DNA of 51,452 nucleotides from a virus: IMG/VR virus record IMGVR_UViG_3300046171_000140, positions 1 to 51,452 of that record; one strand, given 5' to 3'. Of this stretch, positions 1 through 51,452 are shown in pieces. The notes under the pieces were generated by a model. The model was not told the origin of the DNA and did no database searches. It saw only the letters and a program-made list of their open reading frames with translations. A program made the position numbers and the translations under genes. The number at the start of each line of letters is the position of its first letter. Positions within the stretch are counted from its first letter, which is position 1.

Positions 1-620
1 ACTATTTTTATTTACAAAATCTTTAAAGTATTGTTAACTTGATGAATTGTATTTGTAATAACTCTTAGTAAACAAGTTGCTTTCTTACTTAATAGAGCTT
101 AATAGAAGATAAAGTGTTTCAAAGTTATCAAGTTATTAGGTTAAATTGATTAATGCCAACTCTTCAGGATTCTAGAATTTGGTAGCTCTTCAAGATTACT
201 TTGAAACTCTTTTAAATATAACTACAACATAATGAGGACTCTTTGTAACATAGGCATATGGTGATGATAAAGGATTTGTAGAGAATCTTAAGGGCTAAGC
301 AACTCTAGGGGAATGTAAAGGTTTCATTTTGCTAAGAAAGCTAATGGTAACTTAAATGGACTAAAAGCCCTTTAGATTCTGTAGCTTTGGACTTTTGCTT
401 AGTTGTACTTGGAAAACTTATGTTGAAGAAGACTGAATGGTTTTTGAAGTTATTAGAGTTCCTTTAGTCTATGCAAAATTCTCAAAGCTTACTTAACTTA
501 GTTTATGTTCTTTGAAGATTTCTTAGTCCTCATTAGTTTTGTTAGTTTTTATTATGGAATGTAAGGATATGTTTATATTCTATAGGGGCAGGCAGGTGAC
601 CATGCCCTCCACCACCCATA
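1..620. repeat. Direct terminal repeat, left copy; non-coding AT-rich region
   Basis: This stretch recurs at 50832-51452 with one difference: the left copy reads CTATGC near 470-474 where the right copy reads CTATTGC. It holds no convincing gene on either strand. It contains several scattered ACTCTT motifs (near 61, 168, 187, 208 and 237) and a long-range inverted pair AAGGGCT / AGCCCTT near 290-372. On a circular map it is the leader region between the leftward promoter at 807-835 and the first early gene at 50738. It may be real terminal redundancy or assembly overlap. Confidence 0.95.
566..608 (+). repeat. Inverted-repeat element, copy B
   Basis: Two blocks, GATATGTTTATATT followed by TAGGGGCA (566-590) and AGGTGACCATGCCCT (594-608), recur in opposite orientation at 50139-50214. 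In this copy the blocks are separated by only 3 bases. In the other copy a hairpin separates them. GGGCA and TGCCC can pair, so the transcript of each copy can fold. On the circular map the two copies face outward and bracket about 1.2 kb holding the first two early genes. Function is unknown; a phage promoter plus leader is one possibility. Confidence 0.7.
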
Positions 621-635
621 TATATAGCATGGTCA
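597..635. repeat. Inverted repeat / hairpin at the assembly break
   Basis: TGACCATGC (597-605) and GCATGGTCA (627-635) are perfect 9-base inverted repeats around a 21-base loop of ACC-rich and TATA-rich sequence. The right-hand terminal copy stops at the base matching 620, inside this loop, so the redundancy ends within the hairpin. Confidence 0.7.
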
Positions 636-676
636 TACAAAATTAATAAGATTGGATGTAAACCAGATTGCCCCGG

Positions 677-718
677 CTACTAGTTAACATTTTGACTCTA
701 AAGACTAGTAGTTTTTTT
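677..718 (+). terminator. Intrinsic terminator, rightward
   Basis: CTACTAGT (677-684) pairs perfectly with ACTAGTAG (704-711) and is followed directly by seven T residues (712-718). It would stop rightward transcripts arising in the terminal region, such as one starting in the 566-590 element, before the promoter pair at 807-890. The 19-base loop is long for a terminator. Confidence 0.6.
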
Positions 719-806
719 ATAGTTAAAAGGTAGTTTTATGGAGGTAGTATTTGGACTGAGAGAACTCTCTAATATACTACTATTCACCCGGGGGGGCACT
801 AAAGTT

Positions 807-835
807 ATTATAGCTTCTAAAACAGCTTTTGTCAA
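807..835 (-). promoter_or_regulatory. Perfect sigma70 promoter, leftward
   Basis: On the minus strand, TTGACA (835-830) and TATAAT (812-807) match both consensus hexamers exactly with a 17-base spacer. Transcription would start near 800 and run left through the non-coding terminal region. On a circular or concatemeric template it would reach the early genes at 50738 and below. It shares an AT-rich upstream segment (836-861) with the rightward promoter. Confidence 0.85.
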
Positions 836-861
836 GAAGTTTTAAAATTATTTTTAATTAC

Positions 862-890
862 TTGACAAAACTAATTAATACTACTATAAT
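862..890 (+). promoter_or_regulatory. Perfect sigma70 promoter, rightward
   Basis: TTGACA (862-867), a 17-base spacer and TATAAT (885-890) give an exact consensus promoter. The ATG of the small terminase gene lies at 898, only seven bases past the -10 box, so the predicted start site coincides with the start codon and the message would be nearly leaderless. The 10-mer CTTGACAAAA (861-870) is a perfect inverted repeat of TTTTGTCAAG (827-836), which carries the opposite promoter. Confidence 0.88.
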
Positions 891-897
891 AAAGAGC

Positions 898-1341
898 ATG
901 GCAATTCTACCAAGTGTAAATAATACTACTAGTAAACGACAACTTACTGAAAAGCAACAATCGTTTTTAGAACACTTAGTTGAAACTGAAGGTGATGCTA
1001 AAAAGGCTGCAGAACTTGCAGGGTATACAAGTCATTATCATCATGTAGTTAAAACTTTAAAGAATGAAATCTTAGAAATAACTAATGAGATATTAGCAAA
1101 CTCTGCACCTAAAGCAGCTTTTAAGCTTGTTGAGATTATGGAATCTAAACGACCTATAGTTCAAGCCAATAATAAATTAGCAGCAGCTCAAACTCTACTA
1201 GATAGAGTTGGTGTTGGTCGTAAAGATACAATAGATGTGAATCACAGGGTAGGTGGTGGTATTTTTTTAATGCCCGATAAACAACCTATAGAAACAGTTG
1301 AGGATGCTGAGTATGAAAATATTTCTAACAGAGATGACTAA
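898..1341 (+). CDS. Probable terminase small subunit
   Basis: A 147-aa protein starting MAILPSV. The segment LTEKQQSFLEHLVETEGDAK followed by KAAELAGYTS has the typical shape of the helix-turn-helix DNA-binding domain of phage small terminases, which recognise the packaging site and recruit large terminase. A helical middle and an acidic C-terminal tail follow. An earlier in-frame start at 829 would read through the -35 and -10 boxes of the promoter at 862-890, so ATG 898 is preferred. The large terminase is 2.2 kb downstream. The C-terminus overlaps the start of the next gene. The call rests on motif resemblance and position, not on alignment. Confidence 0.65.
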   Translation: MAILPSVNNTTSKRQLTEKQQSFLEHLVETEGDAKKAAELAGYTSHYHHVVKTLKNEILEITNEILANSAPKAAFKLVEIMESKRPIVQANNKLAAAQTLLDRVGVGRKDTIDVNHRVGGGIFLMPDKQPIETVEDAEYENISNRDD

Positions 1342-1513
1342 AGATGGAGAAGTTTTCCCCGGTCCTAATATTATTGCTCAAGATTCAAAACAAGCTAAAG
1401 AAGTTGCTGATTATAATGGACTAATATTACTAGGTGAATTTAAAGAAATATTTTTTAAAAATGAATTAATGTCTTATATAGATGAAGATATAACAAATAG
1501 AGTATTACATTAA
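1313..1513 (+). CDS. Small conserved-type phage protein, unknown function
   Basis: A 66-aa protein beginning MKIFLTEMTKDGEVF, with a pattern (T-x-M-T-x-D-G, then a GPNIIA-like strand, then a QAKEVAD helix) that looks like a small alpha/beta domain. ATG 1313 is chosen over 1298 because GAGG lies at a good distance upstream. It overlaps the end of the small terminase gene by 29 bases, in a different frame, which suggests translational coupling. I cannot assign a function. Confidence 0.6.
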   Translation: MKIFLTEMTKDGEVFPGPNIIAQDSKQAKEVADYNGLILLGEFKEIFFKNELMSYIDEDITNRVLH

Positions 1514-1514
1514 G

Positions 1515-1802
1515 ATGGCTAAGAAAAAAGATTCAAGACTTGCAAAAGCTGGAGTATCTGGTTATAATAAACCTAAACGTACTCCAAACCATAAAACTAA
1601 ATCGCATGTGGTAGTTGCTAAAGTAGGTGATAAAATTAAAACAATTAGATTTGGACAACAAGGTGTTAAAGGTGCTGGTAAAAACCCAACTTCTAAAAAA
1701 GACAAAGCTAGAAAAAAAAGTTACTATGCTAGACATAATGCTCAAGATTCAAGTCCAAGTAAATTAAGTGCCCGTTATTGGTCACATAAAGTAAAGTGGT
1801 AA
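1515..1802 (+). CDS. Lys-rich small protein, unknown
   Basis: A 95-aa strongly basic protein. Its middle (residues about 30-70) contains SHVVVAKVGDKIKTIRFGQQ, followed by GVKGAGKNP and a KKDKARKKSYYARH segment, and it ends LSARYWSHKVKW. This organisation (a short beta strand pair and then a basic helix) is common among small phage proteins of unknown role and suggests nucleic-acid binding, which is only an inference. It starts one base after the previous stop. The glutamine riboswitch begins just behind its stop codon. Confidence 0.65.
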   Translation: MAKKKDSRLAKAGVSGYNKPKRTPNHKTKSHVVVAKVGDKIKTIRFGQQGVKGAGKNPTSKKDKARKKSYYARHNAQDSSPSKLSARYWSHKVKW

Positions 1803-1808
1803 GATTTT

Positions 1809-1919
1809 CGTTCATCTCGAAAGAGACGGAAGTAGGTTAGAAAGGAAAACCTCCCTAGTAATAGGGGTAAGCTAAGTACTAGCAATAGGAACAGAGACCG
1901 ACATCTACCGAAGGAACGC
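1809..1919 (+). ncRNA. Glutamine riboswitch (Downstream-peptide / glnA type)
   Basis: CGTTC (1809-1813) pairs with GAACG (1914-1918) as the closing stem. TCTC-GAAA-GAGA (1815-1826) forms the next hairpin, followed by GACGGAAGTAGG (1825-1836) and, before the closing strand, ACCGAAGGAACGC (1907-1919). These conserved stretches and their order match what I recall of the glutamine-sensing glnA / Downstream-peptide RNAs of cyanobacteria, their phages and marine metagenomes. The variable arm carries further hairpins (AGGTT/AACCT and CCCTA-GTAA-TAGGG at 1854-1867). CCTCC (1850-1854) could pair with the GGAGG ribosome site at 1965-1969 of the short gene behind it, a plausible switch. The ligand is inferred from the motif. 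Confidence 0.85.
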
Positions 1920-1975
1920 ATAGGCTGTCATTTAAATATGACTTAATATTAACCTATGAAAACTGGAGGCACGAT

Positions 1976-2137
1976 ATGGCTACTTACAGAGGTATCAAGG
2001 TAACTCTTGAAAATACTCACGTTGAAAAAGCGAAAGCTCAACCGGGTATTTACAGAGGTATCAAGCATGATGCAGAACCTAGTAAGTCTAAGAAAGCTAC
2101 CAACGGTATTTACCGTGGTGTTAAATGGACTAACTAA
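1976..2137 (+). CDS. 53-aa YRG-repeat peptide under riboswitch control
   Basis: A 53-aa protein with three copies of the motif YRG(I/V)K (near residues 4, 25 and 47), separated by polar linkers. It resembles the short YRGxxY-like domains (DUF4278 type) known from cyanobacteria and their phages. A strong GGAGG lies at 1965-1969. It sits directly behind the riboswitch at 1809-1919, matching the known habit of Downstream-peptide RNAs to precede small peptides. In cyanobacteria such peptides can inhibit glutamine synthetase; whether this one does so is untested. GC content is visibly higher than in the neighbouring genes, a possible sign of transfer. Confidence 0.8.
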   Translation: MATYRGIKVTLENTHVEKAKAQPGIYRGIKHDAEPSKSKKATNGIYRGVKWTN

Positions 2138-2176
2138 CCATACTTCCTGAGCAAGAATTAAAACTGCTCACAAATT

Positions 2177-2356
2177 ATGCCAAGTTTAGGAAGTGATGAA
2201 AAACCGGTCTTAATGACCAATAAAAAAAATAAAGGTAGGATTGGTAAAGGTTCTAGAATTAGACCATCAGCAGTATCTACTCAACAATTTTCAGATAACT
2301 GGGATAAAATATTTAATAAAAAAAATAATGAAAAAAAAGAAATCGACAGTAAATAA
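2177..2356 (+). CDS. Small polar protein, unknown
   Basis: A 59-aa reading frame beginning MPSLGSDEKPVLMTNK, basic and Asn/Lys-rich, without recognisable motifs. Codon use is similar to neighbours. No strong Shine-Dalgarno is seen, though AAAT/AGG-like bases occur in the region. It overlaps the next gene by 29 bases in another frame. It could be a chance frame, but the gap between flanking genes and the coupling geometry favour a real gene. Confidence 0.5.
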   Translation: MPSLGSDEKPVLMTNKKNKGRIGKGSRIRPSAVSTQQFSDNWDKIFNKKNNEKKEIDSK

Positions 2357-2507
2357 AGCTGGTAACTATACTAAACCTACTATGCGTAAGAATCTTTTTA
2401 ATAGAATTAAAGCTGGTAGTAAAGGTGGTAAACCCGGTCAATGGTCAGCTCGTAAAGCACAGATGTTAGCTAAACAATATAAAGCTAAAGGTGGTGGTTA
2501 TAAATAA
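2328..2507 (+). CDS. Small basic protein with GGKPGQWSARKAQ motif
   Basis: A 59-aa strongly basic protein starting MKKKKSTVNKAGNYTKP and ending in KAKGGGYK. The central KAGSKGGKPGQWSARKAQML is a recurrent motif in small uncharacterised proteins of phages and some large DNA viruses. ATG 2328 was chosen because the longer frame from 2241 lies inside the previous gene and begins without a ribosome site. A role in DNA binding or condensation is possible but unproven. Confidence 0.7.
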   Translation: MKKKKSTVNKAGNYTKPTMRKNLFNRIKAGSKGGKPGQWSARKAQMLAKQYKAKGGGYK

Positions 2508-2542
2508 ATTTAACTTTGTTATCATTAAAAGGATTTTAAACT

Positions 2543-2722
2543 ATGACAGATTTTATTTTATTAACAACCCTAGCTTTATGTATTATTGCTATGATAGGTG
2601 AAAATTCAAACCCTAGAGGTATGAATATTTTTTGGTATAAAGTTAATGTTAAAAGAAAAACTTATTGGAAAGCTTTAACTGAATACGATTCTGGTAATAA
2701 TAAAGGCAATGGACCAAGATAA
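2543..2722 (+). CDS. Small membrane protein
   Basis: A 59-aa protein with an N-terminal hydrophobic helix (residues about 3-19, FILLTTLALCIIAMIG) followed by a polar, basic tail ending GNNKGNGPR. AAAAGG lies at a suitable distance ahead of the ATG. It is likely an inner-membrane protein with a short cytoplasmic or periplasmic tail. It overlaps the next small gene by 14 bases. No family recognised. Confidence 0.6.
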   Translation: MTDFILLTTLALCIIAMIGENSNPRGMNIFWYKVNVKRKTYWKALTEYDSGNNKGNGPR

Positions 2723-2846
2723 AGTAGAAGATGTTAATACAATAATGTTGCGTAACCCTATGCTATATGCAGTAATTATTCCATCGTGTATGACTATTAT
2801 ACCACCAACATTAGCAGTAGCAGTTATTTATTTTTTACAAGCATGA
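2709..2846 (+). CDS. 45-aa membrane peptide
   Basis: A 45-aa protein starting MDQDKVEDVNTIMLR with one hydrophobic span (residues about 20-43, YAVIIPSCMTIIPPTLAVAV). It overlaps the preceding gene by 14 bases and the next gene by an ATGA junction (2843-2846), so it looks like part of a coupled string. It could be a small holin-like or host-membrane effector, but there is no specific evidence. Confidence 0.55.
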   Translation: MDQDKVEDVNTIMLRNPMLYAVIIPSCMTIIPPTLAVAVIYFLQA

Positions 2847-3148
2847 AAAAGAAAGACCCTAAAAAAGGTACAGGTAAAAAACCAAAAGGTTCAGGTAGAC
2901 GTTTATATACTGATGAGAATCCTAAAGATACTGTTAGTATTAAATATAAAACACCAGCAGATGCTAGAGCAACAGTTGCTAAAGTTAAAAAAATTAATAA
3001 ACCTTTTGCTCGTAAAATACAGATACTAACTGTTTTAGAACAACGAGCTAAAGTAGCTGGTAAAACACAACAAGCTTCTATAGCTAAAAAAGGTAAAGAA
3101 GCAATTAGAAAAAAACATGGCACTCAAAAAAAGTCAAAGAAGTCTTAG
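2843..3148 (+). CDS. Small basic protein with RLYTDENPKDT motif
   Basis: A 101-aa basic protein. After a Lys-rich start (MKKKDPKKGTGKKPKGSGRR) come LYTDENPKDTVSIKYKTPAD and a helical region with NKPFARKIQILTVLEQRAKV. The pattern is familiar from conserved hypothetical proteins of marine phages. ATG 2843 is used instead of the 2786 frame start because it overlaps the upstream stop as ATGA. The gene overlaps the next one by 32 bases. Confidence 0.7.
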   Translation: MKKKDPKKGTGKKPKGSGRRLYTDENPKDTVSIKYKTPADARATVAKVKKINKPFARKIQILTVLEQRAKVAGKTQQASIAKKGKEAIRKKHGTQKKSKKS

Positions 3149-3362
3149 AACGTGGACTAAACAAAAATGGCGAACTCCAAGTGGTAAAAAGTCTTCGGAG
3201 ACTGGTGAAGTATATGCTCCAGCTGCTAAGATTAAAAAACTTAAATCAACTTCTAAAGGTCGTAGTAAACTTGCAGCAGCTAATAAAAAGAAACGAGAAG
3301 CTACTGCTAAAGGTAAACAACATGCTCAACATGGTTTACATCGTAAAAAGAAAAAGAAATGA
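3117..3362 (+). CDS. Small basic protein, DUF5872-like WTKQKWRT motif
   Basis: An 81-aa very basic protein. Residues about 10-38 read LRTWTKQKWRTPSGKKSSET followed by GEVYAPAAKIKKL, close to what I recall of the DUF5872 family of small viral proteins. The C-terminal half is Lys/Ala-rich and ends in a run of lysines. It overlaps both neighbours, so it is translated as part of a coupled series leading up to the large terminase. Biochemical function unknown; nucleic-acid binding is likely from charge. Confidence 0.7.
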   Translation: MALKKSQRSLRTWTKQKWRTPSGKKSSETGEVYAPAAKIKKLKSTSKGRSKLAAANKKKREATAKGKQHAQHGLHRKKKKK

Positions 3363-3622
3363 TACCTGACGGATATATAAAACGAGCTTCTTCTACTATT
3401 CCTTTTGGTTATGAATCAGACGATATGCTTGAAGGTTATTTAAAACCTATACCAGAAGAATTAATAATACTAAAAGAAGTAGCAGCAGCTGTGTTTAATG
3501 GTGAAATTAGTTTAGGTATTGCAGTTGATTGGTTAGAAGCTGAGACAGGAAAATCTATGTCTCGACCCGGATTAAAAAAATATGTAGACAAAGTATATGG
3601 AAGATTGGGAAATAAATCCTGA
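3359..3622 (+). CDS. Small protein next to terminase, HTH-like C-terminus
   Basis: An 87-aa protein starting MIPDGYIKRASSTIPFGYES. The C-terminal half (ISLGIAVDWLEAETGKSMSR, then GLKKYVDKVYG) looks like the helix-turn-helix of small DNA-binding or recombinase-type domains. It sits directly before large terminase and overlaps it by 26 bases. It may contribute to packaging-site recognition, or be a second candidate for the small terminase role; this is positional inference. Confidence 0.6.
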   Translation: MIPDGYIKRASSTIPFGYESDDMLEGYLKPIPEELIILKEVAAAVFNGEISLGIAVDWLEAETGKSMSRPGLKKYVDKVYGRLGNKS

Positions 3623-5243
3623 AAAGTACTTGACAAATGCTTCAGGAGAGTATATACTTAACAAAGATGGTACTCCACGAAAGAAAGGTGGTAGACCAAA
3701 GAATACAGAATTAAGTAGTGTTAAAGCTGCATTACAAGCTCAGAAAGCTTTAAAAAATAAAAACCAAAAAGTTAAAAAACTTAGAAGGAATTTAAAAAGA
3801 GCAGAAACTGAGTTAAGTAAAAAAGAAAAAGCTTTAACAACTAATGTTCTAACAGAATCAGATAAGAAAGAATTACCTGATGCAGTTCAAGAACATTTAG
3901 ATACTACAGGTTCTACTGTGGCATTTATGCCTAATGAAGGACCTCAGACAGATTTTTTAGCTTCCTCCGAAAAAGATGTACTTTATGGAGGAGCAGCTGG
4001 TGGTGGGAAAAGCTTTGCAATGCTTATAGACCCACTAAGGTATTGTCACATTAAAGCTCATAGAGCTTTGATAATAAGAAGGTCAATGCCTGAACTAAGA
4101 GAACTTATAGATAAGTCTCGTGAATTGTATCCGAATGCATTTCCGGGAGCTAAGTTCAAAGAAGTTGAAAAACTTTGGCAGTTTCCTTCTGGTGCTAAAA
4201 TAGAGTTTGGATTTTTAGAACGAGATGCAGATGTGTATCGTTATCAAGGACAAGCATACAGTTGGATTGGCTTTGATGAGATAACACACTTACCAACAGA
4301 ATTTGGTTGGAATTATCTAGCATCACGATTAAGAACAACTGACCCAGAGCTGCCTACGTTTTTACGTTGTACAGCTAACCCCGGAGGGGTTGGTGCTCAA
4401 TGGGTAAAAAAAAGATATGTTGAACCTTCAGGATATAATAAAAGTTTTATTGGTTCTGATGGTTTAAGTCGGAAGTTTATTCCAGCATTGTTACAGGATA
4501 ACCCGTACCTTGCTGAAGATGGTGAATATGAAAGGATGTTACAATCCTTACCAGCAATACAGCGTAAGCAGTTACTGGAAGGGAATTGGGATATAAGTGA
4601 AGGTGCAGCCTTTGCTGAGTTTGACCCAAACATACATGTTATACCACCATTTGATATACCTACTTATTGGGAACGATTTAAAGGTATTGACTATGGATAC
4701 GCTTCTGAAAGTTGCTGTTTATGGGCTACAATAGACCCCGAAGACAAGACCATCATTATTTATAAAGAATTATACAAAAAAGGTCTTACAGGGGATGCTC
4801 TTGCAGATACAATAACAGCTATGGAAGAAAATGAAGTTAAATCAATAGGTGGTGTTTTAGATACTGCAGCTTGGTCAAGGACTGGTTATACTGGTCCGAC
4901 TATTGGTGAAATCTTAGTTCAGAAAGGACATAAACTAAGAAGAGCTGATAAAAATAGAATTGCTGGTAAGATTCAAATACATGAATCATTAAGACCTAAT
5001 AGGGATACTGGCAGACCAAGATTACAAATATCTAGTACCTGTGTTAATTTAATTAAAGAATTACAAGGAATACCTTTATCTAAAAGTAATCCTGAAGATG
5101 TAGATACTCACGCTGCTGACCACGCATATGATGCATTAAGGTATATGTTAATGAGTAGACCTAGATTAGATAATCCTTATGATAGGATGTTAAAAATAAA
5201 GTCAGAAGTTTACCAACCTTCTGATAGCACATTTGGTTATTAA
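3597..5243 (+). CDS. terL: Terminase large subunit
   Basis: A 548-aa packaging motor. Residues 1-100 are a Lys-rich extension with a predicted coiled coil (about 40-85). Walker A is GGAAGGGKS at 131-139. Walker B is YSWIGFDEIT at 221-230, with the catalytic Glu after Asp. The C-terminal RNase H-like nuclease shows GIDYGYA, GGVLDTAAW and a DHAYDALRYML motif supplying the acidic residues. It cuts concatemeric DNA and pumps it into the prohead with ATP, docked on the portal encoded next. The gene overlaps its upstream neighbour by 26 bases and is two bases from the portal. Confidence 0.95.
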   Translation: MEDWEINPEKYLTNASGEYILNKDGTPRKKGGRPKNTELSSVKAALQAQKALKNKNQKVKKLRRNLKRAETELSKKEKALTTNVLTESDKKELPDAVQEHLDTTGSTVAFMPNEGPQTDFLASSEKDVLYGGAAGGGKSFAMLIDPLRYCHIKAHRALIIRRSMPELRELIDKSRELYPNAFPGAKFKEVEKLWQFPSGAKIEFGFLERDADVYRYQGQAYSWIGFDEITHLPTEFGWNYLASRLRTTDPELPTFLRCTANPGGVGAQWVKKRYVEPSGYNKSFIGSDGLSRKFIPALLQDNPYLAEDGEYERMLQSLPAIQRKQLLEGNWDISEGAAFAEFDPNIHVIPPFDIPTYWERFKGIDYGYASESCCLWATIDPEDKTIIIYKELYKKGLTGDALADTITAMEENEVKSIGGVLDTAAWSRTGYTGPTIGEILVQKGHKLRRADKNRIAGKIQIHESLRPNRDTGRPRLQISSTCVNLIKELQGIPLSKSNPEDVDTHAADHAYDALRYMLMSRPRLDNPYDRMLKIKSEVYQPSDSTFGY

Positions 5244-5245
5244 GT

Positions 5246-7456
5246 ATGGCAGAAAACGACAATACATTTCTAACAGCTAACAATTTATATGAAGAAGTTG
5301 AAGGTGAAGCAGGAAAAACATTATCCTTAGAAGATGACCAAAGAATAAATTTAGTTGGTATAATTAAAGATAGATTTCAAAAAGCAGAAGATGTTAGAAA
5401 TACTGATGAAAAAAGATGGTTAAAATCTTATGAAAACTATCGAGGACTTTACAGTAAAGGAGTAAAGTTTAGAGAATCAGAAAAGTCTAGAGTATTTGTT
5501 AAAGTAACTAAAACAAAAGTTTTAGCAGCTTTTGGTCAATTAGTTGATGTTATATTTGGTACAGGTAAATTTCCGATAGGAATTTCCGAAACACATATAC
5601 CAGAAGGTGAAAAAGAAAATGCTTATCTTGATGCTACTAACCCTACTCCCGGATTAGAAACAAGTATACCAGATAACATTGGTAATAGATTAGAAGACGA
5701 ACCACAAGAAAATCCTTATAATATTGGTTATGAAGGTGATGGTAAAGTTTTAAAAGCAGGTGCTACTTATGGCACTGGAATGTTTGAAGAAACTATTGAA
5801 AATCAAGCAAATGCTTTAGGTTTATTAAAAGAAGGTTTAAGTCCTTTGCCTCAAGCAGTAGAACTTTCTCCAGCAGAAAAAGCTGCAAGAAGAATGGAAA
5901 AACTTGTTCATGACCAAATAGAAGAGTCTAATGGGTCAGCTGAGATAAGAAATGCTTTACTTGAAGCAGCTTTATTAGGTACTGGAATTATTAAAGGACC
6001 ATTTAATTTTAATAAAAAATTACATAAATGGGAAAATAATGAAGAAGGTATTAGAGAATATAATCCACTTGAAGTAAGAGTACCTAGAATAGAATTTGTA
6101 AGTTGTTGGGATTTTTATCCAGACCCTACAGCTACTAATATAGAAGAATGTGAGTTTATAATTCACAGACATAAAATGAATCGTAGTCAATTAAGACAGT
6201 TAAAAAACATGCCTTACTTTAATAAAGATGCTATTCGTGAATGTATACAAATGGGTCCAAACTATGAAGAAAAAGATTTTGAAAGTCAACTAAAAGATGA
6301 TTATAATGTTGATGAAAGTTATGCCCCTAACTTTGAAGTGCTTGAATATTGGGGAATTATGGATGCAGAATATGCTAGAGAAGTTGGTATAGATTTACCA
6401 AACTCTATAGATGATTTAGATGAGGTACAAATAAACGCTTGGGTATCTGGAGATAAATTATTACGAGCAGTAATAAATCCTTTTACACCATATCGTATAC
6501 CTTATAACGCATTCCCTTATGAAAGAAACCCTTATAATTTCTTTGGTATTGGAGTAGCTGAGAATATGAATGATTCTCAACAAATTATGAATGGTCATGC
6601 AAGAATGGCTATTGATAACTTAGCATTAGCTGGTTCATTAGTATTTGATGTTGATGAATCTGCTTTAGTAGGTGGGCAAAATATGGAGGTCTATCCCGGC
6701 AAAATCTTTAGAAGACAAGCTGGAATGCCGGGTCAATCTATTTATGGTCTTAAGTTTCCTAATACAGCACCTGAGAACATGATGATGTTTGACCGATTTA
6801 GACAACTTGCTGATGAGCAAACAGGAATACCTAGTTATTCTCATGGGCAAACAGGTGTACAAAGTATGACAAGAACTGCTTCTGGTATGTCAATGTTACT
6901 TGGTGCATCAAGTTTAAATATTAAAACAGTCATTAAAAATCTTGATGACTTTTTATTAAAGCCACTAGGAGAGTCTTACTTTCAATGGAACATGCAGTTT
7001 TTTGAAGGTGACTTAGATGTGGTAGGTGATTTAGAAGTTAAAGCTACAGGTACAAATAGCTTGATGCAGAAAGAAGTTAGAAGTCAAAGACTAACAATGT
7101 TTTTACAAACTGCTCAAAGTCCAGCGATTGCACCATTTGTTAAAGTTTCTAAATTAGTTAGTGAACTTGCCTATAGCCTAGATTTAGACCCAGATGAAAT
7201 TCTAAATGACCCAGAAGAAGCAGCTATTATGGCACAAATAATAGGAATGCAAAATGCTCAACAAAATACAGGCGAAGAAACTCAACCCGATAGTCAACAA
7301 CAGACAGGTATGGGAAGCCTTGGAGGAACACCTCAAGGACCTCAAGACCTTGGAGTTACAGGCACTGGCGGTGGCAACATCGGAATCGGAAATGTTCCGG
7401 TTGCAGGGGAGGATTCATTCTCTGGCACGATTAATAACACTACCGCAACAGGTTAA
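5246..7456 (+). CDS. Portal protein
   Basis: A 736-aa protein directly after large terminase, within the usual size range of podovirus-type portals. It has a long alpha/beta body, motifs such as SCWDFYPDPTA (about 285) and NPYNFFGIGVAENMNDSQQI (about 430), and an MTRTASGMSMLLGASSLN segment (about 545), the pattern of portals of this group. The portal forms the dodecameric gate at the capsid vertex. The last 70 residues are Gln/Gly/Thr-rich low-complexity sequence that overlaps another gene in a different frame (7254-7484). Confidence 0.88.
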   Translation: MAENDNTFLTANNLYEEVEGEAGKTLSLEDDQRINLVGIIKDRFQKAEDVRNTDEKRWLKSYENYRGLYSKGVKFRESEKSRVFVKVTKTKVLAAFGQLVDVIFGTGKFPIGISETHIPEGEKENAYLDATNPTPGLETSIPDNIGNRLEDEPQENPYNIGYEGDGKVLKAGATYGTGMFEETIENQANALGLLKEGLSPLPQAVELSPAEKAARRMEKLVHDQIEESNGSAEIRNALLEAALLGTGIIKGPFNFNKKLHKWENNEEGIREYNPLEVRVPRIEFVSCWDFYPDPTATNIEECEFIIHRHKMNRSQLRQLKNMPYFNKDAIRECIQMGPNYEEKDFESQLKDDYNVDESYAPNFEVLEYWGIMDAEYAREVGIDLPNSIDDLDEVQINAWVSGDKLLRAVINPFTPYRIPYNAFPYERNPYNFFGIGVAENMNDSQQIMNGHARMAIDNLALAGSLVFDVDESALVGGQNMEVYPGKIFRRQAGMPGQSIYGLKFPNTAPENMMMFDRFRQLADEQTGIPSYSHGQTGVQSMTRTASGMSMLLGASSLNIKTVIKNLDDFLLKPLGESYFQWNMQFFEGDLDVVGDLEVKATGTNSLMQKEVRSQRLTMFLQTAQSPAIAPFVKVSKLVSELAYSLDLDPDEILNDPEEAAIMAQIIGMQNAQQNTGEETQPDSQQQTGMGSLGGTPQGPQDLGVTGTGGGNIGIGNVPVAGEDSFSGTINNTTATG

Positions 7457-7484
7457 AGAAGCATTAACAAGAGTAGAGGAATAA
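7254..7484 (+). CDS. 76-aa protein encoded out of frame inside the portal tail
   Basis: A helical protein containing NNRQVWEALEEHLKDLKTLE then ATSESEMFRLQGRIHSLARL and ending QQVKEALTRVEE. The pattern of a short helical hairpin with a RLQGRI segment resembles small proteins often found behind portal genes. ATAGGA lies about seven bases before the ATG. The first 203 bases overlap the portal in another frame; the final 28 lie beyond the portal stop and end next to the following ATG. GC content in this stretch is raised, as dual coding would require. Alternative: fortuitous frame. Confidence 0.55.
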   Translation: MLNKIQAKKLNPIVNNRQVWEALEEHLKDLKTLELQALAVATSESEMFRLQGRIHSLARLITLPQQVKEALTRVEE

Positions 7485-7485
7485 T

Positions 7486-8250
7486 ATGAAAGAAAATAAA
7501 AAGTTAGTAGGTAGTCAAAAAAAATTAGATGCTAATAAAGATGGTGAATTAACTGCTGATGACTTTGAAGCTCTTAGAGAAAGAACACAAAAACAAATGG
7601 GTGGTATGATGGCAGGTGAAGAACTACCTACACAAGAAGAACAAATGCAAAGTATGATGAGTGATAAAACTGAATCAGAAAAAATGCAAGAAGAATTAGA
7701 ACCTCTTCCAGAGAAACCTAAAGAACAAATGGATTCTGATGATGAAATGGAAGATAAGTATTTAGATTTTGTAATAAATGAAGCATTAGATGAAGAAGAA
7801 GAAACAATGCTTATGAATGAATTAGAAAACAATCCACAACTTAGCATGTTATTTGATAAAGTTATGGATGTTGCAATAGAATTTTCAGGGTCTGGTCCTG
7901 TAGAAGGACCGGGTTCGGAAGTCTCCGACAGTATACCTGCAAGGTTATCTGACGGTGAATTTGTCTTTACTACTAAAGCTGTAGAAGAAATCGGAGCAGA
8001 CAATTTAATGTCTATGATGAAAGAAGCTGAAGCTAAAGCAGATGAAAGACTAACAGCTGCTAACGGTGGCGAAATAGAAGAAGAGACTGGTCTTACTCCA
8101 ATGCCTGTGGAAACACCGGCTGTAAAGCAAGACATTAGAGTTACTAAAGAAACAGTTGGCTCTCAAGCTACAATGCAAGAGGAAGACGATTTAGTTAGTG
8201 ATGAAATAAAAAAGTCTATGCTTTCTAATAGACCCTACGTTAGAAGCTAA
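7486..8250 (+). CDS. Acidic structural protein with EF-hand-like loop
   Basis: A 254-aa very acidic protein. Residues about 14-25 (DANKDGELTADD) match a calcium-binding EF-hand loop at positions 1, 3, 5, 7, 9 and 12, though position 12 is Asp instead of Glu. Residues about 140-165 contain GSEVSDSIPARLSDGEFVFT, a motif seen in many phage proteins between portal and scaffold. Between these lies a Met/Glu-rich helical region. It probably belongs to the head or portal region of the virion. Shine-Dalgarno AGAGG-like bases precede the ATG. Confidence 0.7.
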   Translation: MKENKKLVGSQKKLDANKDGELTADDFEALRERTQKQMGGMMAGEELPTQEEQMQSMMSDKTESEKMQEELEPLPEKPKEQMDSDDEMEDKYLDFVINEALDEEEETMLMNELENNPQLSMLFDKVMDVAIEFSGSGPVEGPGSEVSDSIPARLSDGEFVFTTKAVEEIGADNLMSMMKEAEAKADERLTAANGGEIEEETGLTPMPVETPAVKQDIRVTKETVGSQATMQEEDDLVSDEIKKSMLSNRPYVRS

Positions 8251-8254
8251 AAGC

Positions 8255-8370
8255 AATAAAGCTACCCTAGTAATAGGCACTTTATTATATTAAAACAACC
8301 GAAAGGCTACCTTTACAAACAAGCCCTCTAGTCGACATAGAGCTACCTTGTAGACAAAGCCCCAATTAGG
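8255..8370 (+). ncRNA. Structured leader of the scaffold-capsid genes
   Basis: Several helices are visible: AATAAAG/CTTTATT (8255-8261 with 8280-8286) enclosing CCTA-GTAA-TAGG; CCGAAAGG near 8299; CTCTA/TAGAG around 8326-8342; and CTAC-CTT-GTAG near 8344-8353. GGCTACCTTTACAAACAAGC and the later AGCTACCTTGTAGACAAAGC are imperfect direct repeats. A GGAGG ribosome site follows. The CCCTAGTAATAGG loop also occurs in the arm of the glutamine riboswitch. It could stabilise or regulate the very abundant capsid message. I do not recognise it as a known riboswitch. Confidence 0.55.
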
Positions 8371-8380
8371 AGGATAGAAA

Positions 8381-9235
8381 ATGACTGAAGAAGTCTTAAA
8401 AGAGGAACAAGCAAATCCTTATAACCAAAAAAAAGCTTGGCATACTGGTGAAGATAAACCTTTTGAATCGTCAGAAAGTTTGTTTTTTGAAAAACCATCA
8501 AATGAAGTTGACGAAAGTGATGACATTGAAATGGCTAAACAGGAACAGGTAGTAGAGCAAAATGATACTCCTTATAAAAAACCTGATTACAAAAAACGCT
8601 ATGATGATTTAAAAAAACATTATGATAATAAACTTAATGAATTTAAGTCTAGAGAACAAGAATTGTTAGGACAGGTAACACCTGAATATACAGCTCCTAA
8701 AACTCCAGAAGAACTTGAAGAATTTAAAAATCAATATCCTGATGTATTCGAAGTTGTAGAAACTGTTGCACATCTACAAAGTGAATCTAAGGCAAAAGTT
8801 CTAGAAGAACGTCTTAGTCAACTCCAAGAAAGAGAACAACAAATGAGTCAACGAGAATCAGAAAAAAGGTTAATGGAAAACCATCCTGACTTTGATGATA
8901 TCAGAAACAGTGATGATTTTCATACATGGGCTAAAGAACAACCTGAAGCTATCCAAGATTGGATATACAATAATGTTGATAACCCTGACCTAGCTAGTAG
9001 AGCTATAGATTTATTTAAAAAGGATATAGGCTTAGATACTCCGAAAAAGAAAAAGTCATCTTCTAAACAGACTAAATCTGCTGCGGATATGGTTTCAACT
9101 AAAACAACAAGTGTTGAACCAACGCAAGAGAAAATATGGTCTGAAAAGGAGATTGCTGCAATGAGTATGGCTGAATTTGATAAGTACGAAAGTGAAATCA
9201 GTGAAGCTATGCAACAAGGCAGAATCATTAAATAA
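8381..9235 (+). CDS. Probable scaffolding protein
   Basis: A 284-aa highly charged protein directly before the major capsid gene, the normal place for a scaffold. Residues about 60-170 form a strong heptad-type coiled coil with many Gln/Glu/Lys residues (for example LQEREQQMSQRESEKRLME). A Lys/Ser-rich linker follows near 225 and a helical C-terminal end MSMAEFDKYESEISEAMQQG near 263. AGGAGG stands eight bases before the ATG. Such proteins guide prohead assembly and leave before or during packaging. Confidence 0.8.
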   Translation: MTEEVLKEEQANPYNQKKAWHTGEDKPFESSESLFFEKPSNEVDESDDIEMAKQEQVVEQNDTPYKKPDYKKRYDDLKKHYDNKLNEFKSREQELLGQVTPEYTAPKTPEELEEFKNQYPDVFEVVETVAHLQSESKAKVLEERLSQLQEREQQMSQRESEKRLMENHPDFDDIRNSDDFHTWAKEQPEAIQDWIYNNVDNPDLASRAIDLFKKDIGLDTPKKKKSSSKQTKSAADMVSTKTTSVEPTQEKIWSEKEIAAMSMAEFDKYESEISEAMQQGRIIK

Positions 9236-9260
9236 ACTATAAAACACAGGAGAATATCCC

Positions 9261-10235
9261 ATGGCTCAATTTTTTGAACCTTCAACGGATACTAATGCTA
9301 ACTTTGCAAACTCCGTTAGTGGACAAACTAATAGTTTTTTCCTACCTTCGATTTATTCTAAAAAGGTTTTAAACTTTTTCAGAAAAGCATCGGTAGTTGA
9401 AGCTATTACAAACACTGACTACGCTGGAGAAATATCAGCGTTTGGAGACTCTGTAAAGATTATCAAGGAGCCAGTAATTTCAGTATCAGCGTATACTAGA
9501 AATACTGACACAACTGAAACTAGATTGACTGACCAAGAACTTAACTTGGTTGTCGACCAAGCAAACGCTTTTAAGTTTATCGTTGATGACATTGAAACTA
9601 ATATGTCTCACGTTAACTTTAAAGAAGTTGCTACATCATCTGCTGCTTACTCATTAAAAGATGCGTATGATGCAGCTGTTATAGCTGAAATGTTTGCAGG
9701 TGTTTCTTCATCATCCCCAGACCACATCATAGGTTCTGACAGTGCTACTGCTGATTCTACAATGACTCACGCAACTAACTCTGTTGACCTACTTGGTTCT
9801 GACGGAACTGGTGTTGATGCACTAGACTTAATGGCTAGAATGGCTAGATTAATGGATGACCAAACTATACCTGAAGAAGGTAGATGGTTTGTAGCTCCAC
9901 CTTCGTTTTACGAAGAGCTATCACAATCTGGTTCTAAGTTATTGTCTGTTGACTTTAACGCTGGTCAAGGCTCAATCAGAAATGGTTTAGTATCAACTGG
10001 AAAACTACGTGGATTTGACATGTACAAGTCTAACAATATCGCTGCGACTTCCAACGCAAGTGGTAAAGTTATGGCTGGTCATATCAGTTCTACTGCTACT
10101 GCTCAAACGATTCTTTCAACTGAAGTGTTGAGAGACCCAACTTCGTTTGGTGACATAGTTCGTGGACTGCATGTATACGGAGCTAACGTCTTAAGACCTG
10201 AAGCTTTAGTATCTGCATTTTATGTAGTTGACTAA
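9261..10235 (+). CDS. Major capsid protein
   Basis: A 324-aa protein with the length and composition expected for an HK97-fold capsid protein of small tailed phages. An N-terminal arm (MAQFFEPSTDTNANFAN) is followed by FFLPSIYSKKVLNFFRKAS, a beta-rich middle with the VDDIETNMSHVNF segment, and a C-terminal A-domain with RWFVAPPSFYEEL. The GC content and codon choice are visibly richer (more C-ending codons) than neighbouring genes, typical of a very highly expressed product. GGAG precedes the ATG. A strong terminator lies ten bases past the stop. Confidence 0.9.
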   Translation: MAQFFEPSTDTNANFANSVSGQTNSFFLPSIYSKKVLNFFRKASVVEAITNTDYAGEISAFGDSVKIIKEPVISVSAYTRNTDTTETRLTDQELNLVVDQANAFKFIVDDIETNMSHVNFKEVATSSAAYSLKDAYDAAVIAEMFAGVSSSSPDHIIGSDSATADSTMTHATNSVDLLGSDGTGVDALDLMARMARLMDDQTIPEEGRWFVAPPSFYEELSQSGSKLLSVDFNAGQGSIRNGLVSTGKLRGFDMYKSNNIAATSNASGKVMAGHISSTATAQTILSTEVLRDPTSFGDIVRGLHVYGANVLRPEALVSAFYVVD

Positions 10236-10243
10236 CAATAATT

Positions 10244-10270
10244 GGGGAGGTCTTCGGACCTCTCCTTTTT
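10244..10270 (+). terminator. Strong intrinsic terminator after capsid gene
   Basis: GGGGAGGTC (10244-10252), a TTCG tetraloop and GACCTCTCC (10257-10265) form a nine-pair stem with one G-U pair, followed by five T residues. It ends the head-gene transcript behind the major capsid gene, so the tail genes rely on readthrough or another promoter. Confidence 0.93.
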
Positions 10271-10290
10271 TATAATAAAGAGGAATATAA

Positions 10291-10422
10291 ATGAATCACA
10301 AAGATAAAAAGAAAAAAATGATGTACGGTGGTATGGCTAAAAAGAAAAAAATGATGAAAGGTGGTGGCAGAGCTATGTATAGTGCTGGTGGTAGTGCAAT
10401 GCCTAAAGCTACACCTAATTAA
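10291..10422 (+). CDS. 43-aa Lys/Met/Gly-rich peptide
   Basis: A 43-aa peptide with KKKKMM and AKKKKMMKGGG repeats and a Gly/Ala/Met tail ending PKATPN. AGAGGA stands a few bases before the ATG. Similar Met/Lys/Gly-rich tiny proteins commonly lie next to capsid genes in marine phages. It could be a minor virion or DNA-binding component. It is the first gene after the capsid terminator. Confidence 0.6.
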   Translation: MNHKDKKKKMMYGGMAKKKKMMKGGGRAMYSAGGSAMPKATPN

Positions 10423-10424
10423 AA

Positions 10425-10571
10425 ATGAAAGTCAAAGCACCTAAAGGTTATCATTGGATGAAACAATCTAATGGCAGTTATAAATTAATGAAGCATTCTG
10501 GAAAGTTTGTTAAACATAAAGGTGCTTCATTAGCTGCAAATTTTGCAATACAAAAACAACATAAAGCATAA
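10425..10571 (+). CDS. 48-aa basic protein
   Basis: A 48-aa basic protein, MKVKAPKGYHWMKQSNGSYK followed by a helical end with GASLAANFAIQKQHKA. The start lies two bases past the previous stop and its stop overlaps the adaptor start as TAATG, so the three genes are coupled. The N-terminal PKGYHWM pattern is frequent in small phage proteins next to capsid genes. No function assigned. Confidence 0.6.
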   Translation: MKVKAPKGYHWMKQSNGSYKLMKHSGKFVKHKGASLAANFAIQKQHKA

Positions 10572-11338
10572 TGGCAACAACATACTTAGAATTATCAAAT
10601 GAAATACTAAGAGAGTTAAATGAAATACCTTTAACCTCATCAAACTTTGCAAGTGCTACAGGTTTTCAACAGTTTGTTAAAGATTCAATTAATAAAAGTT
10701 TATTTGATATAGCTAATGAAGAACCTGAATTACCATTCTTTTCAGCAGGACTAAGTGGTGCTACTGACCCTTTTTATGGTAATACTACTGTTGCTTCAGT
10801 GATTGGACAAAGATGGTATACCTTAAAAGCTGGTAGTTCTAGTTTAATTACTGATTTTTCTAAAGTTGATTGGGATGATTTTTTTATTACTACAGTTAAT
10901 GTTAGTGGTGAAACAGCTCCATTTGTATCTAAAGGTTTAAAGTTTTTAACTTTAGCTGATTGGACTAGATACTATCGCAATACAGAAAATAATGATGATG
11001 CTGATTCACAAAGTTATGGTGAACCAATACATGTTATTAAATCACCAGATAATAGAAAGTTTGGGTTAAGTCCAATACCTGACAAGATTTATAATGTACA
11101 TTTTTATGCTTTTGCTAGACCAACTGCTTTATCAGCTTTTAGTGATGAAATGGTTTTGCCAGACCAGTATAAAAATATAATTTTAGCCAGAGTAAGATAT
11201 TACGTTTGGCAATTTAAAGAGAGTCCACAACAAGCAGCATTTGCTTTAGACGACTATAAAAAAGGCATGAGACAAATGAAGAGTGTATTAATTAATCCTA
11301 CACCTAAATACATGACCGATGACAGAACATATTTTTAG
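10571..11338 (+). CDS. Probable head-tail adaptor protein
   Basis: A 255-aa protein in the position of the T7 gp11 / P22 gp4-like adaptor, following the capsid gene and preceding the tail proteins. The N-terminus, TTYLELSNEILRELNEIPLT, with following SSNFASATGFQQFVKDSINK, is a helical pattern typical for adaptors of marine podoviruses. A C-terminal helix has LARVRYYVWQFKESPQQAAF. The predicted role is to join the portal ring to the tail tube. Based on order and remembered family patterns. Confidence 0.65.
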   Translation: MATTYLELSNEILRELNEIPLTSSNFASATGFQQFVKDSINKSLFDIANEEPELPFFSAGLSGATDPFYGNTTVASVIGQRWYTLKAGSSSLITDFSKVDWDDFFITTVNVSGETAPFVSKGLKFLTLADWTRYYRNTENNDDADSQSYGEPIHVIKSPDNRKFGLSPIPDKIYNVHFYAFARPTALSAFSDEMVLPDQYKNIILARVRYYVWQFKESPQQAAFALDDYKKGMRQMKSVLINPTPKYMTDDRTYF

Positions 11339-11347
11339 GAGATATAA

Positions 11348-12169
11348 ATGACCACTAAGATACCAGTAGAACTTTCAAGTACCCCCGGCATTGTTGATGG
11401 TAGTAATGCAACTGCTATTACTATTGATAGTTCAGAAAATGTTGCAATTGGTACAACCTCAGTTCTCTCAGGCAATAAATTAGATGTTCGTGGTGGTAAC
11501 ATCATGGTTGGTGGTTTTGGTGGCGGAACTGATTATGGATTGATACTTACTCCTGATGATGGTTCAGGTTACTACAATATAGCAAACATAACGGGTGGTC
11601 ATCTAACATTTAATAATTCATCTACAATAGGTAGCACTGAAAGAATGCGAATTAATTCTTCTGGTCAAGTTGCTATTGGTACAACATCACCAGATGGAGT
11701 AAGTAATTTAACAGTAAAATCAGCAAATAGCACTGCAGGTCAAGAGTTAGTTTCTATTCATCACACTGCTACAAGTGGCACAGTTTATTTTATGTCATTT
11801 ATGACAGAAGCAAGTGGAGCTGATAGAGGTTATATAACTTATAACCAAAGTGTTATGGCTCTTGCTACTGCTTCTGATATTTCTTTAAAAGAAAATATAA
11901 GAGATTTAACTGGTGGTTTAGATTTAATTAAGCAAATAAAACCAAGAGTTTTTGACTGGAAAGAAGAAGGCAAAAATAGTGACCAAGTAGGTTTTATAGC
12001 TCAAGAAATAGAAGAAATTAAACCAGAATGGGTATATGAAAAAGAAGGTATAAAACTTCTTTCTAGTAACTTGCCAGATTCAATACCTTACTTAATAAAA
12101 GCAATCCAAGAACAACAAACACAGATTGAAGCCTTACAAGCTGAAATTAACACACTCAAAGGAGAATAA
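11348..12169 (+). CDS. Tail fibre/spike protein with endosialidase chaperone domain
   Basis: A 273-aa protein. The N-terminal 170 residues are Gly/Ser/Thr-rich beta-type sequence (GIVDGSNATAITIDSSENVA). From about residue 175, SDISLKENIRDLTGGLDLIK begins a peptidase S74 intramolecular chaperone domain, with the conserved Ser/Lys/Asn pattern and GFIAQEIEEI. It ends in a heptad coiled coil (IQEQQTQIEALQAEINTL). Such domains help trimerisation and are then cut off autocatalytically. A second S74 fibre follows at 14131-17959. GGAG precedes the ATG. Confidence 0.85.
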   Translation: MTTKIPVELSSTPGIVDGSNATAITIDSSENVAIGTTSVLSGNKLDVRGGNIMVGGFGGGTDYGLILTPDDGSGYYNIANITGGHLTFNNSSTIGSTERMRINSSGQVAIGTTSPDGVSNLTVKSANSTAGQELVSIHHTATSGTVYFMSFMTEASGADRGYITYNQSVMALATASDISLKENIRDLTGGLDLIKQIKPRVFDWKEEGKNSDQVGFIAQEIEEIKPEWVYEKEGIKLLSSNLPDSIPYLIKAIQEQQTQIEALQAEINTLKGE

Positions 12170-12170
12170 C

Positions 12171-12515
12171 ATGGCAATATCATACGCATGGGATGTAAAA
12201 ACTGTGGACACTTATCCTACTAAAGATTCTAAGTCTGACGTAGTTTATAATGTACACTGGCGACTAACAGCTACTGATGACACTAATAATGATGCAGAAG
12301 GTAATTCATTAACTGCAACAGTATATGGGTCTCAGGGTTTAGATACTTCAGACTTATCAAGCTTTACAGCTTTTGCTAGTCTCGATGCTGCAGCAGTGCA
12401 GGGTTGGGTCGAAGCAGCTTTAACAGCTGATACTATTAATGACATGAAAGATAGTCTTGACAGTACTATTGAAGAATTAGTTACCCCAACATCCGTACAA
12501 AAAACTATAGGATAA
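12171..12515 (+). CDS. Small tail-region protein, unknown
   Basis: A 114-aa acidic protein beginning MAISYAWDVKTVDTYPTKDS, with DVVYNVHWRLTATDD and a C-terminal EELVTPTSVQKTIG. ATG 12171 is preferred over the upstream in-frame start because AAAGGAG is just ahead of it and the longer version would lie within the fibre gene. This type of small beta-rich protein is common between tail genes of marine phages. Structural role likely, not proven. Confidence 0.7.
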   Translation: MAISYAWDVKTVDTYPTKDSKSDVVYNVHWRLTATDDTNNDAEGNSLTATVYGSQGLDTSDLSSFTAFASLDAAAVQGWVEAALTADTINDMKDSLDSTIEELVTPTSVQKTIG

Positions 12516-12516
12516 T

Positions 12517-14127
12517 ATGCCTAGAAGTCAACCATACACAGTAGCATGTGCAGGAGGTTTAGTAAACTCTTCAAATGCTATAGACTTATTAAGAGCTCCC
12601 GGAGTTGCTACCGAGTTAAGAAACTTTGAAGTCTCTATAGAAGGTGGTTACAGAAGAATTAATGGCTATCAGAAGTTTGGTACTACAGATTCAACTCAAC
12701 CGACTGGTGGTACGACAGATATTTTAGGAGTTATTCCTTATGCTGATGGTGTAGTTGTTTGTGCTGGTACTAATATTTATTTTACTCAAGACGGTATAAC
12801 CTACTTACAAATAAATAGAAGTTCAGTATCTGGTAGTGGTGATAACTATAGTACCTTTACAGGTCGTAGTGTTTTAGCTCGAACTGGTCAAGGGCAAATA
12901 AGTTTTGCTTTATTTGAATCAGCAACTTCAGATTATGGTACGTTAATTATAGCTGATGGAGCAAACGAACCTTATCAGTTTAGAATGGAAGGTACAGGTG
13001 CTAACTTAAATAGTAGAACTTACTTTAGTAGTGAGATAACAGTTACCGGAACTAAACATGTTAAGCATGTAACTGTCCATGACAAACATTTAATAGCTGC
13101 TGGAGTAGAAGATAATTTAAATACTATTTTTTATAGTGGTACTTTAGACCCAACAGATTTTACTAGCACTGGTTCAGGTAGTATTGTTATTGAAGACCAG
13201 ATAGAAGGTATTAAAAGTTTCCGTAATGAATTATTTATATTTTGTGAAAACTCAATATTTAAACTACAGAATATAAATAATGCAAGTACGATTGCAGTAA
13301 TACCAGTAACCAAAAACGTAGGTTGTTTAAGTGGTTACAGTATTCAAGAGATTGGTGGTGATTTAATATTTTTAGCACCAGATGGATTAAGAACAGTAGC
13401 TGGTACAGCAAGAATTGGTGATGTAGAGTTAGGAACTATAAGTCAATCTATACAACCAACAATAACAGATTTAGCAAACAATATAAATTTATTTACCATA
13501 AATAGTATTGTGTTAAGAGAAAAGTCTCAGTATCGTTTATTTTATACTAATACTGGAGCTACTAATGCATCTCAGCAAGGCATTATAGGTACGTTAAGAC
13601 CAAATGGTTTTGAGTGGTCTGAGACTAGAGGTTTAGAAGTTACAGCTATTGGTTCAGGTTTTGATACTAATGGTATAGAAAAAATATATCATGGTGATAC
13701 TAATGGTTTTGTTTATGAACATGACACTGGTAATAATTTTGATGGTTCATCAATCTTAGCAAGATATACAACACCAGATTATGATTATGGTGATTTAGGA
13801 ACTTTAAAAACTTTACACTATCTTAGAGTTTCAGCAGCTACCGAAGGTATTGTTGAACCGGATGTACAAATTAAATTTGATTTTAACAGTTCAGATGTAC
13901 CACAACCTTTAGACTTAATTGACTTAGGTGTAATAAATCCACCATCTATATTTAGTGAAGCAGTTTTTGCTACTAATAAATTTGCTGGACAAAACAATCC
14001 AATGATAAGAGTGCCTTTACAAGGCAGTGGTACAAGTAACAATTTTACAGTAATAAGTGAAGATACAAAACCATCATATACAATTAATGGTTTTTATGTA
14101 GATTACATACCTTCGGGTAGGAGATAA
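12517..14127 (+). CDS. Tail tube/hub protein (gp10- or tubular-B-like)
   Basis: A 536-aa beta-rich protein, starting MPRSQPYTVACAGGLVNSSN with a following LLRAPGVATELRNFEVSIEG motif. Proteins with a start like this and repeated six-strand-type blades (LFIFCENSIFKLQNI, DLIFLAPDGLRTVAG) are the tail needle-stabiliser or tubular B type of podoviruses. It sits one base past the previous gene, before the long fibre. Likely forms part of the short tail below the adaptor. Confidence 0.65.
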   Translation: MPRSQPYTVACAGGLVNSSNAIDLLRAPGVATELRNFEVSIEGGYRRINGYQKFGTTDSTQPTGGTTDILGVIPYADGVVVCAGTNIYFTQDGITYLQINRSSVSGSGDNYSTFTGRSVLARTGQGQISFALFESATSDYGTLIIADGANEPYQFRMEGTGANLNSRTYFSSEITVTGTKHVKHVTVHDKHLIAAGVEDNLNTIFYSGTLDPTDFTSTGSGSIVIEDQIEGIKSFRNELFIFCENSIFKLQNINNASTIAVIPVTKNVGCLSGYSIQEIGGDLIFLAPDGLRTVAGTARIGDVELGTISQSIQPTITDLANNINLFTINSIVLREKSQYRLFYTNTGATNASQQGIIGTLRPNGFEWSETRGLEVTAIGSGFDTNGIEKIYHGDTNGFVYEHDTGNNFDGSSILARYTTPDYDYGDLGTLKTLHYLRVSAATEGIVEPDVQIKFDFNSSDVPQPLDLIDLGVINPPSIFSEAVFATNKFAGQNNPMIRVPLQGSGTSNNFTVISEDTKPSYTINGFYVDYIPSGRR

Positions 14128-14130
14128 TAA

Positions 14131-14739
14131 ATGGCACAAGCATATATAAGACAAAGTACATTCAGTGATGGTGATACTATTACTGCTGCATTATTTAATA
14201 ATGAGTATAATCAATTAGTAAATGCTTTTGCATACTCTTCATCTAGTGCATCTAATACTGGACACAGACACGATGGTACTGCCGGACAAGGTGGTAACAT
14301 ATTTAAAATTGGTGATTTAGATTTCTTAAACAAAGTAGAAATTGATAGCACTAATAATAGAGTAGGATTTTATGTAGAAGTATCTTCAGCAGCAGTTGAA
14401 CAGTTAAGAATACAAGACGGTGCTTTAGTTCCTGTTACAGATAGTGATATAGATTTAGGAACAACGTCATTACGTTTTAAAGATACTTTTACAGACTCAA
14501 TAACTACTACAGGTAATGTTGATGTCGGAGGTAATTTAACAGTCACAGGTACTACAACTTTTAATGGTGGTACAATTACTATGGGTGATGCCAATACTGA
14601 TAATGTAGTATTTGGTGCAGACATAGATTCAAGTATTATTCCAGATGACGATGACAGTTATGACTTAGGTAGTTCTTCACAACAATGGCGAAACATATTT
14701 ATTGATGGTACTGCTGAACATAGATACTCTTGCTCTTAA
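14131..14739 (+). CDS. Tail fibre, N-terminal part (frameshifted gene)
   Basis: A 202-aa frame with the virion-attachment end of a fibre: MAQAYIRQSTFSDGDTITAA, then LFNNEYNQLVNAF, a histidine motif GHRHDGTAGQGG, and beta repeats. It ends DLGSSSQQWRNIFIDGTA before running out of frame. The expected continuation NIDTLALNGTTVTS is found in another frame at once. One extra base near 14716 (ACTGCTGAAC versus ACTGCTAAC) accounts for it. With the next entry it makes one fibre of about 1275 residues. Probably a sequence error, otherwise a true lesion. Confidence 0.85.
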   Translation: MAQAYIRQSTFSDGDTITAALFNNEYNQLVNAFAYSSSSASNTGHRHDGTAGQGGNIFKIGDLDFLNKVEIDSTNNRVGFYVEVSSAAVEQLRIQDGALVPVTDSDIDLGTTSLRFKDTFTDSITTTGNVDVGGNLTVTGTTTFNGGTITMGDANTDNVVFGADIDSSIIPDDDDSYDLGSSSQQWRNIFIDGTAEHRYSCS

Positions 14740-17700
14740 TGGAACTACAGTAACTTCAACTGCAGCAGAACTTAATATATTAGATGGTGTTACTAGCACT
14801 ACTGCAGAATTAAATTTACTTGATGGGGTTACTGCAACTACAACTGAATTAAACTATGTTGATGTAGCTACAGCAGGAACTGTAGAAGCTTCTAAAGCTA
14901 TTGTAGTTGATAGTAATAAAGACTTTACCGGTGCAAGAAACATTACACTAACAGGAGAACTTGATGCAGGTTCTTTAGATGTAAGTGGGGATGTAGATGT
15001 TGACGGTACTTTAGAAACAGATGCACTATCTATAAATGGCACAGCAGTTACTAGTACTGCAGCTGAACTAAACATACTTGATGGTGTTACTAGCACTGCA
15101 GCAGAACTTAATATTCTTGATGGTGTTACAGCTACAGCAGCAGAAATAAATGCTCTTGATGGTATTACTTCAACAGTTACAGAATTAAATATTTTAGATG
15201 GTGTTACTGCTAGTGCAGCCGACATTAATCTTATAGATGGAATTACTAATGGTACAGTAATAGCAAGTAAAGCTATTATAACAGATTCAAACAAAGACAT
15301 AACTGGTGGTCGTAATATTACAATTAGTGGTGAGCTTGATGCAGCTACACTTGACATATCAGGTGATGCTGACATAGATGGCACACTAGAAGCCGATGCA
15401 ATTACTATTGGAGGTATTACATTAGCAGAAACTATTTCTGATACTGTTGGAGCTATGGTTAGCTCTAATACTGAAACTGGAATATCAGTAACATATGATG
15501 ACAGTGATAATACTTTAGACTTTGTAATTGGTTCAGGTGTTATTACTAATGCAATGTTAGCAGGTTCTATTGCTAACTCTAAATTAGCTAACTCTAGTGT
15601 AACTATTAGTGATGGTTCAAATAGCACTGCTGTTGCTCTAGGAGGCACACTAACTATACAAGGAACTTCCAACGAAGTAGAAGTTGCAGAAAGTTCTGGT
15701 ACAGTTACTGTTGGTCTTCCAGCAGCTACGCAAGTTACAACTTCATTAGGAATCGGTGGTGGTTCTACAAATGGAGTTGTTATTTCTCAAGGTGCTATTT
15801 CAATTAAAAATGGTGGTACACAATCATACATAGATTTTTATTGTGAGTCTTCAAATGCTCACTACGCAAGATTACAAGCACCAGCTCACGGAAGCTTTAG
15901 TGGTAATCATACTATAACTCTTCCTGCTACAGCTGGTACACTTGCATTAACTTCTGGTGACATTACTGGTAACGCAGCAACTGCAACAGCTTTAGCAACT
16001 GCTAGAACTATTGGTGGTACAAGTTTTGATGGTACAGCTAATATTTCTGTAGGCTTGGCAGCTACAGCTACAGCTTTAGCTAATGCAAGAACAATACATG
16101 GTGTATCTTTTGATGGTACAGCAAACATAGACTTAACAGAAGTTATTCAAGACACTGTAGGTGCTATGGTATCTAGTAACACTGAATCAAATATTACTGT
16201 AACTTATGAAGACTCTGATGGCACATTAGACTTTAGTGTTACTGGTGGTGGCTCAGTATCAGAAGCATTTAAAACAATATCTGTTTCTGGTCAAAGCGAT
16301 GTGGTTGCCGATGCAGCAGCAGATACGCTTACTTTAGTAGCTGGTTCTAATATGACAATCACTACTGATGCTAGTGGCGATACAATTACTTTTGCTTCTT
16401 CTGGTGGTGGTAGTGGAAATAGTGTTGGTAATGCTTTTACAAAAAATACTTTTACAGGCGATGGAAGCACAACAGCATTTACATTAAGTATTAGTGCATC
16501 AAACGAAGATAATTTATTAGTATTTATTGATGGGGTATACCAAGCAGATAATGTTTATACTGTATCAGGCACAACTTTAACATTTGCCACAGCTCCTGTT
16601 AATAGTAGAGTTATAGAAGTATTTACAGTTGAAGCAGGTATTGTAGGTTCTGCTCCAGTTATAGATACTATGACTGGTGATGGTTCAGATACTACATTAG
16701 CTTTAAGTACAACTCCAACATCAGAAAATCAAACCTTTGTAACTATTGATGGTGTTGTTCAACACAAAGACACTTATGCAGTTTCAGGTAGCACACTAAC
16801 ATTTAGTGCTGCTCCTCCTACTGGCACAAAAGTAGAATGTATAACATTTACAAATGTAGCTGTAACTACTTTCCAAGATGCCGATGGTGATACTAAGGTA
16901 CAAGTAGAAGAAAGTTCTGACGAAGATAAAATTAGGTTTGATACTGGTGGTACTGAACGAGCAGTTATAGATTCTTCAGGACTAACAGTTGGAGATATAA
17001 CAATTAATGGCTCTACTATTTCTGATGGTGGCAATTTAACTATTGATGTTGCAGGAGATATTATTCTTGACGCTGATGGTGGCGATGTAACTTTTAAAGA
17101 TGCTGGAACTGAAATTGCACATTTATCAAACTCATCTTCGGATTTTGTTATATCAAGTGCTGTCAATGACAAAGATTTAAAATTTCAAGGTGTTGATAAT
17201 AACTCTGTAATAACTGCTCTTACCCTTGATATGTCAGATGCAGGTAAGGCAATATTTAATGCAGGTGCTACTTTAGCAGATTATCTAATAGTATCTGATG
17301 GAACAATAAACAATTATTTTGGAACAGATGGTAATGGTGGTTTAATTGGCACATCTACGAATCACTACACAAGATTTATAACTAACAACACAGAAAGAAT
17401 GAGAATTGATTCTTCTGGTACTTTATTCATAGGTAAAACTGGTAATGCATTTGCTACATCAGGTATGGAACTTTATGGTACTGGTAGAGCATTTATTACT
17501 CATGCCAATGACGATGTGCTGCTATTAAATAGAACTGGTAGTGCAGGAAAGATATTAAAATTTTATGATGATGGTAGCGAAGTAGGTTCTATATCTACCA
17601 ATACAAACTCTTTACCTTCTGATAAAAACTTTAAGAAAAATATAAACAATTTAGATTTAGGTTTAAATTTAATTAAAAAGTTAAAACCAAGTCAATACAA

Positions 17701-17959
17701 TTACAAACACAATGATGACAATACACCTTTAATGTATGGTTTGATTGCACAAGAGTTAGAAGAATCTTTAACAGAGGTAGGCGTAGAAAAAAATAGCACT
17801 TGGTTATTACAACACAATCCAACAGAAGATGAGAAACAATCTGACTACGATTTAGATTATGGAAAACTAACACCTATTTTAATAAAAGCAATCCAAGAAC
17901 AACAAGTTATAATAGACAACCTAACAACTAGAATAGAAACTCTAGAAGGAGGAGAATAA
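14702..17959 (+). CDS. Tail fibre, main part with S74 chaperone domain
   Basis: 1085 aa continuing the gene at 14131; the first codons before NIDTLALNG are not genuine. Residues about 12-175 hold tandem 15-residue repeats of the AELNILDGVTSTA type. Gly-rich beta stretches follow, with two FTGDGSTTAFTLSIS-type beta-sandwich modules near 580-710 and a LLDGD-type region. Near residue 973 begins SDKNFKKNINNLDLGLNLIK, an S74 endosialidase chaperone, with GLIAQELEE and a final coiled coil. It is the chief receptor-binding candidate. Long opposite-strand open frames here come from the repeat composition. Confidence 0.88.
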   Translation: MMVLLNIDTLALNGTTVTSTAAELNILDGVTSTTAELNLLDGVTATTTELNYVDVATAGTVEASKAIVVDSNKDFTGARNITLTGELDAGSLDVSGDVDVDGTLETDALSINGTAVTSTAAELNILDGVTSTAAELNILDGVTATAAEINALDGITSTVTELNILDGVTASAADINLIDGITNGTVIASKAIITDSNKDITGGRNITISGELDAATLDISGDADIDGTLEADAITIGGITLAETISDTVGAMVSSNTETGISVTYDDSDNTLDFVIGSGVITNAMLAGSIANSKLANSSVTISDGSNSTAVALGGTLTIQGTSNEVEVAESSGTVTVGLPAATQVTTSLGIGGGSTNGVVISQGAISIKNGGTQSYIDFYCESSNAHYARLQAPAHGSFSGNHTITLPATAGTLALTSGDITGNAATATALATARTIGGTSFDGTANISVGLAATATALANARTIHGVSFDGTANIDLTEVIQDTVGAMVSSNTESNITVTYEDSDGTLDFSVTGGGSVSEAFKTISVSGQSDVVADAAADTLTLVAGSNMTITTDASGDTITFASSGGGSGNSVGNAFTKNTFTGDGSTTAFTLSISASNEDNLLVFIDGVYQADNVYTVSGTTLTFATAPVNSRVIEVFTVEAGIVGSAPVIDTMTGDGSDTTLALSTTPTSENQTFVTIDGVVQHKDTYAVSGSTLTFSAAPPTGTKVECITFTNVAVTTFQDADGDTKVQVEESSDEDKIRFDTGGTERAVIDSSGLTVGDITINGSTISDGGNLTIDVAGDIILDADGGDVTFKDAGTEIAHLSNSSSDFVISSAVNDKDLKFQGVDNNSVITALTLDMSDAGKAIFNAGATLADYLIVSDGTINNYFGTDGNGGLIGTSTNHYTRFITNNTERMRIDSSGTLFIGKTGNAFATSGMELYGTGRAFITHANDDVLLLNRTGSAGKILKFYDDGSEVGSISTNTNSLPSDKNFKKNINNLDLGLNLIKKLKPSQYNYKHNDDNTPLMYGLIAQELEESLTEVGVEKNSTWLLQHNPTEDEKQSDYDLDYGKLTPILIKAIQEQQVIIDNLTTRIETLEGGE

Positions 17960-17960
17960 T

Positions 17961-18569
17961 ATGGCATTAACAAAAGTAACTTCAGGACTAACCGATTTAG
18001 ACGGTGGTATTACTATTGATAATATTACTATCGATGGCACAGAAATAGATTTATCTAGTGGTGATTTAACCATTGATGTTGCTAGTGACATTATTCTTGA
18101 TGCTGATGGTGGTGATATTTATTTTAAAGATGATGGAACTGAATTTTTAAGATTTCAACAAGATGGTGGAAATGTAAATATCCGACAAGATACTTCAGAT
18201 AAAGATGTATTATTTCTTGGTAACGATGGTGGTTCAAGTATTGTTGCACTAACGCTAGACATGTCTAACGCTGGAGCAGCAACCTTTAACAGCACAGTAA
18301 CTGTTGGAGATACTGTTTTTGATGCTGTAGGTACTTATTGTTTTGCTAATTCATTAGGAAGTATAGCTGATAGAGATGGTGGTGCAACTTTAGCAGGAAG
18401 TAGTTTGAGAACAGCTAACGCATATACAGATTATTCAGGACAATTTGGTTATTCAAATGAAGCTTTATCTGGCACTTGGCGTTTAATGGGTCAAACTGCT
18501 GAATATGCAGGTGGTTCAGTTAATGCTGCAGGTGCATTATGTACTTCACTTTGGGTAAGAATATCATAA
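17961..18569 (+). CDS. Short fibre-like structural protein
   Basis: A 202-aa protein with repeated blocks resembling the fibre upstream (ITIDNITIDGTEIDLSSGDL; DVASDIILDADGGDIYFKDD). The same ILDADGGD segment occurs near residue 785 of the main fibre. The C-terminal half is distinct (GTYCFANSLGSIADRDGGAT, WRLMGQTAEYAGGS) and ends LCTSLWVRIS, like a small knob or distal tip domain. GGAGGAG precedes the ATG. It probably arose by duplication from the fibre and may be an extra tail fibre tip. Confidence 0.7.
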   Translation: MALTKVTSGLTDLDGGITIDNITIDGTEIDLSSGDLTIDVASDIILDADGGDIYFKDDGTEFLRFQQDGGNVNIRQDTSDKDVLFLGNDGGSSIVALTLDMSNAGAATFNSTVTVGDTVFDAVGTYCFANSLGSIADRDGGATLAGSSLRTANAYTDYSGQFGYSNEALSGTWRLMGQTAEYAGGSVNAAGALCTSLWVRIS

Positions 18570-18588
18570 TAAATAATAGGAAAATTTT

Positions 18589-19005
18589 ATGGCAACAATA
18601 ACAGAAGTGCGTAACGCACAATCATTAAACTCAGAGAATACTATGTTTGATGTAGAAATTAACCATCCAACTTTTGGTTGGATAGCTTATACATTAAATC
18701 CTAATGATACAGATATGACTATAGACAATAGTAAGTTGCTTGAACTTATTGGTTCAGACTATGCAGCCTATGTAGCACCTACTCAAGCAGAACTAGATGC
18801 AGAACTAGCAGCAAGTCTTAGAGCTCAACGTGATGGTAAACTAGCATTAGAAGTAGACCCTATAGTTTCTAATCCTCTACGATGGAATGAACTAACAGAA
18901 GCTAAACAAACAGAGTGGGCACAATACCGAACTGATTTACTTGATTTACCGGAGCAATCTGGTTTTCCAAACACAGTAACATTTCCAACCAAACCAACAG
19001 AATAA
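18589..19005 (+). CDS. Tail fibre assembly chaperone-like protein
   Basis: A 138-aa protein. The N-terminus is a beta domain (ENTMFDVEINHPTFGWIAYT). The C-terminal 60 residues, RAQRDGKLALEVDPIVSNPL and WAQYRTDLLDLPEQSGFP with a Pro-rich end, match the phage tail-assembly chaperone type (PF16778 pattern) that helps fibres fold or attach. Its place directly behind the fibres fits. AGGA lies upstream of the ATG. Confidence 0.75.
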   Translation: MATITEVRNAQSLNSENTMFDVEINHPTFGWIAYTLNPNDTDMTIDNSKLLELIGSDYAAYVAPTQAELDAELAASLRAQRDGKLALEVDPIVSNPLRWNELTEAKQTEWAQYRTDLLDLPEQSGFPNTVTFPTKPTE

Positions 19006-19007
19006 AT

Positions 19008-19250
19008 ATGGAACTATCATCATACATTATTTGGAACGCAATAATAACATTAGTACTTGGACCAATCCTTTACAGTATTAGACAGAACGCTAACGAAGCT
19101 AAAAGACTAGATATTTTATTAAATAAAACTAGAGAAGAAATAGCTAAAGAATATGTAACCAAAGATGAACTAAAAGATGATATGAAAAATGTAATGGATA
19201 GATTAGAGAAACTTGATGAAAAACTTGACAAACTGTTTGAAATAAGGTAA
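19008..19250 (+). CDS. Small membrane-anchored coiled-coil protein
   Basis: An 80-aa protein with an N-terminal hydrophobic segment (residues about 5-22, SYIIWNAIITLVLGPILYSI) followed by a charged heptad coiled coil (NVMDRLEKLDEKLDKLFEI). Similar small proteins are found behind fibre genes in marine phages. The topology would suit an inner-spanin or a virion component; neither is demonstrated. Starts two bases past the previous stop. Confidence 0.6.
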   Translation: MELSSYIIWNAIITLVLGPILYSIRQNANEAKRLDILLNKTREEIAKEYVTKDELKDDMKNVMDRLEKLDEKLDKLFEIR

Positions 19251-19258
19251 AATAAACT

Positions 19259-21364
19259 GTGAAGAAGAAAAAAGGTTATAGAGCAAGTACTAGTTCAGTA
19301 CGACAAGATTATCGTGAAGGTGGTAGAGTTCAAGCTGCTAATGGTGGCATATTAACTTATAATGAGTGGTTTGATAATTATAAAAAAGATAATCCTAGAC
19401 CTAGTCCTAGAAATTATAGAGCATCAAAAGAATATGATGCTAACTTACCTCAATTGTATAGTGAATTTGTTGTAAATCAAAATAATGAATTACTTAGACA
19501 ACTCAAAGCAGCGACACCAACAACATCAGCAACACCATCAACAACAACTAAAAAAACAACATTCATGGGAATAGATATGTCATCGAAAGAAAAACAAAGA
19601 GCTGAACAAATAGCAAGAGGTGAAATTAAACCTGAACCTATAGCACCTATAGCTCAACAAAATCCATATATAACTGGAGTTGAAACACCTATAGTTCCTC
19701 AAGTTTCAGGAATGGGTCAAAATACTATTACTACTCCTCCAGTAGAACAAGCAAATACTGTGGCTGATTCAGCACAAACAAGTGCTGTACCTACTATGAC
19801 TCCAGCAACTATTGATGATGTTTCTTTAGTTCCAACTACTTCTACAACAGAAGCTGCTACAGGTATTGTTAGTGATGAAGCTATAGCTGATACTTTACAA
19901 ATTGAAAAAGTTCCTTCTATACAAGCAGCTGATGTAGAAATTCCTACAGGAGCTTTAACTGAAAGAATTACAGGAACACTTAGTCCAGCAGCATTATCTA
20001 ATGCAACTAAAATAGCTGGTGTAGATTTAAGAAGAGTTAGTAGAGCTAAAACTCAATTAGAAACAGCAGGTATATCTTCTCAAACTATTAATAATTTAGG
20101 TAATGACCCACAAGCACTTGAAAATGCTTTAATGGATATTTCAGAAGAAGAAAGAGGATTAATAGAAGGATTACCAAAAGAAGCTTTAGTTAGTACTCAA
20201 ATGAATTCTTTATTAACAGGAATTGAAAGTGGTGAAATACCTACATGGGCAAGTCCGGCAGTAGCTGCAGTAGAACAAATGTTAGCTCAACGAGGTTTAG
20301 AAGCTTCTAGTGTTGGTCGAGATAATTTATTTAATGCAATTATTCAATCAGCTTTACCTATTGCTCAATCAAATGCTCAAGCTATACAAACTTCTATAAA
20401 TCAAGAAAGAAGTATTGAAGCTCAAATTAATATTAAAGAAGCTGAGTTTGCTCAACAAACAGCTTTACAAAATGCTAATAATGTATTTCAATTAAATATG
20501 GCTCAGTTTAGTGCTGACCAACAGACAGCATTATCTAATAGTAAATTTTTACAAACAGTTGCTTTAACAGAAACTTCTGCTAAACAACAAGGAATTATTC
20601 AAGATGCTGCTTTATTATCACAAGCTAATTTAGCAGAAGCTAACTACAATACACAATTATCTATTCAAAATGCAAAATCATTTTTAGCTATGGATATGAC
20701 TAATTTAAGTAACGAACAACAAACAATAGTATTAAATGCTCAAGCAGAACAACAAAGATTGTTAAGTAATCAATCAGTAGAAAATGCTGCTAAACAATTT
20801 AATGCTACTAGTCAAAATCAAATAAATCAATTTGTTGCTAATTTAAATGCACAAATATCACAAGCTAATATAGCACAACAAAATGCAACAAATCAATTTA
20901 ATATAGCAGCTCAAAATGCAGCTAATGCTAGAAATACACAAATAGCAGCTGATATAGCTAAAGAAAATGCTAAATTAAAACAAGAAGCAGATAAATATAA
21001 TGTTGAATTATCTTTTCAAAGAGAACAATTTAATGCTACCAATGCTGCTCAAGTAGAAGCAGCTAATGTACAATGGCGAAGACAAACTAACACAGCAGCT
21101 ACAGCTGCACAAAATGCAGTGAATATGCAGAATGCACAAAATGCTTTTAATTTAACTGCTTCTGCTAATGCTTTTTTATGGCAAGAATTTAGAGACCAAG
21201 CAGACTTTGCTTTTAGAGAAGCAGAAAATGCTGAGAATAGAACATCACAAATAATTTCAACAGCTTTATCAGCTGACCCCGGAAAATATGCTAATAGTGT
21301 TGATAGTTTAAAATCTTTAGTAAACTCAATAATAGGTAGTGCTGGTACAGAATATAGGTATTAA
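19259..21364 (+). CDS. Large Gln/Asn/Ala-rich internal virion protein
   Basis: A 701-aa protein with a GTG start. Residues 1-110 are basic and polar, 110-240 Pro/Thr-rich and disordered-looking, 240-360 helical, and 360-650 a long Gln/Asn/Ala-rich helix with repeated ANLAEANYNTQLSIQNAK-type segments and few charged residues. It ends in a helical domain GKYANSVDSLKSLVNSIIG. It is probably one of the ejection proteins stored inside the capsid, comparable in place to T7 gp14-gp16. No other start with a better ribosome site is visible. Confidence 0.65.
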   Translation: MKKKKGYRASTSSVRQDYREGGRVQAANGGILTYNEWFDNYKKDNPRPSPRNYRASKEYDANLPQLYSEFVVNQNNELLRQLKAATPTTSATPSTTTKKTTFMGIDMSSKEKQRAEQIARGEIKPEPIAPIAQQNPYITGVETPIVPQVSGMGQNTITTPPVEQANTVADSAQTSAVPTMTPATIDDVSLVPTTSTTEAATGIVSDEAIADTLQIEKVPSIQAADVEIPTGALTERITGTLSPAALSNATKIAGVDLRRVSRAKTQLETAGISSQTINNLGNDPQALENALMDISEEERGLIEGLPKEALVSTQMNSLLTGIESGEIPTWASPAVAAVEQMLAQRGLEASSVGRDNLFNAIIQSALPIAQSNAQAIQTSINQERSIEAQINIKEAEFAQQTALQNANNVFQLNMAQFSADQQTALSNSKFLQTVALTETSAKQQGIIQDAALLSQANLAEANYNTQLSIQNAKSFLAMDMTNLSNEQQTIVLNAQAEQQRLLSNQSVENAAKQFNATSQNQINQFVANLNAQISQANIAQQNATNQFNIAAQNAANARNTQIAADIAKENAKLKQEADKYNVELSFQREQFNATNAAQVEAANVQWRRQTNTAATAAQNAVNMQNAQNAFNLTASANAFLWQEFRDQADFAFREAENAENRTSQIISTALSADPGKYANSVDSLKSLVNSIIGSAGTEYRY

Positions 21365-21406
21365 AATAAACTATGTTAATCGTAAAAAACTTACAGGAGG
21401 TGTGAC

Positions 21407-22150
21407 TTCAAATTTATAAAAAAAATATTTAAAAAAGTAGCTAAAGGTATTAGAAGTATCGGTAGAGGTATTAAAAAACTTTTTAGTAAAAAATGGTTTA
21501 AAGTTGCTGCTTTAGTAGGCTTAGCAATGTTTACAGGTGGAGCTATGAATGGTTGGTTTGGTAAAACTGCAACCACTTCAACAGGAAAAGCTCTTACAAT
21601 AACAGAAGCTAATACTATTAATACTTTTAATGCTGGTACTAGTGCTAAAGGTTATGCAAAGGCTGCAGCAGAAATTGCAAAAAGTACTGAATTACAACAA
21701 ATAGCAGCAAAAGCTGCTGAAACTGGTACTAGAATATTAGGTACAACAGGTGGAAATATTCTTACAAATATTCCCGGAAAATTAGCTAGTGTTGGAGGTA
21801 ACACTCTTTCATCTACTGCTGTTGCTGGTGGTGGATTTAGTGTAGCACCTATAGTTCCAAGTACATTACAAAAAGCTGTAGCTGTTGGTGGTGGTACAGG
21901 AGCTAGTATGATAGGTACTAGTGCTTTTCAATATGGTTTAACTGAGTTACAAGATGTAGAAGAAGAAAAATATGGTACTATGGCTGGATTAATGCAAGAA
22001 GATAGAACTCTTTCAGGTACTCAACCTATAGGTTATACTCCAATTCAAACACAATTTGATATTAATGCAGGTGTAACTCCTATAAGACCTTTAGAATATG
22101 GTGTAGGTGCTCAACCAATTAACATTACTCAAAAATTAGGAATAGTCTAA
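21407..22150 (+). CDS. Membrane-active internal virion protein (start codon unclear)
   Basis: The first ATG in frame is 21527, but coding character extends upstream to 21407: the preceding residues read KFIKKIFKKVAKGIRSIGRG and then KLFSKKWFKVAALVGLAM, a basic amphipathic helix and a hydrophobic segment typical of a true N-terminus. AGGAGG lies at 21395-21400. At the ideal distance the frame has TTC, not a start codon. One lost base in the run of A residues at 21410-21412, or a base change, would explain it. The Gly/Ala-rich middle and position suggest an ejection protein that inserts into the host membrane. Confidence 0.65.
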   Translation, partial: FKFIKKIFKKVAKGIRSIGRGIKKLFSKKWFKVAALVGLAMFTGGAMNGWFGKTATTSTGKALTITEANTINTFNAGTSAKGYAKAAAEIAKSTELQQIAAKAAETGTRILGTTGGNILTNIPGKLASVGGNTLSSTAVAGGGFSVAPIVPSTLQKAVAVGGGTGASMIGTSAFQYGLTELQDVEEEKYGTMAGLMQEDRTLSGTQPIGYTPIQTQFDINAGVTPIRPLEYGVGAQPINITQKLGIV

Positions 22151-22890
22151 TGTCACAAGAAAATAAATTAAAAGATGTTTTAGCAGATGCTAGTAAATTA
22201 AAATCTAATAGCTTAACTACAGCTACTATGGATGCAATTAAACTAGCAGAAGCTAATGGTCTTAGTGTGGAAGAATTAGTAGGACAGTTAGGTGTAGACC
22301 TTAATGCTCCTGAATCTAAAATTCCAGTTGATGATACTTCTGATATTGCTGATGAAGAAAAAATTAATGAGTTTATTAAATTGCAATCTAAAGCACCTAT
22401 ACCCGGACAATCTTTAACTAATAGCCCAGAAAGTCCTTATCCTTGGGAAAAAGAAACGCAATTTGCTAATCCTAAAGATGCTATTGAAGATTTATATGGT
22501 AGACTATTACAACCAGAAGCTACTGCTGCTATAGCTAAATCTTTAAAAGCTGGAGCTACAGTATCTGATATTACAACTACAATCTTATATACTGATTTTA
22601 CTGAAGGTAAATATAATCCAGATGTATTAATGTTATTAATGGAACCAACTATGTATTTAGTTATGGGTATTGGTGAAAAAGCTAACATTGATTATGAGTT
22701 AGGTGAAGGAGAAGATGAAGAAAATATTAAAACAGATAGTGAAGAAACTTCTTTTCAACTAGGTAATGCTATAAATTCAATGAAACAAACAGCAATATCT
22801 AAACCTATTAGAGAAGAAACTGTTCCAGAAAATTTAAGAAAAAAATTAAAAAGCGTTGAAGTACCAAGCTTACTAGAGAGGAAAGTATAA
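22150..22890 (+). CDS. Probable internal virion protein
   Basis: A 246-aa acidic protein starting MSQENKLKDVLADASKLKSN. A helical N-terminus is followed by an extended stretch with PESPYPWEKETQFANPKDAI and a central helix LYGRLLQPEATAAIAKSLKA, then an acidic linker and a basic helical end LRKKLKSVEVPSLLERKV. It overlaps both neighbours by a TAATG junction, so translation is coupled with the flanking virion genes. Function inferred from position only. Confidence 0.6.
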   Translation: MSQENKLKDVLADASKLKSNSLTTATMDAIKLAEANGLSVEELVGQLGVDLNAPESKIPVDDTSDIADEEKINEFIKLQSKAPIPGQSLTNSPESPYPWEKETQFANPKDAIEDLYGRLLQPEATAAIAKSLKAGATVSDITTTILYTDFTEGKYNPDVLMLLMEPTMYLVMGIGEKANIDYELGEGEDEENIKTDSEETSFQLGNAINSMKQTAISKPIREETVPENLRKKLKSVEVPSLLERKV

Positions 22891-25178
22891 TGTCTGATTT
22901 TTTTAAAAATGCTCAAACAAATGAAGTAGTTAATTCTATATTAGCTAATAGAAAAAGAGAACAAGAAAGTATTACTGCTAAAGATGTAGGTATAATGATA
23001 CTATCAAGTTTACCTAATTATATTGCTAATTATAATCAAGCTACAGTTGATGAAAAAAATAGACAAAAAGATGCAGTAACAAATCAATTTCAAAATGTTT
23101 TTGCAGAACTTAATGAAGAGTTTGCAGTAGCAGACCCTCAAAGAAAACTTTATCAAAGATATCAAAAGCCAGAAGAAAGAGAATTTTTATTAAATGAATT
23201 AGTAAATAAAAAATTAATAAATTCTGATTTAGTGCAAAAACTAACAGCAGAAGGAATTGATTATACTAAAACTAATAGAAAAGATATTTTAAAAAGTATT
23301 AATAAATGGAAAGAAAATCAAAAACAATTAGAAATATTTGCTTTAGAAAGATATGCTGAAAGTCCTTTTATTTCTACTCCTAATAAAGCTAGTTTTGGTA
23401 CAAAAATAAATCAAGATTTAGTTAAAGAAATAAATAAAATTCAAGCACAACCTGACACTATTGTTGGTGATGTAGTTAATAGTCTTAGAAAATGGTGGCA
23501 AGGAACTCCAGAGTCTGCAGAATATCCAGCAGCTATAGAAGATGCTGAGTTAGAAGTAGCTTTACAAAAACCTTTAGATTTTTATAAAAATATAAAAGAA
23601 AAAGAAAATAATTTTAAAAATAATGTATTTAATAAATATAATTTAAAATTACCTAAAGATGGAAATATTAATGAAAAGTATTACACTGATGTAGTTTTTG
23701 GTGCAAAACCAGAATTAGCTGATGAATATACAAAAGCATTTAAAAAGAAAATAACTCCTACTAGCACTGGAGTTCAACAATCATTAGGTTTAGAATTACA
23801 ATATACAAAAGAAAATAATGACTTAGGCACATTAGATTTTAATGCAAGACAATTAAACAAATTTAAAATTTATAATATTGATGGTGTTGAACTAAACTCA
23901 TCACCAATAAATGTATATGCTAATGATTTTGGTAAAATAAAAAGTGTAATTAGAGCTTCTGAAGAGTATGCTCAAACTGAAAATGAAAATTTAAGATTAT
24001 CAACTGAAGAAGAATTAGATGGTATAGCTCATAGATTATTAAGTCATAGATTAGGAGAAGGTGAATTTGGTAAAGAATATAAACCTTTACAAGATTTAGC
24101 AATTAATTCTACCGGCATAGCTGCTTATCAAAATATTTCAAAAGGTTTAAATAATAAAGATAATTTAACAATGACTGACATTATTAATACAGCTTATTTA
24201 CAAAATGTTAGATTAGAAGGTACAAAAGCTGATATTATAATAGCAAATAGTATTAGTGAAGAATTTAATAAATCTTTAAAAGCTGGTTATGATTTTACAA
24301 AATTTAAAAATGTTCAAGAAAGAAAAGCAGACCAGTTTGAAGATGATGAGTTATTAGATGTTGGAGCTAAAGAAATTGAAACAGCAACTTTAAATAGAAA
24401 AATAAAATTAATGGAAGCAGCTCAACAAGGTAAAGTAACAGATTTAGGTGACCAAGAAGTTGTAGCTTTTGAAAGATTAAAATATTTATTAAATGATAAT
24501 ATTGAAAAACCAGAATCAATTTTATTTTCTAATATGGAAAAAGCTGATGAGTCTGATATTGTTAATACTTCATTAACTAAAGAAGAAAAAATAAACTACA
24601 TTAAAAACTTTGAATCTGTTTATAATCCTAACATAGTTGACCTTAATGAAATTTATAGAATAGCAAAAGTTGATGATTATGTTACAGAAGAAGTTATTGA
24701 AATAAAAGATATACCTGAAAAAGTTAGAGAAGAAATAATAGAAGTTTCAAAAGGTTTAAATACTACACAAAGCCTTATATTAGGTTTAAATGCTGCTTCA
24801 TTAGCTCTTATGGCTTTTCCTACACCTCAAACATATATAGCTGCTGGAATTACAAAAGTAGGTGCACTTGCAATACAAGGTTTTAGAGGAGCTAATTTAA
24901 TGTTCCAAGCTAGAAAAGCTAAAATTCTTAAAGAAGTAGGAGAAAAAGCAATACAAAAAGGAGGTGGTCTTCCTAGTAAAATTTCTTATACACAAATGGG
25001 TCCAAATATAGTTAAAGAAACAGGTGGTAAAGTAATTAAAGATTTAAAACTACCTACAAGAATATTAGCAGGTGGTACAGCTATTGGTTCAGGTGCTTCT
25101 TTATTAAGTCCAGACTCTCCACTATCTGTAAATCCAAGAAAGAAAAGCAGAAGAAGTAAAACAGAAGACGAGGAATAA
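22890..25178 (+). CDS. Large internal virion protein
   Basis: A 762-aa mainly helical protein, Lys/Glu/Asn-rich, starting MSDFFKNAQTNEVVNSILAN. Residues about 630-665 form a hydrophobic region (SLILGLNAASLALMAF) that could insert in a membrane. The end is very basic (NPRKKSRRSKTEDEE). It lies between other suspected ejection proteins. The AT-rich codon choice matches its neighbours. Predicted to be carried in the capsid and released with DNA; no recognisable enzyme motif. Confidence 0.6.
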   Translation: MSDFFKNAQTNEVVNSILANRKREQESITAKDVGIMILSSLPNYIANYNQATVDEKNRQKDAVTNQFQNVFAELNEEFAVADPQRKLYQRYQKPEEREFLLNELVNKKLINSDLVQKLTAEGIDYTKTNRKDILKSINKWKENQKQLEIFALERYAESPFISTPNKASFGTKINQDLVKEINKIQAQPDTIVGDVVNSLRKWWQGTPESAEYPAAIEDAELEVALQKPLDFYKNIKEKENNFKNNVFNKYNLKLPKDGNINEKYYTDVVFGAKPELADEYTKAFKKKITPTSTGVQQSLGLELQYTKENNDLGTLDFNARQLNKFKIYNIDGVELNSSPINVYANDFGKIKSVIRASEEYAQTENENLRLSTEEELDGIAHRLLSHRLGEGEFGKEYKPLQDLAINSTGIAAYQNISKGLNNKDNLTMTDIINTAYLQNVRLEGTKADIIIANSISEEFNKSLKAGYDFTKFKNVQERKADQFEDDELLDVGAKEIETATLNRKIKLMEAAQQGKVTDLGDQEVVAFERLKYLLNDNIEKPESILFSNMEKADESDIVNTSLTKEEKINYIKNFESVYNPNIVDLNEIYRIAKVDDYVTEEVIEIKDIPEKVREEIIEVSKGLNTTQSLILGLNAASLALMAFPTPQTYIAAGITKVGALAIQGFRGANLMFQARKAKILKEVGEKAIQKGGGLPSKISYTQMGPNIVKETGGKVIKDLKLPTRILAGGTAIGSGASLLSPDSPLSVNPRKKSRRSKTEDEE

Positions 25179-25181
25179 ATA

Positions 25182-28100
25182 ATGCCTGATATGTTTTTTA
25201 TGAATGATACATCAAGTATCTCTAATACTAAAGAATCTCAACCTTCTCATATACCTCAAAATAAAAATACAAATATTTTTAATCCTTCATTTCAACAAGG
25301 ACAACAAAGAGGAACTCGTAAAAAATCTATGTCGCAACTAGCAAGAACTCCTGAGTTTAAGTTAAGAGCTGAAAGATTTTTAGAAGGTGTTGGTAGTAAC
25401 GATAATGTTTTTGAATATCTTAGAGACTCTGAATATAGTTTAAGTTCAGCTATGGTTCGTTCATTTCAAACTGGTAATTGGACTGATGAACAAAAAGAAG
25501 ACTATGCATATTTAAGTAATGCTTTTCAAAATGCAGAAGTTAGAGGTTTTAACGAACGCATGGGTTTAATTAAAGATTTAAGTATTGATATAGTTGCTGA
25601 CCCTCTTAACATTGTTGCTTTAATGTTTGCTCCTGTTACTGGAGGAGCTTCTACAGCAGTTGCAAAAACTGCTACAGAGACTGCTAAGTTTGGTATAAAA
25701 AAACTAATGGCTTCTAAAACAGGTAAAGCAGGAATTTATGGAGCAGCAGAAGGTTCTGTTTGGGGTGGTAGTTATGACTATTTTAATCAAGCTATTGACT
25801 ATGATGTTTATGGTGACGATATAGATTGGAGTCAAGTAGCTATTATGTCTGGTTTAGGAGCAGGTATAGGTGCAGGAGCAGCTGCAGGAATAACAAAACT
25901 ATCTAATTCTGAGTTTGCTAAAAATTTATTTAGATATAGTAATGAAGATGATATTATTAAACAAACAGCTCAATGGGATACTGATGGTTGGAGTAGAGCA
26001 GGACAAACACAATATGAAAATTTAAGTTCATTATCTGATAGTTCTAAAGCTGGGAAGAATCCAATTAAATTTCTTTCACAAATTATGGCAGAAAAACCTA
26101 CAGCTAGATATGTAAAACTAGCAGGTTCTTCTGAAACTTTAAAAGAATTACTTCGTAGATTTAGATACGATTGGGATGTTCAATTTTTTAATAGAGGTGA
26201 AGGTGGAGTAAGAAAAGATTCTTATGGTTTAGGTGTAGCAAGAAGACAAGGTGATTATCTTTTTGATTTAAAAAAATCTTTAAAAAATTTAGATAGAACA
26301 GGTTGGTGGGGAAGACTAACAACTTCTGATAATAATCAAGTAAGAGCTTTACTTTTAAATCCAAAACTTAAAACTCTTAATGGTGAACCTATAAATGAAT
26401 ATGCACAACAAGCTTCTAAAGATATTAGAAAACTTTTACAAAGAGTTTTTGAAGATGGTAAGAAAGAAAATTTATTTACCTTTAGTCAATTTGTAGAAAA
26501 TTATTTTCCTAGAAAATTTGCTTTTGATAAAATATCTAGTAAAGAAGGTAGACAAAAATTAATTAATTTAATATCTCAAAAAAAATATAAACACGCTGAA
26601 CCTTTAAACGATTTACCAACAGTAAAAGGAACAGTTGGTGATATGGAAGTAGAAGATATTGTTTTACCAGATGCAGTAGCAATAGATATGCAAGTGTTTG
26701 GAAAAAACTTTATTGAAGAAGCTAAAAAAGAATTAAGAATATTTAGTGATGATATTTCTGATGAAGTAATGGAAAATAGAATTTTACCAGAAGCTAGAAG
26801 ATTAAAAGCTACAGATATTGTTGATAATATGATTGAGTATAAATATACTCCATTTGATACAGCATACGAAACAGGTACTGGTGGTTATGGATTTTTAAAA
26901 CACAGAGTCTTTGATAATATTCCTGATAGAGAATTAGTTGAATTTATGGATAATAATGTTGAAGATGTTTTATCTGATTATCTTTCAGCTGCTGCTCAGA
27001 CTATTGAAAGAACTAAAAAATTTGGTCGTACTGCAGAAGATTTTAATAAAAATTTTTTACTTCCTATTGAAAAAGAATTAATGGATGCTGGTATGGATAG
27101 AGCAGATGCTTTTGCAATTAGAGAAAATCTTAAAGTAATGCATAATAAAGTTACTGGTTTAGACAATGGTACTGGATTATTAGATGGTAAAACATTTAAA
27201 AGTCAAACAGGACAAAACTTTTCTACATGGGGAAGACTTTCTCAACAAATGGCTCACTTACCTTTTGCTACAATTTCCAGTTTAACTGAACCATTAATTT
27301 TAATATCAAGAGCAGGAGTTAAAGATACTCCTTTTGTTGTAAAAGATATAGTTAAATCTTTAGGTAAAGAAACTTATAAAACTTTAAATAAAGCTGCTAG
27401 AGCTTCTTATAGAGTTACTACTGGTAAAACTACAAAAGGTTTAAAAGATGTTGATGATGATACATGGGCAGAAATATATAAAACAGGATTAGCTTTAGAA
27501 CAATCTGTAATGGAAAGATTAGAAAGTTTAACTGGTGAAGCATTAGAAGGTAGTGTAGCTAGAAGATTATCACAAGGATTTTTTCAAGCTAATTTATTAC
27601 AACAATGGACTACTGCTGTACAGTTAGCTTCGTTTACTACTGGTAAGCGAATGATTAAAGAAAATGCTAGAAAGTTACATTTAAATAAAACTGAAGGTAA
27701 ATCTTTAAGTATGTTTGGTATGAATGACAAACGAACTAAAAAATACTTAACTGACCAACTTAATGAATTAGGAGTTGATGATAAAGATGCAACTACTTGG
27801 TATCAAAAATATTATAAAGATGGTAAGTTTAATGATGAACTAGCTAAAGAAGATGATTTTTATACTCAACAATATATTCCAGCAGCTAATAGATTTACTA
27901 AAGAAGTTATTTTAAATCCAAGTGTTGCTGAAGCTAATAGACCTTTATGGTTTTCTAGCCCAGCAGGACAATTATTAGTTCAGTTTGCTGGATATCCTAC
28001 TGTATTTAATAACACTGTATTAAAAAGATTTGTTAATGAAATGGATAAACCAGAAATTGTAGCTCCTAAAATATTAGCTGCTTCTATGTTAATGACTGCT

Positions 28101-29243
28101 ACTGCTGTACTGACTAATACAATTCGTAGTGATGCTAAAAACTTTGAAGACTTAGAAACTTTAAAACCCGGAGAATTATTTGATTCAGATAACTTTGAAG
28201 ATAATAGAGAAATAGTACTAGATGCTGTACAAAGATGGGGAGGTTTAGGTATAGGTGATTATGGTAGAAGATGGTATGAAAATTATAGAATTGGTGGTGG
28301 TGATTTAGGTGTTGCTTTAAAAACTCCAACTGGTCCTTTAGCTCAAGATGTAATAGATATGCTTTTATATAGAAAAGGTATCGGAGAAATGGCTGCTAGT
28401 AATTTACCATTTGTAGGATTAACTTCAGCTATACCAGAAGATTCAGAACTAGGTGCTATATCTTTTAAAAATATTAAAAGAAAAGGTAGAGAACTAGATA
28501 AATCACGAAAAGAATTTTTAGCTAAATATATTTTAAATGAACAAAGAGTAAACTATGATAAAGGTGGTTTAGTTACAGATGTTCCTCAAGTACCTCAAGA
28601 GCCTGATGAAAGAATAGATAAGATGACAGGTGTGCCTTATGATGAACAAGCAGGTAGCGTTATGAAAGATGAAGAAGAAAGAGTGCTTGTTAATAGAGGT
28701 GGATTATTAAATACATTACAAGCTAGAAAACAAATGAATAGTGGTGGTCTTCCTAGTGATGAGTTTAATATGAATAACTTTTTAGAACATTTAAAATATA
28801 GAGAAGGTTTAAAAGATGAAGTATATTTAGATACATTAGATAAACCAACTGGAGGAGTTGGTCACTTACTCACTAGTGAAGAATTAAAAAAATATAAAGT
28901 TGGTGATAAAATAGAACAAGATGTTATAGATAATTGGTTAAAAGAAGATTCAGAAAAAGCCGTTAAAGCTGCAAGACAACAAGCAAAAGAATATGGTATT
29001 TCTAGTGGTAAATTTATAGAAGCTTTAGGGAGTGTTAATTTTCAATTAGGTGTAAACTGGGAAAATAAATTCCCTAGTGCTGTTAAAGCTTTAAAAGAAA
29101 AAAATTATCAAGAAGCAATAAAACAAATAAGCACAGGTAGTGCAGAAGGTGGTGAATCTAAATGGAAAGCACAAACTCCTACCAGAGTTGAAGACTTTGT
29201 AAATGCTATAAATAAATTAGAAGTTATAAATACTACACGATGA
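25182..29243 (+). CDS. Internal virion protein with C-terminal T4-type lysozyme
   Basis: A 1353-aa protein, the largest here. Residues about 1-150 are polar with a helical RAERFLEGVGSN motif. A Gly/Ala-rich hydrophobic region (MSGLGAGIGAGAAAGI) is near 225. Mostly helical sequence follows. Residues about 1200-1353 are a T4-lysozyme-like (GH24) domain: Glu1208 (REGL), Asp1217 (YLD) and Thr1223 (KPTGGVGH) keep the T4 spacing 11-20-26. Such fusions cut peptidoglycan locally during DNA entry. No separate endolysin gene was found, so it may also act in lysis. It overlaps the next gene by four bases. Confidence 0.85.
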   Translation: MPDMFFMNDTSSISNTKESQPSHIPQNKNTNIFNPSFQQGQQRGTRKKSMSQLARTPEFKLRAERFLEGVGSNDNVFEYLRDSEYSLSSAMVRSFQTGNWTDEQKEDYAYLSNAFQNAEVRGFNERMGLIKDLSIDIVADPLNIVALMFAPVTGGASTAVAKTATETAKFGIKKLMASKTGKAGIYGAAEGSVWGGSYDYFNQAIDYDVYGDDIDWSQVAIMSGLGAGIGAGAAAGITKLSNSEFAKNLFRYSNEDDIIKQTAQWDTDGWSRAGQTQYENLSSLSDSSKAGKNPIKFLSQIMAEKPTARYVKLAGSSETLKELLRRFRYDWDVQFFNRGEGGVRKDSYGLGVARRQGDYLFDLKKSLKNLDRTGWWGRLTTSDNNQVRALLLNPKLKTLNGEPINEYAQQASKDIRKLLQRVFEDGKKENLFTFSQFVENYFPRKFAFDKISSKEGRQKLINLISQKKYKHAEPLNDLPTVKGTVGDMEVEDIVLPDAVAIDMQVFGKNFIEEAKKELRIFSDDISDEVMENRILPEARRLKATDIVDNMIEYKYTPFDTAYETGTGGYGFLKHRVFDNIPDRELVEFMDNNVEDVLSDYLSAAAQTIERTKKFGRTAEDFNKNFLLPIEKELMDAGMDRADAFAIRENLKVMHNKVTGLDNGTGLLDGKTFKSQTGQNFSTWGRLSQQMAHLPFATISSLTEPLILISRAGVKDTPFVVKDIVKSLGKETYKTLNKAARASYRVTTGKTTKGLKDVDDDTWAEIYKTGLALEQSVMERLESLTGEALEGSVARRLSQGFFQANLLQQWTTAVQLASFTTGKRMIKENARKLHLNKTEGKSLSMFGMNDKRTKKYLTDQLNELGVDDKDATTWYQKYYKDGKFNDELAKEDDFYTQQYIPAANRFTKEVILNPSVAEANRPLWFSSPAGQLLVQFAGYPTVFNNTVLKRFVNEMDKPEIVAPKILAASMLMTATAVLTNTIRSDAKNFEDLETLKPGELFDSDNFEDNREIVLDAVQRWGGLGIGDYGRRWYENYRIGGGDLGVALKTPTGPLAQDVIDMLLYRKGIGEMAASNLPFVGLTSAIPEDSELGAISFKNIKRKGRELDKSRKEFLAKYILNEQRVNYDKGGLVTDVPQVPQEPDERIDKMTGVPYDEQAGSVMKDEEERVLVNRGGLLNTLQARKQMNSGGLPSDEFNMNNFLEHLKYREGLKDEVYLDTLDKPTGGVGHLLTSEELKKYKVGDKIEQDVIDNWLKEDSEKAVKAARQQAKEYGISSGKFIEALGSVNFQLGVNWENKFPSAVKALKEKNYQEAIKQISTGSAEGGESKWKAQTPTRVEDFVNAINKLEVINTTR

Positions 29244-29482
29244 TACTATACAGAGAAAAAGATTTAGACGAAGCATATAGACTTGATTGTAAATCAAGAA
29301 CTAAAAAGAATATGCCTTGGGTTATGCGAGAAGAATTTAGAAGTATATACGAACAACTTGTAGAAATATATATGATTAAGTTAGCAGAAGACCCTTCTAT
29401 AGATATGGAAGATGCTCCTGAGTTTGTTATTGCTTCTGTTAAAGATTTACTATTTAACGATTTAACTTTTATACCAGAATAA
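29240..29482 (+). CDS. Small conserved-type protein, unknown
   Basis: An 80-aa protein starting MILYREKDLDEAYRLDCKSR, helical, with PWVMREEFRSIYEQLVEIYM and an acidic end. ATGA overlap with the lysozyme-bearing gene upstream, and one base from the next gene. It may assist lysis or be a minor virion protein. No family assigned with confidence. Confidence 0.65.
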   Translation: MILYREKDLDEAYRLDCKSRTKKNMPWVMREEFRSIYEQLVEIYMIKLAEDPSIDMEDAPEFVIASVKDLLFNDLTFIPE

Positions 29483-29483
29483 T

Positions 29484-29918
29484 ATGGGTTTTCCTTTTGA
29501 AATAATAACTATGTTGGGCTCTACAATTCTTGGTGGAGTTATGAGCATATGGGCAGATAGCAGAAAAGCTAAAGAAGAACAACAAAGAATGCTTATTACT
29601 AGAGGTGAGTTTGAAATGAAAGCAGTTAAAGCTGCAAGAGATAATAAAGATAAAGGTTTTCAATGGACTCGTAGAATTATAGCATTAACAGCTGTATTTG
29701 CTATAGTAGTTTTACCCAAACTTGTAGCTGTATTTTCACCTGATGTAGATGTTACTGTAGGTTATACAGTTTTTCATCCGGGATTTTTATTCTTTACAAG
29801 TGACAGAGAAGCTTTTGAATGGATAACTTTTAAAGGTTTAGTAATAACACAGCTAGATACTAATTTAGTATCAGCTATTATTGGTATGTATTTTGGTGGG
29901 AGTTTAGTTAAAAAATAG
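29484..29918 (+). CDS. Holin-like membrane protein
   Basis: A 144-aa protein with about three hydrophobic segments: residues about 4-23 (FEIITMLGSTILGGVMSIWA), 62-84 (RRIIALTAVFAIVVLPKLVA) and 123-140 (NLVSAIIGMYFGGSLV). Between the first two is a charged helical region. This layout and its place behind the lysozyme gene fit a holin that permeabilises the inner membrane at lysis. Direct evidence is limited to topology and order. Confidence 0.65.
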   Translation: MGFPFEIITMLGSTILGGVMSIWADSRKAKEEQQRMLITRGEFEMKAVKAARDNKDKGFQWTRRIIALTAVFAIVVLPKLVAVFSPDVDVTVGYTVFHPGFLFFTSDREAFEWITFKGLVITQLDTNLVSAIIGMYFGGSLVKK

Positions 29919-29929
29919 TAGGAGAAATA

Positions 29930-30862
29930 ATGAAAAGAGGGTTGTTTTTAATAGCAGGGATACTATTAACATTTAATATACAAGCAGTGCAAACAGGAGA
30001 TTGTACAGCTGGTACTCAATATTGTGAACAAAATAGTTTAGGTACTACTAATAGTACAACTACTGTAAATACAAATACAAATAATAATACTAATAACAAT
30101 ACAAATATTAACACAAATACAAATACTAATACAAATAATAATACTAATACTAATACCTCAACAAATACTAATAGCAATACTAACGTAAATACTTCTACTT
30201 CTACAGCATCTTCAACTGTAAATTCTACTGTTTCTCAAACAGCTACAAATACAAATAATAACAATAACATTAATTCTACTACTGCTAATAATACTAATAC
30301 TAATAATAGTAATAGTACTTCAGCAGTGACTACTAATAATACTAACAGTAATAATAATATTAATAGCAATACTAATAATAACAACAACACTTCTACTTCT
30401 ACACAAACTGTTAAACAAGAAGTTACATCTCCTCCAGCTTCAGCAATAGCTCCAAGCATTATGTCTTACTCTCAAGACCTTTGTACTACTGGAGTATCAG
30501 GTGCGTTTCAAGGGCAACTTTTTGGTTTATCTGGTGGTAAAGCTGTTAGAGATGAAAATTGTGAACGATTAAAACTTTCTAAATATTTATATGATACTGG
30601 TATGAAAGTTGCAGCAGTATCTATTCTTTGTCAAGACTCTAGAGTATTTAAAGCTATGAGTAATGCAGGAACTCCATGTCCTTATAAAGGTAAAATAGGA
30701 GAAGAAGCTAAAATTGCATGGGCTAATAATGTAGAAGAAACTCCTACTTATAAAGAAGATTTAAAAAGTTATGTTAATAAATGTACTAGAACAAAAACTA
30801 TTAAAGGTATTTCTAAATCTTCTAGAACTTGTAAAAAAGAGTTTCATTCTAAAAACAACTAG
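29930..30862 (+). CDS. Secreted Asn/Thr-repeat protein with Cys-rich C-domain
   Basis: A 310-aa protein with a signal peptide (MKRGLFLIAGILLTFNIQA; cleavage near residue 20). Residues about 30-165 are almost entirely Asn and Thr/Ser, in units such as NTNTNNNT. The C-terminal domain (about 175-310) contains Cys residues at LCTTG, ENCERLKL, SILCQDSR and TPCPYKG, with SKYLYDTGMKVAAVS. It should be exported to periplasm or outer surface. GGAG precedes the start. Found next to lysis genes; its role (adhesion, exclusion or spanin-like) is unknown. Confidence 0.75.
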   Translation: MKRGLFLIAGILLTFNIQAVQTGDCTAGTQYCEQNSLGTTNSTTTVNTNTNNNTNNNTNINTNTNTNTNNNTNTNTSTNTNSNTNVNTSTSTASSTVNSTVSQTATNTNNNNNINSTTANNTNTNNSNSTSAVTTNNTNSNNNINSNTNNNNNTSTSTQTVKQEVTSPPASAIAPSIMSYSQDLCTTGVSGAFQGQLFGLSGGKAVRDENCERLKLSKYLYDTGMKVAAVSILCQDSRVFKAMSNAGTPCPYKGKIGEEAKIAWANNVEETPTYKEDLKSYVNKCTRTKTIKGISKSSRTCKKEFHSKNN

Positions 30863-32778
30863 TGAAAAATTTTTTACTAGCTTGTACTTTAATATTAAGT
30901 AGCTACACTTATTCTAATTTTATCTATGAGAATAATCAACCTCTTATAGATTTACGCAACGAATCCTCAATAACTAATCTTAATAGTGCAGATGACCAAA
31001 CTTCTGCTGTATTTTCTATTGGTTTTAATTTTAGTTTTTATGGTGAAACTTTTAACTCAGCTAGAATGGCAACTAATGGTTGTTTACATTTTTTAAGTAA
31101 TGGTACAACTTGTAATGATTATACTCCAGACCCATTACCTTATGCAACATATACAATGTATCCCTTTTGGACAGACTTAATAGGTGGTACAATGAAAGCT
31201 AAAGCTTTTAATGATAAAACAGTTTTTGGATGGTATGATAAAAAAGAATATAATAGAACATCGAGCAATAATTTTGAAGTTATTCTTTGGCATAATAGTT
31301 CTTTTGAATATAGATATGGTGCTTTGGATATTAATCGCCATGATGTACTAATAGGACATCAAGGTAATACTTTAGAAACTTATCAGTATTTATTTCACGA
31401 TGAATGTAGTACTGGTTCAACAAATGTATCTGGTGTTTGTGTAACTACAGACTGGAACAATACTTTATTTAATTCTACACTAGAAAATGGTGGTTCACTT
31501 TATAGTGACCAAGTAGTTTCTGGTGGTTATGTTGACCCTTGCATAGATAATCCTTTGTATTCAAATATGTGTGCTGGTTATTGGGAAGCTTATGATAATG
31601 AACAATGTGATTTAGACCCACAGTATGCTCCTTTTTGTGCCGGATATAGATTTGAACAAGATGTAGGCTATTTTGTTCAAGAAGAAGAATTTGATTATGG
31701 TTTTGAAGAATATGAATACATGGGCTATGATGAACCTATTGACTTTTCTTCTTCAGACTTGTATAATAGGAATGAAAACTTTGATTCTATATTAGAACCA
31801 AATTATTTTGAACCTATTGAAGTAATTAGTTTTTCAATTTTAGAAGAAGAATTACCTTTTGACTTATATCCTATTGAAGAATTAATTCCTTTAGAAGAAT
31901 TTTTACAAGTAAGAACTTATGATGAAATTATTAGAGAACCTCAAGAAGAAATGTTTATTGTTTTTGAAGAACTTGAAGAGTTTTTTGAAGAAACAATTAA
32001 CGAAATTCAACAAACTAATGAAGTCTTCGAGAATACAGAAAATCGTGAACAACATTTTTCCGAAGAAGAAACAACAGAAAGATTAGTAGAACGAGAAGAA
32101 ATTATTATTGAAGAAACTATTGAGATAGTTACTCCGATAACTGAAAAAAGTACTGTTAGAGTTTCAGCATTAAGTGTTGTTTCAGACACAATAAACACTG
32201 CAAAGAATAGTATTTCTGGTACAAATTCAGGAAATAATATACACGCAACTGGTAACACCATAAATTCAGGTGGTATAAGCTCCATAGGCTTCGATACAGG
32301 CTTAAACTTAACTGGTCCAGCAAGTTCTATAGACCAATTTAATAATAGCTCTATTGAGTCTTCTGAGTCTTCTGTAGCAACTACAAGTACAACAATAAAT
32401 ATTACTACTAATAGTAATAATCAAACTGAAACAAATGTTAATACTTCGTTGGCTATTAATGATAATAAATCAGAAGCTGACCAGATTGCTGATAAAATTC
32501 TTGCACAAAATATTGCTAATGCTCAAGAAGAAAATATAAAAGAACAGGAAAGTACAGGGCAATATGGTGAAGAAGATACAATAATAGCTTACATAAATTA
32601 CAATCCTTCTTTTAATAATTATCGTACAGTTATTATACCAAAAAATAATAATTGGTATGCCTCAAAAAGTATTTATATTGGTAATCAATTAGAAGATAAT
32701 ACTACAGGTTTTAATACTTTAACTTTAAAAAGTTTTCAAAGTTTAAGTAAATTAAAATCATTACAACCAAACTTATAG
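30862..32778 (+). CDS. Large secreted protein, NIDO-like N-terminal domain
   Basis: A 638-aa protein with a GTG start overlapping the upstream stop (TAGTG). A signal peptide (residues 1-18) is followed by a domain with FNFSFYGETFNSARMATNGC and YPFWTDLIGG, a pattern reminiscent of extracellular nidogen-type domains. Then come Cys-containing repeats (CIDNPLYSNMCAGY; CDLDPQYAPFCAGY), an acidic Glu-rich middle (about 270-410) and a Ser/Asn-rich end (430-600). It is probably exported. With its neighbour it forms a two-gene surface or envelope pair of unknown role. Confidence 0.65.
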   Translation: MKNFLLACTLILSSYTYSNFIYENNQPLIDLRNESSITNLNSADDQTSAVFSIGFNFSFYGETFNSARMATNGCLHFLSNGTTCNDYTPDPLPYATYTMYPFWTDLIGGTMKAKAFNDKTVFGWYDKKEYNRTSSNNFEVILWHNSSFEYRYGALDINRHDVLIGHQGNTLETYQYLFHDECSTGSTNVSGVCVTTDWNNTLFNSTLENGGSLYSDQVVSGGYVDPCIDNPLYSNMCAGYWEAYDNEQCDLDPQYAPFCAGYRFEQDVGYFVQEEEFDYGFEEYEYMGYDEPIDFSSSDLYNRNENFDSILEPNYFEPIEVISFSILEEELPFDLYPIEELIPLEEFLQVRTYDEIIREPQEEMFIVFEELEEFFEETINEIQQTNEVFENTENREQHFSEEETTERLVEREEIIIEETIEIVTPITEKSTVRVSALSVVSDTINTAKNSISGTNSGNNIHATGNTINSGGISSIGFDTGLNLTGPASSIDQFNNSSIESSESSVATTSTTINITTNSNNQTETNVNTSLAINDNKSEADQIADKILAQNIANAQEENIKEQESTGQYGEEDTIIAYINYNPSFNNYRTVIIPKNNNWYASKSIYIGNQLEDNTTGFNTLTLKSFQSLSKLKSLQPNL

Positions 32779-32787
32779 GAGTATATT

Positions 32788-33120
32788 ATGGATTGGATGA
32801 ATAGTAAATTAAATCAATTAATTTTATTAGGAACTTTGTTAGCAACCATTGCTGGTGTTGGCTGGACAGGTGCTGAATTAATGGGTCGTTTAACAACAGT
32901 TGAAGAAGAAGTTAAAAATATTTCTACTACTGAAAACTCTGTTGAAGAAATAGAAAAAAGATTTGAAGCCATTGATGTAACTATCAAAGGTTTAGAAAAA
33001 AATATAGAAGAGTTAAAAGATGTTGATATAGCAGTCGCTAAAATTGAATCTGAAATAAAATCTATAAAGGAAAGCTTAAGTAAACTTGAAAAAAAATCAG
33101 GAAATCCTTTAGCACAGTAA
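32788..33120 (+). CDS. Membrane-anchored coiled-coil protein (spanin-like)
   Basis: A 110-aa protein with an N-terminal transmembrane helix (LILLGTLLATIAGVGWTGAE, about residues 11-30) and a long charged coiled coil (residues 40-103). This is the topology of an inner-membrane spanin or XhlA-type protein, and it lies at the end of the lysis region. No lipoprotein partner was identified with certainty, so the spanin call is tentative. GGAG precedes the ATG. Confidence 0.65.
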   Translation: MDWMNSKLNQLILLGTLLATIAGVGWTGAELMGRLTTVEEEVKNISTTENSVEEIEKRFEAIDVTIKGLEKNIEELKDVDIAVAKIESEIKSIKESLSKLEKKSGNPLAQ

Positions 33121-33147
33121 TTTTAACTACCTCACTAAGGAGTAAAA

Positions 33148-33240
33148 GTGGGTCATAATAATAAAGAGGATATCTGTGTCCTCTGTATCCTATTTTGGAT
33201 TACAATAACAGTAATATACACTGCAATAGCCAGTATTTAA
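33148..33240 (+). CDS. 30-aa membrane peptide
   Basis: A 30-aa frame starting at GTG with AAGGAG at a good distance. After MGHNNKEDICV comes one hydrophobic helix (LCILFWITITVIYTAIASI). It is the last rightward gene, and its stop overlaps the stop of the leftward gene at 33237. Two Cys residues lie near the membrane edge. It could be a second lysis peptide. Short, so only moderately sure. Confidence 0.5.
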   Translation: MGHNNKEDICVLCILFWITITVIYTAIASI

Positions 33241-33473
33241 TTATTCATAACACGAGCATTTAAACATTCTTCAATATGAGAATGTATTGTATCTAACTTT
33301 TGTGTTGCTTCTCGTAATACAATTTTAAGTGTTTCAAATTCTTGTTTAGGCATATATTTTTCTAAAGCTTTAATATCAACATTTGTTCTTTCTGTAACAA
33401 GATTGCCACTTTTGTCATATAATAAAACATAACTTAATAACTTAGCTTCTTTTCTAGTCATTTTCATTTTCAA
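33237..33473 (-). CDS. Small protein after nrdB, unknown
   Basis: A protein of up to 78 aa, helical and charged (LSYVLLYDKSGNLVTERTNV then ALEKYMPKQEFETLKIVLRE). It starts inside the end of nrdB; three in-frame ATG codons (MKMKM) make the exact start uncertain. It is the last gene of the leftward early block, and its stop codon overlaps that of the rightward peptide gene. Nothing in it reveals a function. Confidence 0.65.
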   Translation of the reverse strand: MKMKMTRKEAKLLSYVLLYDKSGNLVTERTNVDIKALEKYMPKQEFETLKIVLREATQKLDTIHSHIEECLNARVMNN

Positions 33474-34437
33474 TTCCTACAAATTGTACTTGGTCTTGTC
33501 TTCCTCGAAGTCCTGCTTTCATATAAGAAGTAGCACGACCTTCAAAAAAGTTTTGATGCTCTACTCCCATGACTTCATCTAACCAAGGTAAAGGGTTTTC
33601 TCTTTGGTCAAAGTTAGTTTTTAATCCTAACTGTAATAATCTTCTATCAGCTATGTATCTATTATAAGCATACATATCTTTCTTAGTTAATCCTTGTATG
33701 TTGCCCATCTCAAAAACTAAGTCTAAGAATTTATCTTCTAACTCAACCATCTGTCTGCAGATATCATATATTTCTTTTTTAAATTCATCTGTCCAGATTT
33801 CTATGTTCTCTTGAATGAATTGTCTAAACAGTTTAGTCATAGCTTCAACGTGCATAGACTCATCACGAATAGAATAAGTTACTATCTGTCCCATGCCTTT
33901 CATCTTACCGAACCTTGGAAAGTTTAATAAGATTGCAAAGCTACTAAATAATTGTAGCCCTTCGGTAAAGGCTGAATAGACTGCTAAAGTTTTAGCTATA
34001 CTTCTTTTATCTTGTCTGGTAGTTTTAATATCATTAATGTATTCATGCTTGTCAGACATCTCTTCATACTCAGCAAAAGCTTTGTATTCATTGTCAGGCA
34101 TACCAACAGTATCAAGTAATAAACTATAAGCATGTTGATGGATAGACTCCATGTTTGCAAAAGAACCCATCATCATACGAGCTTCTGGCTTTCTAAATAT
34201 TCTCATGTATCTATCAATATACCCAGCACCAACATCAACATCTGATTGAGTAAACAATCTAAAGATTTGTGTTAGTAAATTCTTTTCCACATCTGAAAGG
34301 TCTTGCCAGTCTTTAACATCTGTATGTAGTGGCACGGACTCCGGCATCCAATGCATCTGATTCTGTAGGACGTAGTAATCAAACATCCATGCATCATCAA
34401 ACGGTTTATAGTATTCTCTATTATTTAGTAAACTCAT
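33454..34437 (-). CDS. nrdB: Ribonucleotide reductase class I, small subunit
   Basis: A 327-aa R2 protein. It has the metal ligands and radical site in correct spacing: Asp66 (TQSDVDV), Glu97 and His100 (NMESIHQ), Tyr104 (HAY, the radical tyrosine), Glu159 (FTEGLQ), Glu193 and His196 (RDESMHVEA). It makes the tyrosyl radical that drives reduction of ribonucleotides to deoxyribonucleotides with NrdA, supplying dNTPs for phage replication. Five small genes separate it from nrdA. It overlaps the upstream 70-aa gene by 17 bases. Confidence 0.97.
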   Translation of the reverse strand: MSLLNNREYYKPFDDAWMFDYYVLQNQMHWMPESVPLHTDVKDWQDLSDVEKNLLTQIFRLFTQSDVDVGAGYIDRYMRIFRKPEARMMMGSFANMESIHQHAYSLLLDTVGMPDNEYKAFAEYEEMSDKHEYINDIKTTRQDKRSIAKTLAVYSAFTEGLQLFSSFAILLNFPRFGKMKGMGQIVTYSIRDESMHVEAMTKLFRQFIQENIEIWTDEFKKEIYDICRQMVELEDKFLDLVFEMGNIQGLTKKDMYAYNRYIADRRLLQLGLKTNFDQRENPLPWLDEVMGVEHQNFFEGRATSYMKAGLRGRQDQVQFVGIENEND

Positions 34438-34633
34438 AATCTAACTCCTTTAAAATTTTAATGTACTCTTGTGCTTCCGCATATTCTTTAAATAACTTAT
34501 CAATAGTCTCAACCGTATTAGGATGGTCGGCTACTGCAACAGGATTCGTAATGTATAGCTTAAGATTAGTCTTAGCTATCTTTTGTTGTGCTGAGTATTT
34601 TTCATACAAAGCTTCAAATAATTCATTATTCAT
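34421..34633 (-). CDS. 70-aa helical protein, unknown
   Basis: A 70-aa protein, starting MNNELFEALYEKYSAQQKIA, with a middle NPVAVADHPNTVETIDKLFK. It contains a Pro-Val-Asp-type loop (PVAVADHPN) between two helices. It sits between the nrdA and nrdB parts of an overlapping leftward operon, coupling to both neighbours. I cannot assign a role; an association with reductase is only suggested by location. Confidence 0.65.
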   Translation of the reverse strand: MNNELFEALYEKYSAQQKIAKTNLKLYITNPVAVADHPNTVETIDKLFKEYAEAQEYIKILKELDYEFTK

Positions 34634-34841
34634 TTTCTAATTTCTTAGCTCCTTTTTTCATTTCATCCCACACTGTTATGGGTAACTTAATGTTCTTATT
34701 AAATAATTTAAGATAAGCATACTTAGTTTTTTCTGCTACCTCTACTACTTTATAACCAGACTTGACATGAGGGTGTTCATAGCCAGTAAAATAAACTTGA
34801 TATTTATTATCACTGATTCTTCTTTTATCAAACATAGTCAT
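34626..34841 (-). CDS. 71-aa small protein, unknown
   Basis: A 71-aa basic protein with YQVYFTGYEHPHVKSGYKVV, a short beta-rich stretch, and a C-terminal basic helix. It starts in an ATGA overlap with the preceding basic gene and overlaps the following one by 8 bases. It could be an SH3-like small domain, but this is a guess from the beta/turn pattern. Confidence 0.6.
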   Translation of the reverse strand: MTMFDKRRISDNKYQVYFTGYEHPHVKSGYKVVEVAEKTKYAYLKLFNKNIKLPITVWDEMKKGAKKLENE

Positions 34842-34990
34842 CTGCCTTGGCCTTTATATTTTTTAAAACTTCTTCTTTTGTGTTTGTTCATCGTAGCTGT
34901 TGCTAAATTACCTTGACCTTGAGAAGTCTTCTTACCTCTGACACCAGTAACAGGGACATGGTTTTTAGTTGAAGCCCATCTAGTTGCCAT
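34838..34990 (-). CDS. 50-aa basic protein, paralogue 1
   Basis: A 50-aa protein starting MATRWASTKNHVPVTGVRGK and ending MNKHKRRSFKKYKGQGR. A second protein at 43657-43809 shares the same length, the RGKKTSQG middle and nearly the same C-terminal 17 residues. The Lys/Arg-rich end should bind nucleic acid. It lies inside the nrdA-nrdB interval and is coupled by ATGA to the next gene. This motif recurs in small phage proteins, but no function is known to me. Confidence 0.75.
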   Translation of the reverse strand: MATRWASTKNHVPVTGVRGKKTSQGQGNLATATMNKHKRRSFKKYKGQGR

Positions 34991-35126
34991 TTTTATAATA
35001 AACTTCTACAAAAGCTTCACATTTAGGACAAGACAGGTTAGTAACTATACTATACTCTGAACATTCTTCCTCAATGTCATGGTCTCCACCCCATATTAAT
35101 TCTGTACTACAATGCCAACAATTCAT
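34980..35126 (-). CDS. 48-aa zinc-ribbon protein
   Basis: A 48-aa protein with MNCWHCSTELIWGGDHD at the start and NLSCPKCEAF near the end, two CxxC pairs that would bind one zinc. Length and layout match small zinc-ribbon proteins seen in many phages. It lies directly after nrdA and overlaps the next gene. A nucleic-acid or redox role is possible. Confidence 0.75.
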   Translation of the reverse strand: MNCWHCSTELIWGGDHDIEEECSEYSIVTNLSCPKCEAFVEVYYKNGN

Positions 35127-35130
35127 TTAC

Positions 35131-36117
35131 CTATCCTTCACAAGCTATACAACCCTCATCAAGTTTAATACGAGGTATTTTAACATTTACATTCTCTGCA
35201 TTTCTAGCAGCATTAGACCTAAAGTAATATAAAGACTTTAGTTTGTTCATACCATACCAGTGTACATCATTAACGTACTGCATGTACTCATCGTGAACTT
35301 CCTGTGGCTCTGTAGCTTTGGGAAGTGTAAAGAAAAGATTAACTGACTGTGCTTGACATATAAACTCTTGACGTTTAGATGCATGTTCTATAATCCATAT
35401 CTGGTCTATCTCATTAGCAGTTTTAAATACTTCTTTTTCATCATCTGTTAAGATATCAAGGTGCTGTACTGAACCTTCATTACCTGCAATGTCTTTCCAC
35501 AATGCAGTCAACTCATCTTTCTTTAAACCTTTATCTTGTAATACCTCTTCTAGGTATTTGTTCTTAACTTGGAACGAACCACTGAGAGTCTTGTGCGTAT
35601 AAACGTTAGCACGATATGGCTCAATCGAAGGAGACGTACCACCACATATGATACTAGAACTAGCGTTAGGAGCAACAGCGAGTAGATGAGCATTCCTCCT
35701 GCCACTACCATTGACATCAGGAGCTTCTCCCCTTTCGTCAGCAAGTCTTTCAGAAGCTCTGGTTGCTTGTGTCTTAATGTATTTAAATGCTTTGTAATTA
35801 AAGCCCGTAGCGAAGATACCTTCAAATGGAATGTTGCGTGATTGGAGATACGAATGGAATCCCATCGCACCAAGACCCAACGACCTTTCTCTATAAGCCG
35901 AGTAGGCAGATTTAGTAAAGCCTTCTTTGCCCTGCTTAATATGTTTTTGAAACCTTTTAAAGTTTGCATTGTACTCTCCTAAGTTATCTGTGTCAACAGC
36001 GTTATCAATGTAATGTTGTAGAACGTTGTCAAGCATGGTAATTAAATCTTCAATGAACAAAGGGTTCTCACTCCACTCATCAAAGTATTCTAAGTTTACA
36101 GAAGATAAACAACACAC
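35131..36117 (-). CDS. nrdA: Ribonucleotide reductase class I, large subunit, C-terminal part
   Basis: A 328-aa frame opening at a GTG within CCLSSVNLEYFDEW. The same frame continues upstream without stop to about 36238, giving NIDRCNEALP, LEIKQSNLCSEITLPTNEE and ERTAVCC. It therefore carries the thiyl-radical Cys (NLC) and the next conserved Cys. The C-terminal CIACEG provides the redox-active Cys pair. It joins the N-terminal part (36228-37022) if one base is restored at ATGGTAAT. Together they give about 630 residues without an N-terminal ATP-cone, so overall activity control by dATP is probably missing. Confidence 0.93.
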   Translation of the reverse strand: MCCLSSVNLEYFDEWSENPLFIEDLITMLDNVLQHYIDNAVDTDNLGEYNANFKRFQKHIKQGKEGFTKSAYSAYRERSLGLGAMGFHSYLQSRNIPFEGIFATGFNYKAFKYIKTQATRASERLADERGEAPDVNGSGRRNAHLLAVAPNASSSIICGGTSPSIEPYRANVYTHKTLSGSFQVKNKYLEEVLQDKGLKKDELTALWKDIAGNEGSVQHLDILTDDEKEVFKTANEIDQIWIIEHASKRQEFICQAQSVNLFFTLPKATEPQEVHDEYMQYVNDVHWYGMNKLKSLYYFRSNAARNAENVNVKIPRIKLDEGCIACEG

Positions 36118-36227
36118 TGCTGTTCGTTCTTCATTTGTAGGTAAAGTAATCTCAGAACAAAGATTGCTCTGTTTGATTTCTAATCCTAAATCTTTTTGTT
36201 GTTTAGGTAATGCTTCATTACATCTAT

Positions 36228-37022
36228 CTATATTACCATGTAAGGCTCACCTGTCTCTGCTCTAGCATTAATGATCTGCCACCATAAGTCTCTAGCATTA
36301 ACAATCTTAGTAGGCTCGTTAGTCTTAGGGTCAATCAATCTCAAGTCTGCATCTTCTTCAACAGCTTTCAAGAACTCATTGGTAATGTTGATACCATTGT
36401 GAAGATTAAGATTCTTACGATTGATATCTCCACCAGATTCTTTACGCATGTTAATGAACTCTTCAATCTCTGGATGAGATATGTCCATGTAAGCTGCATA
36501 AGAACCACGTCTTGTAGTGCCTTGATTAAAGGCTAACATCTGTGAATCTACTACATGGATGAAAGGAATTGAACCAGTAGACTTACTACCGTGAGTAGTA
36601 GAAATACCGTTACTCCTAATGTCTCCCCAATATCCACCAATACCTCCACCCGAACTTGCCAACCAAATATTCTCGTCATAATGATCTGATAGACCAGTCC
36701 TGCTATCAGGTACATAATTGAGGAAACAGCTAATAGGAAGACCACGACTTGTTCCCCCGTTACTAAGTATAGGAGTGCTAAACATGAACCAACAAGAGGA
36801 ACTGTAGTGATAAAGTCTTTGAGCCAATTCAAAATCTGTGTGACCTTTGTAGGTGGCTGCGAAGACTGATGCTCTGGCAAATGCTTCTTGTGCATGTGTT
36901 TCATTCTCCCATAAATATCTATCCTTGAGTGTGTCAAGGCTAAACTTATCTAAATTTTTTTCGTTACTATAATTAATTTTTATACCAAGATATTCCTTGA
37001 TACCTACTTTATCATCTACCAT
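36228..37022 (-). CDS. nrdA: Ribonucleotide reductase class I, large subunit, N-terminal part
   Basis: A 264-aa frame ending GEPYMVI and a stop. It carries STPILSNGGTSRGLPISCFL with the first active-site Cys, and the SGGGIGGYWGDIRSNG substrate loop. The normal continuation (NID) is found directly behind in another frame, so nrdA was split by loss of one base next to ATGG (about 36238). It starts with no ATP-cone domain. The reading-frame break lies in GG, the type of spot prone to homopolymer error. A real mutation cannot be excluded. Confidence 0.93.
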   Translation of the reverse strand: MVDDKVGIKEYLGIKINYSNEKNLDKFSLDTLKDRYLWENETHAQEAFARASVFAATYKGHTDFELAQRLYHYSSSCWFMFSTPILSNGGTSRGLPISCFLNYVPDSRTGLSDHYDENIWLASSGGGIGGYWGDIRSNGISTTHGSKSTGSIPFIHVVDSQMLAFNQGTTRRGSYAAYMDISHPEIEEFINMRKESGGDINRKNLNLHNGINITNEFLKAVEEDADLRLIDPKTNEPTKIVNARDLWWQIINARAETGEPYMVI

Positions 37023-37288
37023 TATGAGTTCTCTGTGTCGTGAATGTTAAGCATTATTATACCATAATGTAAGATTTTTAGCAAGTCTTTTCTGTTCTTT
37101 CCATCTTTATTTCCATAGCGTTTAGCGTACTTCATAATATTACCAAGACTAAAGCCCTCACCATGTCCCGAATCAATAATAACATCGGTAGCCTGATATT
37201 TATCGGATGCATAATGCTGACTGTATGTAGCATCAATGTATTCTTTTAGTTCAATTATATGTCTGCGTTCATTAAATTTATAATCCAT
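37022..37288 (-). CDS. DUF3310/SaV-like small protein
   Basis: An 88-aa protein beginning MDYKFNERRHIIELKEYIDA. The end, FSLGNIMKYAKRYGNKDGKN then RKDLLKILHYGIIMLNIHD, has the pattern of the DUF3310 (SaV-like) helical domain common in phages. It has GGAG before ATG 37288; the longer frame to 37360 lies inside the endonuclease gene. Its end overlaps the nrdA start. Role in nucleotide handling is possible but unproven. Confidence 0.7.
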   Translation of the reverse strand: MDYKFNERRHIIELKEYIDATYSQHYASDKYQATDVIIDSGHGEGFSLGNIMKYAKRYGNKDGKNRKDLLKILHYGIIMLNIHDTENS

Positions 37289-37718
37289 AGTTACTCCATT
37301 CCATAGGTAGTGTGTCTTCACTATACCATCTAAAATTATTTTTTTCAGCCCATTCAGCATGGGTTCGTTTTGTTCTGTCTTTTCTCATCTTAGCTCCGGG
37401 CATAGGTGCATAAGGTTTTTGAAATAAAAACACTAACTCAGTGTCCTTTGGTAGTGCTGTTCTTATATGTATGTACTTACTATACTCAGGATAGTCCCAA
37501 AACCTACCTTTAGCTTCAAGTAAAATAGTTTGACCATCAATTACTTTAACAAAGTCCGGCTCGTATTTATGTTTAACAATGTAATCATACAGTTCCCAAT
37601 GATGTTCCCAATCTTTAAGAACTGTCTCATGTAGTTTAACTTCCCATAAACTATCGTAGCCTTTCGGCACACCTGTTTTTTTAGGTCTCGGTTTACGAGG
37701 TTTTCTAAAGCCTACCAT
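37278..37718 (-). CDS. Holliday-junction endonuclease I (T7 gp3-like)
   Basis: A 146-aa protein with a PD-(D/E)XK nuclease core: Glu26, Asp55 (YEPDF), Glu68 and Lys70 (LLEAKGRFW), spaced like T7 endonuclease I. Such enzymes resolve branched DNA and degrade host DNA during phage growth. The basic N-terminus (RKPRKPRPKKTGVPKGYDS) should bind DNA. It is joined to the exonuclease upstream without a gap and overlaps the next gene by 11 bases. Confidence 0.85.
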   Translation of the reverse strand: MVGFRKPRKPRPKKTGVPKGYDSLWEVKLHETVLKDWEHHWELYDYIVKHKYEPDFVKVIDGQTILLEAKGRFWDYPEYSKYIHIRTALPKDTELVFLFQKPYAPMPGAKMRKDRTKRTHAEWAEKNNFRWYSEDTLPMEWSNYGL

Positions 37719-38530
37719 TATAATACAAGTCTAGATGAGTCATAGTTCTTGACTAGCTTCCAATAAGTTAGCATAGCATTAAACATTCCTAAGTGTTTGC
37801 TTTGTGATTCTCTGTCCCAAACAAAAGGAAGAACCAAGCCTGTATCTTTTCTATCTACAAATATAGATACTCGTTCAACATCATCAAAGCCACAGCCTTG
37901 AGCATATGCTGACAACTGCATTCCATGTTCATCAAACACCAACTTCGCTGGGTCTTTACCTTTTAGATTATCTTTTGTTTTAAAATCTATAAATATTCCT
38001 GACTTAGAATACAAGTCTATCTTCCCACCATAACCTTCATCAGCACAGAAAGAATCTTCTGCTATCCACTCTTCATTAGGGAAAGTTTTATCTAAGTATT
38101 TCTTGATTGCTTTGTAAGGTTTCGTTTTAGTTTTACCTAGAAAACCTTTCTCAATCATACCATGTATCTTAGTTCCTTGTTGAGCAGCTTGGATACCTAT
38201 TTGTTTAGAATCTGTTTGACATCTGTAATAAAAAGACTCAAAAGATTCATCTTCATATCTTTCTAACGTAAGTGCTGATTTTAAAGCTTGGTCAATCTTC
38301 CAATTTTCTAAAGATGGTTTAGCTATCATACTTATTATAGTAGTTACTGATGGTACAAAACCTTCTTTCTTAGCATCTCTAAGAGTAGTGTTTCTTTCTT
38401 TACCATTAGCACCTATAATAGTATATTTAGGTTCTCCGTCTTGGTCATACCAATGACCTGACTCAGAGGTAAACTTATTATAATTATCTGTAACTAAATT
38501 GTCAACCTTTTTGTTAGTCTTTTTCGTCAT
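37718..38530 (-). CDS. PD-(D/E)XK exonuclease (RecB/Cas4-like)
   Basis: A 270-aa protein. The nuclease core has GGKIDLYSKSGIFIDFKTKD, with the Asp and D-x-K catalytic residues, followed by HGMQLSAYAQG carrying the conserved Gln. Upstream is a SVTTIISMIAKPSLENWK helical element. Probably a single-strand or 5'-to-3' exonuclease of the replication-recombination set, replacing T7 gp6. It overlaps its upstream neighbour by 17 bases. Confidence 0.82.
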   Translation of the reverse strand: MTKKTNKKVDNLVTDNYNKFTSESGHWYDQDGEPKYTIIGANGKERNTTLRDAKKEGFVPSVTTIISMIAKPSLENWKIDQALKSALTLERYEDESFESFYYRCQTDSKQIGIQAAQQGTKIHGMIEKGFLGKTKTKPYKAIKKYLDKTFPNEEWIAEDSFCADEGYGGKIDLYSKSGIFIDFKTKDNLKGKDPAKLVFDEHGMQLSAYAQGCGFDDVERVSIFVDRKDTGLVLPFVWDRESQSKHLGMFNAMLTYWKLVKNYDSSRLVL

Positions 38531-38936
38531 TACTTAATTCCTTAAATGCTTTTATTACGTCAGTTGAAAATAACTTTTGTAGATTTACTAAGTACATTCT
38601 ACTTGCTTTGTTATCTCCACCTGCTACTGTTTTAAATGTATCTAACTTGTCAACAATTTTCTTTAATACATCAGTATGAAATACTAAAGTACAATATTCA
38701 TTGTCACCAATACATAAATTATGAAACCAATAATCAGATTCAGTTGCATTAATCCCAGAAGGTTTTCCCCAAGACTCATATTCAATACAAACATTACCTG
38801 TTTTTTGCCATAAATCTCTTTCTGATTTTACTTCTATCTTTTTATTAGTTAGCATTTCTGCTATTTTTTCTTCTCTAATTGTACCATATTGTAAGTCAAG
38901 GTCGAACTTTTTTCTATCTTTTTTAGTGGGTTTCAT
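38514..38936 (-). CDS. Small endonuclease-like protein
   Basis: A 140-aa protein. Residues about 32-62 read KKIEVKSERDLWQKTGNVCI and EYESWGKPSGI. The E-x-K after a beta strand and the GKPSGI motif with a following Asp are seen in restriction-endonuclease-like phage proteins. It sits between DNA polymerase and the exonuclease in an overlapping operon. A role in DNA processing is likely, though the catalytic set is not demonstrated. Confidence 0.65.
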   Translation of the reverse strand: MKPTKKDRKKFDLDLQYGTIREEKIAEMLTNKKIEVKSERDLWQKTGNVCIEYESWGKPSGINATESDYWFHNLCIGDNEYCTLVFHTDVLKKIVDKLDTFKTVAGGDNKASRMYLVNLQKLFSTDVIKAFKELSNDEKD

Positions 38937-40650
38937 ACCAACTTTCTCCTATTTTATATTCTCCATTTAAAGGACATCTCATATTAAAATATTCTCCTGC
39001 TTTAACTATAGACTCTACTCCTAGAGTACCTACTGCTTCTGCTTGAGATTCTTTAACTTGTATCTGCCATTCATCATGGATGTTAGCTACAAACTTAGCA
39101 TCTAAAGTATTTAATTTAATTAAATTATCTAAAAGTTGCATAGCTTTCTTCATTACAATAGCACCTCCTCCTTGTAATAAAGTATTTAATGCAGCGTGTT
39201 CGCTTCTAACATATATTTTTCTACCATCTAATCCTTTTAAATATCCTCGTCTTGCAGCTTGTTGTACTTTAGTTGTAAGATTTTTAAGTGCAGGTAAGTT
39301 AGTAAGAAAAGTTTTCTTCAGTTTAGAACCACCTTCTTTACTCTCACCTATAATACTTCCTATCTTAGCATCACCTGCTCCATATACTAAAGCATAAATA
39401 AAAGTCTTAGCTTTATCTCTACTATCTAATCCTGCTAAGTCCTGATTAGTTGAATGAATATCACCATTAACTACTTCATGTATGTAATCTGTATCACCCA
39501 TGTAATGAGCTAGTACTCTTAGTTCAAGACCACTAGCATCAATACCAACTAATTTATAACCTTCAGGTACAATCCAACAAGAACGACACTCTTTACCATA
39601 AGGACTGTAAACAGCAGGTATTTGTGCCATGTTTGGACTGTAGTGAGACATGCGACCTGTTATAGTTCCATTTGGAATAACGTGACCATGTACTCTATCA
39701 TCTTTAAGTTCTTTCATCCATGAAGTTATCTGTGCTATACGCTTTTGTAATAATAAAAACTCAGCAATAAGTTTAGCTTCATGTATATGTTCAATCTTTT
39801 TAAGTGTACCTTCATCAACAATAGGTTGACCGGTAGGTGTAAATCTTTCTGGTTTCCATCCAAAGTCTGTTAAGTATTCACCAATTTGTTTACGACTACC
39901 AAGATTAAAATCTTGTAATTCTTTTCTCATAAAAGGTGTAATGTTATTAGTATCTACTCGTTCAGTATACTCTACATTAGTTAAGCCAGATTTAGAAAGC
40001 GTTCCATCTTTCTTAAGTTTAGGAATAACTTTCTTAACATCAACCCATTTAGGTTTGAATGTGCGATGAACTTCATCTTCTACTTCTACCATTCTATCTT
40101 TTAGTTTGGCTAGTAATAGTGTAGCTTCTTTTTCATTGAATAAGAATCCAGTTTTTTCTTGGTCATTAATTATTTTAGCAACATCATGTTCTAACGAAAG
40201 ACATTCATCACTAAAACCTCGACCTTCATCTAATAACTTTTTGTATACAACTTCATTTAATTGTACATCCCTAGTGCAATACTCTAGCATTTCAGGTGTA
40301 TAACTATCGAAGTCTTCTGGTTGTTCTTGTTTATGAAAGCCAACACGATAACCCCAAGTTTTTAAACTGTGTCCATTTTCACGAACAGGATTAAATAATC
40401 TTGACATAACTAAAGTATCTTCAATAGCACCATTGTATTTAAAATCTATTAGTCTTTCTAAAACTGGAATATCATAACCAATTATATTGTGTCCAATAAG
40501 TACATCAGCAGTTTGTAAAAACTCTTTGCCTTGTTCTAGCTGGTCAGGATTAAAAGTATGTGTAGTACCATCTAATTCTTTTGCAACTATACACCAGAGT
40601 TTAGTAGGTGTTAGCCCATCTGCTTCTATATCAAAAATAAGTTTCTTCAT
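38923..40650 (-). CDS. DNA polymerase, family A (T7-type)
   Basis: A 575-aa replicative polymerase starting MKKLIFDIEADGL; Asp7 and Glu9 are exonuclease I residues of the 3'-5' proofreading domain. Polymerase motif A is VGIDASGLELR (near 370). Motif B is RDKAKTFIYALVYGAGDAK (near 417), with Tyr in the position of T7 Tyr526 / E. coli Phe762. Motif C is NIHDEW (near 525). ATG 40650 is used because the TTG two codons earlier has no advantage. It overlaps the helicase gene. T7 needs thioredoxin as processivity factor; whether this one does is not visible. Confidence 0.96.
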   Translation of the reverse strand: MKKLIFDIEADGLTPTKLWCIVAKELDGTTHTFNPDQLEQGKEFLQTADVLIGHNIIGYDIPVLERLIDFKYNGAIEDTLVMSRLFNPVRENGHSLKTWGYRVGFHKQEQPEDFDSYTPEMLEYCTRDVQLNEVVYKKLLDEGRGFSDECLSLEHDVAKIINDQEKTGFLFNEKEATLLLAKLKDRMVEVEDEVHRTFKPKWVDVKKVIPKLKKDGTLSKSGLTNVEYTERVDTNNITPFMRKELQDFNLGSRKQIGEYLTDFGWKPERFTPTGQPIVDEGTLKKIEHIHEAKLIAEFLLLQKRIAQITSWMKELKDDRVHGHVIPNGTITGRMSHYSPNMAQIPAVYSPYGKECRSCWIVPEGYKLVGIDASGLELRVLAHYMGDTDYIHEVVNGDIHSTNQDLAGLDSRDKAKTFIYALVYGAGDAKIGSIIGESKEGGSKLKKTFLTNLPALKNLTTKVQQAARRGYLKGLDGRKIYVRSEHAALNTLLQGGGAIVMKKAMQLLDNLIKLNTLDAKFVANIHDEWQIQVKESQAEAVGTLGVESIVKAGEYFNMRCPLNGEYKIGESWYETH

Positions 40651-42295
40651 TATCAAATGTCTCCGAGTCTGTTACTTCATATAATCTACCACTATTATTG
40701 TCGTATTGCAAAGTACATGCTAATCCTGTGTCTCCAGTATACCTAGACTTAAGTACTCTTACTTTAGTACGACTAGCTTCTTCTGGGTCTTTAGCTTGTT
40801 GATTTCTCTCAAGAGCAATCACACAATCAGACAGCTGAGAGATACCTTGTGAGCCTTTTAAGTGTGAGAGTGATACCTCAATACCTTGCTCATGTCCTTT
40901 CTCTCCTGCAGCTCTTCTTAAGTGTGATACTAATATCATACCTACATTAGTTTCTTCAACTAAACTACGAAGTTTATTCATAAGTGTATCAATACCTCTA
41001 CGTTCATCACCTTCTGATAAGATATTGACAAGCATGTGTAAGTGGTCAAGCACTACCCATTTACATTGACAACCAATAATCATATAACGAAGCTTAGAAA
41101 ATATTTCATCAATATCAGTAGCTCCTAAGTGAGCATGAATAAATACTCGGTCTTTCTCAATTACTTTATCAAAGAACTCATTGAGCTGTTCAGGTGTGTA
41201 CTTATCTCGTTTCTCATTAAGATATATTCTGTCATTAGCTTCAATAGATATTAAACCATCAGCAGTTCGTAACCAATTTTCTTCAAGGGCAACGATACCT
41301 ACATTGTCTTTAGTATTTTTAATAAGCCAATGCTCAAGCTCTCTAGTCACCGAAGACTTACCAAGTCCTGTACCACCTGTAAGTGTTACTAACTCACCTC
41401 GTCTTAGTCCATACAGTTTCTTATTAAGACCTTCCCAAGGATAAGCAATACTTTCTTTTGTCTCACGATTTAACCAATTACTTTTTTGTGCTGATAATTC
41501 CATGATACCAGAAGGAGTATATGTTTTAGCCTCCCACCATGCTTTAGTAAACTCAGAATATTTCTTTTGTCTAAGCATATCATTAGCATCTTTGTAACCA
41601 TTAGGTAGATTTATTATTTTAATCTTGCCGGGTTTTACTATACGAGCTACATTTTTAGCAGCTTCCTGTCCTGCCTTGTCATTATCAAAGCACAACACAA
41701 CTGTATCAAATGCCTCAACAAACTCAATACTTTCTCGTATATCTTTAACTGCACCTGCAGCACCACGCTTAAGTGATACGACTGCATACTTGCCTTGAAA
41801 TAATTCATCGACTGCCATAGCATCACATTCACCTTCTGTAATAGTTAAGTACTTACCTTTAGTATTACGATACATCTGTTCACCAAATAAACCAGTGCCT
41901 TCATATGTACCATTGCTAAAGAAACTTTTGTTATCTATAACTCTTGTTTTAGTACAAACAACTTCCGAACCATTGTAAAATGGATAGACATGTTTTTGTA
42001 TTTTATCTGCATGGTCGTTAATAATTTTAACACCAAACTTAATGGCAGTTTCTTTTGATATACCTCTATCTGTTAATGCTCCATAGATACCAGAATAAGA
42101 AGTTAAGAAAGTATTATTTTCTTTAGGTTTTATTACTGGTACTTTTATGTCTCCACTTTTCTCATAGTCTGGGAAAAATGTAGAACAACTAAAACAATAA
42201 GCTGAACCATCTTCATTCATTGATACTGCATCACTACTGCCACAACTATGACAAGGTAACTTATGTTTAATAAAAGTTGTTTTATTATGTTCCAT
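40631..42295 (-). CDS. Bifunctional primase-helicase (T7 gp4-like)
   Basis: A 554-aa protein. The zinc motif at Cys15, 18, 34 and 37 reads DNA priming sites. A Toprim-type primase core shows TITEGECDAM (151-160) and CFDNDKAGQ (202-210). The C-terminal DnaB-like helicase has Walker A GGTGLGKS at 307-314, Walker B VVLDHLHM and the arginine-rich VSHLRRAAGEKG. It unwinds and primes at the phage fork with the polymerase encoded next. Preceded by GGAGATAGAATATG and a candidate terminator at 42313-42350, which may set its level. Confidence 0.95.
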   Translation of the reverse strand: MEHNKTTFIKHKLPCHSCGSSDAVSMNEDGSAYCFSCSTFFPDYEKSGDIKVPVIKPKENNTFLTSYSGIYGALTDRGISKETAIKFGVKIINDHADKIQKHVYPFYNGSEVVCTKTRVIDNKSFFSNGTYEGTGLFGEQMYRNTKGKYLTITEGECDAMAVDELFQGKYAVVSLKRGAAGAVKDIRESIEFVEAFDTVVLCFDNDKAGQEAAKNVARIVKPGKIKIINLPNGYKDANDMLRQKKYSEFTKAWWEAKTYTPSGIMELSAQKSNWLNRETKESIAYPWEGLNKKLYGLRRGELVTLTGGTGLGKSSVTRELEHWLIKNTKDNVGIVALEENWLRTADGLISIEANDRIYLNEKRDKYTPEQLNEFFDKVIEKDRVFIHAHLGATDIDEIFSKLRYMIIGCQCKWVVLDHLHMLVNILSEGDERRGIDTLMNKLRSLVEETNVGMILVSHLRRAAGEKGHEQGIEVSLSHLKGSQGISQLSDCVIALERNQQAKDPEEASRTKVRVLKSRYTGDTGLACTLQYDNNSGRLYEVTDSETFDNEETYF

Positions 42296-42312
42296 ATTCT
42301 ATCTCCAAATAG

Positions 42313-42350
42313 AAAAAGCTAGACAAGAATTAAACCCCTGCCTAGCTTTT
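42313..42350 (-). terminator. Terminator/attenuator before primase-helicase
   Basis: On the minus strand AAAAGCTAG (42350-42342) pairs with CTAGCTTTT, and the stem ends in a run of T residues (42317-42313). The hairpin is symmetric enough to act in both directions. It lies between the 82-aa gene and primase-helicase, so it could reduce replication-gene transcripts relative to the single-strand binding protein. Confidence 0.7.
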
Positions 42351-42364
42351 GTTAGTTAATAATA

Positions 42365-42613
42365 CTACTTTTCGTCAGAGGTTTCTCCTTCTTCTGTAGT
42401 ATCTTGTTCGACTAAAGCTTCTGGACTATCACCAAGCAACCTTTCTAAGTTAGCTCTATGAGTAGCCGATGCAAAGCTTAAAGCCTCAGTAATGACTTCT
42501 AAACTTCCAACTTTAGAAACTATAACTTTAGCTTCGTTTAGTTTTTGTTCATCTTCAATACTGTTGATGTTGTATGATAGCATACCCTCATCATTTTTTA
42601 TAGTAACTATCAT
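42365..42613 (-). CDS. Small acidic protein after ssDNA-binding protein
   Basis: An 82-aa acidic protein, MIVTIKNDEGMLSYNINSIE, with a helical middle (SLEVITEALSFASATHRANL) and an acidic tail. It starts at the last base of the single-strand binding gene. It may be a helper of replication; no direct evidence. Confidence 0.65.
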   Translation of the reverse strand: MIVTIKNDEGMLSYNINSIEDEQKLNEAKVIVSKVGSLEVITEALSFASATHRANLERLLGDSPEALVEQDTTEEGETSDEK

Positions 42614-43029
42614 TAGAATTCTTCTCCATCACTCAATAGTTCATCACCATCTTGTGATTTGTAAGCTACTAAATCAATTACTTGAACAGCTTGTAAATCT
42701 AATCCTACATAAGGACCAAACTTACCTTCACCAGAATACTCATTGTATTGTACTCTGACTTTAGAGCCATTCCCAACAGCAACATTTAACTCTTGCTTGT
42801 CGGTATCAAGCAGTCTAGGTGCAGGTCTAACCATTCCGTTAGGACCATTCACTTTCCTCTTGATTACTACAGCAGAACCTTCGTCATGCTGTTTTATTTT
42901 ATGACCACGAGAAGCAAAGTCATTAGCAGTATCTTCATCAACTATTAAGTCAACTGTATATACTGGTTCGAACTTTGTGTTCGGAGTGGTTATACTTGCC
43001 CATTTTACTGAGCCTTCTAATATTGCCAT
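42613..43029 (-). CDS. Single-stranded DNA-binding protein (gp2.5-like)
   Basis: A 138-aa protein starting MAILEGSVKWASITTPNTKF with the N-terminal strand pattern of gp2.5-type OB folds, a YTVDLIVDEDTANDFASRG segment and an acidic C-terminal tail ending DELLSDGEEF, whose final Phe is typical. It coats single strands and coordinates polymerase and helicase. It has its own upstream promoter candidate and a hairpin leader (43065-43090). GGAGG precedes the ATG. Confidence 0.85.
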   Translation of the reverse strand: MAILEGSVKWASITTPNTKFEPVYTVDLIVDEDTANDFASRGHKIKQHDEGSAVVIKRKVNGPNGMVRPAPRLLDTDKQELNVAVGNGSKVRVQYNEYSGEGKFGPYVGLDLQAVQVIDLVAYKSQDGDELLSDGEEF

Positions 43030-43064
43030 ATGTTTTCCTCCATTTATAGCTAATTAAAAAATTG

Positions 43065-43090
43065 TGAGAGTTGTGAGCTGACTACTCTCA
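43065..43090 (-). terminator. Attenuator-like hairpin in ssb leader
   Basis: TGAGAGT and ACTCTCA (43090-43084 and 43071-43065 on the minus strand) pair over seven bases around a 12-base loop, followed by CAATTTTTT. It lies between the promoter candidate and the ribosome site of the single-strand binding gene. A second palindrome, AACCAAACC-TTTGGGTT (43103-43120), stands in the same leader. It could attenuate or merely protect the message. Confidence 0.55.
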
Positions 43091-43168
43091 AAGTCATGGT
43101 CTGAACCAAACCTTTGGGTTAATGGAGATAGAGGGCAGGTTACTCTTTGTTCCCTAAATTCTAATCTC

Positions 43169-43197
43169 AGTATACCACAGGTAAAAATAATTTACAA
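43169..43197 (-). promoter_or_regulatory. Promoter candidate for ssb and replication genes
   Basis: TTGTAA (43197-43192), 17 bases, then TATACT (43174-43169) on the minus strand. The -10 box fits 5/6, the -35 box 4/6. A leader of about 130 bases runs to the single-strand binding gene. The -35 lies at the end of the upstream gene. Confidence 0.5.
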
Positions 43198-43452
43198 CCC
43201 CTGTGCTATAGTTGTTTCCTCCTTTATTAAATCTTCTTGTGCTTTTCTTTCTAAATCATCTACTGCATAAATTACTTCGTTTACTACATCTATTATATTA
43301 TCTTGTATTTGATTTATTTTTTCAAATCTTTTTTCTAAATAGGTTAGTCTGTAATCTAATTTTTTAATTTGATTATCATGCACTATTGTAAATGATGCAC
43401 TAATAATTAACATAAAACTAACTATTAATCCTATTGTTATTTTATATATCAT
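43192..43452 (-). CDS. Membrane-anchored coiled-coil protein
   Basis: An 86-aa protein with an N-terminal membrane helix (IGLIVSFMLIISASFTIV) and a coiled coil (LDYRLTYLEKRFEKINQIQD). Similar topology to the proteins at 19008 and 32788. It is placed at the end of the tiny-gene cluster, before the single-strand binding protein. Possible inhibitor of host envelope functions, only a guess. Confidence 0.6.
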   Translation of the reverse strand: MIYKITIGLIVSFMLIISASFTIVHDNQIKKLDYRLTYLEKRFEKINQIQDNIIDVVNEVIYAVDDLERKAQEDLIKEETTIAQGL

Positions 43453-43462
43453 ACGTTACCTC

Positions 43463-43660
43463 TTATAATTTTATAGCTAATATAACTACTATTCCTAGCA
43501 GCAATATATTAGTCATAGCTAATTCAATTCCTAAAATAGTATGATACCATATCCATCTAGTTTTGTAAGCATTATCAATATTTAATTCTTCTGGGTCTGG
43601 GTCTTCTTCCCAAGTTCCTTTATCAGGATTAGACCATAATATTTTAAATATATTTTTCAT
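43463..43660 (-). CDS. 65-aa membrane protein
   Basis: A 65-aa protein with an acidic N-terminal half (TWEEDPDPEELNIDNAYKTR) and a hydrophobic C-terminal half (about 40-64, WYHTILGIELAMTNILLLGI). Starts in an ATGA overlap behind the basic 50-aa gene. Single or double membrane-spanning. No family recognised. Confidence 0.6.
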   Translation of the reverse strand: MKNIFKILWSNPDKGTWEEDPDPEELNIDNAYKTRWIWYHTILGIELAMTNILLLGIVVILAIKL

Positions 43661-43809
43661 CTTCCTTGTCCTCTATATTTTTTAAAACTTCTTCGTTTGT
43701 GTTTATTCATTGTACTTGTGCCTATATTTTTTTTATTTCCTTGACTAGTTTTTTTCCCACGACTACCAGTTTTAGAAATATGAATTGTTGTTTGTTTTTT
43801 TACTGCCAT
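43657..43809 (-). CDS. 50-aa basic protein, paralogue 2
   Basis: A 50-aa protein starting MAVKKQTTIHISKTGSRGKK and ending MNKHKRRSFKKYRGQGR. It shares the RGKKTSQG block and the C-terminal 17 residues (one substitution) with the protein at 34838-34990, so the two are duplicates 9 kb apart in the same phage. It overlaps the previous stop and next start by a few bases. Confidence 0.75.
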   Translation of the reverse strand: MAVKKQTTIHISKTGSRGKKTSQGNKKNIGTSTMNKHKRRSFKKYRGQGR

Positions 43810-43976
43810 TATTTATCTTCTTTATCGTAGTAATAATCTCTCAAAAACTTTTCATTGTATTTGTAATACATTTTAAAATCTTTATATTCTTTTTCGCCAT
43901 ATTCTCTTCTTTCTTTACAATTAGCAATAAACATTCTTTCGCAAAACTCTCTAAATTTTACTTCATCATCAGTCAT
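43809..43976 (-). CDS. 55-aa charged protein
   Basis: A 55-aa protein, MTDDEVKFREFCERMFIANC, with a Tyr/Lys-rich end (KMYYKYNEKFLRDYYYDKED). It starts inside the last codons of the upstream gene and ends as TAATG into the next. Highly charged and helical; no function seen. Confidence 0.65.
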   Translation of the reverse strand: MTDDEVKFREFCERMFIANCKERREYGEKEYKDFKMYYKYNEKFLRDYYYDKEDK

Positions 43977-44232
43977 TTTCTTTTCCTCGTGTTACTAAAT
44001 GAGAATAAATAAGCCCTTCATCATCTATTTTATTTCTTAATTCTTTTAAAATATTTATGTTACCATTAAATTCCCATTCTTTATTATCTTTTAATCTAGT
44101 AATTTTATATATATCTGATACTATATCTAAAGCTACTAAAGTATCTATAGCTTCTGAAGAATTATTAGCCCACAATTTTAATTTATCTTTCTTATTATCT
44201 ATTAAAACATTTCCTATATATTCATCTAACAT
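43969..44232 (-). CDS. 87-aa small early protein
   Basis: An 87-aa protein with a first half IGNVLIDNKKDKLKLWANNS and a central LVALDIVSDIYKITRLKDNK. The pattern suggests a small alpha/beta fold. It overlaps both neighbours by about 10 bases, part of the leftward tiny-gene string. Function unknown. Confidence 0.6.
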   Translation of the reverse strand: MLDEYIGNVLIDNKKDKLKLWANNSSEAIDTLVALDIVSDIYKITRLKDNKEWEFNGNINILKELRNKIDDEGLIYSHLVTRGKEND

Positions 44233-44485
44233 TTATTATCTCCTGTAATTCCTCGTATGTATTAACATGAGGATATTTTTTTAATTTTTTTATTAACCAT
44301 CTGTCTGTCATAAACGACAAGTATCTAGTATTTGCTGACATAACATATTGTTCATCAGGTACATATGTATCTACATTATTTACATTAATATCTGTAGTAC
44401 TATCTTCTGGCATAATACTTTTTAACCATTGTACTTGTATTCTTTTTACTTTATTTTTTAACTTTTTATATTTAGTTCTGTTCAT
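44222..44485 (-). CDS. 87-aa small early protein, basic N-terminus
   Basis: An 87-aa protein starting MNRTKYKKLKNKVKRIQVQW, followed by an acidic/polar middle (PEDSTTDINVNN) and a basic helical end (LIKKLKKYPHVNTYEELQEI). The two halves may form a small helix-turn fold. It starts one base after the upstream gene stop and has no recognisable domain. Confidence 0.6.
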   Translation of the reverse strand: MNRTKYKKLKNKVKRIQVQWLKSIMPEDSTTDINVNNVDTYVPDEQYVMSANTRYLSFMTDRWLIKKLKKYPHVNTYEELQEIINVR

Positions 44486-44486
44486 A

Positions 44487-44831
44487 TTAAAAAGTATGAA
44501 AAGTAAATGATGGTTCTACTTTAAATCCTTCTGGTAAAAAGGAAACTAAATCTTTTACTTCTTCTAAAGTAAACCTAACATCTGCTGAGTTTCCTTCATC
44601 ATCAGTACTTAAAATAAGTCCACGACCTGCAAACTCTCTATCATGAATAGCAAAGTATCTATTAGTATCATGAAGCAATCCTTCATCATCAACATACAAT
44701 GTATTATCTTCATCTACATCAACACAATCAAATGCTCTACATTCAATAAGTGTATAAAGTTCTTTATAGTTTCCTGTAACTACAACCTCTTTTATTGTTT
44801 CATCAAAGGGATTAATTAATATACCTTTCAT
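44487..44831 (-). CDS. DUF3846-like protein
   Basis: A 114-aa protein starting MKGILINPFDETIKEVVVTG, with FDCVDVDEDNTLYVDDEGLL near residues 34-53 and a later AIHDREFAGRGLIL. The order of an N-terminal strand, an LYVDDEG turn and the following loop matches what I recall of DUF3846, a family common in phages and plasmids with no known function. It starts in an ATGA overlap. Confidence 0.65.
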   Translation of the reverse strand: MKGILINPFDETIKEVVVTGNYKELYTLIECRAFDCVDVDEDNTLYVDDEGLLHDTNRYFAIHDREFAGRGLILSTDDEGNSADVRFTLEEVKDLVSFLPEGFKVEPSFTFHTF

Positions 44832-45091
44832 TTTCTTACTCCATATATTCCTGTTAATTTATCTTTAGTAGGATGTTCGGAATTTATAACACCCTCAAAA
44901 ATTTCTTTAGCTATTTTACTGGACTCCTCTTTGTCTGTCAAGACTGTTATAATTTTAACATTAGATAACTTAGGTTTCCAAGTTTTCCAAAATACTTTTT
45001 CTATTGGCTCAACATCCCAAGTCCATAATATATTTTTACCATTATAATTATAACCAAATTCTAAATTATATTTTTTAATAGCCATTTTCAT
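44828..45091 (-). CDS. 87-aa small early protein
   Basis: A protein of 85 or 87 aa: the starts MKM and the nearby second ATG are both possible, inside the end of the upstream gene. The beta-rich beginning (KKYNLEFGYNYNGKNILWTW) and a helical end around EESSKIAKEIFEGVIN suggest a compact alpha/beta fold. Function unknown. Confidence 0.6.
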   Translation of the reverse strand: MKMAIKKYNLEFGYNYNGKNILWTWDVEPIEKVFWKTWKPKLSNVKIITVLTDKEESSKIAKEIFEGVINSEHPTKDKLTGIYGVRK

Positions 45092-45341
45092 GTTCCAATG
45101 TCAACCTATCTTGCATAGCCATGTGTTGTAAATCATCACTAGATACTGCATCAGCACAATGTTTAGATAAAAACTCAATAACTATTTCAGCTTTAGGTCT
45201 TAGACATTCAGAATCTATATAGTTTTCATATACATATTCTATACAATCAGATTCTAAATCTGGTCTATTAGGTAATACCCAAACATTATCTACATAAGTT
45301 TGAACTTCATCCATTATATTATCGTTTGCTTCGTTACTCAT
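45075..45341 (-). CDS. 88-aa small early protein
   Basis: A protein starting MSNEANDNIMDEVQTYVDNV, all-helical, with Cys and acidic residues. ATG 45341 follows a GGAG ribosome site encoded in the last codons of the upstream gene (ATGAGTAA overlap), so it is favoured over the earlier in-frame ATG at 45353. Function unknown. Confidence 0.65.
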   Translation of the reverse strand: MSNEANDNIMDEVQTYVDNVWVLPNRPDLESDCIEYVYENYIDSECLRPKAEIVIEFLSKHCADAVSSDDLQHMAMQDRLTLEHENGY

Positions 45342-45576
45342 TATATACTCCATCTATAATTAAATCTGATTCTGTTTCAATAACAACTCTAGCCCCACAA
45401 GAAAGAGCTGTCTTATCATTACCACTATAAGTTATTTTACTATTACCTAGTATCTGTACCTCATGACAGTAAGTATTTGTTTTACCTGCTTTAATTGTTA
45501 TTACTGGGTCATTAAGATTATTTTTTTTATTAGACCTTATCACATGTTGATTAACATGTATATATTTTTTACTCAT
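45334..45576 (-). CDS. 80-aa small early protein
   Basis: An 80-aa beta-rich protein (VNQHVIRSNKKNNLNDPVIT; TYCHEVQILGNSKITYSGND; ARVVIETESDLIIDGVY). It starts in an ATGAGTAA overlap with its upstream neighbour and ends the same way. It might bind nucleic acid or metal, without direct evidence. Confidence 0.65.
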   Translation of the reverse strand: MSKKYIHVNQHVIRSNKKNNLNDPVITIKAGKTNTYCHEVQILGNSKITYSGNDKTALSCGARVVIETESDLIIDGVYNE

Positions 45577-45838
45577 AATCTACCTCTATTAAATTCCAAT
45601 CTCCATCATAATGTCTTTCATTTTCTGCCCATTTATAATCAGTACTATCACTTCCAATATAACCATCAACGTCAATAGACTTACCATTCTTTAAAAATAT
45701 ATAAAGCGTTGCCCATTTACCTACCTCAACTCTTTCTACATCTTCTAATTTAAAGCCTCTTGACTCTGCTATATCTTCCATATCCCAATGAAGAGTAGTA
45801 GAATAATCAGCTTCAATATTTATTATTTTATTTTTCAT
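45569..45838 (-). CDS. 89-aa small early protein
   Basis: An 89-aa acidic protein starting MKNKIINIEADYSTTLHWDM, with EDVERVEVGKWATLYIFLKN and DGYIGSDSTDYKWAENERHY. Short beta hairpin with Trp residues; no family identified. GAGG lies ahead of the ATG in the end of the 35-aa gene. Confidence 0.6.
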   Translation of the reverse strand: MKNKIINIEADYSTTLHWDMEDIAESRGFKLEDVERVEVGKWATLYIFLKNGKSIDVDGYIGSDSTDYKWAENERHYDGDWNLIEVDYE

Positions 45839-45935
45839 TTTTTGCCCTCGTTATTTTTGGTTTAACTTTTTCAGGAAAAGGTTCTTGTCCTCTCCTAATT
45901 CTTTCCATCATTTGTATATGTTCTTTCATTGTCAT
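45828..45935 (-). CDS. 35-aa basic peptide
   Basis: A 35-aa peptide, MTMKEHIQMMERIRRGQEPF and PEKVKPKITRAKNEK. GAGG-like bases precede it at a good distance. Its end overlaps the following gene. Too short for a functional call; real status supported by tight spacing. Confidence 0.5.
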   Translation of the reverse strand: MTMKEHIQMMERIRRGQEPFPEKVKPKITRAKNEK

Positions 45936-45949
45936 ATTTATTTACCTCT

Positions 45950-46087
45950 TTAATAATCGTTATCATTGTATTTTACCATGCCTTGCTTGTCAAATTTTTT
46001 AGGTTCTTTAGATTGAATTAAAAAGATTGACATGATTGCAAGAGTAAATATTATTATACAAGTCATTAGTAATACTCCATCATTCAT
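45950..46087 (-). CDS. 45-aa membrane peptide
   Basis: A 45-aa protein with a hydrophobic helix (residues about 5-24, VLLMTCIIIFTLAIMSIFLI) and a polar tail ending NDNDY. It starts at the ATGA junction after a gene ending KEEA, with GGAGGAAGC as ribosome site. Confidence 0.65.
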   Translation of the reverse strand: MNDGVLLMTCIIIFTLAIMSIFLIQSKEPKKFDKQGMVKYNDNDY

Positions 46088-46284
46088 GCTTCCTCCTTTA
46101 TATGTCTTCCTTCCTCTATATATTTATCAGTATTTTCGTCATAAATATCCATAACTAGCCAATCTTCTATGTTTTCTTTTAAATTATTAATAGCTAATTC
46201 TTTTGCTTCTTCTACTGAGCAATCTATTGCCCAAATTGTAAAATCTGTGGTTATATCAACTCTAAGTTCTTGATATTTCTTCAT
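46084..46284 (-). CDS. 66-aa small early protein, ends EEA
   Basis: A 66-aa protein: MKKYQELRVDITTDFTIWAI, then CSVEEAKELAINNLKENIED. The last codons (GAG GAA GCA TGA) double as the ribosome site and start of the next gene. It belongs to a five-junction chain using the same GGAGGAAGC/T-ATGA module. An alpha/beta mini-fold is likely. Confidence 0.7.
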   Translation of the reverse strand: MKKYQELRVDITTDFTIWAIDCSVEEAKELAINNLKENIEDWLVMDIYDENTDKYIEEGRHIKEEA

Positions 46285-46415
46285 GCTTCCTCCTTAATAT
46301 AAGTTAAACAATCGTTATCAATTAGTTCTTGTAAATAATTAATAACTTCTGCATCAGTAACTTGATAATCATTTTTATAATTATCAAACTCTAGTTCTAT
46401 AATTACTTTAGTCAT
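46281..46415 (-). CDS. 44-aa small early protein, ends EEA
   Basis: A 44-aa protein, MTKVIIELEFDNYKNDYQVT with a helical AEVINYLQELIDNDC. It opens and closes with ATGA overlaps and ends KEEA through the shared ribosome-site module. Function unknown, but placement in a chain of such junctions supports a true gene. Confidence 0.7.
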   Translation of the reverse strand: MTKVIIELEFDNYKNDYQVTDAEVINYLQELIDNDCLTYIKEEA

Positions 46416-46597
46416 GCTTCCTCCTCTAAGTTATTTTCTATTATTGTTATCTGATTTTGTAAATGCTCAATGTCTTTTTGCAGTTCATTTAAATCTAATT
46501 CACAATTTAAAATATCAGCTTCACTAACAGCAATATCATCAAGCAAACAAGCAACAGATATACTTGCTTCTTTAACTGCTTCTAATAATTTCTTCAT
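46412..46597 (-). CDS. 61-aa coiled-coil protein, ends EEA
   Basis: A 61-aa protein starting MKKLLEAVKEASISVACLLD, followed by a heptad coiled coil (LNELQKDIEHLQNQITIIEN) and EEEA. Begins in an ATGA overlap with the preceding gene and ends in one with the next. Possibly a dimeric helper or inhibitor protein. Confidence 0.7.
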   Translation of the reverse strand: MKKLLEAVKEASISVACLLDDIAVSEADILNCELDLNELQKDIEHLQNQITIIENNLEEEA

Positions 46598-46845
46598 GCT
46601 TCCTCCTGTTTCTTTTGTTGTTGTTTCTCATAGTTCAAGCGTTGCCATCTATCAGCATCGCCTAGTATTCCAACTGCAATAACATTTACTAAGTCTTCTA
46701 AAGTAAAACCTTCTCGAAGAGTTACTTTAGATGTTTCATAATCGTACTCACAAATATCATAAATTGCATTTTCCATACCATCTAATATACGCATAGCATC
46801 TGCACCTTTTTGTATATCATCTGAATCAAAACTTACAAAGCTCAT
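46594..46845 (-). CDS. 83-aa small early protein, ends EEA
   Basis: An 83-aa acidic protein starting MSFVSFDSDDIQKGADAMRI, with EGFTLEDLVNVIAVGILGDA near residue 50 and a Gln/Lys-rich end. ATG 46845 lies directly behind GGAGGAAGT, so it is preferred over the upstream in-frame start at 46875, which falls inside the zinc protein gene. Unknown function. Confidence 0.7.
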   Translation of the reverse strand: MSFVSFDSDDIQKGADAMRILDGMENAIYDICEYDYETSKVTLREGFTLEDLVNVIAVGILGDADRWQRLNYEKQQQKKQEEA

Positions 46846-46952
46846 ACTTCCTCCTTGTCGTAGCATTCTTGACATAAAAATACATGGCTAACCCTTGCTA
46901 CAATTTCAGGGTTGGCACAGTAATCACAAATTATTTTATCTTCTTCATTCAT
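46842..46952 (-). CDS. 36-aa zinc-finger peptide, ends EEV
   Basis: A 36-aa protein with CDYCANPEI and LCQECYDKEEV, two CxxC pairs 19 residues apart, suggesting one zinc site. Its last codons, GAG GAA GTA TGA, supply the ribosome site and start of the next gene. First member of the overlap chain. Preceded by GAGGTGAC bases. Confidence 0.72.
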   Translation of the reverse strand: MNEEDKIICDYCANPEIVARVSHVFLCQECYDKEEV

Positions 46953-46965
46953 TTTGTCACCTCTA

Positions 46966-47712
46966 TTATGCGACTGCTATTAAGTTATTGTGTACTACAA
47001 AACCAGAAGTATCTTTTCTAGCTTTGCCTTTTGCTTTCAGACCAACCACTACATTCGGCTCATCTAAAAATCTTTGGTCATATTTATCTCCATCAATCAC
47101 CTTTAATCCTCTGTAAAATTCAGGTAACTCCTTAGAAAATACAACTGCTATATTCATTCCTTTCTTGTTAGCTTCATCAAATAAATTAGCATACTTCATA
47201 TTAGCTTCAGAGTATGACCAAGTCAAATGATAATTATCTATGCCAGATATATTCCTAGTAGGAATTTTAGTATAATCATAGAAAGTTATATCAGGAAAAG
47301 TTTCAAAGACGTTCCTACCTTGTAGCTCTTGATACTCCCATTGTATATCGGAAGTACCATTAAGTCTTACACAAGGTAGTTTTCCCAGACCTTCTGCTTT
47401 CTCCTTAAATTTATTTATTTCAAAGAATAACTGAGTCATAAAGTCTTCATAGTTATTCTGAAAGTATAGTGTCCTACGCTTTCTAGCTTCTTGAATTGCA
47501 TTAGTAGTTTCTCCTTTCTTGAAGATACCACCACGACCTGCTGTATTTAAACAAGCCTCTTCACATTTAGCTATCTTTGCATAAGGACAAATAGTTTTAC
47601 CACCTGCACTATCACTAGGGGATAAGTACATTACTGTAGACATATAGTTTGTATGTAATTTATCTCCCTTTAAAAGTTTAGGGCTAATCATTGTAAGTAA
47701 TTTAGTTTTCAT
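46966..47712 (-). CDS. Gp88-like Cys-containing early protein
   Basis: A 248-aa protein. Residues about 38-60 contain ICPYAKIAKCEEACLNTAGR, a Cys-x6-Cys-x3-Cys arrangement that recalls the TCPxAxxCxxxC motif of the phage gene-product-88 type family, whose function is not known and which may bind a metal or iron-sulphur cluster. Later come PCVRLNGTSDIQWEYQELQG and a VVFSKELPEFYRGL stretch. It starts behind TAATGGAGATATTATGAA, a module reused in this region. Confidence 0.65.
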   Translation of the reverse strand: MKTKLLTMISPKLLKGDKLHTNYMSTVMYLSPSDSAGGKTICPYAKIAKCEEACLNTAGRGGIFKKGETTNAIQEARKRRTLYFQNNYEDFMTQLFFEINKFKEKAEGLGKLPCVRLNGTSDIQWEYQELQGRNVFETFPDITFYDYTKIPTRNISGIDNYHLTWSYSEANMKYANLFDEANKKGMNIAVVFSKELPEFYRGLKVIDGDKYDQRFLDEPNVVVGLKAKGKARKDTSGFVVHNNLIAVA

Positions 47713-47738
47713 AATATCTCCATTAAATATTTAAAGAA

Positions 47739-47863
47739 TGGTAGTTAGTAACGCAGTGGTTTAGTTCTCATTCGTTGTTTATTCTTAACCTTCTTCATCA
47801 TCACCCTGTATAAAACAGTACAGACTTCCAAAGGATTTTACAAAGACGCACTTCTAACTACCA
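47739..47863. repeat. Inverted repeat bracketing an early leader
   Basis: TGGTAGTTAG (47739-47748) and CTAACTACCA (47854-47863) are perfect ten-base inverted repeats 105 bases apart, enclosing the intergenic leader of the 248-aa gene. The transcript could close into one domain. Confidence 0.55.
47745..47801 (-). CDS. 18-aa basic leader peptide (possible)
   Basis: A very short frame MMKKVKNKQRMRTKPLRY lies in the leader before the 248-aa gene, with an AGGG-like ribosome site close to the ATG. It is almost all Lys/Arg/Gln. It may be a leader peptide or a chance frame; the stop falls within one arm of the surrounding inverted repeat. Confidence 0.3.
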   Translation of the reverse strand: MMKKVKNKQRMRTKPLRY

Positions 47864-47868
47864 AACAT

Positions 47869-48294
47869 TTAATCCTCGTCTTCCTCGAAATTATTTTCGT
47901 CTAAAAGTTTATCTAAAGCCATGTTAAACTTAGTAGATTTATCTAACTTTTCTCCAACATCTTTTTCCATTTTATGAATCTCCCATAAAAGATTTCTTTG
48001 GGTTCTTTCATTAAGTCTATTTAAAACTTCATGGTATTGCCTATTGTTTTCTTCGGCAACAGGTGTTGTTGGATATAGGTCTTTGAGGTGATAGGTTAGT
48101 CTAACTAAATCATAGCCACTATCTATGTAGCCGTGACTAATTAAATACTCTCGCAACTCAAGATTAGAACCATACTCAGCTTTTTCATGGTCAACCTCAT
48201 CACTATTTCGCCAATAGTAATTACACTCCTCGCCTACTTTTGATAAAATGCCGTAAATAGCATTTATGTCCGATAGGTTATCAAATATTAACAT
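47869..48294 (-). CDS. Early protein, unknown
   Basis: A 141-aa acidic helical protein (MLIFDNLSDINAIYGILSKV; HVIVTYHLKDL-like middle; NLLWEIHKMEKDVGEKLDKS). It ends in an acidic tail NFEEDED. GGAGATATATATG begins it. The protein looks soluble and single-domain. Function unknown. Confidence 0.65.
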   Translation of the reverse strand: MLIFDNLSDINAIYGILSKVGEECNYYWRNSDEVDHEKAEYGSNLELREYLISHGYIDSGYDLVRLTYHLKDLYPTTPVAEENNRQYHEVLNRLNERTQRNLLWEIHKMEKDVGEKLDKSTKFNMALDKLLDENNFEEDED

Positions 48295-48312
48295 ATATAT
48301 CTCCGTTGTGTG

Positions 48313-48720
48313 TTATTTATTTATTAAAAATTTAAATCTTAAAGCAATTCTTTTTAAGAAAGAAGCAGTAGTATAGATTTCAAAGTCATCTATAGCTTTA
48401 AGAGTATGTTGAACATCAAGGTTATCTGCAATTTGTAAAACTTGCATACCATTATTATCTTCACCTAAAGGTAAAGGTCTAATAAAATGCAAAGGTTTCA
48501 TAGGATTAGCAAGTTGCTGATAAACAGATACTTTAGCTTTGTGAAAGCCTAAAAACGTATCACCTTTAGTTATTTCATTTCTATTTTGTACAGCTCTAAC
48601 TCTTAATATATTTATACCAAGTGCATTAGCTCTATTCCAAACAGCTTGTACTGAATGAGGAGCTAACTTAATAGCTACAGTTGTTTTAGTATTGCGTTTA
48701 CTATAAGTAATCTTACTCAT
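48313..48720 (-). CDS. Early protein, unknown
   Basis: A 135-aa protein starting MSKITYSKRNTKTTVAIKLA, with a HSVQAVWNRANALGINILRV helical segment and beta-rich remainder. GGAGATAATT stands before ATG 48720; the frame 12 bases longer (48732) begins before the ribosome site and is unlikely. No motif recognised. It precedes the 141-aa gene. Confidence 0.65.
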   Translation of the reverse strand: MSKITYSKRNTKTTVAIKLAPHSVQAVWNRANALGINILRVRAVQNRNEITKGDTFLGFHKAKVSVYQQLANPMKPLHFIRPLPLGEDNNGMQVLQIADNLDVQHTLKAIDDFEIYTTASFLKRIALRFKFLINK

Positions 48721-48802
48721 AATTATCTCCATTATTTTATTGTTAAAAAAATTGAACAGTTTTTAATCATGTTCAGGATTAGGATTTTTCTAGTTGAGGT
48801 AT

Positions 48803-49111
48803 CTATCCTGTACCTTCTTCATCATCATCATATTTCCATTCAGTTTTTTGAGAAATTAATCTAAAATCAATTTCATCAAAAGGTGCGAATGATTCTCGTA
48901 AAAGTTCATATGTTTTATTAGTAGTAAAAGCTCTATCATAAATTACAGTTTCAATAAAACAACCCTTTTGCAAATCTAAATATGCTTCAGTAGCAGGTGT
49001 TTTTATTTCTATAGCAAGGATTTCTTCTTCTTTTTGATTAAAAAAGTCCATAATTTTTTCTAAATCATGAATTGCGTAACTTAACAATCTAACTGTATCT
49101 GTTTTTTTCAT
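48803..49111 (-). CDS. Early protein, unknown
   Basis: A 102-aa protein starting MKKTDTVRLLSYAIHDLEKI, helical, with a beta stretch CFIETVIYDRAFTTNKTYEL and an acidic end. Starts with TAATGGAGATATTATG. Its leader (49112-49252) carries the shared structured element at 49201-49251. No family known. Confidence 0.65.
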   Translation of the reverse strand: MKKTDTVRLLSYAIHDLEKIMDFFNQKEEEILAIEIKTPATEAYLDLQKGCFIETVIYDRAFTTNKTYELLRESFAPFDEIDFRLISQKTEWKYDDDEEGTG

Positions 49112-49200
49112 AATATCTCCATTATGTATTAAATCATTATTAATTTTATTAAGGTTTTTCTTAGTAGAGGCTATTACCTTATGCCTTTTTAATTATTTTG

Positions 49201-49251
49201 CCCTCTCAAGCCCATAAATTCTAGCAACTTGGCGAGGTGCTGTCTAGTAGT
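49201..49251 (-). promoter_or_regulatory. Repeated leader element, copy 3
   Basis: On the plus strand CCCATAAATTCTAGCAA with a CTTGGC tail resembles the element at 49371-49436 (AAATTCTAGCAA, then CCAAGCC), less clearly the one at 49849-49907. It lies in the 5' leader of the 102-aa gene. Role unknown, probably RNA-level. Confidence 0.4.
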
Positions 49252-49252
49252 T

Positions 49253-49339
49253 TTATAACTCCTCAGTATTTCCTATGTTTTCATTTACATAACTTTCTGC
49301 TATCATAATAGCATCAATAATTGTAATTTCTTTATCCAT
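49253..49339 (-). CDS. 28-aa early peptide
   Basis: A 28-aa frame, MDKEITIIDAIMIAESYVNE and NIGNTEEL, begins behind GGAGATAATTATGG, the same start context as its neighbours. Acidic helix. Real status rests on the conserved start context. Confidence 0.5.
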   Translation of the reverse strand: MDKEITIIDAIMIAESYVNENIGNTEEL

Positions 49340-49370
49340 AATTATCTCCATAATTAATTATTTTTAAAAA

Positions 49371-49436
49371 CTTGGTCGTGCCATGCCTAGAAATTCTAGC
49401 AAGACCAAGCCACCCTCGTCAAGCAAGTTATATAAC
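49371..49436 (-). promoter_or_regulatory. Repeated structured leader element, copy 2
   Basis: CTTGGTC (49371-49377) and GACCAAG (49403-49409) form a perfect seven-base stem enclosing the palindrome CTAGAAATTCTAG. A second palindrome GTTATATAAC (49427-49436) follows. The AAGCAAGTTATATAACA and CCAAGCC blocks recur in the element at 49849-49907. It belongs to the leader of the 28-aa peptide gene. Confidence 0.55.
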
Positions 49437-49444
49437 AACTTAAC

Positions 49445-49798
49445 TTACCAAATACTCACAGTATATACATTCACCATGTCCATACTGTAATCATTTTTAA
49501 AATCAAAAGTTGATTTAAGTATTGCATTTCTGTCTGTACCTTTTCTTTTTCCAAACAATATTTCTTTACGCTGTTTAGTTAGATTTTGCGTAGCTCTATA
49601 AGAAAAACCAAGTTGTTCTAAATACTCTTCTGCCTCCAGTAAAGTATTGAATTTAATAACATTTTTGCTGTTATTAATACTTTGTTTATACTCTTCTGCC
49701 AATAATTTATTAGCCCTTTGCTCAGAATTTGGTAAACTATTTTTGTAAATAATACCAGCTTTTTTCTGATTTTCTATCTGTGTTTTGGTTAATTTCAT
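49445..49798 (-). CDS. Early protein, unknown
   Basis: A 117-aa basic protein starting MKLTKTQIENQKKAGIIYKN and containing FNTLLEAEEYLEQLGFSYRA. ATG 49798 is chosen because TAATGGAGATATTATGAA precedes it; the longer frame (from 49873) lies in the structured leader. The basic, helical character fits a small DNA or RNA binder, unproven. It is the first gene to the left of the candidate origin. Confidence 0.65.
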   Translation of the reverse strand: MKLTKTQIENQKKAGIIYKNSLPNSEQRANKLLAEEYKQSINNSKNVIKFNTLLEAEEYLEQLGFSYRATQNLTKQRKEILFGKRKGTDRNAILKSTFDFKNDYSMDMVNVYTVSIW

Positions 49799-49848
49799 AA
49801 TATCTCCATTAAAGTTTAATATAGATAACCTAGTGCCTAGCCCTGCCA

Positions 49849-49907
49849 AGCCCCTAAATCTTGACACGACCAAGCCTCGAGGTCAAGCAAGTTATATAAC
49901 AGGGGCT
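49849..49907 (-). promoter_or_regulatory. Repeated structured leader element, copy 1
   Basis: AGCCCCT (49849-49855) and AGGGGCT (49901-49907) close an outer stem. Inside are CTTGAC/GTCAAG (49860-49865 with 49882-49887), the palindrome CTCGAG and the palindrome GTTATATAAC (49891-49900). It shares CGACCAAGCC and AAGCAAGTTATATAACA with copy 2. It is in the leader of the 117-aa gene. Confidence 0.55.
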
Positions 49908-49985
49908 AGATAGAATATATAATTATATACAGATTTTGTGTACCTTTTTCAAAATTATTTATGTACCTTTTAAGAATTTTAAAGT

Positions 49986-50040
49986 TTATACACAGCTTAT
50001 GTACAAGTTATACACAGTTTATACATAACTTATTAATAGT
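49986..50040. other. Candidate replication origin: DnaA-box-like 11-bp tandem repeats
   Basis: TTATACACA (49986), TTATGTACA (49997), TTATACACA (50008) and TTATACATA (50019) begin exactly 11 bases apart, so one DNA face is repeated. Two match the DnaA-box consensus TTATNCACA fully. A fifth weak unit, TTATTAATA, begins at 50030. AT-rich DNA (49915-49980 and 50030-50130) with two TGTACCTTTT repeats flanks the array. The genome region of 49799-50272 has no gene. Phage origin iterons bound by DnaA or a phage initiator would look like this. Confidence 0.6.
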
Positions 50041-50138
50041 ATATTTTAAATTATCCCTCAATACTTCGCCCCATCTAATACTTTCGACTTTAACATTTAA
50101 AAAATTCCTTTCTTACTTTCTTTTTTTTAAATCTTCTT

Positions 50139-50214
50139 AGGGCATGGTCACCTAAACTCAAACGACTCAACTTGTTGAGCCCTTTTCGTTTGCCCCTACT
50201 AATATAAACATATC
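50139..50214 (-). repeat. Inverted-repeat element, copy A (with internal hairpin)
   Basis: AGGGCATGGTCACCT (50139-50153) and TGCCCCTA, then TAATATAAACATATC to 50214, are the reverse complement of the element at 566-608. Here a 34-base hairpin is inserted: CAAACGA (50159-50165) and CTCAAC-TT-GTTGAG, closing with TCGTTTG (50186-50192). Lies between the minus-strand terminator at 50231 and the candidate origin. Confidence 0.7.
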
Positions 50215-50230
50215 AACTGAAGTGGAATAA

Positions 50231-50264
50231 TAAAAACTCCCAAGACTTATTAGGTCTTAGGAGT
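50231..50264 (-). terminator. Leftward terminator after first two early genes
   Basis: On the minus strand ACTCC-AAGAC (with one mismatch between) pairs with GTCTT-GGAGT around a short loop, then five T residues. It lies eight bases past the stop of the 88-aa gene and would separate the first two early genes from those beyond the origin. Confidence 0.85.
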
Positions 50265-50272
50265 CTTTAAAG

Positions 50273-50539
50273 TTACTTATTCTTAGCTAAGTAAACTTTG
50301 ATAGCGTCTGCATAGACTTTAGGAAGTTTTTTAACTTCGAAAAGCAATGAAGCTTCTTCATAAGAAAGTTTTCCTTTAGAAGCAAAAGACCAAAGCGTAG
50401 CAGAAACTCTGCTTCTTTTAGTCCAATCTATTTTACCATTAGCTTTTGCAGCAAAATGAAAGCCTAAAGCTTTACATTGCCCAGAAGTTGCTGGTCCTTT
50501 TAGAGTCTCTTCAGAGACTTTAGTAGCATCATATGCCAT
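50273..50539 (-). CDS. Early protein, unknown
   Basis: An 88-aa basic protein starting MAYDATKVSEETLKGPATSG. The following ATSGQCKALGFHFAAKANGK and a tryptophan/basic core (IDWTKRSRVSATLWSFASKG) resemble short phage domains with a QxxxLG pattern. GAGG precedes ATG 50539; the longer frame (50551) overlaps the neighbour. Followed by a strong terminator. Possible DNA-binding role; unproven. Confidence 0.7.
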   Translation of the reverse strand: MAYDATKVSEETLKGPATSGQCKALGFHFAAKANGKIDWTKRSRVSATLWSFASKGKLSYEEASLLFEVKKLPKVYADAIKVYLAKNK

Positions 50540-50540
50540 G

Positions 50541-50738
50541 TTACACCTCATTATGTGTAGTTTTATTTAATTCTTCAACGTAATCTTGAAGAACACCAAA
50601 CTCAGAATCCTTAGAAGATTTGAGCAATAAGCAATTAAAACCTAATAACTTAGAGAACTTTAGAAACTCTTTAGCTTCATTAAGGTCATTAAGAAAGTAA
50701 GTGTTTTGGTTACTTAGTGTTATTAGAATATAATTCAT
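50541..50738 (-). CDS. First leftward early protein, unknown
   Basis: A 65-aa protein, MNYILITLSNQNTYFLNDLN with AKEFLKFSKLLGFNCLLLKS and an acidic end. Beta-alpha arrangement. On the circular map it is the first gene for a transcript from the leftward promoter at 807-835, about 900 bases upstream. AAGGTTAAG precedes the start. Function unknown; immediate-early proteins of phages often counter the host. Confidence 0.65.
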   Translation of the reverse strand: MNYILITLSNQNTYFLNDLNEAKEFLKFSKLLGFNCLLLKSSKDSEFGVLQDYVEELNKTTHNEV

Positions 50739-50831
50739 GACTTAACCTTACTTTATTAGATTTTGTTAGTCAAATTGGAGAACCTTTAGAGTCTGTTGCT
50801 GAGTCTTCGAAGCTTACAGAGTTTTAAGGTT

Positions 50832-51452
50832 ACTATTTTTATTTACAAAATCTTTAAAGTATTGTTAACTTGATGAATTGTATTTGTAATAACTCTTAGT
50901 AAACAAGTTGCTTTCTTACTTAATAGAGCTTAATAGAAGATAAAGTGTTTCAAAGTTATCAAGTTATTAGGTTAAATTGATTAATGCCAACTCTTCAGGA
51001 TTCTAGAATTTGGTAGCTCTTCAAGATTACTTTGAAACTCTTTTAAATATAACTACAACATAATGAGGACTCTTTGTAACATAGGCATATGGTGATGATA
51101 AAGGATTTGTAGAGAATCTTAAGGGCTAAGCAACTCTAGGGGAATGTAAAGGTTTCATTTTGCTAAGAAAGCTAATGGTAACTTAAATGGACTAAAAGCC
51201 CTTTAGATTCTGTAGCTTTGGACTTTTGCTTAGTTGTACTTGGAAAACTTATGTTGAAGAAGACTGAATGGTTTTTGAAGTTATTAGAGTTCCTTTAGTC
51301 TATTGCAAAATTCTCAAAGCTTACTTAACTTAGTTTATGTTCTTTGAAGATTTCTTAGTCCTCATTAGTTTTGTTAGTTTTTATTATGGAATGTAAGGAT
51401 ATGTTTATATTCTATAGGGGCAGGCAGGTGACCATGCCCTCCACCACCCATA
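50832..51452. repeat. Direct terminal repeat, right copy
   Basis: This is the same sequence as 1-620, with one extra T (51303-51304) relative to it. Nothing coding is seen between 50739 and 51452. It ends within the loop of the hairpin whose left arm is at 597-605, and includes a second copy of the inverted element (51398-51440). Confidence 0.95.

Follow-up and report, generated by a model that had tools for sequence, protein, structure and literature searches.

The window, that is, the whole stretch of DNA that was analysed, is an entire virus record of 51,452 bases. Its genes include those for TerL, portal and capsid proteins, a primase/helicase, a DNA polymerase, and a ribonucleotide reductase, the large subunit of which is encoded by two ORFs on the minus strand (36228–37022 and 35131–36117) with a gap of about 110 bases. 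TerL is 66–67% identical to that of the Pelagibacter phages HTVC115P, HTVC103P, and HTVC104P, and the DNA polymerase is 50–53% identical. Based on these identities, the record is, judging from its genes, an HMO-2011-type podovirus, and homologous terminase, portal, capsid, and DNA polymerase are all present. A cassette consisting of a structured leader and a short gene lies among the consecutive small genes that separate TerS from TerL, and its features are as follows:

1807–1922, plus strand: type-1 glutamine aptamer (RF01739), whose P3 holds a 67-base insert; cmscan, 51.3 bits.
1809–1813, plus strand: 5′ strand of P1, pairing with 1914–1918; cmscan alignment, invariant in 36 aligned relatives.
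1815–1826, plus strand: P2 hairpin, TCTC GAAA GAGA; cmscan, arm swap with 0/400 shuffles reaching the native value.
1835–1841, plus strand: 5′ strand of P3, pairing with 1904–1909; arm swap 0/400.
1842–1903, plus strand: inner P3 domain, made up of a GAAAACC junction, hairpin P3a, E-loop hairpin P3b, and a GAGACCGA junction.
1852–1867, plus strand: P3a hairpin, overlapping the CCTCC bases; arm swap 0/400.
1870–1893, plus strand: P3b hairpin, containing a GCAA tetraloop and the second E-loop motif (AAGTA/GAA); arm swap 0/1000.
1914–1918, plus strand: 3′ strand of P1; cmscan alignment, invariant in 36 aligned relatives.
1919–1958, plus strand: putative expression-platform stem CATAGG/CCTATG around an inner hairpin at 1927–1942; minimum free-energy fold.
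1965–1969, plus strand: Shine–Dalgarno sequence GGAGG, read from the sequence and also present upstream of the peptides in relatives.
1976–2137, plus strand: 53-aa YRG-repeat protein of the DUF4278 type; PF14105 at 31.2 bits (cut-off 25.3), pN/pS 0.25.

The sole Rfam match in the whole window is RF01739 on the plus strand, with a score well above the gathering threshold (51.3 against 35 bits, E-value 2e-8). In the cmscan alignment, P1, P2, both strands of the E-loop, and P3 are present. The architecture of the family, namely a three-way junction of P1, P2, and P3 with an E-loop and a conserved core, was recovered with its invariant columns, and P2 and P3 covary. By these sequence features, the region is a type-1 (glnA) glutamine riboswitch aptamer, and it can be expected to bind glutamine. 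The initial annotation had proposed a glutamine riboswitch with all conserved blocks in a phage genome, and both the RNA and its phage setting were confirmed. It had also named the Downstream-peptide (type-2) RNA and a covariance-model scan for both families. Only the glnA half of that proposal held, as RF01704 gave no match on 1700–2200 even at E ≤ 5, and the aptamer is therefore the glnA form.

The 67-base insert in P3 is an ordered domain. In all copies, the stretch enclosed by the P3 strands has the same succession of GAAAACC, P3a, AGC, P3b (AAGUA ... GAA), and GAGACCGA. This domain is retained in the copies from phages and from SAR86 and is missing from the Rfam consensus of RF01739. Later pattern searches required GAAAACCT and GAGACCGA, and both are also present in the earlier finds based on the peptide or on the aptamer. 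Misalignment of the variable hairpins by MAFFT kept RNAalifold from reporting any covarying helix, and an alignment-free arm-swap test was used instead. In this test, 3′ arms are exchanged among sequences; it ignores kinship, though the changes span clades. The native duplex energies of P2, P3, and P3a were reached by none of 400 shuffles, and those of the closing pairs of P3b by none of 1000. Moreover, P3b contains an insertion pair: in 25 sequences, a U inserted in the 5′ strand is accompanied by an A inserted in the 3′ strand (U/A at 1873/1893), and in 14 other sequences U stands in place of A before AGUA and the additional A is absent. The inner P3 domain is thus a conserved structure with covarying helices and an RNA element that merits study for its own sake. 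The initial annotation had overlooked it, as it had the link to SAR86. Its layout appears to resemble that of the glutamine aptamer itself, with a hairpin followed by an AAGUA/GAA E-loop helix, so that a three-way element would be nested in P3. It is conceivable, if quite improbable, that this domain is a second sensor, in which case SAR86 and its phages would control a nitrogen regulator by a nested two-input riboswitch responding to glutamine and a second signal.

The putative expression-platform stem ends 6 bases 5′ of the Shine–Dalgarno sequence, which starts approximately 43 bases past the aptamer match. Terminator-like sites in 1500–2600 occur on the other strand only, and translational control is therefore the likelier mode. 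A scan for a dedicated promoter directly upstream of the leader found none. Both types of cyanobacterial glutamine riboswitch raise expression upon glutamine binding (PMC6316151), and by analogy the window leader is taken to be an ON switch as well. Folding calculations gave a mean exposure of the Shine–Dalgarno sequence of 0.34 both with the aptamer folded and with P1 blocked, and no clear or consistent change was seen. Two candidate switching pairings were rejected. The pairing of CCTCC (1850–1854) with GGAGG, as put forward in the initial annotation, is correct in position, but its probability is only about 1% in the window ensemble under a pseudoknot-free model, and the CCTCC bases lie in and beside the covarying hairpin P3a. 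Among sampled relatives, the probability of this pairing varies from 0 to 0.72 and the pairing is predicted in some only, which does not fit a general switch. A pairing that P3 can form with the expression platform in the window (UAGGUUA/UAACCUA) was set aside as well, as it is not kept in the related loci L007 or L013.

The lack of clear switching in the folding results would fit a leader that is a degenerate relic and has lost its glutamine response. The score of 51 bits, compared to 55–71 bits for the short copies in SAR86, points the same way, and may merely reflect the long P3 insert. Against such decay, every core position is intact, covariation is seen in the helices, and purifying selection acts on the peptide. 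We consider this explanation very improbable.

The 53-aa peptide (MATYRGIKVTLENTHVEKAKAQPGIYRGIKHDAEPSKSKKATNGIYRGVKWTN) carries three YRG(I/V)K units. Its PF14105 match and its sequence agree with the earlier description of a YRG-repeat peptide behind a strong ribosome site, and the pN/pS of approximately 0.25 among close relatives indicates purifying selection and thus a real gene. Several relatives score slightly below the PF14105 cut-off. PF14105 is the only Pfam match of the peptide, and the inhibitory part of IF7/IF17 is not among its matches. A search of solved structures with the peptide family gave no match. The AlphaFold model, of low global confidence (pTM 0.27), suggests a series of beta hairpins centred on YRG. 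DUF4278 genes are the main targets of cyanobacterial glutamine riboswitches (PMC6316151).

A peptide search of viral contigs returned 27 loci, and the aptamer lies upstream in 27/27. Since the RF01739 model under-detects the long-P3 form when genomes are searched, a DNA pattern was used to collect further copies. The long-P3 aptamer pattern was found in 45 contigs, 42 of which encode the YRG peptide; one of the remaining three ends before the peptide, and two contain tandem short aptamers with another ORF. The inner-domain pattern is present in at least 119 viral contigs. Across all loci, 197 of its 200 occurrences, which include overlapping stretches of the same contigs, are followed by the YRG peptide with a ribosome site, and in the other 3 the contig ends first. 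The aptamer with its inner domain and the YRG peptide constitute a single fixed cassette. In INPHARED isolated phages, blastn and tblastn searches with the leader and the peptide gave chance-level matches only, and one further search of these phages matched the upstream gene only. In addition, tandem short glutamine aptamers precede a different small ORF (MRLWSQYCRKLAISEHQRAERIKLLWFRMYEMR) in phage contigs L034 and L069, an arrangement like that of Melnitz.

The cassette occurs in two phage lineages that are unrelated to each other, namely HMO-2011-like podoviruses and T4-like myoviruses. The former have two peptide types, of 53 and 38 aa, which suggests that they acquired the cassette more than once. 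A 59-aa putative membrane protein is encoded near the cassette in the window (2543–2722) and is 75–86% identical in the T4-like contigs L014, L040, and L051; judging from this similarity, it may travel together with the cassette. An IscU-like iron-sulphur scaffold, approximately 80% identical, is likewise common to HMO-2011-like and T4-like cassette contigs (L143, L165, L179, L207; L033, L195). The genomic settings could also be read as evidence that the aptamer regulates a process internal to the phage, such as late-gene timing, with glutamine reporting the amino-acid state of the infected cell: the T4-like contigs carry the cassette together with gp23 and UvsW/UvsY genes, the window cassette sits between terminase genes, and the Melnitz glutamine riboswitch precedes other phage genes (PMC9004378). 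However, the peptide is always a DUF4278/YRG protein, which is common to SAR86 chromosomes, where it is found near nitrogen genes. We therefore regard a phage-internal role as unlikely.

In the surface ocean, SAR86 bacteria rank among the most abundant heterotrophs. A scan with the peptide alignment of one genome per species (84,980 species) found 19 loci, of which 16 are in SAR86 cluster records and two (L104, L112) in Gammaproteobacteria records that group with the SAR86 copies in the tree; the last is on a T4-like phage contig that was binned with Flavobacteriales. RF01739 above its cut-off and the same inner domain are present in 19/19 loci, including all 18 of the SAR86 type. The scan used one peptide motif and would miss more distant DUF4278 proteins, including cyanobacterial ones. 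The exact cassette pattern was found in 39 of 199 genomes of the SAR86 order (the GTDB order of the cassette-bearing genomes, centred on a SAR86 genome) versus 0 of 149 other Pseudomonadota, which are a sample of the phylum. The cassette is common to phages and SAR86.

Some of the chromosomal copies are close to nitrogen genes. In L105, the cassette and amtB are arranged tail-to-tail, and in L099 PII is encoded about 2 kb away from it. Short glutamine riboswitches, some in tandem, were detected in 54 of the 202 genomes searched in the SAR86 order, and those examined precede genes for a GlnII-type glutamine synthetase, glutamate synthase (gltB), a TorF-like porin, a TonB receptor, and DUF4278 peptides. 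Nitrogen genes thus belong to the SAR86 glutamine-riboswitch regulon; short and often tandem copies stand before the synthetase and glutamate synthase genes in L246 (1479–1602), L249, L233, and L241. Riboswitches before the TonB-dependent receptor and the TorF-like putative porin (L245, L247, L243) suggest that outer-membrane uptake is under glutamine control in SAR86. Tandem riboswitches also precede other short proteins without the YRG motif (L242, L253, L257, L259, L234), and several of these proteins end in FFPYYL or NPFYP. Associations of glnA RNA resembling this regulon were reported in 2010 from marine metagenomes (PMC2864571). A review from 2018 described glutamine riboswitches as restricted to cyanobacteria, with associations to glutamine synthetase, PII, and ammonium transporters seen solely in environmental sequences from uncultured strains (PMC6316151).

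The presence of the same RNA class before the SAR86 synthetase gene bears on a more specific function of the peptide, namely that it is a glutamine synthetase inactivating factor by which the phage shuts down host glutamine synthesis at high glutamine. IF17, a protein with a glutamine riboswitch in its leader, does have DUF4278 as its N-terminal part; this part has been reported to be dispensable for inhibition (PMC6316151). Furthermore, the synthetase of SAR86 is of a GlnII-like kind, with NF041605 as its best family, though below the model cut-off, whereas IF7 and IF17 act on cyanobacterial GSI, and no part of the phage peptide matches an inhibitory part. Because DUF4278 is reportedly dispensable in IF17 and the SAR86 enzyme is GlnII-like, inhibition of the synthetase by the peptide is a proposal that we hold to be rather unlikely.

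It had been suspected that the host is not a cyanobacterium, and this now appears probable, SAR86 being the bacterial carrier of the cassette that was found. As the bacterial relatives that were found for the cassette are SAR86 genomes, this group is in our judgement the probable host of the window phage. In a maximum-likelihood tree of the cassette, in which supports are moderate, the SAR86 copies form one group (92/78), and their sister (88/82) unites the window group and a small group of T4-like phages. A 13.9-kb HMO-2011-like phage contig (L226, G119:C6) was found in 1 of 203 SAR86-order genomes. Its portal is 58–59% identical, its similarity to the window does not exceed that of pelagiphages, and the contig may represent an infected cell or a binning error. 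SAR11 is a possible but less probable host. The corresponding explanation leaves riboswitch and peptide as described and has the phage infect SAR11 (Pelagibacterales), the cassette having come from SAR86 or T4-like phages via a shared marine gene pool. The closest isolates by TerL and DNA polymerase (HTVC115P/103P/104P) are pelagiphages that infect SAR11, a GC content of 32% fits SAR11 as well, low-GC HMO-2011 subgroups are seen by Qin et al. as probable pelagiphages (PMC9038755), and the SAR11 phage Mosig carries a short glutamine riboswitch. Nevertheless, RF01739 and DUF4278 were both missing from the close isolates HTVC115P, HTVC103P, HTVC104P, and HTVC033P when these were scanned, and the species scan of 84,980 genomes gave SAR86 and no SAR11. 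We consider this explanation rather unlikely. For the wider group, the related T4-like contig in the Flavobacteriales bin counts against a settled host. The cassette may help to assign hosts to marine phages.

Taken together, we consider the locus to be, with fair probability, a glutamine-responsive control cassette carried by a marine phage that most likely infects SAR86, and to share common ancestry with the SAR86 chromosomal cassette. In the proposed mechanism, a type-1 glutamine aptamer, stabilised or tuned by the extra P3 domain, would act in the leader of the 53-aa DUF4278 protein. High glutamine, equivalent to nitrogen sufficiency, would be sensed by the leader and switch on translation of the protein, the ON direction being assumed by analogy with the leaders of cyanobacterial gifB and the Prochlorococcus DUF4278 gene. 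The DUF4278 protein may then tune ammonium assimilation in the host. Candidate targets are the GlnII synthetase, glutamate synthase, PII, and AmtB, that is, the SAR86 proteins under the same RNA class or beside the cassette.

Glutamine riboswitches in phages are already known from Melnitz and Mosig (PMC9004378), and T4-like cyanophages are said to have them (PMC9602691, PMC9964418). The main survey of HMO-2011 phages does not mention riboswitches (PMC9038755), and the literature covered, which left most subscription journals outside, contained no paper joining a glutamine riboswitch with SAR86. As far as this literature shows, three things are new: the inner domain, the SAR86 regulon, and the fixed cassette of long-P3 aptamer and DUF4278 gene that SAR86 shares with two phage lineages. 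With the cassette in SAR86 chromosomes, the use of a regulator that had been regarded as exclusive to cyanobacteria extends to SAR86 and, probably, to its viruses. SAR86 is now a named source for riboswitch associations (GlnII, glutamate synthase, and DUF4278 genes) that were once only environmental. With the cassette in at least two unrelated phage lineages, viral interference with SAR86 nitrogen sensing becomes testable.

Compared to known systems, the window shares homologous TerS, TerL, portal, capsid, and DNA polymerase with HTVC115P, HTVC103P, and HTVC104P, which differ in having a short TerS–TerL interval. Melnitz (OM43) and Mosig (SAR11) are likewise marine phages with a glutamine riboswitch, and their hosts are not cyanobacteria. 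In those two phages, P3 is short and other small ORFs follow, and DUF4278 was not found in either genome. The window peptide resembles IF17 (GifB) in its DUF4278 similarity and glutamine-riboswitch leader; IF17 is a protein of 149 aa that acts on cyanobacterial GSI, whereas the phage protein consists of DUF4278-like YRG repeats only. The type-2 riboswitch of marine picocyanobacteria also lies upstream of a small DUF4278 protein, but the window leader does not match its model. The gifB leader of Synechocystis, a type-1 riboswitch (RF01739), has all core blocks in the P1-P2-P3 arrangement upstream of a DUF4278 gene, as does the window. Unlike such cyanobacterial type-1 riboswitches, the RNA described here has a P3 with a conserved inner domain that brings its own hairpin and a second E-loop, and its setting is a phage and the Gammaproteobacteria (SAR86).
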